From: Pantoea septica
Lineage (GTDB): Bacteria > Pseudomonadota > Gammaproteobacteria > Enterobacterales > Enterobacteriaceae
Assembly: GCF_002095575.1 (NCBI RefSeq)
Contig: NZ_MLJJ01000002.1
Span: 62,001-126,000, forward strand
DNA: 64,000 bases
Direction of reading: 5' to 3'
Position numbers and translations under genes: made by a program. The notes below the pieces were generated by a model. The model saw only the letters and a list, made by a program, of their open reading frames with translations, was not told where the DNA came from and did not search any database. Positions 1 to 64,000 of this stretch are shown in pieces. Numbering within the stretch: position 1 is the stretch's first letter; each line of letters opens with the position of its first letter.

Positions 1-899
1 GCAACGTCAGCGTCGGCTTTGACGTGCTGGGCGCGGCGGTGTCGCCGGTGGACGGCGTGCTGCTGGGCGACTGCGTCACGGTAGAAGCGGCGCCGCGCTT
101 TTCGTTGCAGAACAGCGGACGCTTTGTCAGCAAGCTGCCGGACGATCCCAAAGAGAATATCGTCTATCAGTGCTGGCAGCGCTTTTGCGAAGCGCTCGGC
201 GAAGAGGTGCCGGTGGCGATGACGCTGGAGAAAAATATGCCGATCGGCTCCGGCCTCGGCTCCAGCGCCTGCTCGGTGGTGGCCGGCCTAATGGCGATGA
301 ACGAGTTTTGCGGCAAGCCGCTCAGCGATACTCAGCTGCTGACGCTGATGGGCGAGCTGGAAGGGCGCATTTCCGGCAGCGTGCACTATGACAACGTCGC
401 GCCGTGCTTCCTCGGCGGCATCCAGCTGATGCTGGAAGAGAACGGCATCATCAGCCAGGCGGTGCCGGGCTTCGACGACTGGCTGTGGGTGATGGCCTAT
501 CCGGGCATTAAAGTCTCCACTGCCGAAGCGCGCGCCATTCTGCCCGCGCAGTATCGCAAAGAGGATGTGATCAAACACGGCCGTCTGCTGGCGGGCTTTA
601 TTCACGCCTGTCATAGCGGTCAGCCGCTGCTGGCCGCTAAACTGATGCAGGATGTGATCGCCGAACCTTACCGCACCAAACTGCTGCCGGGCTTTGCCGA
701 GGCGCGTCAGGCCGCCGTCGACATCGGCGCGCTGGCGTGCGGCATTTCGGGTTCCGGCCCGACGCTTTTCGCCGTTTGCAATCAAATGGAAACGGCGCAG
801 CGGATGGCGGACTGGCTGCGCCAGCACTATCTGCAGAATGATGAAGGCTTCGTCCATATTTGCCGTCTTGATACGGCTGGCGCACGTAAACTGGGATAA
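1..899 (+). CDS. thrB: Homoserine kinase (5'-truncated by window edge)
   Basis: Homoserine kinase phosphorylates L-homoserine with ATP to O-phosphohomoserine, the substrate of the next gene product, ThrC. The reading frame is open from base 3 and begins with [13 protein letters not shown], which corresponds to about residue 12 of E. coli ThrB, so roughly 11 N-terminal residues lie outside the window; the first in-frame ATG at 24 is internal. The GHMP-kinase ATP-binding motif is visible as [12 protein letters not shown], and the C-terminal GHMP motif as [11 protein letters not shown]. It ends 3 nt before thrC, as in the thrABC operon of enterobacteria, so the two are almost certainly cotranscribed and translationally coupled. 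Identification is firm from near-continuous similarity to the enteric protein. Confidence 0.97.
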
Positions 900-902
900 C
901 GC

Positions 903-2189
903 ATGAAACTCTATAACCTTAAGGATCATAACGAGCAGGTGAGCTTTGCGCAGGCGGTAAAACAGGGCCTGGGATCGCAGCAGGGGCTGTTCTTCCCGCT
1001 TGAACTGCCGGAATTCGAGCTGACCGACATCGACGCGATGCTGGAGATGGATTTCGTCAGCCGCAGCAGCAAAATTCTTTCTGCCTATATCGGCGACGAA
1101 ATCGCGCCGCATCAGCTGGCCGAACGCGTTAAAACCGCCTTTGCGTTTCCCGCGCCGGTGGCGAAAGTCAGTGAGGATATCTCCTGTCTGGAGCTGTTCC
1201 ACGGCCCGACGCTGGCGTTTAAAGATTTCGGCGGCCGTTTTATGGCCCAGATGCTCTCTTACGTCTCAGGGGCGGACGAGCAGATCACTATCCTGACCGC
1301 GACCTCCGGCGACACCGGCGCGGCCGTGGCGCACGCCTTTTACGGCATGGAGAACGTTCGCGTCGTTATTCTCTACCCGCAGGGCAAAATCAGCCCGCTG
1401 CAGGAGAAGCTGTTCTGCACGCTGGGCGGCAACATTGAAACCATCGCTATCGACGGCGACTTCGACGCCTGTCAGGCGCTGGTGAAGCAGGCGTTCGACG
1501 ACGAGGAGCTGAAAAAGGCGATCGGCCTGAACTCCGCGAACTCCATCAACATCAGCCGCCTGCTGGCGCAGATCTGCTACTACTTCGAAGCGGTGGCGCA
1601 GCTGCCGCAGGAGAAACGCAACCAGCTGGTGGTCTCGGTGCCGAGCGGCAACTTCGGCGATCTTACCGCCGGCCTGCTGGCGAAATCGCTCGGCCTGCCG
1701 ATCAAGCGCTTTATCGCCGCCACCAACGCCAACGATACCGTGCCGCGCTTCCTGCAGGGCGGCAGCTGGACGCCAAACGCCACGGTCGCCACGCTGTCGA
1801 ACGCCATGGACGTCAGCCAGCCGAATAACTGGCCGCGCGTAGAAGAGCTGTTCCGTCGTAAAACCTGGCGCCTGACCGATCTCGCCTACGGCGCAGTGAG
1901 CGATGAAACCACCGAGGCGTCGATGCGCGAGCTGGCTGATATCGGCTATATCTCTGAGCCCCATGCGGCGATCGCTTATCGTCTGCTGCGCGATCGGCTG
2001 CAGGAAGGGGAGTTCGGCCTGTTCCTCGGCACGGCGCACCCGGCGAAATTCAAAGAGAGCGTCGAAGCGATTCTCGGCCAGGCGCTGCCGCTGCCGCAGG
2101 CGCTGGCGGATCGCGCCGGCCTGCCGCTGCTGTCGCACGCGATGCAGGCTGATTTCGCGCCGCTGCGCGCCTTTTTACTTAAGGCCTGA
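903..2189 (+). CDS. thrC: Threonine synthase
   Basis: PLP-dependent threonine synthase converts O-phosphohomoserine to threonine and phosphate, the last step of threonine synthesis. The 428-residue product matches the E. coli length. The PLP-binding lysine is K107 in the motif HGPTLAFKDFGG, and the phosphate-binding glycine-rich stretch appears as TATSGDTGAAV (about residues 130-140). The ATG start lies 3 nt after the thrB stop. A strong terminator follows 27 nt after the stop. The threonine/isoleucine attenuator of the operon would lie upstream of thrA, outside this window. Confidence 0.98.
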   Translation: MKLYNLKDHNEQVSFAQAVKQGLGSQQGLFFPLELPEFELTDIDAMLEMDFVSRSSKILSAYIGDEIAPHQLAERVKTAFAFPAPVAKVSEDISCLELFHGPTLAFKDFGGRFMAQMLSYVSGADEQITILTATSGDTGAAVAHAFYGMENVRVVILYPQGKISPLQEKLFCTLGGNIETIAIDGDFDACQALVKQAFDDEELKKAIGLNSANSINISRLLAQICYYFEAVAQLPQEKRNQLVVSVPSGNFGDLTAGLLAKSLGLPIKRFIAATNANDTVPRFLQGGSWTPNATVATLSNAMDVSQPNNWPRVEELFRRKTWRLTDLAYGAVSDETTEASMRELADIGYISEPHAAIAYRLLRDRLQEGEFGLFLGTAHPAKFKESVEAILGQALPLPQALADRAGLPLLSHAMQADFAPLRAFLLKA

Positions 2190-2215
2190 TGACCGGCGCC
2201 TGTAAAGCCTGTAAA

Positions 2216-2243
2216 AAGGGCGCCAGTCAGGCGCCCTTTTTTT
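2216..2243. terminator. Bidirectional terminator between thrC and yaaA
   Basis: Stem AAGGGCGCC (2216-2224), loop AGTCA, stem GGCGCCCTT (2230-2238), followed by a run of seven T on the plus strand that reaches the yaaA stop codon. It serves thrC; the matching A residues on the 5' side (2213-2217) may give a weaker stop for yaaA transcripts from the other strand. Confidence 0.9.
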
Positions 2244-3019
2244 CATTTCTGCTCGTAACGCTTAAACACCAGCTCGCTTTCGCTGCTGCTCGCCTTATCG
2301 AAGAAGTAGCCGTCCACATCGAACTGCTTCAGCGCCTCGGGGTCGCGCAGGCGATGCTGAATGACGTAGCGGCTCATCAGGCCGCGCGCTTTTTTAGCGT
2401 AAAAGCTGATCACCTTGAACGCGCCGTTCTTTTCATCGAGGAACACCGGTTTCACCAGGCGGCCTTGCAGCTGCTTCGGCTTAATCGCCCGGAAATACTC
2501 GTCCGACGCCAGGTTAATCAGCACCTCGTCGCCCTGTTCCTGCAGCGCGGCGTTGATATGCTGCGTCAGCAGATCGCCCCAGAAGCTGTAGAGATCTTTA
2601 CCTGCCGGGCTGGCCAGCTTAATGCCCATCTCAAGACGATAGGGCTGCATCAGGTCGAGCGGACGCAGCACGCCGTATAGGCCGGAGAGCATGCGCAGAT
2701 GCTGCTGGGCGAAGTCGAAATCCGCTTCGCTGAAGCTCTCCGCCTGCAGGCCGGTGTAGACGTCGCCTTTAAACGCCAGAATCGCCTGGCGCGCATTCTC
2801 CGGCGTAAAGTCGGGCTGCCAGCTGTTGAAGCGTTCGGCATTCAGGTGCGCCAGCTTGTCGCTGATGCCCATAAGCGAAGCGATCTGCGCCGGTGAGAGA
2901 TCGCGCGCCACCTCAATCAGCTGTTGTGATTTTTCTAACAGGGCAGGCTGGGTATAGCGTTGGGTCGCCAGCGGGCTGCTAAAATCGAGCGTTTTGGCGG
3001 GTGAGATCACCATTAACAT
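2243..3019 (-). CDS. yaaA: Peroxide-stress protein YaaA (DUF328/UPF0246)
   Basis: YaaA lowers free intracellular iron during hydrogen peroxide stress in E. coli and is part of the OxyR response there; it also has DNA-binding activity in structural work on the family. The 258-residue product has the same length as E. coli YaaA and opens with the family signature [13 protein letters not shown]; the strongly conserved blocks [20 protein letters not shown] and [20 protein letters not shown] are present. The ATG at 3019 is preferred over an in-frame ATG two codons on because the family begins ML-x-ISPAK. It faces thrC and is divergent from talB across a 207-bp gap. The E. coli neighbours yaaX and yaaJ are absent. 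Confidence 0.96.
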
Positions 3020-3226
3020 AGTCGCTTCCTCGGTTATCCTTTGTCGCTACAGGGAAATGTCACTTGTCAGGCCGCCGAGTGTAACAAAAAAGCCGCAGCG
3101 ACAGGCAAATCGCAGCCATTCGTTCGCGCTATCGTAAACGGCATTTGGCGACCTTGCGCCTCGGTTGCTGCATGATATTATCGCAACAGCCTTTTTCACC
3201 CTGACATTACATAAGAGACAACCGAC

Positions 3227-4180
3227 ATGACGGACAAACTGACCTCCTTGCGTCAACTCACCACCGTTGTCGCCGACACCGGCGATATCGCAGCCATGAA
3301 GCTCTATCAGCCGCAAGACGCCACCACCAACCCTTCTCTGATCCTGAACGCCGCGCAGATCCCTGAATACCGCAAGCTGATCGACGAAGCGATTAGCTGG
3401 GCGCGCGAGCAGAACGGCAGCAAAGATGAGCTGATCTCGCTGGTGTCGGACAAACTGGCCGTCAACATTGGTCTGGAAATCCTCAAGCTGATTCCGGGAC
3501 GCATCTCGACCGAAGTCGACGCGCGTCTCTCCTATGACACCGAAGGCAGCATCGCCAAAGCGCGCAGCCTGATCAAACTCTACAACGACGCGGGCATCAG
3601 CAACGACCGTATCCTGATCAAGCTGGCGTCGACCTGGCAGGGCATCCGCGCGGCGGAGCAGCTGGAAAAAGAGGGCATCAACTGTAACCTGACGCTGCTC
3701 TTCTCCTTCGCACAGGCGCGCGCCTGCGCTGAAGCGGGCGTGTTCCTGATTTCGCCGTTCGTGGGCCGTATCCTCGACTGGTACAAAAACAACACCGACA
3801 AGAAAGAGTACGCGCCGCACGAAGATCCGGGCGTGGTGTCGGTTTCTGAAATCTACAGCTACTACAAGCAGCACGGTTATGAAACCGTGGTGATGGGCGC
3901 GAGCTTCCGTAATGTCGGCGAGATCCTGGAACTGGCGGGCTGCGATCGTTTGACCATCTCTCCAGCGCTGCTGAAAGAGCTGGCGGAGAGCGAAGGCACG
4001 GTTGAGCGTAAGCTGAGCTACAGCGGTGACGTTAAAGCGCGTCCGGCGAAGATGACCGAATCTGAGTTCCTGTGGCAGCACAACCAGGATCCGATGGCGG
4101 TCGCGAAACTGGCGGAAGGTATCCGCAACTTCGCCGTCGACCAGGGCAAGCTTGAGAAAATGATCGCCGATCTGCTGTAA
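3227..4180 (+). CDS. talB: Transaldolase B
   Basis: Transaldolase moves a dihydroxyacetone unit from sedoheptulose-7-phosphate to glyceraldehyde-3-phosphate in the non-oxidative pentose phosphate pathway, in the cytosol. The 317-residue sequence matches E. coli TalB in length; the Schiff-base lysine is K132 within [10 protein letters not shown], and the conserved N-terminal DATTNPSL (residues 31-38) is intact. The start ATG is preceded by an AAGAGA purine stretch. It stands alone between the divergent yaaA and a strong terminator, so it looks monocistronic, with mog having its own start signals. Confidence 0.98.
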
Positions 4181-4187
4181 TCCCTTG

Positions 4188-4220
4188 CCGTGGCGGCCTG
4201 ACCGCCACGGTTTTCTCTTT
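4188..4220 (+). terminator. talB terminator
   Basis: Perfect 9-bp stem CCGTGGCGG (4188-4196) and CCGCCACGG (4202-4210), loop CCTGA, then TTTTCTCTTT. It lies 8 nt after the talB stop and separates talB from mog. Confidence 0.9.
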
Positions 4221-4295
4221 GCCTCACTTTCTATTATCCTTCCTGCTATTCCTCCTTTGTCTTACCGCTTTGCGGTCAACCCGGGTAATAACATC

Positions 4296-4883
4296 ATGGA
4301 TACTTTACGCATTGGCCTGATCTCCGTTTCCGATCGCGCCGCGAACGGCATTTATCAGGATCAGGGCATCCCGGCGCTGGAAGCCTGGCTAAGCAGCGCG
4401 CTGGCGACCCCTTTTACTACTGAAACCCGGCTGGTGCCGGATGAGCAGCCGTTGATAGAACAGGCGATCTGCGAGCTGGTGGACGAGCGTTTCTGCCATC
4501 TGGTGCTGACCACCGGCGGCACCGGTCCGGCGCGCCGCGACGTGACGCCCGACGCTACGCTGGCGGTGGCCGATCGCGAGATGCCCGGCTTCGGCGAACA
4601 GATGCGTCAGATTAGCCTGCAGTTTGTGCCTACTGCTATTCTGTCGCGCCAGGTCGGGGTGATCCGCAAACAGTCGCTGGTGCTGAACCTGCCGGGACAG
4701 CCGAAGTCGATTAAAGAGACGCTGGAAGGCGTGAAAGAGGCGGACGGCAAGGTGAAAGTGCCGGGAATTTTCGCTGCTGTACCCTATTGTTTACAGTTGC
4801 TGGAAGGGCCCTACGTCGAGACGCATCGCGACGTGGTAGCAGCTTTTCGTCCTAAAAGCGCCATAAAGCAGATAAATAACTAA
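4296..4883 (+). CDS. mog: Molybdopterin adenylyltransferase
   Basis: Mog adenylylates molybdopterin to MPT-AMP before MoeA inserts molybdate, a late step of molybdenum cofactor synthesis. The ATG at 4296 gives 195 residues beginning MDTLRIGLISVSDRA, the same length and start context as the E. coli protein; the longer frame starting at 4185 would begin inside the talB terminator and is rejected. The family motif LTTGGTGPARRDVTPDAT, which lines the molybdopterin-binding pocket, and LNLPGQPKS are present. It sits between talB and a transporter gene that is not its E. coli neighbour. Confidence 0.97.
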   Translation: MDTLRIGLISVSDRAANGIYQDQGIPALEAWLSSALATPFTTETRLVPDEQPLIEQAICELVDERFCHLVLTTGGTGPARRDVTPDATLAVADREMPGFGEQMRQISLQFVPTAILSRQVGVIRKQSLVLNLPGQPKSIKETLEGVKEADGKVKVPGIFAAVPYCLQLLEGPYVETHRDVVAAFRPKSAIKQINN

Positions 4884-4993
4884 AGATTTATCATTTCAGG
4901 CATAGCCTCTGGCAGCGCTGGTGTAGTGAAAGATGGACGGTATAGTAAGCGTAAATTTACAAATCCACCTTTATCTCTGGAACTTTTACGCTT

Positions 4994-6295
4994 ATGGATT
5001 CACATGCTGCCCATCGCCTGAAAAGGCAGGATTACAAAACGCTGTCGCTGGCCGCGCTCGGCGGCGCGCTGGAGTTCTACGACTTTATCATTTTCGTCTT
5101 TTTCGCCGCGGTTATCGGCGAGCTCTTCTTCCCGCCTGATATCCCTGACTGGCTGCGCCAGCTGCAAACTTTTGCGATTTTCGCCGCCGGCTATCTGGCG
5201 CGCCCGCTCGGCGGCCTGATCATGGCGCATTTCGGCGACAAGGTGGGTCGCAAAAAAATGTTCAGCCTGAGCATCCTGCTGATGGCGCTGCCGACGCTGG
5301 CGATGGGCGTGCTGCCCACCTACGATACGGCGGGCATCGTCGCGCCGCTGCTGATGCTGCTGCTACGCCTGTTACAGGGCGCGGCGATTGGCGGCGAAGT
5401 GCCGGGGGCCTGGGTGTTTGTGGCGGAGCATGTGCCTGAAAAGCGCATCGGTTTCGCCTGCGGCACCCTGACCGCCGGGCTCACGGCAGGGATCCTGCTG
5501 GGATCGCTAGTCGCAACCGCCATCAACAGCAGCATGACGCCGCAGACGGTCGCCAGCATCGGCTGGCGCATTCCCTTCTTCCTTGGCGGGGTATTCGGGC
5601 TGCTGGCGATGTATCTACGCCGCTGGCTACATGAGACGCCGGTTTTTCAGCAGATGCAGCAGCGCAAAGCGCTGGCCGATACGCTGCCGTTAAAAACCGT
5701 GCTGACCCAACACAAAAGCGGCGTGCTGCTCTCTATGCTGCTGACCTGGCTGCTCTCCGCCTGTATCGTGATAGTGATTTTAATGGCGCCTGCGCTGATG
5801 CAAAAGCAACACGCTATTAGCGCCGCATTGAGTTTGCAGGCTAACTGTCTGGCGACGGTGATGCTGCTGGCAGGCTGCGTTATCGCTGGCTGGCTGGTGG
5901 ACTGGATCGGGGCGGCGAAAACCCTGATGGGCGGATCGCTGCTGCTGGCCGTTTGCAGCTGGCACTTTTTCGCCAGCCAGACGCCGGACGCTGACGGACT
6001 CTTCTTTAATTACGGGCTGGCGGGGCTAAGCGTCGGCGTAGTCGGCGTAGTGCCCTCTTTGATGGTGCGCGCCTTTCCGGCGGCGGTGCGCTTTACCGGC
6101 ATCTCTTTCTCCTACAATGTCGCCTACGCCATTTTCGGCGGGCTAACGCCCATCTTCGTGACGCTGATCCTGCGCCTGACGCCGCTGGCGCCTGCCTGGT
6201 ACGTGCTGGCGCTGGCGCTGGTCGGATTGCTGATCGGGGTGTGGCTTTATAGTGTCGAACGGCAGGGTGCGCTGGCGAGTGACACGCGCCTGTAG
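4994..6295 (+). CDS. MFS transporter, metabolite:H+ symporter (MHS/ProP-like) family
   Basis: Inner-membrane transporter of the major facilitator superfamily. The 433-residue product has about twelve hydrophobic segments and the MFS loop 2-3 motif GLIMAHFGDKVGRKK (about residues 75-89). The stretch RLLQGAAIGGEVPGAWVF followed by an amphipathic EKRIGF loop is typical of the MHS branch that includes ProP, KgtP and ShiA, which import organic acids or osmolytes with protons. The substrate cannot be read from the sequence. The Shine-Dalgarno (SD) site before the ATG is weak (CTGGAA), and I see no terminator after the gene; its stop is 19 bp from the stop of the convergent permease gene. It replaces the satP/yaaH region of E. 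coli and is an accessory insertion relative to it. Confidence 0.88.
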   Translation: MDSHAAHRLKRQDYKTLSLAALGGALEFYDFIIFVFFAAVIGELFFPPDIPDWLRQLQTFAIFAAGYLARPLGGLIMAHFGDKVGRKKMFSLSILLMALPTLAMGVLPTYDTAGIVAPLLMLLLRLLQGAAIGGEVPGAWVFVAEHVPEKRIGFACGTLTAGLTAGILLGSLVATAINSSMTPQTVASIGWRIPFFLGGVFGLLAMYLRRWLHETPVFQQMQQRKALADTLPLKTVLTQHKSGVLLSMLLTWLLSACIVIVILMAPALMQKQHAISAALSLQANCLATVMLLAGCVIAGWLVDWIGAAKTLMGGSLLLAVCSWHFFASQTPDADGLFFNYGLAGLSVGVVGVVPSLMVRAFPAAVRFTGISFSYNVAYAIFGGLTPIFVTLILRLTPLAPAWYVLALALVGLLIGVWLYSVERQGALASDTRL

Positions 6296-6314
6296 CCAGG
6301 CGCGTCAGGAGGGA

Positions 6315-7613
6315 TTAGTCGACCGCAGCCGCTTTCGGCGTAGCCGCAGCGCGCTTCATCAGCGGCGCGGTAAGCAGGTAAACAAGGCAGGCGACGATAA
6401 TCGAGTTAAAAACCGGCACCCCTTGCTCAACCAGCAGTCCGGTGGCGCTGCCTGCCACGCTGGCGATCAGCGCAGGCCAGCCGATAAGCCGAGACGTCGC
6501 CGGCAGCGTGTTGCTGCCGCGGCTTTGCGCCAGCGTCTGGCGATCGGTCTTCAGCAGATAGTAATCCACAATCATCACGCCCAGCACCGGCGGGAAGATC
6601 ACGCCCAGCAACTCCAGAAAATCGACGAAGCGATCCAGAATGCCCAGCACCGAGCAGAGCGTGCCGAGAAAACCCAGCAGCAGGGTGATGACGCTGTAGC
6701 GCGGCTTAAAGCCGGTCAGCCCTTCCGTGGCGTTGGCGATGCCTAGCGCGGAGGAGTATAGGTTGAGGTCGTTGATGCGTAGGGTCGAAAAAACCACCGC
6801 GAACAGCCCCAGCGTGCTGGTCGTCTGGGTAATGATGGCGATGATGTCAGACGTATGCAGCTCTTTCGCAATCAAAATGGCCAGTCCGTTAACGCCATAC
6901 TCGCCTGCCAGAATGGTCAGCATCGTAATGGCGAAAACGTCTTTGCCGCTGCGTGAGAAGCGCGTCAGATCCGGCGTCATCAGGCTGGCGAGAATGGCGC
7001 CGCCGATCACCATGGTAATGGCGGCGCTCACGGTAATGGCCTCTGTGGTCGCAACCGGCGGAATAGTGCTGCCCGTCTGCCCGTGAAACGCGTGCCAGAA
7101 GATCCAGCCGACCAGCGCGATAAACAGCGGAACCGCCACGCGCGCGGTAAAGCGCAGCGCCTTAAAGCCAAAAGCCACCAGCAACGTCAGCACCGCGCCC
7201 GATAAGGAGGCGGACTGCGCGAAGCTCAGCTTGCCGTCCAAAGCGTAGCTCAGCGACCGGGCGAAAACTGCATTCTGAATGCCAAACCAGCCCAGCAGGC
7301 TGACGGCGACCAGCAGGCCGATCAGAACCGAACCGTGGCGGCCGAAGCCGCACCAGCGCGCCAGCAGGCTGCCCGACAGACCTTCGCGCATCCCGGCGTA
7401 GCCGAGCGCGAAAGTCAGCAAGCCAAACAGCAGGCTCGCCAGGGTAATGGCGGTAAAGGCTTCGCCGAGCGTCATGCTGTTGCCGAGCACGGCGCCGAGC
7501 ATAAACTGATCGAGCGCGGTCAGCATGCCCATATGCACGATAGCGACGCTAAGCAGCGAGAGCCTTTCGCCCGCAGGCACCCGGCTCAACGGGTAGTCAT
7601 CAAATTTACTCAC
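6315..7613 (-). CDS. NCS1-family permease, cytosine-permease (CodB)-like
   Basis: Polytopic inner-membrane permease of the nucleobase:cation symporter-1 family. The 432-residue product has about twelve hydrophobic segments and resembles CodB in pattern: an N-terminal membrane block ending in the loop GYAGMREGLSGSLLARW, then LGWFGIQNAVFA, then TPDLTRFSR and NDLNLYSSALGIANA, and a late IFPPVLGVMIVDYYLL. These match the positions of substrate- and cation-binding helices in CodB/Mhp1-type proteins, but the substrate (cytosine, another nucleobase or a related heterocycle) is not determined. The start codon is GTG at 7613 with AAGGAA upstream. It follows the LuxR-type regulator by 20 bp, so the two are likely cotranscribed, with the regulator first. 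Confidence 0.85.
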   Translation of the reverse strand: MSKFDDYPLSRVPAGERLSLLSVAIVHMGMLTALDQFMLGAVLGNSMTLGEAFTAITLASLLFGLLTFALGYAGMREGLSGSLLARWCGFGRHGSVLIGLLVAVSLLGWFGIQNAVFARSLSYALDGKLSFAQSASLSGAVLTLLVAFGFKALRFTARVAVPLFIALVGWIFWHAFHGQTGSTIPPVATTEAITVSAAITMVIGGAILASLMTPDLTRFSRSGKDVFAITMLTILAGEYGVNGLAILIAKELHTSDIIAIITQTTSTLGLFAVVFSTLRINDLNLYSSALGIANATEGLTGFKPRYSVITLLLGFLGTLCSVLGILDRFVDFLELLGVIFPPVLGVMIVDYYLLKTDRQTLAQSRGSNTLPATSRLIGWPALIASVAGSATGLLVEQGVPVFNSIIVACLVYLLTAPLMKRAAATPKAAAVD

Positions 7614-7633
7614 AACAGGTATTCCTTGCCGGT

Positions 7634-8323
7634 TTAAATAAAAGAGACGCCTTTGCTGAGCAGCTTCTCTGGCAGATAGTTCTCCAGCGACTCAGCACGG
7701 CAGTACTGCTCGAACTGCTGCAGCGAATGCACGCCCGCTTTTTGATAGAGGGAGGCGATGCGATTGCCGATGGTTTTCACGCTAAGGTTGTAAATCCGCG
7801 CGATCTCTTTGGCGCTGAATCGCCTGAGCAGCAGAAAAATCACGTCCAGTTCGGCGGGCGTAAACAGAGGGTGTTCAAGCTGAGTGTTCAGCACTGAGCT
7901 CTTTTGCGGATGAATAAAAGTCAGCGCGGTAATATTTTCTACCGGACGCGCGTTCCAGATACAGCCCAGGAAAACGTTACGGCTATCAAAGACCGGATAT
8001 TTTTCGCTGATAAAAGGGGTGAGATAGTTTTTCCCATACCAGTAATGCGTTTCTATAACGGCAACGCACGCTTTCAGCGTCCTGGTTTTTTCGTCGTGCT
8101 CGCAAAACTCATCGGCGCAATCGCTCCAGAACGTGGGAAACTCATTATCTTTTTTACCCTCTAAAGAATAGTTTTTAGGCGTAGCGGTATATAAGCGCGC
8201 CGCGCTATTCATATAGAGATGTTGTGATGCCGCGTCTTTAAAACCCCATGGCGTAGGTAATAGATCCATGGTGGTAGCAAAGGCGGCAAGAAAATCGTCG
8301 ATACTGCGATATGGGCTGCCCAT
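7634..8323 (-). CDS. PAS-like sensor/LuxR-type HTH transcriptional regulator
   Basis: A 229-residue predicted cytosolic transcription factor. The first ~150 residues look like a PAS-type sensory region (DLLPTPWGFKDAASQHLYMN, a PAS opening with a conserved W/F-K-D). The C-terminal third is a LuxR/GerE-type helix-turn-helix, LFTPAELDVIFLLLRRFSAKEIA followed by LSVKTIGNRIASLYQKAG, with the usual ...V.T..N....Y.K pattern. There is no receiver aspartate domain and no autoinducer-domain signature that I recognise. It lies 24 bp after the GNAT gene and 20 bp before the NCS1 permease on the same strand, suggesting it controls this small operon, possibly in response to the permease substrate. That function is inferred only from context. 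Confidence 0.85.
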   Translation of the reverse strand: MGSPYRSIDDFLAAFATTMDLLPTPWGFKDAASQHLYMNSAARLYTATPKNYSLEGKKDNEFPTFWSDCADEFCEHDEKTRTLKACVAVIETHYWYGKNYLTPFISEKYPVFDSRNVFLGCIWNARPVENITALTFIHPQKSSVLNTQLEHPLFTPAELDVIFLLLRRFSAKEIARIYNLSVKTIGNRIASLYQKAGVHSLQQFEQYCRAESLENYLPEKLLSKGVSFI

Positions 8324-8347
8324 AGCGCCTCGCTGATTAGATGCGGA

Positions 8348-8758
8348 TTATAATCTTTTTGCCAGATAATAACGGGCAAAGCGCTGCGCGTAGCCATCCT
8401 GTTCGCCGTAGACGCGATAACCAAGCTTCTCGTAGAAGCCGCGCGCCTGAAAGCTTAAGGTATCCACCACCGCCATATGGCAGCCGCGACGGCGCGCTTC
8501 CTCTTCGGCTTTCTGCATCAGCGCGCGTCCGGTGCCGTGCTTGCGATGCGCCTCGTCAATCCATAAATAGTGAATATCCAGCGTGCCGAACCAGGTGTGC
8601 GCCAGCAGCCCGCCCTGAATATGCTGTTCATCGTCATACAATATAACGTTGAGCGGTTGCATATTAACGTCAGCGAAGCGGCTATTGTGCTGCCAGAGCT
8701 GTTGAATAATATATTCTTCAGTCTGACGATCCTCAATATGGCCTATCTTTATTTCCAT
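8348..8758 (-). CDS. GNAT-family N-acetyltransferase
   Basis: A 136-residue single-domain acetyltransferase of the Gcn5-related family. The acetyl-CoA pyrophosphate-binding motif A is visible as IDEAHRKHGTGRALMQKAEEEA (motif R/Q-x2-G-x-G/A is HRKHGTGRAL, about residues 71-80), followed by a motif B region with SFQARGFYEKLGYRVYGE, the usual A-x-x-F-Y-x-x-x-G-Y signature. The acceptor substrate is unknown. Its ATG at 8758 has only a poor SD. It is the promoter-proximal gene of a probable three-gene minus-strand operon with the PAS/LuxR regulator and the NCS1 permease. Confidence 0.87.
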   Translation of the reverse strand: MEIKIGHIEDRQTEEYIIQQLWQHNSRFADVNMQPLNVILYDDEQHIQGGLLAHTWFGTLDIHYLWIDEAHRKHGTGRALMQKAEEEARRRGCHMAVVDTLSFQARGFYEKLGYRVYGEQDGYAQRFARYYLAKRL

Positions 8759-8806
8759 ATAATAATGTCCATAGGATAAAAACTTGAAAAGAGCTGAGGG
8801 GATGTA

Positions 8807-8821
8807 AAATTCTCGGAATTT
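8807..8821. promoter_or_regulatory. Perfect 15-bp palindrome, candidate operator of the GNAT-luxR-permease operon
   Basis: AAATTC-TCG-GAATTT, two perfect 6-bp arms around 3 bp, centred about 55 bp upstream of the GNAT start. The position and symmetry suit a dimeric regulator such as the LuxR-type protein encoded in the same operon, but no binding evidence can be read from the sequence. Confidence 0.35.
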
Positions 8822-9057
8822 CCATTATTACCATGAGCTTCGGTCGGACGCAAGAGATAATATACCCCCTGTGATTTAAGCCCCTTAATATTATGATAGG
8901 GCCAGTTATTTGATGACTATGGCAACGCGATTCTTCGCCGACATCAGGGAAAAGTGAAAACAAGTTAGTTTTGCAATAATAACGATAATATATTTCTTCG
9001 GCTTCTTCGCTGGGCCGAACGCTTCACACCGCACTGAATCAACATGCCGTTCAACAG

Positions 9058-9080
9058 GCCGCGCTTTGCGCGGCTTTTTT
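9058..9080 (+). terminator. Orphan intrinsic terminator upstream of dnaK
   Basis: Perfect 7-bp stem GCCGCGC (9058-9064) and GCGCGGC (9068-9074) with a TTT loop, followed by six T. No plus-strand gene lies upstream for 2.7 kb, the nearest genes being on the minus strand, so it either ends an unannotated small transcript or shields dnaK from read-through. Confidence 0.75.
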
Positions 9081-9153
9081 CTTTGCGCAGCCAAAAGCGC
9101 GAAGCGCGAACGGCGCAGCCAGGCCAGTGGCGAAAAAAAATTTTCTTTTAACC

Positions 9154-9182
9154 CTTGATGCGCTTCGAAGCGGCCCCATTTA
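9154..9182 (+). promoter_or_regulatory. Sigma-32 (RpoH) heat-shock promoter of dnaKJ
   Basis: The -35 is CTTGAT (9154-9159, preceded by CC) and the -10 is CCCCATTTA (9174-9182), 14 bp apart. This matches the RpoH consensus CTTGAA-N(13-15)-CCCCATnTA almost exactly and resembles E. coli dnaK P1. The expected start is near 9189, giving a leader of about 115 nt before the dnaK ATG. Confidence 0.9.
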
Positions 9183-9305
9183 GTTGTCATCGAGCGTTGT
9201 GAGCCCGGGAAAAAAAGCGAGTAATGGCGGTTGAAAGCCAACAAAGCGCCCGCATTAAGGGTTCACAACCCAAATTGACAAAGAATTTAAGTGGGAGACG
9301 TTTAG

Positions 9306-11216
9306 ATGGGTAAGATTATTGGTATTGACCTGGGTACAACCAACTCTTGTGTTGCGATCATGGACGGCGGTAAAGCGCGCGTGCTGGAGAATGCCGAAGG
9401 CGATCGCACCACGCCCTCAATTATTGCTTATACGCAGGATGGCGAAACTCTGGTGGGCCAGCCGGCTAAACGTCAGGCGGTGACCAACCCGCAGAATACG
9501 CTGTTCGCTATCAAGCGTCTGATCGGCCGTCGCTTCCAGGACGAAGAAGTGCAGCGTGATATTAAAATCATGCCGTACAAAATCACCTCTTCCGACAACG
9601 GCGACGCCTGGCTGGAAGTAAAAGGTCAGAAAATGGCGCCGCCGCAGATCTCTGCGGAAGTGCTGAAAAAAATGAAAAAGACCGCTGAAGACTACCTCGG
9701 CGAACCGGTGACCGAAGCCGTTATCACCGTTCCGGCCTACTTTAACGATGCGCAGCGTCAGGCGACCAAAGACGCCGGCCGTATCGCAGGTCTGGAAGTA
9801 AAACGCATTATCAACGAACCGACTGCCGCCGCGCTGGCGTACGGTCTGGATAAAGGCCAGGGCAACCGCACCATCGCGGTTTACGACCTGGGCGGCGGTA
9901 CCTTCGATATCTCTATTATCGAAATCGACGAAGTCGACGGTGAAAAAACCTTTGAAGTTCTGGCTACCAACGGTGACACCCACCTGGGCGGCGAAGACTT
10001 CGACAGCCGTCTGATCAACTATCTGGTTGCCGAATTCAAGAAAGATCAGGGCATCGATCTGCACAACGATCCGCTGGCGATGCAGCGTCTGAAAGAAGCG
10101 GCAGAGAAAGCGAAAATCGAGCTCTCTTCCGCGCAGCAGACCGACGTTAACCTGCCGTACATCACGGCGGACGCAACCGGTCCGAAACACCTGAACATCA
10201 AAGTGACCCGCGCGAAGCTGGAGTCGCTGGTAGAAGATCTGGTCAGCCGCTCTATCGAGCCGCTGAAAGTCGCGCTGCAGGATGCGGGACTCTCTGTCTC
10301 TGACATCAATGACGTGATCCTGGTCGGTGGTCAGACGCGTATGCCGATGGTGCAGTCCAAAGTGGCTGAGTTCTTCGGTAAAGAGCCGCGTAAAGACGTT
10401 AACCCGGACGAAGCGGTCGCCGTCGGCGCTGCGGTACAGGGCGGCGTGCTGGCAGGGGACGTAAAAGACGTGCTGCTGCTGGACGTGACTCCGCTGTCGC
10501 TGGGTATCGAAACTATGGGTGGCGTGATGACCTCGCTGATCAGCAAGAACACCACGATCCCGACCAAGCACAGCCAGGTGTTCTCAACCGCTGAAGACAA
10601 CCAGTCTGCCGTGACCATTCACGTGCTGCAGGGCGAGCGTAAGCGTTCAAGCGATAACAAATCGCTGGGTCAGTTCAATCTGGACGGCATTCAGCCGGCA
10701 CCGCGCGGCATGCCGCAGATTGAAGTCACCTTCGATATCGATGCGGACGGCATCCTGCACGTTTCAGCGAAGGACAAGAACAGCGGCAAAGAGCAGAAGA
10801 TCACCATCAAAGCCTCTTCCGGTCTGAACGAGGACGAAATCGAAAAAATGGTTCGCGATGCAGAAGCGAACGCTGAATCGGATCGTAAGTTCGAAGAGCT
10901 GGTGCAGACGCGCAACCAGGGCGACCAGATTGCGCACAGCACCCGTAAGCAGCTGGAAGAAGCGGGCGATAAGCTCTCCGCCGACGACAAAGCGCCAATC
11001 GAGTCCGCGCTGAGCGAGCTGGAAACCGCGCTGAAAGGCGAAGACAAAGAGGCGATCGACGCTAAAATGCAGGCGCTGATGCAGGTCTCCAGCAAACTGA
11101 TGGAGGCGGCGCAGCAGCAGCAGGCAGGCGGCGCGGATGCAGCCGACGCTTCTGCGAAGAAAGACGACGACGTGGTCGACGCTGAATTCGAAGAAGTGAA
11201 AGACAACAAAAAATAA
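9306..11216 (+). CDS. dnaK: Molecular chaperone DnaK (Hsp70)
   Basis: ATP-driven Hsp70 chaperone that folds and refolds cytosolic proteins with DnaJ and GrpE and feeds back on sigma-32. The 636-residue sequence carries the N-terminal signature [12 protein letters not shown] (residues 5-16), the phosphate-loop [11 protein letters not shown] (about 194-204), the [11 protein letters not shown] signature (about 338-348), the linker [13 protein letters not shown], the substrate-binding beta domain, and a C-terminal helical lid with an alanine/glutamine-rich tail ending EEVKDNKK. The EEVxDxxK ending is the usual DnaK tail. It is driven by the sigma-32 promoter at 9154-9182, and dnaJ follows in the same transcript. 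Confidence 0.99.
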
Positions 11217-11263
11217 TTGCCCCTGACCGGGCGCGACGGTTGGCCTGACAGCCGTTGAAACCA

Positions 11264-11296
11264 GCACGGGCGTAGGAGATCTCTCCACGCCCGTGC
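11264..11296 (+). other. Strong hairpin in the dnaK-dnaJ spacer
   Basis: Ten paired bases GCACGGGCGT with ACGCCCGTGC, a single bulged A, four more pairs GGAG/CTCC and a 4-nt loop. A second, weaker hairpin (ACGGTTG ... CAGCCGT, about 11236-11255) precedes it. There is no T-run, so it is not a terminator. It occupies the position where, as I recall, the putative tpke11 RNA is annotated in E. coli, and it may act as an mRNA processing or stability element between dnaK and dnaJ. Confidence 0.6.
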
Positions 11297-11316
11297 GAGC
11301 ATGTTAAGGGCTAAAA

Positions 11317-12459
11317 ATGGCGAAGAGTGACTACTACGAGATTTTAGGCGTCTCCAAATCCGCAGACGAACGTGAAATTAAAAAGGCGTATAAACGCCTG
11401 GCGATGAAGTTTCACCCCGACCGTAATCCGGGTGACAAAGAAGCGGAAGCCAAATTCAAAGAGGCTAAGGAAGCCTACGAAATCCTGACCGACGCGCAGA
11501 AGCGTGCGGCATACGATCAGTACGGTCATGCGGCCTTTGAACAGGGCGGCATGGGCGGCGGTGGATTCGGCGGCGGCTTTGGCGGCGGCGGCGCGGACTT
11601 CAGCGATATCTTTGGCGACGTCTTCGGCGACATTTTTGGCGGCGGTCGTCGTCAACGCGCAGCGCGCGGCGCCGATTTACGCTACAACATGGAGCTGACG
11701 CTGGAAGAAGCGGTGCGCGGCGTGACCAAAGAGATCCGCATCCCGACGCTGCAGGAGTGCGACGTCTGCCACGGCAGCGGCGCGAAGGCGGGCTCTCAGC
11801 CGCAAACCTGTCCGACCTGCCACGGCGCAGGCCAGGTGCAGATGCGTCAGGGCTTCTTTACCGTGCAGCAGGCCTGTCCGACCTGTCACGGTCGCGGCTC
11901 GGTGATTAAAGATCCGTGCATCGCCTGTCATGGTCACGGACGCGTTGAGAAATCGAAAACCCTGTCGGTGAAAATTCCCGCAGGCGTCGATACCGGCGAC
12001 CGCATTCGTCTTAGCGGCGAAGGCGAAGCTGGCGAGCAGGGCGCGCCGGCTGGCGATCTCTACGTTCAGGTATCGGTGAAAAAGCACCCGATCTTCGAGC
12101 GCGAAGATAACAACCTCTACTGCGAAGTGCCGATCAACTTTGCTATGGCGGCGCTGGGCGGCGAGATCGAAGTGCCGACGCTGGATGGACGCGTGAAGCT
12201 GAAAGTTCCGGCGGAAACCCAGACCGGCAAGCTGTTCCGCATGCGCGGCAAAGGCGTGAAATCGGTGCGCGGCGGCGCGGTCGGCGATCTGCTGTGCCGC
12301 GTTGTGGTGGAAACCCCGGTCAGTCTGAACGAGAAGCAGAAAAAGCTGCTGCGCGATCTGGAGGAGAGCTTCGGCGGTCCGACCGGCGAGAATAACAGCC
12401 CGCGTTCGAAAAGCTTTTTCGACGGCGTGAAGAAGTTCTTTGACGATTTAACTCGCTAA
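11317..12459 (+). CDS. dnaJ: Chaperone protein DnaJ (Hsp40)
   Basis: Co-chaperone that delivers unfolded substrates to DnaK and stimulates its ATPase. The 380-residue product shows, in order, the J domain with the essential HPD at about residues 33-35 (KFHPDRNPG), a Gly/Phe-rich linker (about 75-110), four zinc-binding CxxCxGxG repeats ([32 protein letters not shown]), and the C-terminal substrate-binding domains. It starts 100 nt after dnaK, is preceded by TAAGGG as SD, and ends at a strong terminator. Confidence 0.99.
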
Positions 12460-12478
12460 TCCGTATCCGGTAAGCATA

Positions 12479-12508
12479 AAGCCAGCGCTCAGTCGCTGGC
12501 TTTTTTTT
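12479..12508 (+). terminator. dnaKJ operon terminator
   Basis: Stem GCCAGCG (12481-12487) and CGCTGGC (12494-12500), loop CTCAGT, extended by A-T pairs on both sides, then eight T. It begins about 20 nt after the dnaJ stop. Confidence 0.92.
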
Positions 12509-12583
12509 ATGCTTTTTTCACCACATAGAGCTTAAAGTTCCGTAAATATGCCTTTTAAAACCGAACAACGGTTTGCTAACCGT

Positions 12584-12589
12584 TATAAT
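12584..12589 (+). promoter_or_regulatory. Likely -10 element of the nhaA promoter
   Basis: A perfect TATAAT lies 44 bp before the nhaA start codon; the bases 17-18 bp upstream (CCGAAC) do not resemble a -35 box, as expected for a promoter that needs an activator (NhaR activates nhaA in E. coli). The -10 overlaps a small inverted repeat, AACGGT ... ACCGTT (12567-12584). Confidence 0.5.
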
Positions 12590-12633
12590 AGCCGCTGCTC
12601 TGGAATAGCACCGGTAATGACTCGGGAGATAGT

Positions 12634-13809
12634 GTGAATATTAAACTTAAAAAATGGCTACAGAATGACGCCACCAGCGGCATCGTGCTTATTCTGGCGG
12701 CTGCGCTGGCGATGTTCCTGGCGAATAACGGCGGGACGCAGCAGGCCTATCAACATCTGCTGGCTATCCCGGTCGAGTTTCGCTTCGGCTCGCTTGATAT
12801 CAGCAAGAACCTGCTGCTGTGGATCAACGACGCGCTGATGGCGCTCTTCTTTTTGCTGGTGGGTTTAGAGGTCAAGCGCGAGATGGTGATGGGCGCGCTG
12901 GCGAAGCGCGAGCAGGCGGTTTTCCCGCTGATTGCCGCGCTGGGCGGCATGCTGATGCCGGGGCTGCTGTTTCTGGCCTTTAACGGTGCCGATGCGGCTA
13001 CGCGCAGCGGCTGGGCCATTCCTACCGCCACCGATATCGCCTTCGCGCTGGGCATCCTCGCGCTGCTGGGCAGCCGCGTGCCGCCAGCGCTGAAAATCTT
13101 CCTGATGGCGCTGGCGATTATCGACGACCTCGGCGCGATTGTGATTATCGCGCTCTTCTATACCAGCGACCTCTCGATGACGGCGCTGGGCGTCGCCGCA
13201 ATGGCAATTGTAGCGCTGGCGGCGATGAACCTGCTGAATGTGCGTAACACCGGGCTCTATCTGCTGGTCGGCATGGTGCTCTGGACCGCGGTGCTGAAAT
13301 CGGGCGTGCACGCGACGCTGGCGGGCGTGGTGGTGGGCTTCCTGATCCCGCTGAAAAAGCAGGAGGGGCATTCTCCGGCGATTCATCTTGAGCATGCGCT
13401 GCATCCCTGGATACGCTGGCTAGTCCTGCCGCTGTTCGCCTTCGCCAACGCGGGCGTATCGCTGGACGGCATTCACGCAGGGGATATCTTCTCGCTGCTG
13501 CCGCTGGGAATAGTGGCGGGGCTGCTGTTTGGCAAGCCGCTCGGCATTACGCTTTTCTGCTGGCTGGCGGTGAAGTTCAGGCTGGCGTCGCTGCCGCAAA
13601 ATACTCGCCTGGCGGATATCGCCGCGGTCGGGGTGCTGTGCGGCATCGGCTTTACCATGTCGATTTTCATCGCCTCGCTGGCTTACGGCGAGAGTAATCC
13701 GCAGCTGATCACGCTGGCGAAACTGGGCATACTGCTGGGGTCGATTCTGTCTGCGGTGGCGGGCTACGTAATTCTGGGACGGCGTCTGAGGCACCGGACG
13801 GAGACCTGA
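12634..13809 (+). CDS. nhaA: Na+/H+ antiporter NhaA
   Basis: Inner-membrane antiporter that expels one Na+ (or Li+) for two H+, protecting cells from salt and alkaline pH. The 391-residue product has the twelve-helix pattern of E. coli NhaA and the key acidic residues: D134 in [11 protein letters not shown] and the pair D164-D165 in AIIDDLGAI, one position offset from E. coli D133, D163 and D164. The unwound-helix motif [12 protein letters not shown] is also present. The start codon is GTG at 12634, after GGGAG. The E. coli partner regulator nhaR is absent: the next gene is rpsT on the opposite strand. Confidence 0.97.
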
Positions 13810-13820
13810 CTGTAGCGTTC

Positions 13821-13851
13821 CCGGCAAGCATCGAGGTCAGATGCTTGCCGG
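13821..13851. repeat. 31-bp inverted repeat downstream of nhaA
   Basis: Perfect 12-bp arms CCGGCAAGCATC (13821-13832) and GATGCTTGCCGG (13840-13851) around GAGGTCA. No T-run follows on either strand. It lies 11 nt after the nhaA stop and may stabilise the 3' end of its mRNA or be one copy of a chromosomal palindromic repeat. Confidence 0.6.
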
Positions 13852-13873
13852 AAGCGAACGTTTAATCAAGGCG

Positions 13874-13903
13874 AAAAAAAACCGGCTTAGCGCCGGTTCT
13901 TTT
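13874..13903 (-). terminator. rpsT terminator
   Basis: On the minus strand the stem ACCGGC ... GCCGGT (13881-13886 with 13892-13897, loop of 5) is followed by a run of T, seen as seven A at 13874-13880 on the plus strand. It lies 22-50 nt after the rpsT stop. Confidence 0.88.
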
Positions 13904-13924
13904 TACAAAGCGATGAACAAAGGC

Positions 13925-14209
<285 letters not shown>

Positions 14210-14235
14210 CTATATGGACAAATCAAAGGCCGAGG

Positions 14236-14264
14236 ACTATGCCTTTTGAGCCTTCTTTTGTCAA
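14236..14264 (-). promoter_or_regulatory. rpsT promoter (proximal)
   Basis: On the minus strand TTGACA (14264-14259), 17 bp, CATAGT (14241-14236). A perfect -35 with standard spacing places the start about 40-45 nt upstream of the TTG codon; E. coli rpsT has two promoters, and this corresponds to the gene-proximal one. Confidence 0.75.
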
Positions 14265-14447
14265 TGGATTTGTGCAAATAAGCGTCGTTTTACAAACCAC
14301 GCCCGGTTACGTAATTGATGGCGCAAGATTCTACCAGCTTCCCCTCGTTGAATACAGCCTTTCCCAACAAAATTCTCGGATAAACGGGCGGCATGCGGTG
14401 GGCCCCGATAAATGGCGCCTTCTGCGCAGGAAAGGTGTGGCTACGGG

Positions 14448-14476
14448 TTAACCTTAGCCGGTTTCAAGGGTATAAT
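14448..14476 (+). promoter_or_regulatory. Promoter of the ribF-ileS-lspA-fkpB-ispH operon
   Basis: TTAACC (14448-14453), 17 bp, TATAAT (14471-14476). A perfect -10 lies 29 bp before the ribF ATG; the leader would be short, about 22 nt. Confidence 0.65.
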
Positions 14477-14505
14477 CCGCCGATTTCCACCGGTTTGAGT
14501 CAGCC

Positions 14506-15429
14506 ATGAAGTTTATCCGCGGTATTCATAATCTAAACGAGCAGCATCGCGGCTGCGTCCTGACCATTGGTAACTTCGACGGCGTGCATCGCGGCCATCA
14601 GGCGCTGATGGCGCGCCTGTGTGAAGAGGGACGAAAACGCCAGCTTCCGGTGATGGTGATGCTGTTCGAGCCGCAGCCGCTTGAGCTGTTTGCCGGAGAC
14701 AAAGCGCCTGCGCGCCTGACGCGCCTGCGGGAGAAGCTGAAGTTCCTGGCGGAGGCGGGCGTCGATCGCGTGCTCTGCGTGCGCTTTGACCGCCGCTTCG
14801 CCGCGCAGTCGGCGCAGTGTTTCATCACCGATCTGCTGGTGGATAAGCTAGGCGTCAAGTACCTGGCGGTGGGGGATGATTTCCGCTTTGGCGCTGGTCG
14901 TCAGGGCGATTTCCTGTTATTACAGAAGGCGGGTGCCGAGTACGGCTTTGACGTCGTCAGCACCGAAACCTTCTGCGACGGCGGCAAGCGCATCAGCAGC
15001 ACCGCCGTGCGTCAGGCGCTGGCCGATGACGACTTAGCGCTGGCGCAAACGCTGCTGGGCCATCCTTTCAGTATCTCTGGCCGCGTCGTGCACGGCGATG
15101 CACTGGGACGCACCATCGGTTTTCCTACCGCGAATCTCCCTTTACGCCGCATCGTCTCGCCGGTGAAAGGCGTGTATGCGGTGGAAGTGCTCGGCCTGGG
15201 CGCGCCCGTTCCCGGCGTCGCCAATATCGGCACGCGACCGACGGTAAAAGGATTGCGCCAGCAGCTTGAAGTTCACCTGCTTGACATCAATATCAATCTG
15301 TATGGAAAGCACATTGATGTGGTGCTGAAGCATAAGATACGTAACGAGCAGCGCTTTGCCTCACTGGAGGCGTTGAAAGAACAAATTGCGAAAGATGTGG
15401 TAACCGCCCGGCGCTTCTTTGGGCTTTAA
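14506..15429 (+). CDS. ribF: Bifunctional riboflavin kinase/FMN adenylyltransferase
   Basis: Makes FMN from riboflavin and ATP and then FAD from FMN. The 307-residue product has an N-terminal nucleotidyltransferase domain with the motif [14 protein letters not shown] (about residues 23-36) and a C-terminal flavokinase domain with [13 protein letters not shown] (about 205-217) and [14 protein letters not shown]. It is slightly shorter than the 313-residue E. coli enzyme. The next gene, ileS, starts 28 nt after its stop, so it opens the five-gene operon. Confidence 0.97.
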
Positions 15430-15457
15430 CCCCGCAAAATACGGAAACGAGAATCTG

Positions 15458-18277
15458 ATGAGTGACTATAAATCTACCCTGAATTTGCCCGAAACGGGGT
15501 TCCCGATGCGTGGCGATCTTGCCAAACGCGAGCCGGGAATGCTGCAGCGCTGGTATGATGACAACCTGTACGGCATCATCCGCGAAGCCAAAAAAGGGAA
15601 AAAAACCTTTATCCTGCATGACGGCCCTCCCTATGCCAACGGCAGCATCCATATTGGTCACTCAGTTAACAAGATTCTGAAAGACATTATCGTTAAGTCG
15701 AAAGGCATGGCGGGCTTCGATTCGCCTTATGTGCCGGGCTGGGACTGTCACGGTCTGCCGATCGAGCATAAGGTCGAGCAGATGATCGGCAAGCCGGGCG
15801 AGAAGGTCACGCCGGCGGAATTCCGCGAGGCGTGCCGCAAATACGCCGCCGAGCAGGTGGAAGGGCAGAAGGCGGACTTTATTCGTCTCGGCGTGCTGGG
15901 CGACTGGGATCGTCCCTACCTGACGATGAACTTCCAGACCGAAGCCAATATCATCCGCGCGCTGGGTAAAATCATCGGCAACGGTCATCTGCACAAAGGC
16001 GCGAAGCCGGTGCACTGGTGTCTGGACTGCCGCTCGGCGCTGGCGGAAGCGGAAGTCGAATACTATGACAAAACTTCGCCGTCTATCGACGTCATGTTCA
16101 ACGCGGTAGACCGCGATGCGGTGCGCGCGCAGTTCGGCGACGCGCCGGTCAACGGCCCGATTTCGCTGGTGATCTGGACCACAACGCCATGGACCATGCC
16201 GGCCAACCGCGCTATCTCGCTGCATCCGGAATTCGATTATCAGCTGGTGCAGATCGACGGTCGCGCCCTGATCCTCGCTAAAGAGCTGGCTGAGAGCGTG
16301 CTGAAGCGCGCTGGCGTCGCCGAGTGGACCGTGCTGGGCGAATGCAAAGGCGCGGCGCTGGAGCGTCTGACCTTCCAGCATCCTTTCCTGGTGAACATTC
16401 AGTCGCCGGTGGTGCTGGGTGAGCACGTTACGCTCGAAGCCGGTACCGGTGCCGTGCACACCGCGCCGGGCCACGGCCCGGACGACTATGTCATCGGCCA
16501 GAAATATGGCATCGAAGTGGCGAACCCGGTGGGACCGGACGGCACCTACCTGCCAGGCACCTATCCGACCCTCGACGGCCTGAACGTCTTCAAAGCCAAC
16601 GACGTCATCGTCGAGCTGCTGAAAGAGAAGGGCGCGCTGCTGCATGTGGAAAAACTGCTGCACAGCTACCCGCACTGCTGGCGTCACAAAACGCCGATCA
16701 TCTTCCGCGCCACGCCGCAGTGGTTCATCAGCATGGATCAGAAAGGTCTGCGCGCGCAGTCGCTGAAAGAGATCAAAGGCGTGCAGTGGATCCCGGACTG
16801 GGGCCAGGCGCGTATCGAAGCGATGGTGGCCAATCGCCCGGACTGGTGCATCTCTCGCCAGCGCACCTGGGGCGTGCCGATGGCGCTGTTCGTGCATAAA
16901 GAGACCGAGCAGCTGCATCCCGATACGCTGGCGCTGATGGAGAAAGTCGCGCAGCGCGTCGAGCAGGACGGCATTCAGGCCTGGTGGGATCTCGATCCGC
17001 GCGAGCTGATGGGCGACGACGCCGACAGCTATGTGAAGGTGCCGGATACGCTCGACGTCTGGTTCGACTCCGGCTCCACCAGCTATGCGGTGGTCGACGC
17101 GCGTCCGGAGTTCGGCGGCCACTCTGCCGATATGTATCTGGAAGGCTCCGACCAGCATCGCGGCTGGTTTATGTCTTCGCTGATGATCTCTACCGCGATG
17201 AAGGGCAAAGCGCCTTATCGCCAGGTGCTGACCCACGGCTTTACCGTGGATGGTCAGGGCCGCAAGATGTCCAAGTCGATCGGCAACACCGTTTCGCCGC
17301 AGGACGTAATGAACAAACTTGGCGCGGATATACTGCGTCTGTGGGTCGCCTCCACCGACTACTCCGGCGAGATGGCGGTTTCCGACGAGATCCTCAAACG
17401 CTCTGCCGACGCCTATCGTCGTATCCGCAACACCGCGCGCTTCTTGCTGGCGAACCTTAACGGCTTCAACCCGGAAACCGATAGGGTGGCGCCGGAAGAG
17501 ATGGTGGTGGTGGATCGCTGGGCGGTCGGCCGCGCGCAGGCGGCGCAGGCGGATATCGTCGCGTCGTACGACAACTACGATTTCCATGAGGTTATCCAGC
17601 GCCTGATGCAGTTCTGCTCGGTGGAGATGGGCTCGTTCTATCTGGATATCATCAAGGATCGCCAGTACACCGCGAAGGGCGACAGCCTGGCGCGTCGCAG
17701 CTGCCAGACCGCGCTGTGGCATATCGCCGAGGCGCTGGTGCGCTGGATGGCGCCGATCATGTCCTTTACCGCCGACGAAATCTGGGGCTATCTGCCGGGC
17801 AAACGCGCGCAGTACGTCTTTACCGAAGAGTGGTATGACGGCCTGTTCGGCCTGTCGCAGGACGAGGCGCTGAACGACGCCTACTGGGCGGAGCTGCTGA
17901 AGGTGCGCGGCGAAGTCAACAAGGCTATCGAACAGGCGCGCAGCGACAAGCGCATCGGCGGCGCGCTGGAAGCGACCGTGACGCTCTATGCCGATGCGGC
18001 GCTGGCGGAGAAGCTGCAGGCGCTGGGCGACGAGCTGCGCTTTGTGCTGCTGACCTCAGGCGCGACGGTGGCGGATTACGCGCTGGCGAGCGAAGAGGCG
18101 CAGCAGAGCGAGCTGGTAAAAGGTCTGAAAATCGCGCTGCATAAAGCGGAAGGCGAGAAATGCCCGCGCTGCTGGCACTACACTACGGACGTCGGCCAGA
18201 ACGCGGAGCATCTTGCCGTGTGCGGACGCTGTTACACCAACCTGGCCGGCAACGGCGAAGAGCGTAAATTTGCCTGA
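15458..18277 (+). CDS. ileS: Isoleucyl-tRNA synthetase
   Basis: Class I synthetase that charges tRNA-Ile and edits mischarged valine. The ATG at 15458 ([19 protein letters not shown]) gives 939 residues, one more than E. coli; an upstream in-frame ATG at 15419 lies inside ribF and is rejected. Visible are the HIGH motif at residues 65-68 (GSIHIGHS), the KMSKS loop ([10 protein letters not shown], about residue 600), the editing-domain threonine-rich WTTTPWT, and the C-terminal zinc-binding CPRCW ... CGRCY. Codon use is typical of its neighbours. It overlaps lspA by one base (TGATG). Confidence 0.99.
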
Positions 18278-18780
18278 TGCGTAAACCTATTCTCTCAACC
18301 GGCTTACGCTGGGTATGGCTGGTGCTGGCGGTGATCCTGGTCGATTTCGTCAGCAAACAGTGGGTGATGAACAACATGATGCTGCATGAAACGCAGCCGC
18401 TGATGCCGTTCCTCAACCTGTTCTACGCGCACAACTACGGCGCGGCGTTCAGCTTCCTGGCGGATAAAGGCGGCTGGCAGCGCTGGTTCTTCGCCGGCAT
18501 CGCCATCGCTATTGTGGTGGCGCTGCTGGTGATGATGTACCGCAGCCGCGCCAGCCAGAAAATCGTTAATATCGCCTACGCGCTGATTATCGGCGGCGCG
18601 GCGGGCAACCTGTTCGATCGTGCTTATCACGGATTCGTCGTCGACTTTATCGACTTCTATATCGGTGACTGGCACTTCGCCACCTTTAATATCGCTGACT
18701 GCGGCATCTGTATCGGCGCCGCGTTAGTGGTGCTGGAGGGCTTTCTCAGCCCCTCCGGCAAACAGGCAAAACAAGGGTAA
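18277..18780 (+). CDS. lspA: Lipoprotein signal peptidase (signal peptidase II)
   Basis: Inner-membrane aspartyl protease that removes the signal peptide of diacylglyceryl-modified prolipoproteins. The 167-residue protein has four membrane segments; the catalytic pair is D114 in [11 protein letters not shown] and D141 in [10 protein letters not shown], the same numbers as in E. coli, and the conserved [10 protein letters not shown] is at about 52-61. The ATG overlaps the ileS stop as TGATG, so translation is coupled; fkpB follows 3 nt after the stop. Confidence 0.98.
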
Positions 18781-18783
18781 GAC

Positions 18784-19254
18784 ATGACAGTCTCTGTAGA
18801 GCGCGACAGCGCGGTGCTGCTGCATTTCACGCTGAAGCTTGAGGATGGCTCCGTCGCGGAGTCGACCTCCGCGTCCGGCAAACCGGCGCTGTTCCGCCTG
18901 GGCGACGGCAGCCTTTCCGCCGCGCTGGAGCAGGAGCTGCTGGGACTGAAGGCGGGCGACAAGCACGCCTTTACGCTCGAGCCGGAAGCGGCGTTCGGCG
19001 CCGTCAGCCCGGATCTGATCCAGTACTTCTCGCGCCGCGACTTTATTAATGCGGGCGAGCCGGAAATCGGCGCCATTATGCTCTTTACCGGCATGGGCGG
19101 CAGCGAAATGCCCGGCGTGATCCGCGAAATCTCCGGGGATTCCATCACCGTGGATTTCAACCATCCGCTGGCCGGTCATCAGGTTCACTTCGATATCGAC
19201 GTGCTGGAAGTCAATCCGGCACTGGAGGCAAACGATGCAAATCCTGCTGGCTAA
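18784..19254 (+). CDS. fkpB: FKBP-type peptidyl-prolyl isomerase (SlpA)
   Basis: Cytosolic FKBP-type prolyl isomerase with an inserted chaperone (IF) domain. The 156-residue sequence contains [44 protein letters not shown] and [21 protein letters not shown], the usual FKBP fold markers. It is about seven residues longer than E. coli FkpB: the stop is read 20 nt inside ispH, adding a tail NDANPAG after the conserved ALEA. The gene lies between lspA and ispH in the same operon as in E. coli. Confidence 0.96.
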
Positions 19255-20188
19255 CCCGCGCGGCTTTTGCGCCGGCGTCGATCGCGCCATCAGCATTGTC
19301 GAGCGTGCGCTGGAGATGTACGGCGCGCCGATCTATGTGCGTCATGAAGTGGTGCACAACCGCTATGTGGTGAACAGCCTGCGTGAACGCGGCGCGATCT
19401 TTATCGAAGAGATCAGCGAAGTGCCGGACAACGCCATTTTGATTTTCTCGGCGCACGGCGTATCGCAGGCGGTACGCGCCGAAGCGAAAGCGCGCAGCCT
19501 GACGATGCTGTTCGACGCCACCTGTCCGCTGGTCACCAAGGTGCATATGGAGGTGGCGCGCGCCAGCCGCAAAGGGGTGGAAGCGATCCTGATCGGCCAT
19601 GCCGGGCATCCGGAAGTCGAAGGCACCATGGGCCAGTACAGCAACCCGAACGGCGGCATGTATCTGGTGGAGTCGCCGGAAGATGTCTTTAAGCTGCAGG
19701 TAAAGGATGAGAGCAATCTCTGCTTTATGACGCAGACAACGCTGTCGGTCGACGATACCTCTGACGTGATCGATGCGCTGCGCGCGCGCTTTCCGGCCAT
19801 TATCGGCCCGCGTAAAGACGATATCTGTTATGCCACCACCAACCGGCAGGAAGCGGTGCGCGTGCTGGCGCGCGATGCGGAAGTGGTGCTGGTGGTCGGC
19901 TCGAAGAACTCTTCAAACTCCAATCGTCTGGCGGAGCTGGCGCAGCGCGCCGGCAAGCTGGCGAAACTGATCGACTCCGCGGACGACATCCAGGAAGAGT
20001 GGGTCAAAGGCATTTCGTGCATTGGCGTAACCGCTGGCGCATCGGCGCCCGACATCCTTGTGCAGCAGGTGATCCAGCGCCTGCGCGAAATGGGCGGCGA
20101 AGCGGCCATCGAGCTGATCGGCCGCGAAGAGAACATTGTTTTTGAAGTGCCGAAAGAGCTGCGCGTCGAAGTGCGCAACGTGCAGTAA
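19235..20188 (+). CDS. ispH: 4-Hydroxy-3-methylbut-2-enyl diphosphate reductase
   Basis: Iron-sulfur enzyme that catalyses the last step of the MEP pathway, giving IPP and DMAPP. The 317-residue protein carries the three cluster cysteines C12 ([12 protein letters not shown]), C97 ([12 protein letters not shown]) and C198 ([11 protein letters not shown]), and the active-site motif [14 protein letters not shown]. It has one residue more than the E. coli protein, near residue 91. The start ATG lies 20 nt inside the 3' end of fkpB, which implies translational coupling. It ends the ribF operon, and the E. coli neighbour rihC is missing. Confidence 0.98.
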
Positions 20189-20210
20189 TACTGCACCCTC
20201 AGCTTGCTGA

Positions 20211-20236
20211 AAGGTCGACGACAGTCGGCCTTTTTT
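20211..20236 (+). terminator. ispH terminator
   Basis: Stem AAGGTCGAC (20211-20219) and GTCGGCCTT (20224-20232) with one G-T pair and a GACA loop, followed by TTTT. It ends the ribF-ispH operon. Confidence 0.85.
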
Positions 20237-20396
20237 ATGGGCGAAAGCGTTGAGTTCCAGCCAGCGGAATTGCTTTTACTGATAATCGGTAAGCGCTACC
20301 CTGAAATTCTAATTATCCCGGTTTAGTAGTGGCGCGTCTGTTAACTGACCGTTAACCTGATTGCGCTTTGCATGCATAGTTTTGTATCAGGAATGA

Positions 20397-21218
<822 letters not shown>

Positions 21219-21272
21219 GTGTTGTGAACCATCGTGATGTGGTTATTTCAATCGGTAAGAGATTGATTGAGC

Positions 21273-21302
21273 AGGGCGATAATGTTATCGCCCTTTATTT
21301 TT
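21273..21302 (+). terminator. dapB terminator
   Basis: Stem AGGGCGAT (21273-21280) and ATCGCCCT (21287-21294), loop AATGTT, followed by TTATTTTT. Lies about 55 nt after the dapB stop. Confidence 0.85.
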
Positions 21303-21390
21303 CATAAGAAAAGCTAGTTATGCGAGTTTTTTTAGTTAAGATTCTCAAAATGCCGTGTTTTCTCGGTTGTGAAGGTTAAAAAAAGAGCTT

Positions 21391-21410
21391 TTTTGACCAT
21401 TTGGTCAAAA
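21391..21410. promoter_or_regulatory. RutR operator upstream of carAB P1
   Basis: TTTTGACCA-TT-TGGTCAAAA, a perfect palindrome that contains the published RutR consensus TTGACCAnnTGGTCAA without a mismatch. RutR, the uracil/thymine-responsive regulator, is known to act on carAB P1 in E. coli. The site lies about 195 bp upstream of the predicted P1 start. Confidence 0.85.
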
Positions 21411-21449
21411 ATAGTGATCTCTCAGGCCCGCTTTTATCTTATTTCACTC

Positions 21450-21465
21450 AGGCAACCGTTTAATC
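21450..21465. promoter_or_regulatory. Candidate PurR operator upstream of carAB P1
   Basis: AGGCAACCGTTTAATC matches the PurR consensus AnGCAAnCGnTTnCnT at all but two or so positions. PurR represses carAB P1 in E. coli from a comparable upstream position. Confidence 0.5.
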
Positions 21466-21550
21466 CCACCGTTAATATCGCTTTTTTGCGACTTATTCCT
21501 GGTTTTACCCTTCAGTGACTCGAAAACCACTAAAAAAATACGCTTCAGGG

Positions 21551-21586
21551 TAGACAAGCCTGAGTGCGATCATTAGAATGCGCGCA
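21551..21586 (+). promoter_or_regulatory. carAB promoter P1 (pyrimidine-regulated)
   Basis: TAGACA (21551-21556), 17 bp, TAGAAT (21574-21579), with a predicted start at A21586. The first transcribed bases would be AAUUUGCC. A run of three U near position +3 is the feature that lets UTP cause slippage and abortive initiation at the pyrBI and carAB promoters of E. coli. Confidence 0.7.
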
Positions 21587-21622
21587 ATTTGCCAAAAATC
21601 GACCACTCAGGCGGTTTTTGCC

Positions 21623-21676
21623 TTGATTCAGGGCCAAATTTTGAATTAATATGCAAATATTGTGACTGTTTATTCC
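21623..21676 (+). promoter_or_regulatory. carAB promoter P2 with two ARG boxes
   Basis: TTGATT (21623-21628), 18 bp, TAATAT (21647-21652). The -10 lies inside the first ARG box core TGAATTAATATGCA (21642-21655); a second core TGACTGTTTATTCC follows at 21663-21676. The 21-bp centre spacing is that of paired 18-bp ARG boxes with 3 bp between them, as bound by hexameric ArgR with arginine. Confidence 0.8.
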
Positions 21677-21688
21677 CTGGAGGATGTT

Positions 21689-22837
21689 TTGATTAAGTCA
21701 GCGCTCTTGGTTCTGGAAGACGGAACCCAATTCCACGGTCGGGCCATAGGGGCAACGGGATCGGCAGTGGGGGAGGTCGTTTTCAATACGTCAATGACCG
21801 GTTATCAAGAAATACTCACTGATCCCTCCTATTCCCGCCAGATCGTCACCCTCACTTATCCCCATATCGGCAATGTCGGCGTCAACGCTGCTGACGCAGA
21901 ATCCACGCAAATTCACGCGCAAGGCCTGGTCATTCGCGACCTGCCGCTGATTGTCAGCAACTTCCGCAGCGAAGAGAGCCTGTCAGCCTACCTGCAGCGC
22001 AATAACGTGGTGGGCATCGCCGATATCGACACCCGTAAGCTGACGCGCCTGCTGCGTGAAAAAGGAGCGCAAAACGGCTGCATCATCGCGGGTGACAACC
22101 CCGACGCGGCGCTGGCGCTGCAGAAAGCGCAGGCGTTCCCGGGGCTGAAAGGAATGGATCTGGCGAAAGAAGTCACAACGGCAGAGACCTATAGCTGGCA
22201 GCAGGGCTCCTGGACGCTGAACGAGGGCCTGCCGCAGGCGAAGAGCGCGGAAGCGCTGCCGTATCACGTCGTGGCCTACGATTACGGCGTGAAATTCAAT
22301 ATCTTCCGCATGCTGGTGGATCGCGGCTGTCGCCTGACGGTGGTGCCGGCGCAGACGCCCGCGGAAGAGGTGCTGAAGCTTAACCCAGACGGAATTTTCC
22401 TCTCTAACGGACCGGGCGACCCGGAGCCGTGCGATTATGCCATCAGCGCGATCAAAGCTTTCCTTGAGACGGAAATTCCGGTGTTCGGCATCTGTCTCGG
22501 CCACCAGCTGCTGGCGCTGGCGAGCGGTGCGAAAACGGTGAAGATGAAGCTTGGCCACCACGGCGGCAACCATCCAGTGCAGGATCTCGACAACAATCGC
22601 GTCATGATCACCGCGCAAAACCACGGTTTTGCCGTCGATGACGCCAGCCTGCCGGCGAACCTGCGCGTGACGCACATTTCGCTGTTCGACAAAACGGTGC
22701 AGGGCATCCACCGCACCGATAAACCGGCGTTCAGCTTCCAGGGACATCCGGAAGCGAGCCCGGGCCCGCACGACGCTGCGCCGCTGTTCGATCACTTTAT
22801 CGAGCTGATCGAAGCCTACCGTTCGAAAGCTAAGTAA
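21689..22837 (+). CDS. carA: Carbamoyl-phosphate synthase small (glutaminase) subunit
   Basis: Hydrolyses glutamine and channels ammonia to CarB for carbamoyl phosphate, the shared precursor of arginine and pyrimidines. The start is TTG at 21689, with a strong SD TGGAGG 7 nt upstream; it gives [17 protein letters not shown] and 382 residues, exactly the E. coli length and also the E. coli start codon type. An in-frame GTG at 21662 lies inside the second ARG box and is rejected. The class I amidotransferase nucleophile motif is [13 protein letters not shown], and the catalytic His/Glu lie in [13 protein letters not shown]. carB starts 14 nt after the stop. Confidence 0.98.
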
Positions 22838-22851
22838 TCAGGAGCCAGAAA

Positions 22852-25800
22852 ATGCCGAAACGTACAGATATAAAATCCATCCTGATCCTTGGCGCAGGCC
22901 CGATTGTTATCGGCCAGGCCTGTGAGTTTGACTACTCTGGCGCGCAGGCGTGTAAGGCGCTACGCGAAGAGGGCTACCGCGTCATTTTGGTAAACTCCAA
23001 TCCGGCGACCATTATGACCGACCCGGAGATGGCAGATGCGACCTATATCGAGCCGATTCACTGGGAAGTGGTACGCAAAATTATCGAAAAAGAGCGCCCG
23101 GATGCGGTGCTGCCGACCATGGGCGGCCAGACCGCGCTGAACTGCGCGCTGGAGCTGGAGCGTCAGGGCGTGCTGGAAGAGTTTGGCGTCACCATGATTG
23201 GCGCCACGGCTGATGCGATCGACAAAGCAGAAGATCGTCGCCGTTTCGACGTGGCGATGAAAAGCATCGGACTGGATACGGCGCGTTCAGGCATCGCCCA
23301 TTCCATGGAAGAGGCGCTGGCCGTAGCGGAAGATGTCGGCTTCCCGTGCATTATTCGCCCCTCGTTTACCATGGGCGGCACCGGCGGCGGCATCGCCTAC
23401 AACCGTGAAGAGTTTGAAGAGATCTGCGAACGCGGTCTCGATCTCTCGCCAACCAACGAACTGCTGATCGATGAGTCGCTGATTGGCTGGAAAGAATATG
23501 AGATGGAGGTGGTGCGCGACAAGAACGACAACTGCATCATCGTCTGCTCTATCGAAAACTTCGACGCCATGGGCATTCACACCGGCGACTCCATCACCGT
23601 CGCGCCGGCCCAGACGCTGACCGATAAAGAGTATCAGATCATGCGTAACGCCTCGCTGGCGGTACTGCGTGAAATCGGCGTGGAAACAGGCGGCTCCAAC
23701 GTACAGTTCTCGGTCAACCCGAAGGACGGCCGTCTGATCGTTATCGAAATGAACCCGCGCGTCTCGCGCTCCTCGGCGCTCGCCTCTAAGGCGACCGGCT
23801 TCCCGATCGCCAAAGTGGCGGCCAAGCTGGCGGTCGGCTTCACGCTGGACGAGCTGATGAACGACATCACCGGCGGTCTGACGCCGGCGTCGTTTGAACC
23901 CTCTATCGACTACGTCGTCACCAAAATCCCGCGCTTCAATTTCGAGAAATTCGCCGGCGCGAACGATCGTCTGACCACCCAGATGAAATCGGTCGGCGAG
24001 GTGATGGCGATTGGCCGCACCTTCCAGGAGTCGATGCAGAAAGCGCTGCGCGGTCTGGAAGTGGGTGCTAACGGCTTCGACCCGAAAGTGCACCTTGACG
24101 ATGCCGATGCGCTGACCCGCATTCGCCGCGAACTGAAAGATGCGGGCGCCGAGCGTATCTGGTACATCGCCGATGCGTTCCGCGCCGGGATGTCGGTCGA
24201 CGGCGTCTTCAACCTGACCAATATCGATCGCTGGTTCCTGGTGCAGATCGAAGAGCTGGTGCGTCTGGAAGAGCAGGTGGCGCGCGAAGGCGTCAACGGC
24301 CTGAGCCAGCCGTTCCTGCGCGCGCTGAAGCGCAAAGGCTTCGCCGACGCGCGTCTGGCGGCGCTGGCGGGCGTCTCGGAAAGTGAGATCCGCAAGCTGC
24401 GTCAGCAGTACAATCTGCATCCGGTCTATAAGCGCGTCGATACCTGCGCCGCCGAATTCGCCACCGATACCGCCTATATGTACTCCACCTATGAAGAGGA
24501 GTGCGAGGCGAACCCGAATCAGGATCGCGACAAGATCATGGTGCTGGGCGGCGGACCAAACCGCATTGGCCAGGGCATTGAGTTCGACTACTGCTGCGTA
24601 CACGCCGCGCTGGCGCTGCGCGAAGATGGTTTCGAAACCATTATGGTGAACTGCAACCCGGAAACGGTTTCTACCGACTACGACACCTCTGACCGTCTTT
24701 ACTTCGAGCCGGTCACGCTGGAAGACGTGCTGGAGATCGTGCGCATCGAGCAGCCGAAAGGCGTGATCGTGCAGTACGGCGGCCAGACGCCGCTGAAGCT
24801 GGCGCGCGCGCTGGAAGCCGCGGGCGTGCCGGTTATCGGCACCAGCCCGGACGCGATTGACCGCGCCGAAGATCGCGAGCGCTTCCAGCAGGCGGTGGAT
24901 CGCCTGAACCTGAAGCAGCCAGCTAACGCCACCGTCACTACGCTGGAGCAGGCGGTCGAGAAAGCGGCCAGCCTCGGCTATCCGTTGGTGGTGCGTCCTT
25001 CTTATGTGCTGGGCGGCCGCGCAATGGAGATCGTCTACGACGAGATCGACCTCAAGCGCTACTTCCAGACCGCCGTCTCCGTCTCCAACGACGCGCCGGT
25101 GCTGCTGGACCGCTTCCTGGACGACGCGGTCGAGGTAGACGTGGATGCGATCTGCGACGGCGAGCGCGTGCTGATTGGCGGCATTATGGAGCACATCGAG
25201 CAGGCGGGCGTGCACTCGGGTGACTCCGCCTGTTCGCTGCCCGCCTACACGCTAAGCCAGGAGATTCAGAACGTGATGCGTCAGCAGGTCGAGCGCCTGG
25301 CGTTCGAACTCAACGTGCGCGGCCTGATGAACGTACAGTTCGCGGTGAAGGACAACGAGGTTTACCTGATTGAGGTCAACCCGCGTGCGGCGCGTACCGT
25401 ACCGTTCGTCTCTAAAGCCACCGGCGTGCCGCTGGCGAAAGTGGCGGCGCGCGTCATGGCGGGCAAAACGCTGGCCGAGCAGGGCGTCACGGAAGAGGTC
25501 ATCCCGCCGTACTACTCGGTGAAAGAGGTCGTGCTGCCGTTCAATAAATTCCAGGGCGTGGATCCGATTCTCGGCCCGGAAATGCGCTCCACCGGCGAAG
25601 TGATGGGCGTGGGCCGTACCTTTGCCGAAGCCTTCTCGAAAGCGATGCTGGGCGCTCAGAGCAATATGAAGAAGAGCGGTCGCGCGCTGCTGTCGGTACG
25701 CGAAGGCGACAAGAAGCGCATCGTCGATCTGGCAGCCAAGCTGCTGAAGTTCGGCTTTGAGCTCGACGCCACCCACGGCACCGCCGTGGTGCTGGGCGAA

Positions 25801-26076
25801 GCGGGCATTAATCCGCGTCTGGTGAATAAGGTGCACGAAGGTCGTCCGCATATTCAGGATCGTCTGAAGAACGGCGAATATACCTATATCGTCAACACCA
25901 CTGCCGGTCGTCAGGCAATTGAGGATTCGCGCGCTATTCGCCGCAGCGCGCTGCAGTATAAAGTGCACTACGACACCACGCTGAACGGCGGTTTCGCCAC
26001 GGCGATGTCGCTGAATGCGGATCCGACGGAAAAAGTCATTTCCGTACAAGAAATGCACGCGCTTATTAATGGTTAA
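22852..26076 (+). CDS. carB: Carbamoyl-phosphate synthase large subunit
   Basis: Makes carbamoyl phosphate from bicarbonate, ATP and ammonia delivered by CarA. The 1074-residue product (E. coli 1073) shows the duplicated ATP-grasp halves: [17 protein letters not shown] near the N-terminus and [16 protein letters not shown] near residue 565, [16 protein letters not shown] and [16 protein letters not shown] as phosphate loops, and [18 protein letters not shown] and [18 protein letters not shown] as metal-binding blocks. The C-terminal MGS-like allosteric domain (ornithine/UMP/IMP) follows. It is cotranscribed with carA and ends at a strong terminator. Confidence 0.99.
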
Positions 26077-26091
26077 TTTCCGTGCATAATT

Positions 26092-26117
26092 AAACGGCCC
26101 CCCGGGGCCGTTTTTTT
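26092..26117 (+). terminator. carAB terminator
   Basis: Stem AAACGGCCC with GGGCCGTTT around CCCG, then seven T (26111-26117). It starts 16 nt after the carB stop. Confidence 0.9.
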
Positions 26118-26312
26118 ATTTTTTATCGCCTGCTTTGATAATAAATAACTAAAAACGATTAAAGTTTTGCGCATTTGTCTTTAGGCTTAGCGCGCAATGC
26201 TATTGCTGCAATTTTCCGTAAAAACCGCACAAATTTATAAAGCGAAAGCCTGTCTGCTCAACGTAATATTTCGCCGCCTATTCTTCCGGGCCAATCAGGG
26301 ATTTATAAAAAA

Positions 26313-27452
26313 ATGAAAATGCGTGCTTTTACACTGAGCGCTATTGCTGCGTTGATGGCGGCTGCGCCCTTTGCCAGCCAGGCTGAAATTACTCTGCTTA
26401 AACAAGATCCGCAGGCGGGCGATCCGCTGAGCCGACTGAACTTCACCGTGGGCGGCAGTATTCGTCCGCAGTTCGAACATCAGACCGGCGTCAACGATAA
26501 ATCTTACAAGCGTAATGGCTTTGACGGCGGCACCCGCTTCCGTTTCGCCGCTGACTATTATCTGTTCGACGATATTAGCTGGGCCAGCTACTACGAGGTG
26601 GGCGTTAATATTCCCGCCGTATTCGACTGGGATAACCATTATAAAGATGGCGCCAACGACACTACCCGTCGCCAGCTCTATACCGGCCTGAAAAGTAAAA
26701 CCTGGGGTGAGATCTATTTCGGCCAGCAGAACAGCGTCTTCTATGACGTTGTCGGCGCGAAGACCGATATCTGGGATTACGACATGAAAGGCCAGGCGCC
26801 GGGCAACGGCATCAACGGCGACTACGACGGCTCTTACCGTTCGCGCAAGCAGCTGAAGTATAAAAATACCTTCGGCGCGGTCGATCTCTACGCCTCTTAT
26901 CTATTCAGCGACAACGAATACCTGCCGGGCAACGGGCTGCGCTACAAGCGCAAAGGCGGCGGTTCGCTGGGCGTGGATTACCATATTACCGACGACCTGA
27001 CCTGGGGCACGGCGTGGAACTATACCCGCGCAGAGATGCGTAATCCGGGCAATAGCGACAGCGGCGACTACAACCAGAACATCTACGGCACCGCACTGAG
27101 CTGGAAGCCGGGCAACTGGACGCTCTCCGCGGGCGGCGGCTGGTATCAAAACTTCCTGCTGACCAAGCGCAGCAACGTCAACGACTACTTTGCCGATGAC
27201 GCATGGGGCCTGGAATACTTCGCCGGCTACAAAATCCCGGTCAAGCAGTACGGCCTGAAAGCGGTGCAGCCTTACGTGATGGGCGATCGTCTGGAGTATG
27301 TTAACGGCCGCAACTACCAGCGCATCGACAACGGCGTGGGCGTTACGCTGTTCCTCGACTACGGTTTCCGCGTCGACTACGAACACGTCTTTACCTCCAG
27401 CACCGACAACCTGGGCGATATGAACCTGGTGCGTCTGCGCTACGATTTCTAA
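26313..27452 (+). CDS. Outer-membrane porin (family not pinned)
   Basis: A 379-residue outer-membrane beta-barrel protein. Residues 1-24 form a signal peptide (hydrophobic core SAIAALMAAAPF, cleavage after ASQA). The mature part is rich in alternating aromatic/polar strands with Gly/Asn/Asp turns (for example RQLYTGLKSKTWGEIYFGQQNS, resembling the porin-type strand before a pore loop) and ends in the aromatic residue of RLRYDF, the usual signal for the BAM complex. It looks like a general or sugar/acid-specific Gram-negative porin, but I do not recognise a close named relative, and the substrate is unknown. It sits between carB and folA, where E. coli has the cai/fix and kef genes. The ribosome-binding site AGGGA is 10 nt from the ATG. 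Confidence 0.82.
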   Translation: MKMRAFTLSAIAALMAAAPFASQAEITLLKQDPQAGDPLSRLNFTVGGSIRPQFEHQTGVNDKSYKRNGFDGGTRFRFAADYYLFDDISWASYYEVGVNIPAVFDWDNHYKDGANDTTRRQLYTGLKSKTWGEIYFGQQNSVFYDVVGAKTDIWDYDMKGQAPGNGINGDYDGSYRSRKQLKYKNTFGAVDLYASYLFSDNEYLPGNGLRYKRKGGGSLGVDYHITDDLTWGTAWNYTRAEMRNPGNSDSGDYNQNIYGTALSWKPGNWTLSAGGGWYQNFLLTKRSNVNDYFADDAWGLEYFAGYKIPVKQYGLKAVQPYVMGDRLEYVNGRNYQRIDNGVGVTLFLDYGFRVDYEHVFTSSTDNLGDMNLVRLRYDF

Positions 27453-27464
27453 TCGTCAAAACAT

Positions 27465-27493
27465 AAAACGGCTCCTTAGGGAGCCGTTTTTTT
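27465..27493. terminator. Terminator between the porin gene and the DUF805 gene
   Basis: Perfect 11-bp stem AAAACGGCTCC (27465-27475) and GGAGCCGTTTT (27480-27490), loop TTAG, followed by seven T on the plus strand. Four T follow on the minus strand, so it may serve both convergent genes. Confidence 0.9.
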
Positions 27494-27869
27494 ATGGGGC
27501 GATCGCAGTTTCATCCAGCGGATCGGGGCCAAATCGGTTGGGACCGGTCGTGCCGCGCAGGCAGAAGTAAACCAGCAGCAGCAGAGTGCCCAGCAGCGGA
27601 ATCAACATAATCAGCAACCACCAGCCGGAGCGATCGAGATCGTGCAGGCGGCGTACGCCGACGGCGATGGAGGGGAGCAGGACGGCAATGGAGTAGATAA
27701 GCGAAAGCAGCCCCTGGTCAAAAAAAACCTTCAGTCCAAACAGTTCATCGACTGCGCTGCAGGCCAGCGAAATCAGCGTGCTAAATAATAAAAACAGCCA
27801 GAACGTTTTGCGACGACAGCGACCGTTGATTACCGCATACATTTTTAAAACCGTCAGATAGTGGTTCAC
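27492..27869 (-). CDS. DUF805 inner-membrane protein
   Basis: A 125-residue membrane protein of the DUF805 family (E. coli YhaH/YhaI type), of unknown function. It has three or four hydrophobic segments (FWLFLLFSTLISLACSAV, LSLIYSIAVLLPSIAVGV, SGWWLLIMLIPLLGTLLLLVYF), the family core GVRRLHDLDRSGWW at about residues 73-86 and the C-terminal CLRGTTGPNRFGPDPL. The start codon is GTG at 27869. It faces the porin gene and has no obvious partner. Confidence 0.88.
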   Translation of the reverse strand: MNHYLTVLKMYAVINGRCRRKTFWLFLLFSTLISLACSAVDELFGLKVFFDQGLLSLIYSIAVLLPSIAVGVRRLHDLDRSGWWLLIMLIPLLGTLLLLVYFCLRGTTGPNRFGPDPLDETAIAP

Positions 27870-28070
27870 TTTATGGGTTCCTTTTTAATCAAATCAGCGC
27901 GGCCGTCCCCGTCAGGTCAGGGTGAAACGCGCTATTCCCGCCCTTGTGCCAGGTAACCTATTTTATCTGGCGGCTTAGGGTACCGGACAGGAAAAAAGCG
28001 GTGTAAAACTCTGCTGAGTAATAAAAATGCGGTGGCAAAAGCCCTTTACGTAATTACACTCTTCCCGCTA

Positions 28071-28099
28071 TCGACGAAAGTTTCGCCTTTACGTATGAT
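28071..28099 (+). promoter_or_regulatory. Likely folA promoter
   Basis: TCGACG (28071-28076), 17 bp, TATGAT (28094-28099), 32 bp before the folA ATG. The -10 is good and the -35 weak. The leader would be about 25 nt. Confidence 0.5.
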
Positions 28100-28131
28100 G
28101 GCGCGAATTTTTTATCTGTGAGTCTCTTAAC

Positions 28132-28611
28132 ATGATTAGTCTGATCGCGGCATTAGCAGCAGATCGCGTCATTGGTATGGAAGGTGCCATGCCGTGGAAT
28201 CTGCCTGCAGATTTGGCGTGGTTTAAACGCAACACCTTGAATAAACCGGTAATTATGGGTCGCCTGACCTTTGAATCCATCGGTCGTCCGCTGCCGGGAC
28301 GCCTCAATATCGTGGTCAGCAGCAAGCCGGGCGCGACGGAAGGGGTGACCTGGGTGACCTCGCTGGATGAGGCGATAAAAGCGGCCGGCGACGTGCCGGA
28401 GATAATGGTGATTGGCGGCGGGCGGATCTACGAGCAGATGCTGAAGCGCGCCGATCGTCTCTATCTCACCCATATCGACGCCGAGGTAGAAGGGGACACG
28501 CAGTTCCCGGATTACGAACCGGACGAATGGCAATCGACCTTTAGCGAGTTTCACGACGCCGACGAGCAGAACTCCCACAGCTACTGCTTCGAAATCCTCG
28601 ATCGCCGCTAA
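28132..28611 (+). CDS. folA: Dihydrofolate reductase
   Basis: Reduces dihydrofolate to tetrahydrofolate with NADPH; the target of trimethoprim. The 159-residue product is the same length as E. coli FolA. The active-site acid is D27 ([10 protein letters not shown]), and the Met20 loop [11 protein letters not shown], the NADPH-binding [15 protein letters not shown], and [11 protein letters not shown] are all present. I see no residue change at positions I know to be linked to trimethoprim resistance, but this was not checked against a reference. The E. coli neighbours kefF and kefC are absent. Confidence 0.98.
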
Positions 28612-28623
28612 GCGTTAGTCAGC

Positions 28624-28657
28624 AAAACGCCTTGTCCACCGACAAGGCGTTTTCTTT
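28624..28657. terminator. Bidirectional terminator between folA and apaH
   Basis: Perfect 13-bp stem AAAACGCCTTGTC (28624-28636) and GACAAGGCGTTTT (28641-28653), loop CACC, with T-rich flanks on the plus strand (TTTTCTTTT) and TTTT on the minus strand. It serves convergent folA and apaH. Confidence 0.9.
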
Positions 28658-28667
28658 TGCGCCTCCG

Positions 28668-29522
28668 TCAGGCGGACTGCTGCGGCGGGACGCTGTCGTT
28701 TATCGACGGCTGGCGGTTAGAGGCCTGCGTATAGTAGCGCTGGCTTTCCCAGTGCAGCAGCGTCAGCACGCCGCCCCAGCAGCAGCCGGTATCCAGGCCG
28801 ATCACGCCGCGCGGCGTGCCTTTGCCCTCCAGCGAGGCCCAGTGGCCGAACACCTGCGTGTAGTCGTCGGGCAGCTTGCCGGGGATCGTGAACCAGGGCC
28901 TGAGCGGCGGCGGCGCGGAGTCCGGCGCCTCTTTGCAGATCATATCGAGCTGGCCGTTGGGGAAGCAGAAGCGCATGCGCGTCAGGGCGTTGGCGGAAAA
29001 GCGCAGGCGCGCCAGGCCACTCAGCTCCGGCGTCCAGTTATTCGGCATATCGCCGTACATGGCGTCCAGAAACAGTGGATAGCTGTCGCTGGAGAGCACC
29101 GCCTCCAGCTCGCGCGCGCAGGCCTGCGCCGTCTCTAAATCCCACTGCGGCGTGATGCCGGCATGCGCCATTACCAGCTTCTTCTCTTCGTCGACCTGCA
29201 GCAGCGGCTGACGGCGCAGCCAGTTAAGCAGTTCGTCGGCGTCCTCTGCTTCGAGCAGCGGCGTCAGGCGATCCTTGGGTTTATTGCGGCTGATGCCGGC
29301 GAACACCGCCAGCAGATGCAAATCGTGATTGCCCAGCACCACGCGGACGCTCTCGCCGAGCGATTTTACGTAGCGCAGCACCTCAAGCGAACCTGGGCCG
29401 CGCGCGACCAGATCGCCGGTCAGCCACAGCGTATCCTGCTCAGGCGAAAAGTCCACCTGCTCCAGCAGAGCGCGTAGCTCATCGTAACAACCGTGAACGT
29501 CGCCAATCAGATATGTGCTCAT
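28668..29522 (-). CDS. apaH: Bis(5'-nucleosyl)-tetraphosphatase, symmetrical
   Basis: Hydrolyses diadenosine tetraphosphate to two ADP and also removes Np4-type RNA caps in E. coli. The 284-residue metallophosphatase shows [10 protein letters not shown] (residues 7-16), [13 protein letters not shown] and [13 protein letters not shown], the metal-binding motifs of the family. It is the last gene of the [24 protein letters not shown] operon, 58 nt after apaG, with a hairpin in the gap. Confidence 0.97.
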
Positions 29523-29539
29523 AGAGAATTATCCGCAAT

Positions 29540-29567
29540 AAAAAACCGCGCCCGGCAAAGCCGGGCG
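29540..29567 (-). terminator. Terminator-like hairpin in the apaG-apaH spacer
   Basis: On the minus strand the 8-bp stem CGCCCGGC (29567-29560) and GCCGGGCG (29556-29549) with a TTT loop is followed, after CGG, by six T (complement of A 29540-29545). It would lower expression of apaH relative to the upstream genes, or act as an mRNA 3' stabiliser. Confidence 0.6.
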
Positions 29568-29580
29568 AAGGGTGAAAAGA

Positions 29581-29958
29581 TCAATGTATATGGGTTTCTA
29601 CGGCGAGGCGGAACACCGGGATATCGATGTGAAAGGTTTCCCCCTCTTCATCCTGCATCACATAGTGTCCCTGCATGGTGCCCATCGGCGTTTCGATAAC
29701 GGCGCCGCTGGTGTACTGAAATTCGCTGCCGGGCGCAATCACGGGCTGCTCGCCGACCACGCCTTCGCCCTGAACTTCGGTTTCGCGTCCGTTGCCGTTA
29801 GTGATGAGCCAGTAGCGGCCCAGCAGCTGCACGGCATTTCGACCCAGATTGCGGATGGTAATGGTATAGGCAAAGACGAAGCGCTCCTCTTCCGGCGAGG
29901 ATTGAGAAGCGATATAGAGACTTTGTACCTGAACAGACATCCGGGCCGATTCACTCAT
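29581..29958 (-). CDS. apaG: ApaG (Co2+/Mg2+ efflux-associated, ApaG-domain protein)
   Basis: A 125-residue protein of the fibronectin-III-like ApaG fold. Its role is uncertain: mutants of Salmonella corD (apaG) affect cobalt resistance and magnesium efflux, and the fold also occurs in F-box proteins. The conserved block [30 protein letters not shown], and [12 protein letters not shown], match the enteric protein closely. Three nt separate it from rsmA, and the apaH gene follows. The ATG at 29958 gives the expected length. Confidence 0.96.
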
Positions 29959-29961
29959 GCG

Positions 29962-30783
29962 TTACTCCAGCGGTTCAACGTTGTGCGTCGCCAGCCAGTT
30001 GGCTAACTGACAGTATTGCGCCACCGACACGTTTTCCGCGCGTAGTCCTGCATCGATGCCCAGCTCATCCAGCGCGCCGGCGGCGAACAGATGGCCGAGG
30101 CTGTTGCGCAGGGTTTTGCGGCGCTTGCCGAAGGCTTCGGTGGTGATGCGGCTCAGTACGCGAATATCACTGACCGGATGCGGCGGCTCCACAAACGGCA
30201 CCAGGCGCACCACTGCCGAATCCACCTTAGGCGGCGGCGTAAAAGAGTGCGGCGGCACTTCAAGCACCGGGATAACCTGACAATAATATTGCGCCATCAC
30301 GCTGAGGCGGCCGTAGGCTTTGCTGCCTGGCCCGGCGACGAGGCGGTTAACCACCTCTTTCTGCAGCATGAAGTGCATATCTTTAATCGAACCAGTATAG
30401 CTGAAAAGGTGAAACATCAGCGGGGTCGAAATATTGTAAGGCAAGTTGCCGAAGACGCGCAGCGGCTGGCCTTTCTCTTTCGCCAGCGCGGCGAAATCAA
30501 AGGTCATCGCATCCTGCTGATAGATCGTCAGCTTCGGCCCCAGGAACGGATGGGTCTGCAGACGCGCAGCCAGATCGCGGTCCAGCTCGACCACCGTTAA
30601 AGCGTCGAGACGCTCGCCGACCGGCTCGGTCAGCGCGCCGAGGCCAGGGCCGATCTCCACCAGCGCTTCGCTGCGCTGCGGATGAATGGCGGAGACAATG
30701 CTGTCGATAATGTACTGATCGTTCAGGAAGTTCTGCCCGAAACGTTTACGGGCGTAGTGCCCCTGATGGACGCGATTATTCAT
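29962..30783 (-). CDS. rsmA: 16S rRNA (adenine1518-N6/adenine1519-N6)-dimethyltransferase
   Basis: RsmA (KsgA) dimethylates two adjacent adenines in helix 45 of 16S rRNA using SAM, a late quality-control step of 30S assembly; loss gives kasugamycin resistance. The 273-residue product has [15 protein letters not shown], the SAM-binding [13 protein letters not shown] (about residues 42-54) and the catalytic [16 protein letters not shown] (about 111-126). Its ATG overlaps the pdxA stop by 8 nt, so translation is coupled. Confidence 0.98.
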
Positions 30784-31768
30784 TACTGCTCTTGATCATA
30801 GTGATGGCGAGGTTAAGCGCCGTAATAAAGCTGCCCGGCTCCGCCTGGCCCAGACCTGCCAGCTCCAGCGCGGTGCCGTGGTCGACGGAAGTACGGATAA
30901 AGGGCAGGCCGAGGGTGATATTCACCGCGCGGCCGAACCCCTGGAATTTTAGCACCGGCAAACCCTGATCGTGATACATCGCCAGCACCGCATCGGCGTG
31001 CTGCAGATATTTCGGCTGGAAAAGGGTGTCGGCCGGCAGCGGCCCGGTAAGCTGAATGCCCTGTTCGCGCAGGGAGTCGAGCGCCGGAATAATCGTATCG
31101 ATCTCTTCGCGTCCCATATGGCCGCTCTCGCCCGCATGGGGATTGAGCCCGCAGACGAAGATATGCGGCTGTGGGATGGCGAACTTCTGCTGCAGATCGC
31201 GATGCAGAATTGTAATCACTTCGCGCAGGCTGGCGTGGGTAATGGCCGCAGAGACATCTTTCAGCGGCAGATGCGTGGTCGCCAGCGCGACGCGCAGCTC
31301 TTCGGTCGCCAGCATCATCACGACGCGATGACCGCCGGCGCGATCGGCGAAGAATTCGGTATGGCCGGTAAAAGGAATGCCGGCATCGTTAATCACGCCT
31401 TTATGCACCGGGCCGGTGATCAGCGCGGCGAATTCGCCGTTCAGGCAGCCGTCGCAGGCGCGCGCCAGGGTCGCCAGCACGTAGGCGCTGTTGGCCGGCT
31501 GGAGTTCGCCCGGCGTAACCGGCTGCGCGGTGTCTATCGGCAGGATGGTCAGCGAGCCGGCCTGCTGCGGCTGCGCCGCGAGGCCGGGCTGATAGTCGCG
31601 CAGCGTCAGCGGCAAGCCGAGCTGAGCGGCGCGCGCATGCAGCAGCTGCGGCGACGCGCAAACCACCAGTTCAACCGGCCAGTTTTGCTGAGCCAGCTGA
31701 ATGGCGAGATCGGGACCAATCCCGGCGGGTTCGCCGGGCGTGATGACGACGCGATAATTACTGAGCAT
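30776..31768 (-). CDS. pdxA: 4-Hydroxythreonine-4-phosphate dehydrogenase
   Basis: NAD-dependent, metal-requiring dehydrogenase of the DXP-dependent pyridoxal phosphate pathway. The 330-residue protein opens with [16 protein letters not shown] and contains the metal-binding histidines in [30 protein letters not shown] and [18 protein letters not shown]. It overlaps surA by 11 nt and rsmA by 8 nt, inside the operon. Confidence 0.98.
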
Positions 31769-33053
31769 TGCCGTCCAGGATTTTCACGTAGGCGCTGGCG
31801 CGCTGTTCCTGCATCCAGGTCTGCGCTTCTTCGGCAAACTTACGGTTGAAAAGCAGGCGATAGGCGCGCTCTTTCTGCGCCGCATCGGTCTTATCGACCT
31901 GACGGGTATCCATCAGCTGGATCAGGTGCCAGCCGAAAGAGGAGTGAACCGGCTTACTGGTCTGGCCTTTCTGCAGCTGTAACAGGGCGTCGCGGAATGC
32001 CGGATCGAAGGCTTCCGGAGAGGACCAGCCCAGATCGCCGCCCTGGTTGGCGGAGCCCGGATCGTCGGAGAACTGTTTGGCTGCCGCCGCGAAGCTGGTT
32101 TTACCGCTGCGGATATCGGCGGCGATCTGTTCCAGCTTCGCGCGCGCCTGCTCGTCGGTCAGGATCGGCGACGGTTTGATCAGGATATGGCGCGCGTGCA
32201 CTTCGGTGACGGAGATGTTTTTGCTCTCGCCGCGCAGATCGTTGACCTTCAGGATATGAAAGCCGACGCCGGAGCGGACTGGGCCGACGATATCACCTTT
32301 TTTCGCAGAGGAGAGTGCCTGCGCGAACAGGGTCGGCAGCTCTTCGATTTTGCCCCAGCCCATGTTGCCGCCTTTCAGCGCCTGCGGATCGGCGGAGTAG
32401 GTAACGGCCAGCTTGCCGAAATCCGCGCCGCCTTTCAGTTCGCCTACCAGCTGCTTAGCCAGCGCTTCCTGATCGTCGACCTGCTGCTGCGTCGGGTTTT
32501 CCGGCAGCGGCAGCAGAATTTGGCTGACGTTCAGCTCGGTGCCCTGCGCGTTTTGCGCACCGACCTGGGTTGCCAGCGTATCGACTTCCTGCGGCAGGAT
32601 GGTGACGCGACGACGCACCTCATTGTTGCGAACTTCGGCAATCAGCATCTCTTTGCGGATCTGGCTGCGGTAGTCGCTGTAGTTGACGCCGTCGTAGGCC
32701 AGGCGGCTGCGCAGCTGATCGAGGCTCATATGGTTCTGCGCGGCGATATTGCCGATCGCCTGGTCGAGTTGCTGATCGCTAATCTGCAGCCCCGCTTTTT
32801 CGCCCATCTGCAGGATGATGTTGTCCATGATCTGACGTTCAAGGATCTGGTGACGCAACGTCTTGTCGTCCGGCAGCTGCTGCCCGGCCTGTTGCGCCTG
32901 CGCCTTTACGGTGCGCAGCATATTGTCTACGTCACTCTCCAGAACGACGCCGTTATTCACAACGGCAGCGACTTTATCAACCACTTGTGGTGCTGCGAAC
33001 GCGGTGTTGGCGGCTACCGCCACACCCAGAATCAGCATTCTCCAGTTCTTCAT
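31758..33053 (-). CDS. surA: Periplasmic chaperone/peptidyl-prolyl isomerase SurA
   Basis: Carries unfolded outer-membrane proteins across the periplasm to the BAM complex. The 431-residue product has a signal peptide cleaved after TAFA (about residue 21: NTAFA then APQVVDKV), an N-terminal chaperone domain, and two parvulin domains, the first around [21 protein letters not shown] and the second around [25 protein letters not shown]. It directly follows lptD, one of its main clients, 55 nt away. Full length as in E. coli (428). Confidence 0.98.
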
Positions 33054-33108
33054 ACTTTTTCCATAGTTGTTTCCGCAGTGCGGGAATTACCAGTCAAACA
33101 TCGCAACA

Positions 33109-35487
33109 TCAGAAAGCGCGCTGGTAAGGGATAATGCCCTGACGCAGCATCTGGTCGGTGCCTAAGCCATAACCGGAGCTCAAACCACGCAGCTCAATGT
33201 TGAATGAGATTTGGTTGTCATACTTACTGTCGTTGTTTTCCCAACCGTTGATCTTGCGTTCGTAACCGACGCGGATCGCGTAGCAGCAGGAGCTGTACTG
33301 CAGGCCAACCAGCTGCGAGGCCGGTTTCTGGTTGCGCGTATCGTAGTAGTACGCGCCCACCACTGACCAGGCGTCCGCAATCGGCCAGCTGGCGGTGCCG
33401 CCTACCTGTGAAATTCCCTTTTTGTAGATCGGGTTGTTCACCAGGTCGGAGTTGTTCAGCGCGCTGGCCACATATTCCGGGCTGCTGTAGCGATAGCTCA
33501 GCTGCAGAACGCGGTCGGCGTCGCGACGATACTCCAGCACGGTATTGCCCTGTGCGACGTTGTCGAGACGGGTGTCATACTGCAATCCGCCGCGAACGCC
33601 CCAGCGATCGCTGACTTTCCAGTAGGTGTCGCCGGCCCAGATCAGGCTGCCGGTGTCATCTTCTTTGTTGGTCTGGTTCACGCCGGTACGCGCAGGGGTA
33701 AACGAGTAGATTTGACCCACGGAAACGTTAAAACGTTCAACCAGATCCTGATCATAAATACGCGTGGTGACGCCGGTCGATACCTCGTTGGCGGAGGCGA
33801 TGCGATCCAGGCCGCTATAGGTGCGGTCGCGGAACAGGCCGGTATAGTCGGTCTGCAGCAGCGTCGAGTCGTACGGATAGATATCGCTCTGGTTGCGGTA
33901 TGGAATATAGAGATACTGCACGCGCGGCTCGAGCGTCTGGGTGTAGCCTGCCGCCCAGTCCATATCGCGGTCGAATACCAGACGGCCGTCGACCTTGAAC
34001 TGCGGCATGGTGCGGTTCACCGTGCTTTTCAGCTGGCCGCTCTGGCTGTTGGCTGCATCCGCCAGGTTGGCGTTGTAGTAATCCAGCGAATCCTGCTCAT
34101 AGTGCGTGGCGAGGAACTTCGCTTCGGTATCCAGACTCGCCCAGCCGTTAGAGAGCGGCAGGTTCAGCGTCGGCTCGACGTGCAGACGGGTCGCTTCAGG
34201 ATAGTTATTGTTGACGTTGGTGAACTTCACCGCCTGCGCGTAAATGCGGCCGTCGAACGGACCGATGTCGTTCTGGTAGAAGTTCAGATCGAGCTGCGGC
34301 TGCGCGCGATAGACGTTGCTGCTGCTGGTGTCGCCGAAGACCTGGAAGTCGCGGCTGGAGAGCGTGGCGTCCCAGTTCGTGTCGGCATAGCCGAAGCTGA
34401 ACTTCTGCGTCGCATAGCCGTCAGTTGAGTTGTAATATTTCGAGTCGAGATCGTTAAAGTAGTAAGGATCGCTGACTTTGGTGTAATCGGCGTTAAAGCG
34501 CCAGTGCTGATCGTAGACCCCGGCGTGGCGCCAGTAGAAGAGCCAGCGGTCGTTGCTCTTGTCTTCCGCGATATTACGCGCCGCTTTGTCTTTATCATAC
34601 TGGTTGTCCGACGGCAGGTAGTCGAACTCCATCAGGCCGGCGCCGAACTGCGTCAGGTAGCGGAATTCGTTTTCCAGCTGCATGCCGCGCTTCGACATGT
34701 AGTGCGGCGTAATGGTGGCGTCCGCCTGCGGCGCGATGTTCCAGTAGTAGGGCAGGACAAATTCGAAGCCTTTGCTGCTGCCATATTTCGCGTTGGGGAT
34801 CAGGAAGCCGGAGCGGCGGCGATCGCCGATCGGCAGCTGAAGATAGGGGCTATAGAAGATCGGCACCGCGCCCAGCTTAAAGCGGGCGTTCCAGATCTCC
34901 GCCACCTCTTCTTCGCGATCCTGGATGACCTCCGAGCCCACGACGCTCCAGCTGTTGTAGCCGGGCAGGCAGGAGGTGAAGCTGCCGTTTTCCAGAATGG
35001 TGTAGCGGTTATCGGCGCGCTGTTTCATCAGATCGGCGTCGCCGCGTCCCTGACGGCCCACCATCTGGTAGTTGCCGTTCCAGACGTTGGTGTCTTTGGT
35101 ATTCAGATTGGACCAGGCTTTCGGACCTTTCAGGATGACCTGATTGTCGTCATAGCTCACATTGCCCAGCGCGTCGACGGTGCGAACCGGCGTGGTTTGC
35201 CCTTCCTGCTGGCGCTGATGCAGCTGCATTTCATCCGACTGCAGGCGGCTGTTGCCCTGCTGCACATCCACATTGCCGGTGAATACCGCGTCGTCCGGAT
35301 AGTTTCCCTTCGCCGCGTCGGAATGAATCGTGACCGGCTGCTGGTTCGTCTGGCCAGTGACCAGCGGGCGGTTATAGCTCGGCACGCCCAGCATACACTG
35401 CGACATAAGATCGTCGGCCAGGGCAGACTGACTGGATATCGCTGCGCCGATCATGGTGGCCAGCAGGGTAGGTAGTCGTTTATTCAT
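33109..35487 (-). CDS. lptD: LPS-assembly outer-membrane protein LptD
   Basis: With LptE it forms the plug-and-barrel that inserts lipopolysaccharide into the outer leaflet. The ATG at 35487 ([12 protein letters not shown]) gives 792 residues with a signal peptide cleaved after SALA; an upstream in-frame ATG at 35523 adds a poor leader and is rejected. The N-terminal periplasmic OstA domain ([19 protein letters not shown]) is followed by a large barrel. The four cysteines needed for the rearranging disulfides are visible: in SQCMLG, TSCLPG and the pair YSSCCYAIR. It is the first gene of the minus-strand operon and is divergent from djlA. In E. coli this operon is driven by sigma-E; I did not identify such a site with confidence here. 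Confidence 0.97.
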
Positions 35488-35669
35488 ACGCGGTATCGAG
35501 AATTCCATGAAAACTGGCATCATGCCGACAATCGGCTCAGAGACTAACGTACTGCCCGGCGTTGTGCCAGTGTTAATCCGTGTCTGTCCGCGTTGCCGTT
35601 AGGCGCTGGGATAAATGACAGGTATGATAATGCAATTTTCAGCCGCAAGCATGGCGAATTGAGGAGTTT

Positions 35670-36473
35670 ATGCGCTACTGGGGAAAAGTTATTGGGCTGG
35701 TGCTGGGGCTGCTTTCCGGCGCCGGTTTTTGGGGCATTGTGTTCGGCCTGGCGATAGGCCATCTGATCGATAAGGTTCGCGGCGCAAAAGGACAGGCCTG
35801 GTTCGCGAATAACCAAACCCGCCAGACGCTGTTTTTTCTGACCACTTTTCAGGTGATGGGCCACCTTACCAAATCGAAAGGGCGCGTCACTGAAGCCGAT
35901 ATTCAAATCGCTTCTTTATTAATGGATCGCATGCAGCTGCACGGCGATGCGCGCACCGCCGCGCAGCGCGCCTTCCGCGAAGGCAAGCAGGGCGACTATC
36001 CGCTGCGCAGCAAACTGCGCGAGCTGCGCAGCGCCTGTTTCGGCCGCTTCGATCTGATTCGGATGTTTCTGGAAATTCAGATTCAGGCCGCCTTCGCCGA
36101 CGGCTCGCTGCATCCGAACGAGCGTCAGGTGCTGTATGTGATCGCCGAAGAGCTCGGCATCTCGCGCATTCAGTTCGATCAGTTCCTGCGCATGATGGAG
36201 GGCGGCCAGCAGTTCGGCGGCGGGCAAGGCGGCGGCTATCAGCAGGCGCAGCGCGGGCCGACGCTGGAGGACGCCTGCAGCGTGCTGGGGGTGAAAAGCA
36301 GCGACGACGCCACCACCATTAAGCGCGCCTACCGTAAGCTGATGAGCGAGCATCATCCCGACAAGCTGGTGGCGAAAGGCTTGCCGCCGGAGATGATGGA
36401 GATGGCGAAACAGAAGGCGCAGGAGATTCAGGCGGCTTACGATCTGATTCGCCGCGAGAAAGGCTTTAAGTAG
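35670..36473 (+). CDS. djlA: Membrane-anchored co-chaperone DjlA
   Basis: Type III membrane J-domain protein that works with DnaK and, when overproduced in E. coli, activates the Rcs capsule phosphorelay. The 267-residue product has one N-terminal membrane segment ([24 protein letters not shown]) with regularly spaced glycines, a central TerB-like domain, a Gly/Gln linker ([17 protein letters not shown]), and a C-terminal J domain with HPD in [12 protein letters not shown]. It is divergent from lptD and runs towards rluA, 13 nt away. Confidence 0.97.
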
Positions 36474-36486
36474 CGCGCGAGCCCGC

Positions 36487-37140
36487 TTAAAAATCGGCGG
36501 GCTGGCGGAAGGTCATGCTGTTGCCGAATGCCGGATGCGTGATGGTCAGCGATTCGGCATGCAGCAGCAGGCGCGGCGCGCGGGCTTTCGCGTCGGGATG
36601 GGCGTAAAAGCCGTCGCCCAGGATAGGATGGCCCAGCGCCAGCATGTGCACGCGCAGCTGGTGCGAGCGGCCGGTGATTGGCTTTAGCGCCACGCGCGCG
36701 CTGTTGTCGTCCAGAAAAGCCAGCACTTCATACTCGGTCTGCGCCGCTTTGCCGGTTTCAAAGCAGACCTTCTGTTTCGGCCGGTTCGGCCAGTCGCAGA
36801 TCAGCGGCAGATCGATAACCCCTTTTTCCGCTGCCGGATGGCCCCAGACGCGCGCCACGTAGCTTTTTGACGGCTCGCGCTCGCGAAACTGGCGCTTCAG
36901 CTCGCGCTCCGCTGCCTTGGTTAAGGCGACCGCCAGCACGCCGCTGGTGGCCATATCGAGGCGATGCACCGATTCCGCCTGCGGATAGTCGCGCTGTATG
37001 CGCGTCATTACGCTGTCTTTGTGCTCTTCCAGACGGCCCGGCACCGACAGCAGCCCGCTCGGCTTATTGACCACCATAATGTGCGCATCCTGATAAAGGA
37101 TGTGCAGCCAGGGTTCGCGCGGCGGATTATAGGGTTCCAT
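36487..37140 (-). CDS. rluA: 23S rRNA/tRNA pseudouridine synthase RluA
   Basis: Isomerises U746 of 23S rRNA and U32 of several tRNAs. The 217-residue protein (E. coli 219) carries the catalytic aspartate D62 in the motif VHRLDMATSGV, the NKPSGLLSVPGR block and the GRSHQLRVHMLALGHPILGD block of the RluA family. It lies downstream of rapA on the same strand, with a terminator between them. Confidence 0.97.
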   Translation of the reverse strand: MEPYNPPREPWLHILYQDAHIMVVNKPSGLLSVPGRLEEHKDSVMTRIQRDYPQAESVHRLDMATSGVLAVALTKAAERELKRQFREREPSKSYVARVWGHPAAEKGVIDLPLICDWPNRPKQKVCFETGKAAQTEYEVLAFLDDNSARVALKPITGRSHQLRVHMLALGHPILGDGFYAHPDAKARAPRLLLHAESLTITHPAFGNSMTFRQPADF

Positions 37141-37165
37141 GATGTATTCGCTTTCTGCCTAAAGT

Positions 37166-37185
37166 AAAAGGGGCCAAACGGCCCC
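37166..37185 (-). terminator. rapA terminator
   Basis: On the minus strand GGGGCC (37185-37180), loop GTTT, GGCCCC (37175-37170), then TTTT (complement of A 37166-37169) and ACTTT. It lies 7 nt after the rapA stop and would partly separate rapA from rluA. Confidence 0.75.
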
Positions 37186-37191
37186 GATAGA

Positions 37192-40098
37192 TTACTGATG
37201 CGTCACCACGATCAGACGCAGCGCGTCCAGACGCCAGTTGGCCTGGCTCAGGCTTTCCAGCACCTGCTGGCGATTGCTCTCCAGCGCCTCGATCTCATCT
37301 TCGCGGATGTTGGGGTTGACCGCTTTCAGCGCCTCAAGACGCGACAGCTCCGCGCCCAGCTTCTCATCCGCTTCGGCGCGCGCCGCGGCGATCAGCGCCT
37401 GCGCTTCCGGCACCACTTTCTCTTCCGCCTGCACCAGAATCGCGTGCACATCCTGCTGTACCGCGTTGACCAGCTTGCTGCCGGTATGGCGATTCACCGC
37501 ATTAAGCTGGCGGTTGAAGCTTTCAAACTCTACCTTGCCCGCCAGGTTGGTGCCGTTGCGATCCAGCAGCATGCGGATCGGCGTCGGCGGCAGGAAGCGC
37601 GTCAGCTGCAGATGCTTCGGTGCCTGCGCCTCGACCACGTAGATCATCTCCACCAGCAGCGTGCCGACCGGCAGCGCCTTGTTTTTCAGCAGCGACAGCG
37701 CGCAGCTGCCGGTGTCGCCGGAGAGGATCAGATCCAGGCCGTTGCGGATCAGCGGATGCTCCCAGGTGATGAACTGAGTATCTTCGCGCGACAGCGCCTG
37801 GTCGCGGTTGAAGGTGATGGTGCAGCCATCTTCCGGCAGGCCGGGGAAATCGGGCACCAGCATATGGTCGGACGGCGTCAGCACGATCAGGTTATCGCTG
37901 CGATCCTCCTGATTAATGCCGACGATATCGAACAGGTTCAGCGCGAAGTTCACCAGTTCGGTGTCGTTGTCCTGCGCGGCGATCTCCGCCGCCAGCGCCT
38001 GCGCCGACTCGCCGCCGTTGGAGTTGAGCTCCAGCAGGCGGTCGCGGCCCTGTTCCAGCTGCGACTTCAGCGACTCGTGCTGCTTGCGGCACTCGGCGAT
38101 AAATTCATCCAGGCCTTCGCTGTTTTCCGGCGCGGCGAGGAAGTCGATCAGCGGCTGATGCACGCTGTCGTAAATGGTGCGGCCGGTGGGGCAGGTGTGC
38201 TCGAAGGCGTCGAGCCCTTCATGATACCAGCGCAGCAGCACCGCCTGAGCGGTTTTCTCCAGCCAGGGAACCATGATCTGAATATCGTGCGCCTGGCCGA
38301 TACGATCGAGACGGCCGATGCGCTGCTCCAGCAGATCCGGGTTAAACGGCAGATCGAACATCACCAGACGGCTGGCGAACTGGAAGTTGCGTCCTTCGGA
38401 ACCGATTTCGGAGCAGAGCAGCACCTGCGCGCCGTTCTCTTCCGAGGCGAACCAGGCGGCGGCGCGGTCGCGTTCGATGATCGACAGCCCTTCGTGGAAT
38501 ACCGCCGCGCGAATGCCTTCGCGCTCGCGCAGCACCTGCTCCAGCTGCAGCGCGGTGGCCGCCTTGGCGCAGATCACCAGCACTTTCTCTTTGCGGTTGC
38601 TGGTCAGGTAGCCAAGCAGCCACTCGACGCGCGGATCGAAGTTCCACCAGGTGCCGCTGTCGCCTTCGAACTCCTGATAAATTTGCTCGGGATAGAGCAG
38701 GTCGCGCGCGCGCTCTTCCGCGCTTTTGCGCGCGCCCATGATGCCGGAGACCTTGATGGCGGTTTGATACTGCGCCGGCAGCGGCAGGCGGATCTGGTGC
38801 AGCTCGCGTTTCGGAAAGCCCTTCACGCCGTTACGCGTGTTGCGGAACAGCACGCGGCTGGTGCCGTGGCGATCCATCAGCATGGCGATCAGCTCTTTGC
38901 GCGCGTCGAGTTTGCCGTCGCGTTCGCTGTTAGCGACCTGCAGTAGCGGCTCAATATCCTGCTCGCCCACCAGATCGTTGATGATGTTCATCTCTTCCTG
39001 CGAGATCGCTTTGTCGGCCAGCAGTGAAGAGACCGCGTCGGCGACCGGGCGGAAGTGCTGCTGCTCTTCGACAAACTGCGCGAAGTCGTGGAAGCGATTG
39101 GGATCGAGCAGACGCAGACGGGCGAAGTGGCTCTCCATTCCCAGCTGTTCCGGCGTTGCGGTCAGCAGCAGCACGCCGGGGATCTGCTCCGCCAGCTTTT
39201 CGATAACCGCATATTCGCGGCTGGGCTCGCCTTCGCTCCAGGCGAGGTGGTGCGCTTCGTCGACCACCATCAGATCCCACTCGGCCTCTGCGAGCAGCTC
39301 AAGACGCTGCTTGTTACGGCGTACGAAATCGAGCGAGCAGATAATCAGCTGTTCGGTCTCGAAGGCGTTGTCGCTGTCGTGCTGCGCTTCGGCGTAGCGG
39401 TCATCGTCGAACAGCGAGAAGTGGAGGTTGAAGCGGCGCAGCATCTCGACCAGCCACTGATGCTGCAGGGTTTCCGGCACGATGATCAGCACGCGCTCGG
39501 CGCGTCCGGCCAGCAGCTGCTGCTGGATGATCATGCCGGCTTCGATGGTTTTGCCGAGGCCCACCTCGTCCGCCAGCAGCACGCGCGGAGCATGGCGGCG
39601 ACCCACATCGTGGGCGATATGCAGCTGATGCGGGATCAGGTTAGTGCGCATGCCGCGCAGACCGCTTACCGGCAGACGATACTGCGCGCTCTGATATTTG
39701 CGGGCGCGATAGCGCAGGGCGAAGCGATCCATACGATCGAGCTGGCCGGCAAACAGGCGATCCTGCGGTTTGCTGAATACCAGCTTGCTGTCGAGCATCA
39801 CCTCACGCAGCATCACCTCGCTTTCATCCGTATCGAGACGCGTGCCGATATAGGTCATCAGGTCATTTTCGTTGCGTACTTCATCGACGCGCATCTGCCA
39901 GCCTTCGTGGCTGGTCACCGTATCGCCCGGATTAAAGATAACGCGAGTCACCGGAGAATCGTTACGGGCATACAGGCGGTTTTCGCCCGTGGCCGGAAAC
40001 AGCAGCGTAACCATGCGGGCGTCCGCCGCCACGACGGTTCCGAGCCCCAGTTCACTTTCCGTATCACTAATCCAGCGCTGACCTAATGTAAAAACCAT
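37192..40098 (-). CDS. rapA: RNA polymerase-associated helicase-like ATPase RapA (HepA)
   Basis: SWI2/SNF2-type ATPase that binds core RNA polymerase and helps recycle it after transcription. The 968-residue product is identical in length to E. coli RapA. Two N-terminal Tudor-like domains precede the helicase core with Walker [16 protein letters not shown] (about residues 170-185), the DEAH box [10 protein letters not shown] (about 280), [11 protein letters not shown], and in the second RecA lobe [12 protein letters not shown] and [12 protein letters not shown]. The C-terminal region binds the polymerase. It stands between polB and rluA, all on the minus strand. Confidence 0.98.
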
Positions 40099-40254
40099 AT
40101 TTTTCTAGCTCGAATTTTTAAGGTGTTTTTGGTGATGTTTCCCCGCCACAGGCAATACCTTTTCCCCAGACAAAGGGCGGTCTGGTCAGGTTTTAAGAGC
40201 GGTGAGATGCAGGAAGGGCGCTATGGTACTGGAAGGCAGGCCGTTCGTCACCTG

Positions 40255-42615
40255 TCAAAAAAGCCCCAGCTGCCCAGTAATCAGTGTAGCAAAGTCGCCG
40301 TCGACGAAAGGCAAAATACCGTCCGCCACCGGCTGCAGCTGTTTGTTGACGTAGTGATCGTAATCCAGCGGCGTGACGCGCGCCTCCAGCGGCTCCGGGC
40401 CTGCGGTGGCCATCACGTAGCGGATCGAGCCGCCGTTCTGATACTGCAGCGGACGATTCAGCTTGCGGTTCTGCTCATCCGCCAGCCGCGCGGCGCGCAC
40501 GTGCGGCGGCACGTTGCGCTCATAGTCGGCCAGCGGGCGGCGCAGCCGTTTTTTATAGACCAGCAGGTCGTCCAGCTCGCCCGCCAGCAGCCGCGCCACG
40601 GTGTCGCGCACGTAATCCTGCCAGGGCTCGCCGCGGAAAATATGGCCGTAGAGCGCCTGCTGAAACTGCTGCGCCAGCGGCGTCCAGTCGGTACGCACCG
40701 ACTCCAGCCCTTTGAACACCAGCCGCTCGTTTGCGCCGTCGCGGATCAGCCCGGCGTAACGCTTTTTGCTGCCCTGTTCGGCGCCGCGAATGGTCGGCAT
40801 CAGAAAGCGGCTGAAGTGATTTTCATACTCCAGCTCCAGCGCGCTGTCGAGGCCGTACTGCTGCTGCAGATGCGCGCGCCACCATGCGTTGATCTGCTCC
40901 GCCAGCCTGCGGCCGATGGCGGCCGCTTCCGCTTCGCTGTGGGGCGATTTCAGCCAGACGAAGGTCGAATCGGTATCGCCGTAAATGACATCAAAGCCCT
41001 GAGCCTCTATCTGCTCGCGCGTCTGCTGCATAATGGCGTGGCCGCGCAGCGTAATCGACGAAGCGAGCCGCGGATCGAAGAAGCGGCAGGCGCTGGTGCC
41101 GAGCACGCCGTAAAAGGCGTTCATAATGATTTTCAACGCCTGCGACAGCGGCTGGTTGCCCCTTTTTTTCGCCGCCTCGCGCCCCTGCCAGATCTGCTCG
41201 ACCATGGCGGGCAGGCAGTGGGTGTGGCGCGAAAAGCGCGCTTCGCGGAAGCCGGGCACCGAATCGGCGTCGTCGGGATGAGCCAGACCTTCGACCAGCC
41301 CGACCGGATCGATCAGGAAGGTGCGGATAATCGACGGATAAAGGCTTTTGTAATCGAGCACCAGCACGGAATCGTAAAGGCCGGGACGGGAATCCATCAC
41401 GTAGCCGCCGGGGCTCGCTTCCGGCGCGACCTCGCCGAGATTGGGCGCGACGAAGCCTGCGCGGTGCATACGCGGAATATAGAGATGGCTGAAGGCGGCC
41501 ACCGATCCGCCGTGGCGATCCGCCGCCAGGCCGTTGACCGAGGCGCGCTCCAGCAGAAACGGCATGATCGCGGTTTTATGGAAAATGCGCGTGACCAGCT
41601 CGCAGTCCTTGAGGTTGTAACGCGCCAGCGCCGGCTTATCGTTGGCGAAGCGCCAGTTGATCTCCTCCATGCGGTGCCAGGGGTTATCGATCGCTTTGCC
41701 TTCGCCCAGCAGGGTTTGCGACACCGCCTCCAGGCTAAAGGAGGGAAATGTCCAGAAGGCGGATTTCAGCGCCTCAATGCCGTCGATAATCAGGCGGCCG
41801 GCCGCGCTGGCGGAAAAGACGCCGGGCTTGAAGCCGTGCTCGCGCCACTCCAGCGGCGTGTTCTCACGCCCGAGACGCAGCGGAATGGCGTAGCGGTCGG
41901 CATGTTTTTGCAGCACGCGCAGGTCGAACTGCACCACGTTCCAGCCGATCAGCACGTCGGGATCGTGCTCGGCGAACCAGGCGTTGAGCGCTTCCAGCAG
42001 CTGCGGGCGGGTATCGAAATAGATGAGATCGAAGTCGAGCGCGCTGGCGTCGCCGTTGGGCGGACCCAGCATCAGGACCTGCCGCTGGCCGCACCCCTCC
42101 AGGCCGATGCAGTAGAGCTCGCCATGCTGGGTGGTTTCGATATCCAGCGACACCCATTTCAAGGGCGGACGATAGTCGGGATGGGGCTTCAGGCGAGCGT
42201 TGACCAGCGCGTCGCCCTGCGGCTCGCCGCTGAACCATACCGGCGCGGTGATAAAGCGCTCCATCAGGAAACGCTCCGGCGGGCGGATATCCGCTTCGAA
42301 CACCGGAATACCCTGTTCGCGCAGCAGCTTTTCCAGCCGCTGTAGCTGGCGATGCTGACGACAGTAAAGTCCGAAGACCGGGCGGCGGCGAAAATCCTTC
42401 AGCGCCAGCGGCTGCAGACGCACCTGACGCTCGTCGCGCAGCAGCGCTTCCACCTGCGGCCGATAGTCGCACGGAATAAAGGCTACCGACTCCTGAGCCG
42501 GCAGCGCCAGACGCTGCGGGCCGCTGTCCGTCGCCAGCCAGAAAACGATTTCGATGCCCTGGGCGCTGTCGCGCCAGTGGCGGGTAAGCAGGAATCCTGC
42601 GCGGGGCGTATTCAC
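40255..42615 (-). CDS. polB: DNA polymerase II
   Basis: Family B DNA polymerase with 3'-5' proofreading, part of the SOS response and replication restart in E. coli. The 786-residue product (E. coli 783) has the exonuclease motifs [16 protein letters not shown] (ExoI) and [18 protein letters not shown] (ExoII), the polymerase motif [16 protein letters not shown], motif [13 protein letters not shown] and motif [12 protein letters not shown]. The start is GTG at 42615. The upstream region holds a degenerate LexA-type site at 42649-42668. In E. coli the ara genes lie next to it; here yabI follows instead. Confidence 0.97.
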
Positions 42616-42648
42616 ATCGGCTCCAGACGAAAAAACAGCCAGAGTATA

Positions 42649-42668
42649 ACATGGTTATTTATCCAGTG
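42649..42668 (-). promoter_or_regulatory. Degenerate LexA-box-like site and -10 upstream of polB
   Basis: On the minus strand CACTGGATAAATAACCATGT: one LexA half-site CTG is followed by an AT-rich 10-bp core, but the second half reads CAT instead of CAG. A TATACT -10 element overlaps its downstream end (42643-42648). E. coli polB has a proper SOS box at a comparable place, so SOS control may be weakened here. Confidence 0.4.
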
Positions 42669-42769
42669 CGCGCGGCGCGCTTTTGTCAACGTCGCCCTAC
42701 AATTCTTACCTTGACGCTGCCGTGCCGCCTCTGGACAATCCAGCATCCCTGGTATGAGTAAGGAAGGTT

Positions 42770-43534
42770 ATGGAAGCCTGGATTCAACATCTGTTTACGC
42801 AGTCGCTGGAGTACGCGCTGATCGCCGTTGCGCTGGTGACCTTTCTTGAATCGCTGGCCTTTGTCGGCCTGCTGCTGCCGGGCACCGTGATGATGGCGAG
42901 CCTGGGCGCGCTGGTCGGCAGCGGACAGATTGGGCTTTATCCCGCCTGGGCAGCGGGCTTTGTGGGTTGTCTCTTGGGCGACTGGATCTCATACGGCATC
43001 GGCTGGAAGTTTCAGGGACCGCTGCACCGCTGGAAATATTTGCAGAAATACAAAGGGCTGCTGGATAAAACCGAGCACGCGCTGCATCAGCACAGCATGT
43101 TCACCATTCTGGTCGGCCGGTTCGTCGGGCCGACGCGTCCGCTGATCCCGCTGGCGGCCGGCATGCTCGAGCTGCCGGTGCGCAAGTTTCTGCCGCCGAA
43201 CCTGATTGGCTGCGTGCTGTGGCCGCCGCTCTATCTGCTGCCCGGCATTCTGGCGGGCGTGGCGATCGACGTGCCGAAGGATGCGCAGAGCGGCGCGTTT
43301 AAATGGCTGTTACTGCTGGTGGCGCTGCTGGTATGGCTGGGCTGCTGGCTCGGCTGGCGCTGGTGGCGCAGCGGCAAAAGCCGCGACTGGGCGACGGCGT
43401 ATCTGCCGCCTGCGCGCCTGCGCTGGCTGGCCCCGCTGGGCATCGCTATCGCGGTCGCCGCCTTCGCGGCGATCCAGTTCCATCCGATGATGCCGCTGTT
43501 TCGCCAGCTGTTATGGCAGGTGTTCTTTGCCTGA
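42770..43534 (+). CDS. yabI: DedA-family membrane protein YabI
   Basis: Polytopic inner-membrane protein of the DedA/SNARE-associated family, linked to proton-motive-force maintenance and lipid-carrier (undecaprenyl phosphate) translocation in related members. The 254-residue sequence has the family motif [22 protein letters not shown] (about residues 121-142) with the key F/Y-x-x-x-R arginine, an N-terminal re-entrant region [16 protein letters not shown], and several membrane helices. Its 3' end overlaps the 3' end of thiQ by 24 nt on the opposite strand. It lies next to polB because the E. coli ara operon is missing. Confidence 0.95.
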
Positions 43535-44233
43535 TGCGCGTGCGACGCCGAGCACGTCGGCCTCGCGCGTGTCGCCCGACAGCAGCGTCTCGGTCGCGCC
43601 GTCCCAGTAAACGCGGCCATCGACGATCACCAGGCTGCGCGGCGCGATTTGCTGCGCATCCTCCAGGCTATGCGACACCATCAACAGGGTAATCGCCCGC
43701 GCCTCGCAGACGCGCCGCACCAGCTGCAGCATTTCGTTACGCAGCGCCGGATCGAGCGCCGAGAAGGGCTCGTCCAGCAGCAGCACCGGCCGGTCGCGCA
43801 GCAGACAGCGCGCCAGCGCGGCGCGCTGGCGCTGGCCGCCGGAGAGCTGGCCAGGCAGGCGCGTCAGCAGATCGCTTAATCCCACCTGCTCGGCAATCTC
43901 CTCTAGCTGCCGCCGCTGCGCGGCGTTCAGCTTCAGCCCTGGGTGCAGACCCAGCGCCATATTCTGCTGCACGCTGAGGTGCGGAAACAGATTGTTCTCC
44001 TGAAACAGCATCGACACCGGACGCTGCGACGGCACGCTATGGGCGTGATCCGCGCCGTCGATGCGCAGCGCGCCCTGACTCACCGGCAGAAAGCCGGCGA
44101 TCAGGCTAAGCAGCGTACTTTTACCCGCGCCGCTGGGACCGAGCACCGCCAGTCGCTCGCCGCGTTCGGCGCTGAAGCTGAAACGCATCGGCAGATGCTG
44201 GTAGAGGTAGGTCAGATTAGTCAGTGTCAGCAT
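43511..44233 (-). CDS. thiQ: Thiamine ABC transporter ATP-binding protein
   Basis: ATPase of the ThiBPQ importer for thiamine and thiamine phosphates. The 240-residue product has Walker [11 protein letters not shown] (residues 31-40), the signature QLSGGQRQR (129-137), Walker [13 protein letters not shown] (150-161) and the switch histidine in MVSHSLED. It overlaps thiP by 17 nt and ends the operon controlled by the TPP riboswitch at 46845-46922. Confidence 0.97.
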
Positions 44234-45827
44234 GGCGGCCAGGTAATTTTTCCATCAGGGTAAACAGCAGCAGGCAGATCGCTAACAGCAGCAGAGCGGT
44301 AACCGCGCCGTCCGCGCCGCGATAGGCGCCGGTCTGCTGATAGAGGTAAAAAGGCAAAGTGCGGAAGTCGGCGCTGCCGAACAGCGCCACCACGCCGAAG
44401 TCGCCGACAGAGAGCACGCAGGCGAAGGCCAGCGCCTGCGCCAGCGGGCGCTTCAGCGCGCGCAGCTCGATAAGCCGCAGTCGGTTCCAGCCCGCGATCC
44501 CCAGCGACGCGCACAGGTGCGAATAGCGCTCGGCGCTGTCGCGCATCGGGTTTTCCAGCACCTTTAGCGCATAGGGAATGGCGAGCAGCGCATTGGCGAA
44601 GATCACCAGCCCGTCGGGCGAGTCGGGCAGCCCGACGGTGGCGTTGAAGAGTAAAAAGAAGCCGGTCGCCAGCACGATGCCCGGCATCGCCAGAATCAGC
44701 ATGCCGCTGGTCTCCATCACCTGCGCAGGCAGCAGGCGCTGACGCAGGCGCAGCTCGCGGCTGCTCCACAGCAGCATCATGGTGAGCGTGACGCAGAGCG
44801 CGCCCGCGCCGAGGGCGATGCGCAGCGAGGTCAGCGTCGCCTGCCACAGCGCCGGCTGCGCCAGCGCGCCGCCCGAGACGCCGCGCAGCCCGTCGACGAT
44901 AACCGCCAGCAGCGGCGGCAGCAGCAGCAGCTGCGCCAGCGCGATAAGCAGGCCGTCGCCGATGCGCGCGCGCCGCGAATCGTGCGGATCGCGCCAGCCG
45001 CGCAGCTGCGCGCTGCCTGCCGGAATCGCCTTGCTGAAGCGCTGGCTTAGCAGCACCAGCGTCAGGCAGAAGGCGAGCTGGATCAGCGCCAGCAGCGCGG
45101 CGCGGCCAGGATCGTAGTCGTAGCTCAGCGCCTGAAAGATCGCCAGCTCTATGGTGGTGGCCTGCGGTCCGCCGCCCAGCGAGAGCACGGTCGCGAAGCT
45201 GGCGAAACAGAGCATAAAAATCAGCGCGCCGGTCGGCAGCAGCTGACGGCGCAGCCAGGGCCACTCCAGCAGGCGGAATAAGTGCCAGCCGCGCAGCCCG
45301 AGCTGGGCAGCGAGCTGACGCTGTTCGCCTGGAATATTCTCCAGCGTTTGCAGCATCAGGCGCGTCGCCAGCGGCAGGTTGAAAAAGCAGTGCGCCAGCA
45401 GAATGCCCTGCAGACCATAGGGCGAAAAGCGGTAGTCGATGCCGAACTGCTGGCAGAGCTGCGCCAGCCAGCCGGCGCGGCCATAGACCGTCAGCAGGCC
45501 GAAGACCGCCACCAGCACCGGCAGCACCAGCGTCATGGCGCAGAGGCGCAGCAGCAGCTGGCGGCCGGGAAAACGCCTGCGGTAGAGGGCGCGCGCCAGC
45601 GGTATCGCGGGCAGCAGCGACAGCAGGGCGGAGAGCAGCGCCTGGGTGAAGGAGAAGCGCACCACGTGGCGCAGATAGCTGTCATGTAGCAGCCCACGCC
45701 AGTCGCCTGCCGGCGCGCTGGCCCAGAGCGCGCCGAACGCCAGCAGCGCCACGCCGCACAGCAGCAGCGCGGCAGCGCTGCCCGGCGCCATCCACAGCGG
45801 GATTAGCGGCTGACGGCGCGTTGCCAT
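44217..45827 (-). CDS. thiP: Thiamine ABC transporter permease
   Basis: Inner-membrane permease of the ThiBPQ importer. The 536-residue protein is a fused double permease with about twelve hydrophobic segments and two EAA-type loops, [21 protein letters not shown] and [21 protein letters not shown], which contact ThiQ. It overlaps thiB by 25 nt and thiQ by 17 nt, so the three are translated as a unit. Confidence 0.97.
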
Positions 45828-46789
45828 GCGTTAATCCACTCTGCGCGCTGCTGCGCCACTTGCTGCGGGCTATACTGCAGCGCGGTTTGCGGCACGCTCA
45901 GCGTCTGGAAACCCGCCGGCAGCTCGCTTTTAATGACCGGATACATCCAGTTTCCGGTCGGGATGGCGTTCTGGAAGGCGGGCGTCAGCATAAACTGCAT
46001 AAACTGCTGCGCCAGCTTCGGCTGCTTGCTGCCGGCCAGCTGCGCGGCGACTTCGACCTGCAAATAGTGGCCCTCGGCAAACGGCGCCGCGGCGTAGTTC
46101 TCTTTTTTCTCTTCAATCAGGTGATAGGCGGGCGAGGTGGTATAGCTCAGCACCAGATCGCCTTCGCCTTTCAGGAACAGGCCATAGGCTTCGCTCCAGC
46201 CCTTGGTCACGGTAACGGTTTTCTGCGCCAGCTTCTGCCAGGCCTGCGGCGCGTTGTCGCCGTAGACTTTCTGCATCCAGAGCAGCAGGCCCAGACCCGG
46301 CGTGCTGGTGCGCGGGTCTTCATAGATCACGCGCCATTTCTCCGGGCTTTCCACCAGCTCTTTCAGACTGGCCGGTGGGTTTTTAAGGCGCGTTTTGTCG
46401 TAGACGAAGGCGAAGTAACCGTAGTCGAAGGGCACGAAGGTGTGATCCTGCCAGCCGCCCGGCAGCGTCAGGCTATGGAGATCGACTTCGCTTTTGGCGA
46501 ACAGGCCGGTTTGCTGCGCCGCCTGCAGCAGATTGTTGTCGAGGCCGAGCACCACGTCGGCCTTGCTGTTCTTGCCTTCCATGCGCACGCGGTTCAGCAG
46601 CGAGACGCCATCTTCCAGCGCCACATAGCGCAGCTCGCAGCCGCACTGCGCTTCAAAGGCTTTTTTTACCGCGGGGCCGGGGCCCCATTCGGCGGAGAAG
46701 GAGTCGTAGGTGTAGACGGTCAGGGCAGGTTTTGCCGCCAGCGCCGACACGGACAGCAACATCAGCAGAGGGAGAATCTGTTTAACCAC
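45803..46789 (-). CDS. thiB: Thiamine-binding periplasmic protein
   Basis: Periplasmic receptor (TbpA) that binds thiamine, TMP and TPP and delivers it to ThiPQ. The 328-residue product has a signal peptide cleaved near residue 19 (LSVSALAA then KPALTVYTYDSF). The start codon is GTG at 46789 with SD AGGAG 5 nt away. That SD can pair with an upstream CTCC (minus-strand CTCC-CCA-GGAG), a small hairpin next to the TPP riboswitch. Confidence 0.97.
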   Translation of the reverse strand: MVKQILPLLMLLSVSALAAKPALTVYTYDSFSAEWGPGPAVKKAFEAQCGCELRYVALEDGVSLLNRVRMEGKNSKADVVLGLDNNLLQAAQQTGLFAKSEVDLHSLTLPGGWQDHTFVPFDYGYFAFVYDKTRLKNPPASLKELVESPEKWRVIYEDPRTSTPGLGLLLWMQKVYGDNAPQAWQKLAQKTVTVTKGWSEAYGLFLKGEGDLVLSYTTSPAYHLIEEKKENYAAAPFAEGHYLQVEVAAQLAGSKQPKLAQQFMQFMLTPAFQNAIPTGNWMYPVIKSELPAGFQTLSVPQTALQYSPQQVAQQRAEWINAWQRAVSR

Positions 46790-46844
46790 TTTGCGCTCCT
46801 GGGGAGAGTTGTTATGAGTCGCAAAGGATCTGAGCGTAGCAGCC

Positions 46845-46922
46845 TCTCAAATCCCTACGTCGGTATTAACCGAATCAGGTTCGACGGGTTTTTCTCAGCC
46901 TTTCGCAGGCACCCCGTTGAGA
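46845..46922 (-). promoter_or_regulatory. TPP riboswitch (THI element) of thiBPQ
   Basis: Read on the minus strand, the conserved blocks are in order: GGGGTGCC, GGCTGAGA, ACCCGTCGAACCTGAT, GGTTAATACC and GACGTAGGGA, closed by P1 pairing TCTCAA (46922-46917) with TTGAGA (46850-46845). This is a complete THI element. No terminator follows before the thiB GTG 55 nt on, and the SD can be masked by CTCC, so translational control is the likelier mode. In E. coli the same leader yields the SroA RNA fragment. Confidence 0.96.
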
Positions 46923-46961
46923 ACGGCTCATTCTAGACATTTCGCCGGCGGGGGGAAAGCG

Positions 46962-48623
46962 TCACCGCGTCGGCGGCGCGAACCAGGCGGATTTGAAGTC
47001 GAACCAGCCGAGCGTATTGAGCCGCACGCCGCGCATGCTGCGCTGACCTTCCAGCAGCAGCCAGTGATGAAACAGCGGATGCAAACCGTCCGCATCGAGC
47101 AGCCGCTTGCTCCATTCGGCGAGCGGCAGCGCTTTGCGCCGCCAGCGTGCGGCGTCGGCTTTCCAGTCGAGCGGCAGACAGTGATGCAGCAGCGGGATTT
47201 CGTAGAGCTGGGCAAACAGCGCATACTCCAGCGGCAGAGTGAAGTTGACGCTGCCGAGCCAGACGTCGCTTTCTGCCTCGCCCTGATGCCAGGTTTCATA
47301 GTCGACCGCGCGGGTGATCAGCCGCACGTTGTGTTGCGCCAGCAGCGGGCGCAGCGCGTTGGCGATGCCCTCATGCTCGACGTGCTGGCTGTACCAGGTC
47401 AGCGTCAGACTCTCCAGACCGGGCGGCCTGGCCGCCGGCGTCAGGTCGCGGCGGTGATGCCAACGCGGCAGCAGGCCGTAAGCGGGATACCAGTAGCGCT
47501 GATAGCCGGCCTCGGCATAGTTGAGCAGCGCGATGGGATTCAACAGATGGCAGAGCCAGCGCCGGACGTCGGCGTCGCGTCCCAGGGCGGAGCGCTGATC
47601 GAACAGGAGAAAATAGCAGCCCTCTTCAAGGCGGCTCTCTTCCGACTTTTCATCCTCGGCGGCGCCCTGGAGGCGCACGCCGGAGTAGACCAGCTCGTCG
47701 CTGATCTCCGGCAGCACCCAGATCGAGACGTCGTCGATCAGCGCGCGGAAGCCGAAATAGTCGTCAAACGCCTCGATCTTCAGCTGACTCTGCTGATTGC
47801 GCACCACGCGATAGGGGCCGGTGCCGACGGGATGTCGCGCGAAGTCGCGCATCTGCGGCCATTCGCGCGGCAGAATCATGGCGCTGACGCTGCCGAGCAG
47901 CCACGGCAGCCAGTCGTCCGGTTCGCTGAGATGAAGATCCAGCGTCCAGGGCGCGGGCGAATCGATGCGTCGAATATGGGAGAAGAGCGGCAGCGGGCGT
48001 AGGCGTTCCAGGCTCGACGTGACGTCCGCCATCTCCAGCTCGCGGCCGTGATGAAAGCGGATCGCCGGGCGCAGGTAAAAACGCCAGTGCAGCGGCGATA
48101 TCGCCTGCCAGTGATGGGCGATATCCGCCTCGACTTCCCCATTTTCCTCATTTATGCGCGTCAGGCCGTTAAAAATCTGCCGCGCCAGATGCGTTTCGGA
48201 GCGGCGCAGCGGCGAGCCGGGGAGCAGGTTAAGCAGCGGGCGATAATAGAGTACGCGCAAAATATGTTTGCCCTGGCGGAAGCTGCGGCCGAGATGGGCG
48301 CGGATCATCTGGCGCACCTCCGCCTTGTCGCCGACCAGCTGCACCAGCTGATCGATGCGATCCTGCGCCAGCAGATCCTCGGCGCGCTGCTGCTGCAGCG
48401 CCAGGCCGGTGTAGCAGAAGCTGAGCTGCGAGCGCTTGCCGCGTCCCGCCTCTGCCTGCCAGGTGAGCCAGCCTGCCTCCTGCATCGCATTCAACAGGTT
48501 GCGCATATGGCGACGCGAGCAGTGCAGCCGTTCGGCCAGTTCGCTGAGCGTGACCAGCTGGCTTTCGCCCTGGCAGCTTTGCCACAGGCGGATGAACTGC
48601 TGCTTAAGGCGTGATGAGGACAT
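46962..48623 (-). CDS. sgrR: Transcriptional regulator SgrR
   Basis: Activates the small RNA SgrS when glucose-6-phosphate or related sugar phosphates accumulate. The 553-residue product (E. coli 551) has an N-terminal winged-helix DNA-binding domain ([23 protein letters not shown], about residues 21-44) and a C-terminal domain like solute-binding proteins of peptide ABC importers ([21 protein letters not shown]). It is divergent from SgrS and setA. Confidence 0.97.
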
Positions 48624-48692
48624 AAAAGGGGAACTCCCTGTGAAAAGCGCTCAGTTTTTCCTGCCTCATATTAAGGGCAAACTTAGCGCTAT

Positions 48693-48812
48693 TGGAAGAG
48701 CGGGAGGCATTCCGCATGGAATGGCGCTCGACCATGATTCCGCTGCGGCGGGATTTGATCTGAGTAGGGTGCAATTACACCGCCAGCAGCGATTTTTCCT
48801 GCTGGCTTTTTT
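48693..48812 (+). ncRNA. sgrS: Small RNA SgrS (5' end approximate)
   Basis: Hfq-dependent RNA that blocks ptsG translation in sugar-phosphate stress. The 3' end is firm: terminator stem GCCAGCAG (48782-48789) and CTGCTGGC (48799-48806) then six T, very like the E. coli SgrS terminator. Just before it lies CTGAGTAGGGTG (48760-48771), corresponding to the ptsG-pairing seed CUGAGUAUUGGUG. A hairpin at 48698-48729 carries GGGAGG and an ATG, where E. coli SgrS carries the sgrT start. The ORF from that ATG is only 15 codons (MEWRSTMIPLRRDLI, 48716-48763). The 5' end is set by analogy, and an upstream start is possible. Confidence 0.7.
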
Positions 48813-48874
48813 CTGTTGCGCTAGAATCCATTCTCCTGTTTTTCCTGTTTCCGTCACTGCAAAGGGATGTCGCT

Positions 48875-50053
48875 ATGAAGTCGCCGTTAACCCGGAAACG
48901 CCCTATTAATCCGGTCTTTCTCGCCTTTATGGCCGCCTCTTTTATGATCGGCGTCGCCGGCGCGCTGCAGGCGCCGACGCTGAGTCTGTTTCTGACGCGC
49001 GAGGTGCAGGCGCGTCCCCTTTGGGTCGGGCTCTTTTTTACCGTCAACGCCATCGCGGGCATCCTGGTCAGCATGCTGGTGGCTAAGCGCTCCGACAGCC
49101 GCGGCGATCGCCGTACGCTGATCCTTTTTTGCTGCGCGATGGCGTTTTGCAACGCGCTGCTGTTCGCCTTTACCCGCCACTACCTGACGCTGATTACCCT
49201 CGGCGTGCTCCTCTCGGCGCTGGCCAGCGTGTCGATGCCGCAGATCTTCGCGCTGGCGCGCGAGTATGCCGACCAGTCGGCGCGCGAAGCGGTGATGTTC
49301 AGCTCGGTAATGCGCGCGCAGCTTTCGCTCGCCTGGGTCATCGGCCCGCCGCTGTCGTTTGCGCTGGCGCTTAACTTCGGCTTTGTGACGCTCTTTCTGG
49401 TGGCAGCGGCGCTGTTTCTGGTCTGTATCCTGCTGATCAAGTTTACCTTGCCGTCGGTGCCGCGCGCCGAGCCGCTGATGCAGAGCGGCGGCATGCCGCT
49501 GAGCGGCTGGCGCGATCGCGACGTGCGCCTGCTGTTTATCGCCTCGGTAACCATGTGGACCTGCAATACCATGTATATCATCGATATGCCGCTCTATATC
49601 AGCGTCACGCTCGGTCTGCCGGAGAAGCTGGCGGGTTTGCTGATGGGGACGGCGGCCGGGCTGGAGATCCCGGTCATGCTGCTGGCCGGGCACTACGCGA
49701 AGCGCGTCGGCAAGCGCAATCTGATGCTGATCGCGGTGGCGGCGGGCATTCTGTTTTACGCCGGGCTGGCGATGTTCGCCTCGCAGACGGCGCTGATGGC
49801 GCTACAGCTGTTTAACGCGGTGTTTATCGGCATTATCGCTGGCATCGGCATGCTGTGGTTTCAGGATCTGATGCCTGGCCGGCCCGGCGCGGCGACCACG
49901 ATGTTCACCAACTCTATCTCGACCGGGATGATTCTGGCCGGCGTGATTCAGGGGACGCTGAGCGAGCGCTTCGGACATATTGCGGTGTACTGGCTGGCGC
50001 TGGTGCTGGCCGTCGCGGCGTTCGCCATGTCGGCGCGCGTGAAGAACGTTTAG
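48875..50053 (+). CDS. setA: Sugar efflux transporter SetA
   Basis: Inner-membrane MFS exporter of sugars and glucosides; in E. coli it is cotranscribed with SgrS and helps relieve sugar-phosphate stress. The 392-residue product equals E. coli SetA in length. Conserved stretches include FMIGVAGALQAPTLSLFLTRE, FSSVMRAQLSLAWVIGPPL, MWTCNTMYIIDMPLYIS and GMLWFQDLMPGRPGAATTMF, and there are twelve hydrophobic segments. The ATG at 48875 follows AAAGGGA. It starts 62 nt after the SgrS terminator. Confidence 0.96.
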   Translation: MKSPLTRKRPINPVFLAFMAASFMIGVAGALQAPTLSLFLTREVQARPLWVGLFFTVNAIAGILVSMLVAKRSDSRGDRRTLILFCCAMAFCNALLFAFTRHYLTLITLGVLLSALASVSMPQIFALAREYADQSAREAVMFSSVMRAQLSLAWVIGPPLSFALALNFGFVTLFLVAAALFLVCILLIKFTLPSVPRAEPLMQSGGMPLSGWRDRDVRLLFIASVTMWTCNTMYIIDMPLYISVTLGLPEKLAGLLMGTAAGLEIPVMLLAGHYAKRVGKRNLMLIAVAAGILFYAGLAMFASQTALMALQLFNAVFIGIIAGIGMLWFQDLMPGRPGAATTMFTNSISTGMILAGVIQGTLSERFGHIAVYWLALVLAVAAFAMSARVKNV

Positions 50054-50094
50054 GAAGGCACCGCTTTTTTACACAGGCAGCGCTAAAGCTTAAA

Positions 50095-50203
50095 ACGCGG
50101 GTGGCTGGGGCCGAGGAGCAAAGCGTCCCGCGACAAGGATGTCGCGGGCCGAGCGAGCAGGGATGCCTTGAGCGACTTTGCGATCGGACCCAGCCATACG
50201 CGT
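50095..50203. repeat. 109-bp multi-arm palindromic element between setA and leuD
   Basis: Nested inverted arms: ACGCG (50095-50099) with CGCGT (50199-50203), TGGCTGGG (50102-50109) with CCCAGCCA (50189-50196), CCGA (50111-50114) with TCGG (50184-50187), GCAAAG (50118-50123) with CTTTGC (50176-50181). Inside is a further hairpin CCCGCGAC (50127-50134) with GTCGCGGG (50141-50148). No coding potential and no T-run. It looks like one copy of an intergenic repeat family, or a large 3' structure shared by the convergent setA and leuD transcripts. Confidence 0.65.
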
Positions 50204-50231
50204 TAGTTCCCAATCTGCAAACAGCTATGCC

Positions 50232-50837
50232 TTAATTCAGAAACGCAGGCTGGCGCTGTTCGTAGTCGGCAATCGCCGCTTCGTGCTGCAGCGTCAGGCC
50301 GATGCTGTCGAGTCCGTTCAGCATGCAGTGGCGGCGAAAACTGTCGATCTCGAACGAATAGACTTTATCGCCCGCCGTCACCGTCTGCGCTTCCAGATCG
50401 ACGGTAAAGCGGATGCCCGGCTGCGCCGCCACCAGCTTAAACATCTCGTCCACCTGCTCTTCGCTGAGGCGCACCGGCAGCAGCTGATTGTTAAAGCTGT
50501 TGCCGTAGAAAATGTCGGCAAAGCTCGGCGCAATCACCACGTGAAAACCGAAATCGGTCAGCGCCCAGGGCGCATGCTCGCGCGACGAGCCGCAGCCAAA
50601 GTTTTCGCGCGCCAGCAGAATGCTGGTGCCCTGAAACTCAGGCTTGTTCAGCACAAAGCTGGCGGTCGGCACGGTGCCGGCATCGTCGTCAAAGCGCCAG
50701 TCGTGAAACAGATGGGCGCCAAAGCCGGTGCGCGTCACCTTCTGCAGAAACTGCTTGGGAATAATGGCGTCGGTGTCGACATTCGCCGCGTCCAGCGGGG
50801 CGACGATGCCGGTATGCTGAGTAAATTTATTCGCCAT
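50232..50837 (-). CDS. leuD: 3-Isopropylmalate dehydratase small subunit
   Basis: With LeuC isomerises 2-isopropylmalate to 3-isopropylmalate in leucine synthesis. The 201-residue product has the swivel-domain signature [15 protein letters not shown] (about residues 80-94) and opens [31 protein letters not shown]. The gene starts 2 nt after the leuC stop, and it is the last gene of leuABCD. Confidence 0.98.
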
Positions 50838-50839
50838 GA

Positions 50840-52243
50840 TTACGCTCCTGTCAGTTCACGAATGTCGGCAAAATGGCCGGAAACCGCGGCGGCGGCGGCC
50901 ATCGCCGGGCTGACCAGATGCGTGCGTCCGCCGCGGCCCTGGCGCCCTTCAAAGTTACGGTTGCTGGTCGAGGCGCAGCGCTCGCCCGGATTCAGACGGT
51001 CGTTGTTCATCGCCAGGCACATCGAGCACCCCGGCAGGCGCCATTCGAAGCCCGCTTCGAGAAAAATCTTGTCCAGACCTTCCGCTTCCGCCTGCGCTTT
51101 CACCGGACCGGAGCCCGGCACCACCATCGCCACCACGCCCGGCGCGACCTTGCGCCCTTTGGCGATAGCCGCAGCGGCGCGCAGATCTTCAATGCGCGAG
51201 TTGGTGCAGGAGCCGATAAATACCTTGTCGATCGCCACGTCAGTCAGACGAATGCCCGGCTGCAGATTCATATAGGCGAGCGCCTTCTCGGCCGAGGCGC
51301 GCTCGACCGGGTCGGCAAACGAGGCCGGGTTCGGGATCGGCTCATCCACGGCGATCACCTGGCCCGGGTTGGTGCCCCAGGTCACCTGCGGCGCGATATC
51401 GGCGGCGTTCAGCGTCACCACGGCGTCATAGCGCGCGCCTTCGTCCGACTTCAGGGTGCGCCAGTACTCTACCGCCTGCTCCCACTTCTCGCCCTGCGGC
51501 GCGAACTGCCGGCCCTTCAGGTAGTTAAAGGTGGTATCGTCCGGCGCGACCAGGCCCGCCTTGGCGCCCATCTCGATCGCCATATTGCACAGCGTCATGC
51601 GACCTTCCATGCTCAGCGCTTCGATAGCCGGGCCGCAGAACTCGACCACGTGGCCGGTGCCGCCCGCGCTGCCGGTTTTTCCGATAATCGCCAGCACGAT
51701 ATCCTTCGCGGTGATGCCCGGCGCGGCGTCGCCCAGCACCTCGATTTTCATGGTCTTCGCACGACCCTGCTTCAGCGTCTGGGTCGCGAAAACATGCTCG
51801 ACTTCCGAGGTGCCGATGCCGAAAGCCAGCGAACCGAACGCGCCGTGCGTAGCCGTGTGCGAATCGCCGCAGACGATGGTCATGCCCGGCAGCGTCATGC
51901 CTTGCTCCGGCCCGATAACGTGCACGATGCCCTGGAACGGGTGATTCAGATCGTAGAGCTGCACGCCGAACTCGGCACAGTTCTTCATCAGCTCCTGCAT
52001 CTGGATGCGCGCCATCTCGCCGGAGGCGTTGATATCTTTGGTCTGGGTCGAAACGTTATGGTCCATGGTGGCGAACGTCTTCGACGGCTGACGCACTTTG
52101 CGGCCGTGGGCCCGCAGACCGTCGAAAGCCTGCGGCGACGTCACCTCATGGATCAGGTGACGATCGATATAGAGCAGCGGCGTCTCGTCAGGCGCTTCGT
52201 GAACGACATGTGCATCAAATAACTTCTGGTATAAGGTTTTCAT
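50840..52243 (-). CDS. leuC: 3-Isopropylmalate dehydratase large subunit
   Basis: Aconitase-family [4Fe-4S] enzyme, catalytic partner of LeuD. The ATG at 52243 ([14 protein letters not shown]) gives 467 residues; an in-frame ATG at 52276 lies inside leuB and is rejected. Cluster-binding cysteines are in [14 protein letters not shown] and [15 protein letters not shown], and the substrate block [12 protein letters not shown] is present. Four nt separate it from leuB, whose last codons supply the ribosome-binding site GAGGAAAAA. Confidence 0.98.
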
Positions 52244-52247
52244 TATT

Positions 52248-54898
<2,651 letters not shown>

Positions 54899-54940
54899 CG
54901 TATTCATCCTTATGCGTTAACTTCACCGTGCAACGAGCAT

Positions 54941-54967
54941 AAAAAAACCCGCGCAAGGCGCGGGTTT
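54941..54967 (-). terminator. Leucine-operon attenuator terminator
   Basis: On the minus strand the 7-bp stem CCCGCGC (54964-54958) and GCGCGGG (54954-54948), loop CTT, extended by A-T pairs, is followed by seven T (complement of A 54941-54947). It lies between leuL and leuA and is the terminator form of the attenuator: read-through would occur when ribosomes stall at the leucine codons of leuL. Confidence 0.9.
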
Positions 54968-54988
54968 TTAACTTTCAGCAGGTTCGAA

Positions 54989-55072
54989 TCAGTGTTTGAT
55001 TCTGCCCACGAGTCTACCGCGCAAACTGAATGCGTTAAGTAGTAGACCGAGTAGGCGGAATGAATGAAACAT
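54989..55072 (-). CDS. leuL: leu operon leader peptide
   Basis: A 27-residue leader peptide, MFHSFRLLGLLLNAFSLRGR followed by LVGRIKH. The leucine run at positions 7, 8, 10, 11 and 12 is coded CTA CTC (Gly) CTA CTA CTT, with three rare CTA codons in the control cluster. This matches the E. coli leader (28 residues, similar RFIGLLLLNASSLRGRRV core). The attenuator terminator lies 22-48 nt after its stop. It controls leuABCD by transcription attenuation in response to charged tRNA-Leu. Confidence 0.93.
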   Translation of the reverse strand: MFHSFRLLGLLLNAFSLRGRLVGRIKH

Positions 55073-55107
55073 GGATTCGAACCTCGTAAAATTTTGTGCT
55101 GCACATA

Positions 55108-55136
55108 TTGGTACTGGAATCGCGACGTGATGTCAA
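55108..55136 (-). promoter_or_regulatory. leuLABCD promoter
   Basis: On the minus strand TTGACA (55136-55131), 17 bp, TACCAA (55113-55108). A perfect -35 with a weaker -10 gives a start near 55102, about 30 nt before the leuL ATG. Confidence 0.7.
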
Positions 55137-55800
55137 CCATAAGTAAAAGGGTATTTTCGGCGGACGTTAAGGAAATAATTCTGCGATTTCGCGCCAGATC
55201 AGTGGAACAGACAATGTACGGGGAAATGGCGCGCGGAAGAGGCGGCGTGCTGCGATGATTTTATTTTATCTGTTTGATTTTATGTTCTTTTTAAGGCTCG
55301 TCTCAACCGCGGGAGCAGAACTGTTTTACCGCTGCTCGGCAGCATATTGTCGTGCATCGCCTTTATTTCAGAGTTAATTACGCCAGAAATGAATTTCGCA
55401 GGAAAATTGTGGGCTGACGCAGGCGGAATTAATTTTTTATTATTTCTTATAACCCGCTGAAAATGATTTCGTCTTCAGCATTTTCTTCTGCCTAACTTCC
55501 GGTGAATTAGATAATTCCTCGCGCGCTTAACTTATCGCGCAGAGGCTTTACGGCCGGCTTCACGATAAGTGCAGATTCTGACGTTTGCCTGCCAGGTTTT
55601 CTACGGTTATGGTAATCGACCAACTCTTAAAACAATCAACCAAGCAGATTTCTCTGTATCTGGATGTCGGAAAGGCGTTCCGGCGTCTGCGCATAAACAT
55701 AAGGTTTTGATCTTAACTGGCGAATGTGGGGCAGGATGCCAGTGGCGCGCAGGAACAGCGAGCGTCAGTGGATTCAGTTCCTCAAGCCTGGAGGCAGAAA
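55137..55800. other. 664-bp AT-rich gap between the leu promoter and ilvI
   Basis: E. coli and many relatives carry leuO here; no LeuO-like frame is present on either strand. The stretch 55240-55560 is distinctly AT-rich and contains short inverted repeats (for example GCTGAA ... TTCAGC near 55457-55480), consistent with the Lrp/H-NS-bound region upstream of ilvIH in E. coli, although no individual Lrp site is certain. A 33-codon ORF (55609-55710) precedes ilvI. Confidence 0.65.
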
Positions 55801-57525
55801 ATGGAGATGTTGTCAGGAGCCGAGATGGTCGTCCGTTCGTTAATCGATCAGGGCGTAAAACAGGTGTTCGGTTATCCGGGCGGCGCGGTGCTGGATATTT
55901 ATGATGCGCTGCAAACCGTCGGCGGAATCGATCACGTTCTGGTGCGGCATGAACAGGGCGCGGTGCATATGGCAGACGGCCTGGCGCGCGCGACCGGCGA
56001 AGTCGGCGTGGTGCTGGTGACGTCGGGGCCCGGCGCAACCAATGCGATTACCGGTATCGCCACCGCCTATATGGATTCGATTCCGCTGGTGATCCTGTCG
56101 GGGCAGGTGCCGTCCTCGCTGATTGGCTACGACGCCTTTCAGGAGTGCGACATGGTGGGGATTTCCCGTCCGGTGGTGAAGCACAGCTTTCTGGTAAAAA
56201 GCACCGAAGAGATCCCGACCGTGCTGAAAAAAGCGTTCTGGCTGGCGGCCAGCGGGCGTCCGGGTCCGGTGGTGATCGATCTGCCGAAGGATATTCTAAA
56301 TCCGGCCAACAAACTGCCTTATGTCTACCCGGAATCGGTGAGCATGCGCTCCTATAACCCGACGATCCAGGGCCACAAAGGACAGATCAAGCGCGCCCTT
56401 AACACGCTGCTCGCCGCGCGCAAGCCGGTGATGTATGTTGGCGGTGGCGCGATTACCTCGGCGTGCGAGGCGGAGCTGTTGCAGCTTGCGGAGCAGCTGA
56501 ACATTCCGGTCACCAGCTCGCTAATGGGGCTGGGCGCTTTCCCCGGCACTCACCGCCAGTCGGTAGGCATGCTCGGCATGCACGGCACCTACGAAGCCAA
56601 TATGACGATGCATAACGCCGATCTTATCTTCGCCGTCGGCGTGCGCTTTGACGATCGCACCACCAATAACCTGGCTAAATATTGTCCGAACGCGACCGTG
56701 CTGCATATCGACATCGATCCTACTTCGATCTCGAAAACCGTGGCGGCGGATATTCCTATCGTCGGCGATGCGAAACAGACGCTACAGCAGATGCTCGATC
56801 TGCTGGCGCAGAGCGAGACAAAGCAGGATCTCGATAGCCTGCGCGACTGGTGGCAGAGCATCGAGGGCTGGCGCAGTCGTAAATGCCTGGCGTTCGATCG
56901 CAATAGTGAAAAGATCAAGCCGCAGGCGGTGATCGAAACGATCTTTCGCCTGACAAACGGCGACGCCTACGTGACGTCAGACGTCGGCCAGCATCAGATG
57001 TTCGCGGCGCTCTATTATCCCTTTGATAAACCGCGCCGCTGGATCAACTCCGGCGGGCTCGGCACCATGGGCTTCGGGCTGCCGGCCGCGCTGGGCGTGA
57101 AAATGGCGCTGCCGGAAGAGACGGTGATCTGCGTGACCGGCGACGGCAGCATTCAGATGAATATTCAGGAGCTCTCCACCGCGCTGCAGTACGATTTGCC
57201 GGTGCTGGTGCTGAGCCTGAACAACCGCGTGCTCGGTATGGTGAAGCAGTGGCAGGATATGATCTATTCCGGCCGCCATTCGCAATCTTATATGGAATCG
57301 CTGCCGGACTTCGTGCGCCTGGCTGAGGCGTACGGTCACGTCGGCATCGCGATTCAGCATCCTTCCGAGCTGGAAGAAAAGCTGCAGCTGGCGCTGGATA
57401 CGCTGGCGAAAGGGCGGCTGGTGTTCGTCGACGTCACCGTCGACGGCAGCGAGCACGTCTACCCGATGCAGATCCGCGGCGGGTCGATGGATGAGATGTG
57501 GCTGAGCAAAACGGAGAGGACATAA
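55801..57525 (+). CDS. ilvI: Acetolactate synthase III large (catalytic) subunit
   Basis: Thiamine-diphosphate enzyme making acetolactate and acetohydroxybutyrate for valine, leucine and isoleucine. The ATG at 55801 ([18 protein letters not shown]), preceded by TGGAGG, gives 574 residues as in E. coli; an in-frame ATG at 55726 is rejected. The TPP glutamate lies in [13 protein letters not shown], and the TPP/Mg motif is [15 protein letters not shown] (about residues 440-454), with the FAD-binding middle domain between. The stop lies 2 nt before ilvH. Confidence 0.98.
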
Positions 57526-57527
57526 TT

Positions 57528-58019
57528 ATGCGTCGTATTTTATCGGTTCTGCTGGAGAACGAATCCGGCGCATTGTCTCGCGTGGTGGGCCTCTTTTCCC
57601 AGCGCGGCTATAACATCGAGAGTCTGACCGTCGCGCCGACCGACGATCCCACGCTGTCGCGTATGACCATCCAGACCGTCGGCGACGAAAAGGTGCTGGA
57701 GCAGATTGAAAAGCAGCTGCATAAGCTGGTGGATGTGCTGCGCGTCAGCGAGCTGGGGCAGGGCGCCTATGTCGAACGCGAAATCATGCTGGTGAAACTT
57801 CAGGCCACCGGTTACGGCCGCGAAGAGGTGAAACGCAGCGCGGAGATCTTCCGCGGTCAGATTATCGACGTGACGCCGACGCTGTACACGGTTCAGCTGG
57901 CAGGCACCAGCGACAAGCTCGACGCCTTCCTGAATACCGTGCGCGAAGTGGCGGAAATCGTTGAAGTGGCGCGTTCTGGCATCGTCGGCGTATCGCGCGG
58001 CGATCGCATTATGCGGTAA
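57528..58019 (+). CDS. ilvH: Acetolactate synthase III small (regulatory) subunit
   Basis: Gives IlvI full activity and valine feedback inhibition. The ATG at 57528 ([21 protein letters not shown]) gives 163 residues as in E. coli; the earlier in-frame ATG at 57498 lies inside ilvI. The N-terminal ACT domain (residues 4-78, with the valine-site block [10 protein letters not shown] and [10 protein letters not shown]) and the C-terminal domain [11 protein letters not shown] ... [15 protein letters not shown] are present. Confidence 0.98.
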
Positions 58020-58040
58020 TTGCTCAAGGTGACTGTCTCT

Positions 58041-58066
58041 AACCCGGCGTAATGCCGGGTTTTTTT
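58041..58066 (+). terminator. ilvIH terminator
   Basis: Stem ACCCGGC (58042-58048) and GCCGGGT (58054-58060), loop GTAAT, then six more T. It starts 22 nt after the ilvH stop. Confidence 0.9.
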
Positions 58067-58207
58067 ATTTTATGCGCCAGGCGGAGATCGCTAAGAAAAG
58101 CGGTTGCTCAGCGCGAAGTTCTGCTGTTAGATGTTACAAACGAGTTACCCTTAGCTTAGTTGCGGGCATCTGCCGCAACGCGGCTCGCCGTGAAGTATGG
58201 AGTTATC

Positions 58208-59218
58208 GTGAAACTGGATGAAATCGCACGCCTGGCAGGCGTGTCGCGCACCACGGCCAGTTATGTCATCAATGGCAAAGCGCGGCAGTATCGTGTCAGC
58301 GAAAAAACCGTCGAGAAAGTGATGGCGGTCGTGCGTGAGCATAACTACCACCCCAACGCCGTGGCGGCGGGCCTGCGTGCCGGCCGTACGCGCTCGATCG
58401 GCCTGGTGATCCCCGATCTGGAAAACACCAGCTATACCCGCATCGCCAACTATCTTGAACGTCAGGCGCGTCAGCGCGGCTATCAGCTGCTGATCGCCTG
58501 TTCGGAAGATCAGCCCGACAATGAAATGCGTTGCATTGAACATCTGCTGCAGCGTCAGGTCGATGCGATAATCGTTTCAACCTCTTTGCCGCCTGAGCAT
58601 CCCTTCTACCAGCGCTGGATCAACGATCCGCTGCCGATTATCGCGCTGGACCGCGCGCTGGATCGTGAACACTTCACCAGCGTCGTCGGCGCCGATCAGG
58701 ACGACGCCTTTACGCTGGCGGCTGAATTGCGTCAGCTGCCGGTGAAAAACGTGCTGTTTCTCGGCGCGCTGCCCGAGCTTTCCGTCAGCTTCCTGCGCGA
58801 AATGGGCTTCCGCGACGCCTGGAAAGATGATCCGCGTTCCATCGACTATATCTACTGCAACAGCTTCGAGCGCACGGCGGCGGCGGCGTTATTTGAGAAG
58901 TACCTTGACGATCACGATATGCCGGAAGCGCTCTTTACCACGTCGTTCGGGCTGCTGCAGGGCGTAATGGACGTGACATTAAAACGTGACGGACGCCTGC
59001 CGACCGACCTCGCGATCGCGACATTTGGCGACCACGAATTACTGGACTTTTTAGAGTGTCCGGTGCTGGCGGTGGGGCAGCGTCATCGCGACGTGGCGGA
59101 GCGCGTGCTGGAGTTAGTCCTGGCTTCGCTTGATGAACCGCGAAAACCGAAACCGGGATTAACGCGTATTCGACGAAATTTATTTCGTCGTGGTCAGCTG
59201 AGCCGCAAAGTTAAATAG
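58208..59218 (+). CDS. cra: Catabolite repressor/activator Cra (FruR)
   Basis: LacI-family global regulator of carbon flux that releases DNA on binding fructose-1-phosphate. The start is GTG at 58208 (encoding [20 protein letters not shown]), as in E. coli; a longer frame from 58160 is rejected. The 336-residue product has the HTH and hinge helix ([49 protein letters not shown]) and the effector-binding domain with [22 protein letters not shown]. It lies between ilvH and mraZ as in E. coli. Confidence 0.98.
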
Positions 59219-59224
59219 CCGACA

Positions 59225-59253
59225 GGGCAGCAATGCCGCTGCCCTTAAATTTT
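59225..59253 (+). terminator. Probable cra terminator
   Basis: Stem GGGCAGC (59225-59231) and GCTGCCC (59238-59244), loop AATGCC, followed by TTAAATTTT. The broken T-run makes it a weaker terminator. Confidence 0.65.
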
Positions 59254-59616
59254 CGCGTATTAATAGTTGCCATTTTCCAGGGTAAAAAAGCGTAAAGCTG
59301 CGACACCTCATCTAACAAATTAACGGCGATGTGATTGTTAAATGTCCATTTCTTTGGGCTGGCGCGCACTCCTGACCTGCCTGAAGCGGCGGGTATCGCT
59401 TTCGGAACTCCCCTAAAATGCAGCCCCTGTCTCAGAAACAGTGAAGAATATTAGCGCAGGTCGTTAGGCTTATTTTTAAGCGTTTTTTAAAGCGACGTGG
59501 TTTTTATTCCATTATTCATCAGGTTAATTTTTAAAATTGACCTTTTGCCCGGTTTGCTGCTTTTCAATCAGCGAAATCACCCCTTGTAAATAGTTATATT
59601 CCCGCCGCGCTTCGGC

Positions 59617-59687
59617 TTGACAACGATTTCATCGCCTCCGTAAACTCGTGGCGTGGTAAAAAGTGGGGTAAAGTGGTGAAAATGGGG
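59617..59687 (+). promoter_or_regulatory. Pmra promoter of the dcw cluster with MraZ-box repeats
   Basis: TTGACA (59617-59622), 18 bp, TAAACT (59641-59646), expected start near 59653. Immediately downstream are TGG-type repeats about 10 bp apart: TGGTA (59654), TGGGG (59664), TGGTG (59674) and TGGGG (59683). MraZ of E. coli binds three such TGGGN direct repeats with 5-nt spacers in the same place and represses its own operon. Confidence 0.85.
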
Positions 59688-59706
59688 AGCTGAGGGGAAG
59701 GCTGGC

Positions 59707-60165
59707 ATGTTCCGTGGAGCAACGTTAGTCAATCTCGACAGCAAGGGGCGACTGGCCGTACCAACGCGCTATCGCGACACGCTGATCGGGGAATCTCAAG
59801 GGCAGATGGTTTGCACCATCGACCTTCATCAGCCATGCCTGCTGCTTTATACCCTGCCCGAATGGGAAATCATCGAAAAAAAGCTGTCTCGCTTATCCAG
59901 CATGAACCCCGTTGAGCGACGCGTACAGCGTCTGCTGCTGGGACATGCCAGTGAGTGTCAGATGGACAACGCAGGCCGTTTGCTGCTGGCGAATACGCTT
60001 CGGCAACACGCGCACCTGACAAAAGAAGTGATGCTGGTCGGCCAGTTCAACAAGTTTGAACTGTGGGATGAACAGACCTGGTATCAACAAGTCAAGGATG
60101 ACATTGACGCAGAACAGTCGGCTCAGGAACCTTTATCTGAGCGGTTGCAGGACTTGTCGCTATAG
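59707..60165 (+). CDS. mraZ: Transcriptional regulator MraZ
   Basis: AbrB-like DNA-binding protein that represses the dcw cluster by binding repeats in Pmra. The 152-residue product has two SpoVT/AbrB-type units, [23 protein letters not shown] (residues 2-24) and [20 protein letters not shown] (about 92-111), each with the D-x-x-G-R-L core. It begins the cluster and lies 2 nt before rsmH. Confidence 0.97.
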
Positions 60166-60167
60166 CT

Positions 60168-61109
60168 ATGCAGGAAAATTTTAAACATACCACGGTGCTG
60201 CTGGACGAGGCGGTTAACGGCCTTAACATCAGGGAAGACGGTATCTACATCGACGGCACCTTTGGGCGCGGCGGACATTCACGTTTGATTCTGTCGCAGC
60301 TGGGCCCGCAGGGACGTCTTATCGCCATCGATCGCGACCCGCAAGCTATCGCCGCCGCCGCCGAGATCGCCGATCCGCGCTTCTCGATCGTGCACGGCCC
60401 CTTTTCCGCGCTGGCCGACTATGTCGAGGAGCTGGGATTAAGCGGGAAAATCAGTGGCATCCTGCTCGATCTGGGCGTCTCGTCGCCGCAGCTGGACGAT
60501 GCGGAACGCGGCTTCTCCTTCATGCGCGACGGGCCGCTGGATATGCGTATGGACCCGACGCGCGGCCATTCCGCTGCCGAATGGCTGCTGCAAGCGGATG
60601 AGGCGGATATCGCCTTCGTGCTGAAGACCTATGGCGAAGAGCGTTTTGCTAAACGCATCGCGCGCGCCATCGTCGAGCGCAACCGCGAACAGCCGATGAC
60701 GCGCACCAAAGAGCTGGCAGACGTTATCGCGGCGGCAACGCCGGTAAAAGATAAGTTCAAGCATCCGGCAACGCGCAGCTTTCAGGCGATCCGTATCTGG
60801 ATCAACAGCGAGCTGGAAGAGATTGAAAAGGCGCTGAAAGGCGCTTTAACGGCGCTGGCGCCTGAAGGACGCCTCTCCATTATCAGCTTTCACTCGCTGG
60901 AAGATCGCCTGGTGAAACGCTTTATGCGTGACCAGAGCCGCGGCCCGCAGGTGCCGGCCGGTTTGCCGATGACCGAGTCGCAGCTTAAAGCGCTGGGCGG
61001 ACGTCAGCTGAAGCTGCTCGGCAAAATGACGCCGGGCGACGCGGAGGTCGCGGACAACCCGCGCGCGCGCAGTTCGGTTCTGCGCATCGCGGAGAGAACC
61101 GACGCATGA
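60168..61109 (+). CDS. rsmH: 16S rRNA (cytosine1402-N4)-methyltransferase
   Basis: RsmH (MraW) N4-methylates C1402 of 16S rRNA at the P site using SAM. The 313-residue protein contains the SAM-binding [15 protein letters not shown] (about residues 28-42), [20 protein letters not shown] and [18 protein letters not shown], and [16 protein letters not shown]. Its stop overlaps the ftsL ATG (ATGA), so translation is coupled. Confidence 0.98.
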
Positions 61110-61426
61110 TCGGCAACGAACGTCACAGCCTGCCCGGCGTCATTGGCGGCGATCTATTGCGGTTCGGCAAAATCCCGCTGATTTTGCTGATAGCCGTACT
61201 GGTGTCGGCCGTGATGGTGGTGACGACGACGCACAAAACGCGTCTGCTGACCGCGCAGCGCGAACAGCTGGTGTTAGAGCGCGACGCGCTAGACATTGAA
61301 TGGCGTAACCTGATCCTTGAGGAGAACGCGCTGGGCGATCACAGCCGGGTGGAGCGCATCGCCACCGAGAAGCTGCAGCTACAGCATGTAGACCCATCTC
61401 AGGAAAATATTGTGGTACAGAAATAA
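61106..61426 (+). CDS. ftsL: Cell division protein FtsL
   Basis: Bitopic divisome protein that forms the FtsQLB complex and signals to FtsWI. The 106-residue product has a short cytoplasmic N-terminus, one membrane segment ([19 protein letters not shown], about residues 23-41) and a periplasmic coiled coil ([30 protein letters not shown]). The periplasmic half is nearly identical to E. coli FtsL, but the cytoplasmic part is about 15 residues shorter. The ATG overlaps the rsmH stop. ftsI follows 16 nt later. Confidence 0.96.
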
Positions 61427-61442
61427 GGAACGCTAAATCGCA

Positions 61443-63209
61443 ATGAGCGGCGCAAGCAAAACGCTGAAGTTAAAAAAACAGGAAGATAAAGCCAGCTTTG
61501 TAAGCTGGCGTTTTGCGTTGCTGTGCGGCTGTATTTTACTGGCGCTTTTCGGTCTGCTCTCACGCGTCGCCTGGCTGCAGGTCATCAGCCCGGACAAGCT
61601 GGTGAAGGAGGGCGATCTGCGTTCGCTGCGCGTACAGGCGGTGCCTACCGCACGCGGCATGATCAGCGATCGCGCCGGTCGTCCGCTGGCGGTCAGCGTG
61701 CCGGTCAACGCCATCTGGGCCGACCCGAAAGAGCTGCACGATGCGGGCGGCGTGACCCTCGACAGCCGCTGGAAAGCGCTCGCCGACGCGCTCTCTATTC
61801 CTCTCGATCAGCTGGCGACGCGCGTCAACGCCAATCCTAAAGGACGCTTTATCTATCTGGCACGCCAGGTTAATCCCGCCATCAGCGACTACATCAAGAA
61901 GCTCCGGCTGCCCGGCATCCATCTGCGCGAAGAGTCGCGCCGCTACTATCCGGCCGGTCAGGTGACATCTCATCTGATCGGCTTTACCAATATTGACGGC
62001 CAGGGTATCGAAGGCATTGAGAAGAGCTTCGATAAATGGCTGACCGGTGCGCCGGGCGAGCGAACGGTGCGTAAAGACCGCAACGGCCGCGTGATCGAAG
62101 ATATCTCGTCGGTGGACAGCCGCGCCGCCCATAACCTGACGCTTAGCATTGACGAGGGCCTGCAGGCGCTGGTTTACCGCGAACTCAATAATGCCGTGGC
62201 GTTCAACAAAGCCGAATCGGGCACTGCCGTACTGGTGGACGTCAATACCGGCGAAGTGCTGGCGATGGCCAACAGCCCGGCCTACAACCCCAATAACCTC
62301 AGCAACACGCCGAAAGAGATGATGCGTAACCGCGCCATCACCGACATCTTCGAGCCTGGCTCGACCGTCAAGCCTATGGTGGTGATGACGGCGTTGCAGC
62401 GCGGCGTGGTGCGGGAAAACAGCGTACTTAATACCGTGCCGTACCGCGTTAACGGTCATGAGATCAAAGACGTGGCGCGCTATAACGAATTGACCCTTAC
62501 CGGGGTTCTGCAGAAGTCGAGTAACGTCGGCGTTTCACGGCTGGCGTTAGCGATGCCCTCCTCAGCGCTTGTAGATACTTATGCGCGCTTTGGCCTGGGT
62601 AAACCGACCAATTTGGGGCTGGTCGGGGAAAGTAGTGGCTTATACCCTCAAAAACAACGGTGGTCTGACATAGAGAGGGCCACCTTCTCTTTCGGCTACG
62701 GGCTAATGGTAACGCCGTTACAGTTAGCGCGTGTCTACGCGACCATCGGCAGCTACGGCATTTTCCGGCCGCTGTCGATCACGAAAGTCGATCCGCCTGT
62801 CGCGGGCGAGCGCGTCTTCCCGGAATCGCTGGTGAAAACCGTGGTTCATATGATGGAAAGCGTCGCGCTGCCGGGCGGCGGCGGCGTAAAAGCGGCAATC
62901 AAAGGCTATCGCATCGCGATTAAAACCGGTACGGCGAAAAAAGTCGGACCGGACGGCCGCTACGTCAATAAATATATCGCATACACCGCAGGCGTCGCGC
63001 CTGCCAGTCATCCTCGTTTTGCGCTGGTGGTGGTGATCAACGATCCCCAGGCCGGCAAGTATTACGGTGGTGCGGTTTCCGCGCCGGTGTTCGGTGCCAT
63101 CATGGGCGGCGTTCTGCGCACCATGAACATCGAGCCGGACGCGTTGCCGACCAATGACAAAAACGAGCTGGTGACAAACAGAAGTGAGGAAAAAAGTGAC
63201 AGATCGTAA
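61443..63209 (+). CDS. ftsI: Peptidoglycan transpeptidase FtsI (PBP3)
   Basis: Septal class B penicillin-binding protein that cross-links peptidoglycan with the glycosyltransferase FtsW; target of aztreonam and cephalexin. The 588-residue product, the E. coli length, has a membrane anchor (about residues 22-41), a pedestal domain, and the transpeptidase motifs at E. coli numbering: S307-T-V-K310 (EPGSTVKPM), SSN 359-361 and KTGT 494-497. It overlaps murE by 14 nt. Confidence 0.98.
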
Positions 63210-64000
63210 CCTGCGCGACTTGCTGGACCCGTGGGTGCCAGGCGCGCCGGCGCGTCCCCTGGGTGACATGACACTGGATAGCCGCAAGGCGGCATCCGGC
63301 GATCTGTTTGTGGCCGTCGCAGGCCACCATGCCGATGGACGGCGTTTTATTCCGCAGGCGATCGCGCAGGGAGTTTCCGCCGTGATCGCAGAGGCCGAAG
63401 GCGAAGCCAGCGATGGCGATATCAAAGAAATGCACGGCGTGCCGGTAATTTACCTGACGCAGCTGCCGCAGCGGCTCTCTGCGCTGGCGGGCCGTTTTTA
63501 CGATCGGCCCGGCGAAAAGCAGAAGCTGATCGGCGTGACCGGCACCAATGGCAAAACCACCACTACCCAGCTGCTGGCGCAATGGGCGCAGCTGCTGGGC
63601 GAAACGGGTGCGGTGATGGGCACGGTCGGCAACGGTCTGCTCGGACAGCTGGCCGCCGCGGAGAACACCACCGGCTCGGCCGTGGAGGTTCAGCATCTGC
63701 TGCAGGAGCTGGCGCAGCAGGGCGCAACGCTGACCGCGATGGAGGTTTCCTCGCACGGTCTGGTGCAGCATCGTGTTGCGGCGCTGCCGTTTGCCGCCGC
63801 GGTCTTTACCAATCTGAGCCGCGATCATCTCGATTATCACGGCGACATGCAGAGCTACGAATCGGCTAAAAAGCTGCTGTTTACCGACCATCAGGTCGGT
63901 GAAATGATCCTTAACGCCGACGACGAAGCAGGGCGCCGCTGGCTGGCGACGCTGCCCGACGCCGTCGCTGTCACCATGGAGAACAATCTCCAGCCCGGCT
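63196..64000 (+). CDS. murE: UDP-MurNAc-L-Ala-D-Glu:meso-DAP ligase (3' cut by window edge)
   Basis: Adds meso-diaminopimelate to the peptidoglycan precursor in the cytosol. The frame opens with GTG at 63196 (encoding [16 protein letters not shown]), 14 nt inside the ftsI end, with GAGGAAAAA as SD, and stays open to the window end; about 268 of the usual ~495 codons are present. The ATP-binding P-loop [17 protein letters not shown] lies at about residues 113-129, and the substrate block [14 protein letters not shown] and [13 protein letters not shown] and [11 protein letters not shown] match E. coli MurE. The DAP-specificity motif DNPR lies beyond the window. Confidence 0.96.

Follow-up and report, generated by a model that had tools for sequence, protein, structure and literature searches.

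Genes at the locus and conservation of the trio

We analysed a window of 64,000 nucleotides of Pantoea septica DNA and found four intact ORFs together with an inverted repeat, a candidate promoter and a candidate operator (Table 1). By coordinates, the three minus-strand genes, encoding a GNAT acetyltransferase, a PAS-like/LuxR-HTH regulator and a permease, are separated by 24 nt (regulator/GNAT) and 20 nt (permease/regulator), and the trio converges with a gene for an MHS transporter across 19 nt. The same gene set, spacings and convergence had been given in the first-pass annotation and were found again here. The inverted repeat between the converging genes was absent from the terminator listing.

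Table 1. Features of the locus, with positions counted from the first letter of the window
Feature	Position	Strand	Evidence
MHS-type MFS transporter	4994..6295	+	MFS_1, 94.1 bits (cut-off 33.4)
Inverted repeat (perfect, 9 bp) covering the MHS stop codon, where the genes converge	6284..6305		sequence
Permease with NCS1 fold, forming a separate subfamily; 432 aa, starts with GTG	6315..7613	-	PF02133, 69.3 bits (cut-off 23.5)
PAS + LuxR-type HTH regulator, VqmA-like, 229 aa	7634..8323	-	GerE HTH, 27.9 bits (cut-off 23.5)
GNAT acetyltransferase (136 aa), leading gene of the trio	8348..8758	-	PF00583 (Acetyltransf_1), 57 bits (cut-off 20.7)
Candidate promoter: -35 TTGCGT (8848-8853), 17 nt, -10 TAATAA (8825-8830)	8825..8853	-	read from sequence
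Candidate operator, degenerate family palindrome (GG-N9-CT; family GG-N9-CC)	8850..8871	-	position matches family motif

The MHS transporter had also been counted as part of an accessory cassette. We found it in 57/60 Pantoea genomes, and among the best 30 loci read from that 60-genome search (lower-scoring Pantoea lie outside the count) 25 had the order mog-MHS-dnaK, with dnaK as its neighbour and no trio. It was ruled out as a member of the unit on these counts and is better described as a resident neighbour. Its best NCBIfam model was 'metabolite/H+ symporter' (TIGR00883; 294.3 bits, below the cut-off of 443.45).

The neighbourhood search in relatives gave the same trio across genera. At 11 of 12 named loci the three genes were intact and identically ordered; the gaps measured 20-25 and 18-22 nt, and regulator identities were ~50-95%. 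The twelfth had a broken trio. Order and spacing at these loci are more than chance, and GNAT, regulator and permease are a real transcription-unit-like trio. Because the trio stays together across genera, the outcome that had been named as speaking against a unit, lack of conservation in related genomes, was not found. The trio was found on plasmids and at differing positions on chromosomes. A search of an E. coli collection (20,395 records) with the sensitivity of blastn gave no match to its DNA, and carriage by E. coli was ruled out at that level; the earlier statement that the E. coli genes at this site are unrelated was thereby only partly checked.

Linkage was counted in places, not genomes, drawn from best matches that include close relatives and so are not independent: where the regulator had at least 40% identity (rounded), the permease was directly downstream at 54/57 places and the GNAT directly upstream at 45/57, making the GNAT the least conserved member of the trio. 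Two of the 12 places lacking an upstream GNAT were at a contig edge. For regulators below 40% identity the corresponding counts were 1/21 and 0/21. Excluded from these figures are the window itself, four repeat loci (L096, L115, L116, L121), copies that were broken or short, such as L037, L126 and L129, and the 28 short loci L038-L065. The short loci had all three genes within their short flanks except L055, L057 and L064; L059 and L051 had all three, but with the regulator or permease split. No other gene family recurred in more than seven loci among 48 flanking stretches, as counted with ORFs of at least 110 aa at 35% identity.

In the tree, the regulator clade comprised 53 rows (support 100/87), of which 47 were permease-linked and six were not by a linkage test that was too strict for overlapping ORFs; four of these six were also permease-linked by a looser test. 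One further permease-linked regulator (L124, 38% identity) sat on a long branch immediately outside this clade.

Kinships of the regulator, acetyltransferase and permease

The HTH of the regulator scored above the GerE cut-off; the PAS part matched PAS_4 below the Pfam threshold (E 0.088), but the predicted fold speaks for it. With a profile built from 48 relatives, full-length matches among solved proteins were to VqmA only (E 3.8e-22 to 9.8e-21). In a Foldseek search with the regulator model ranks 1-8 were all VqmA chains, and VIA gave Z 19.8 and 17.2. Judged by this profile and model, the regulator combines PAS and LuxR-type HTH in a single chain with the VqmA fold. The kinship had not been seen in the first-pass annotation. 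We found no earlier description of the regulator-permease pairing or of such VqmA kin in the open-access literature searched, which leaves out most subscription journals.

VqmA proteins of V. cholerae and phage VP882 are DPO quorum-sensing receptors, and they share the PAS + LuxR-HTH build with the regulator over its full length, though at only ~21-26% identity. F99 and K101 of VqmA are the residues we take to be touching DPO. K101 corresponds to K108 in 53/53 clade regulators, and several other conserved positions are also common; F99, however, is S or C in 53/53, and F29, A32 and F116 are replaced by H, M and W, each in 53/53. Many residues common to both VqmAs are systematically replaced in the clade, and the two VqmAs form a separate long branch off it in the tree, which was midpoint-rooted only. 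Unlike VqmA, the regulator shares a predicted operon with a permease. Its domain pair is probably the one present in PAS4-LuxR solos of Photorhabdus and relatives, GerE scoring above the Pfam cut-off and PAS_4 below it. In some genomes distantly related regulators stand in tandem arrays and, below 40% identity, 20/21 were without a permease, unlike the trio regulators.

The closest solved relatives of the GNAT, both by sequence and by model, were 1y9w and 2g3a, whose titles name no substrate; both reached Z 18.2, and the next structure 13.9. Structural neighbours further down included nourseothricin acetyltransferase (Z 13.5) and a putative streptothricin acetyltransferase (Z 13.1).

In profile searches the permease matched CodB (7qoa, E 8.3e-45) and Mhp1 (2jln, E 8.8e-08). 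It shares fold and Pfam family with CodB and keeps the equivalents of the stacking W108 and of N280, but against the CodB equivalog NF008241 it scored 197.9 bits, below the cut-off of 326. We compared 60 family permeases, a set that includes near-duplicates and a few not beside a regulator. L106, W109, Q113, N281 and N284 were present in 60/60 and G205 in 59/60; position 279 was R or K, and position 280 V or I, in 60/60. CodB Q105 corresponds to L106 throughout, and CodB F204 is replaced by A, C or S in 57/60. According to the excerpted text of PMC9379551, mutation of CodB Gln105 or Trp108 greatly reduced cytosine transport. The CodB Na2 threonines T278 and T279 align with R/K279 and V/I280 in 60/60 in the HMMER register, whereas MAFFT puts a gap there instead. 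The earlier label 'CodB-like' therefore stands for the fold, but not for the cytosine glutamine or the two sodium-site threonines, which are absent from 60/60. The name cytosine permease was ruled out by the equivalog score and the absent glutamine.

Mhp1 recognises hydantoins and lactams through Trp117, Gln121, Asn318 and Gly219, as stated in an excerpt of PMC4195764. In a HMMER profile alignment, which sets the register, these contacts (structures 2jln and 4d1a) coincide with permease W109, Q113, N284 and G205, and by this comparison the permease carries the Mhp1-type contact pattern. Overall similarity to Mhp1 is weak and W220 is not kept. In the window permease, R and I stand in place of Mhp1 S312 and T313; the Ser/Thr side chains that form the Na2 site on TM8 of sodium-coupled NCS1 carriers are, as far as the aligned residues tell, absent from it.

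The candidate operator upstream of the trio

The -35 element of the candidate promoter overlaps the candidate operator. A sigma-70 scan gave no promoter at 8825..8853 and listed three elsewhere, against 2.1 expected by chance; the absence would agree with a weak -35 that depends on an activator. The operator was assigned by the placement of the family motif relative to start codon and -35. Taken alone, the copy in the window was not significant (58/100 shuffles were as good, and no dyad was found). It was the sole exact match to its pattern in its own genome, which fits a dedicated local regulator. A wider regulon was ruled out: the same genome has three sites that differ by 3 mismatches, all of which lay inside coding frames or right at their beginning, and a control pattern gave 0.

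Across relatives, a palindrome ending in the TTG of the -35 was above control in 35/48 upstream regions, with a matrix trained on the same 48. As an earlier held-out seed had been drawn from the tested group, the test was repeated with outside seeds on a group of 28 regions never used for seed or training. Two of these seeds gave 21 and 20 sites at no more than 1/100 shuffles and two others gave 9 and 6; the Pantoea seed was poorest for the sites of this large group (1/28 unrefined, 6/28 refined). When one group at a time was left out, 2/15 groups had a member at no more than 1/100 shuffles. Dyads touching the TTG were found in 16/48 regions against a shuffled mean of 3.2 and maximum of 9, three of them (L084, L090, L099) not being the family motif, while dyads of any kind showed no excess (24/48, shuffled mean 20.2). 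The GG-N9-CC core has the spacing given for phage VqmA at Pqtip in the excerpted text of PMC8284805. The earlier proposal that the regulator controls the unit is made likelier by the palindrome over the -35 in many relatives, even if the copy in the window itself is weak.

Proposed function and alternatives

We give an even chance to the reading that the trio is a self-regulating sense-and-import module for a small lactam-like ring. The regulator would be a one-component receptor of VqmA build, whose PAS part binds an intracellular small molecule and whose LuxR-type HTH binds the palindrome over the -35 of its own operon as an activator. The NCS1 permease would import either the ligand or something closely related to it, holding a flat ring with a lactam group as Mhp1 holds hydantoin, and may do so without the sodium site that CodB and Mhp1 have. 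Where present, the GNAT could then acetylate the imported compound or a derived amine, so that the signal is ended or its use started.

One alternative is an ordinary salvage operon, in which the permease supplies nitrogen by importing a common nucleobase or a nutrient akin to one, the regulator is the substrate sensor and the GNAT is incidental. The NCS1 fold (PF02133) agrees with this, and the excerpted PMC4195764 states that equivalents of the kept Mhp1 contacts matter in one fungal purine-cytosine carrier and one plant nucleobase carrier. We nevertheless hold it to be unlikely: the 48 flanks show no recurring catabolic gene next to the unit, and the glutamine that CodB needs for cytosine transport is absent in 60/60. 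If the unit instead handled an antimetabolite, it would import or expel a toxic heterocycle made by competitors, the GNAT would inactivate it and the regulator would sense the poison. Carriage on plasmids would suit such a role, as would the antibiotic-modifying enzymes among the GNAT structural neighbours, but these score about the same as many unrelated GNATs, and the nearest solved ones have no substrate in their titles. The GNAT is also the least conserved gene, which would be odd for a resistance gene, and this reading seems quite unlikely.

The VqmA kinship in sequence and fold, with K101 kept in 53/53, raises the question of a true DPO receptor outside Vibrio, through which the operon would listen to its own or its neighbours' DPO. 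A tdh gene is present in the window's genome, over the family cut-off. With up to 22 candidates scored per genome, tdh was found in 37/48 genomes with a clade regulator (a set in which G178 and G218 have no adjoining permease and the permease of G408 is broken) against 29/32 without, so there is no link between the two and DPO self-sensing backed by tdh was ruled out. Since F99, F29, A32 and F116 are each replaced in all clade regulators and the VqmAs sit on their long separate branch, we regard a DPO receptor as highly improbable. Least probable of all, with only a slight chance, is host-signal sensing, in which the regulator would respond to a compound from a plant or insect and the permease would be the dedicated route by which that compound enters. 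Plant and insect associates are among the carriers of related regulators, and the Photorhabdus authors proposed host signals for PAS4-LuxR solos, although the same excerpted text (PMC4235431) states these signals to be unknown; host sensing would, moreover, not need a permease, given that nearly all distant relatives are without one.

For the sense-and-import module, a VqmA-build receptor locked to a transporter offers one promoter, one receptor and one carrier for compound screening. It would explain why a PAS-LuxR regulator stands beside a permease, and would point to NCS1 carriers that may function without a sodium site. The Lsr system of E. coli senses, imports and processes AI-2 with an ABC importer and a kinase. 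The same logic of regulator, importer and modifying enzyme would apply here, by analogy only and with no claim of homology. Carried further, a VqmA-type receptor with a dedicated importer and a GNAT that clears either the signal or the open-chain amine that precedes it, spread between species on plasmids, would make an Lsr-like system for pyrazinone-class signals in Enterobacterales; we think this reading quite unlikely. The cis-lactam edge of pyrazinones such as DPO could be gripped by the kept Mhp1-type Gln and Asn. N-alanyl-aminoacetone is also reported, in an excerpt of PMC12930378, to bind and activate VqmA, and its free amine could be capped by a GNAT.

Conservation, setting and mobility of the three-gene unit

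The operon of sensor, permease and acetyltransferase is conserved and apparently mobile, and consists of known parts in a combination for which we found no prior description in the open-access literature searched. Re-examination of the four open reading frames of the first-pass annotation, and of the gaps between them, matched what had been claimed. They encode an MHS/MFS transporter, an NCS1-fold permease, a LuxR-HTH regulator and a GNAT acetyltransferase, and within the 4.3-Mb genome the block has mog on one side, upstream of the MHS gene, and dnaK on the other. The nearest named record found was Pantoea piersonii (95% regulator identity, 99.5% DnaK identity). A perfect inverted repeat between the converging genes was absent from the terminator predictions.

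Features of the locus (window coordinates)
Feature	Position	Strand	Remark
MHS-type MFS transporter	4994-6295	+	converges on the trio
Inverted repeat	6284-6305		9 bp, perfect; spans MHS stop codon
NCS1-fold permease	6315-7613	-	
PAS + LuxR-HTH regulator	7634-8323	-	
GNAT acetyltransferase	8348-8758	-	
Candidate operator	8850-8871	-	degenerate copy of family palindrome; not significant alone

The trio is conserved as a unit in relatives. Scanning named genomes for the regulator yielded 12 loci, from Pantoea, Erwinia and a symbiont of Plautia stali; 11 of them held all three genes intact in constant order and strand, with intergenic gaps of 20-25 and 18-22 nt. In the twelfth, from the type-B symbiont of Plautia stali, the trio and the MHS gene all appeared broken, with dnaK, dnaJ and talB aligning at full length. 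A family-wide draw of 392 genomes gave regulator matches at E <= 0.001 in 106, distant ones included. Counted by place, regulators of at least 40% identity (rounded) had the permease directly downstream in 54 of 57 cases and the GNAT gene upstream in 45 of 57, compared with 1/21 and 0/21 below 40%. The three exceptions had a permease on the opposite strand about 4 kb (L094) or 2.6 kb (L127) away, or none seen at the locus (L107). Across the flanks of 48 loci, the regulator recurred at every one, the permease at 47 and the GNAT gene at 37; the next clusters were antisense or out-of-frame readings of the trio, followed by genes common to at most 7 loci. The acetyltransferase is the dispensable member.

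Plasmids carry the unit as well. All three genes occur on pEU30 of Erwinia amylovora, on a plasmid from Cedecea and on one from P. stewartii; in plasmids of Sodalis praecaptivus and Pectobacterium, regulator and permease alone were present. On a conjugative plasmid of Erwinia sp. QL-Z3 (L068) the module, its permease broken, has traM on one side and the tra pilus genes on the other, which we take to be about where F-type plasmids keep traJ. The traJ product has a PAS-like domain, which also scores as a fold neighbour of the regulator model.

The MHS gene, previously assigned to the same accessory cassette, proved to be a separate neighbour, present in 57/60 Pantoea genomes. Among the best 30 of these 57 loci, 25 showed mog-MHS-dnaK with no trio detected and five had the trio between MHS and dnaK. 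By this comparison the trio would have been gained at the site by one Pantoea subgroup or lost by the others. It lies away from the MHS and dnaK genes in P. agglomerans HJS002 and P. gossypiicola. The MHS-dnaK interval was about 0.9 kb in the Pantoea loci L146-L150, L154, L156, L157, L159, L161-L163, L165 and L166, and about 0.2-0.3 kb in the others read.

Distant PAS-LuxR regulators also occur as tandem pairs in several Pantoea (L008, L009, L010, L017, L018; ~25-28% identical to the window regulator), with no NCS1 permease found within the 3.6 kb examined. Four genomes (G128, G163, G205, G384) each had four NCS1 matches of the permease family, by coordinates some near distant regulators and some not.

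Kinship of the regulator to VqmA

In a single-sequence search, structures of VqmA, the PAS-LuxR quorum-sensing receptor for DPO, ranked first (E ~3e-10). With a 48-row profile, only VqmA matched at full length (E 3.8e-22 to 9.8e-21); a further 39 matches were confined to the C-terminal part. A structure model built from 45 sequences (mean pLDDT 86.1) placed VqmA chains at Foldseek ranks 1-8. VIA gave Z 19.8 with 7dwm (rmsd 5.1, 207 aligned) and Z 17.2 with 6ide (rmsd 3.8, 200 aligned), followed by single PAS domains at Z 13.9 and 13.5, the latter from a TraJ-type protein. In a 77-row tree with midpoint rooting only, permease-linked regulators fell into one clade of 53 (support 100/87) and the two VqmA proteins formed a long separate branch. 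One permease-linked regulator (L124), only 38% identical, lay just outside the clade on a very long branch.

VqmA residues W20, G21, K23, S27, N33, D53, D71, K101 and P103 were conserved in 53/53 relatives, and D24, Y31 and H87 in 49, 51 and 47 of them. In contrast, other residues common to both VqmA proteins were exchanged in all 53: F29 for H, A32 for M, M56 for F, T60 for W, F99 for S or C, and F116 for W. This pattern would fit a receptor of VqmA build for another, conserved ligand. DPO itself is possible but not favoured. The tdh gene, considered in connection with DPO, is present in the window genome; it was not commoner with a clade regulator (37/48 genomes) than without (29/32).

Permease and acetyltransferase

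The permease had been called CodB-like. CodB, the cytosine permease, is indeed its nearest solved protein, but the score falls far below the CodB model cut-off. We compared 60 family sequences with residues named in excerpts of the CodB (PMC9379551) and Mhp1 (PMC4195764) papers. The stacking tryptophan was conserved in 60/60, whereas CodB Gln105 was leucine in every sequence; the second aromatic position was A, C or S in 57 and Y or H in three. In the register of the profile alignment, Gln121, Gly219 and Asn318 of the hydantoin transporter Mhp1 correspond to Q113 (60/60), G205 (59/60) and N284 (60/60). At the sodium site, positions 279 (R or K) and 280 (V or I), uniform in this way in 60/60, align with CodB T278/T279 in the profile alignment, where MAFFT gives a gap instead. 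From these residues we infer that the permease may recognise a lactam ring as Mhp1 does, perhaps without sodium coupling.

The GNAT model (pLDDT 91.8) was closest to 1y9w and 2g3a (Z 18.2 each), whose titles name no substrate; remaining matches formed a plateau from 13.9 down.

Candidate operator upstream of the first gene

In many relatives this region contains a candidate palindrome, best defined as AAGGGTG-N5-CACCCTT followed by G, its right half running into the -35 TTG, mostly 73-97 bp ahead of the start codon. With a matrix trained on the same regions, 35/48 exceeded the 99th percentile of shuffles. In a leave-one-group-out test only 2/15 groups reached <=1 of 100 shuffles; 17/28 members of the largest group did so, with a starting seed from that very group. 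Retested with seeds from outside it, refined matrices found 21 (L068, plasmid), 20 (L112), 9 (L091) and 6 (L028, Pantoea) of the 28, and unrefined ones 10, 15, 2 and 1.

A matrix-free test gave dyads touching the TTG in 16/48 regions, against a shuffled mean of 3.2 and maximum of 9 (100 rounds); three of the 16 differ from the family motif. Dyads of any kind were not in excess (24/48 versus 20.2). In Pantoea, the controls weaken the candidate operator; the window pattern has its single exact match in the whole genome at the tabulated site. By eye, the half-sites covary (GGGTG/CACCC, GGGCG/CGCCC, TGGGG/CCCCA). The core of the relatives, GG-N9-CC, has the spacing given for the phage VqmA operator in an excerpt of PMC8284805, which lists GG-N6-CC for V. 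cholerae VqmA.
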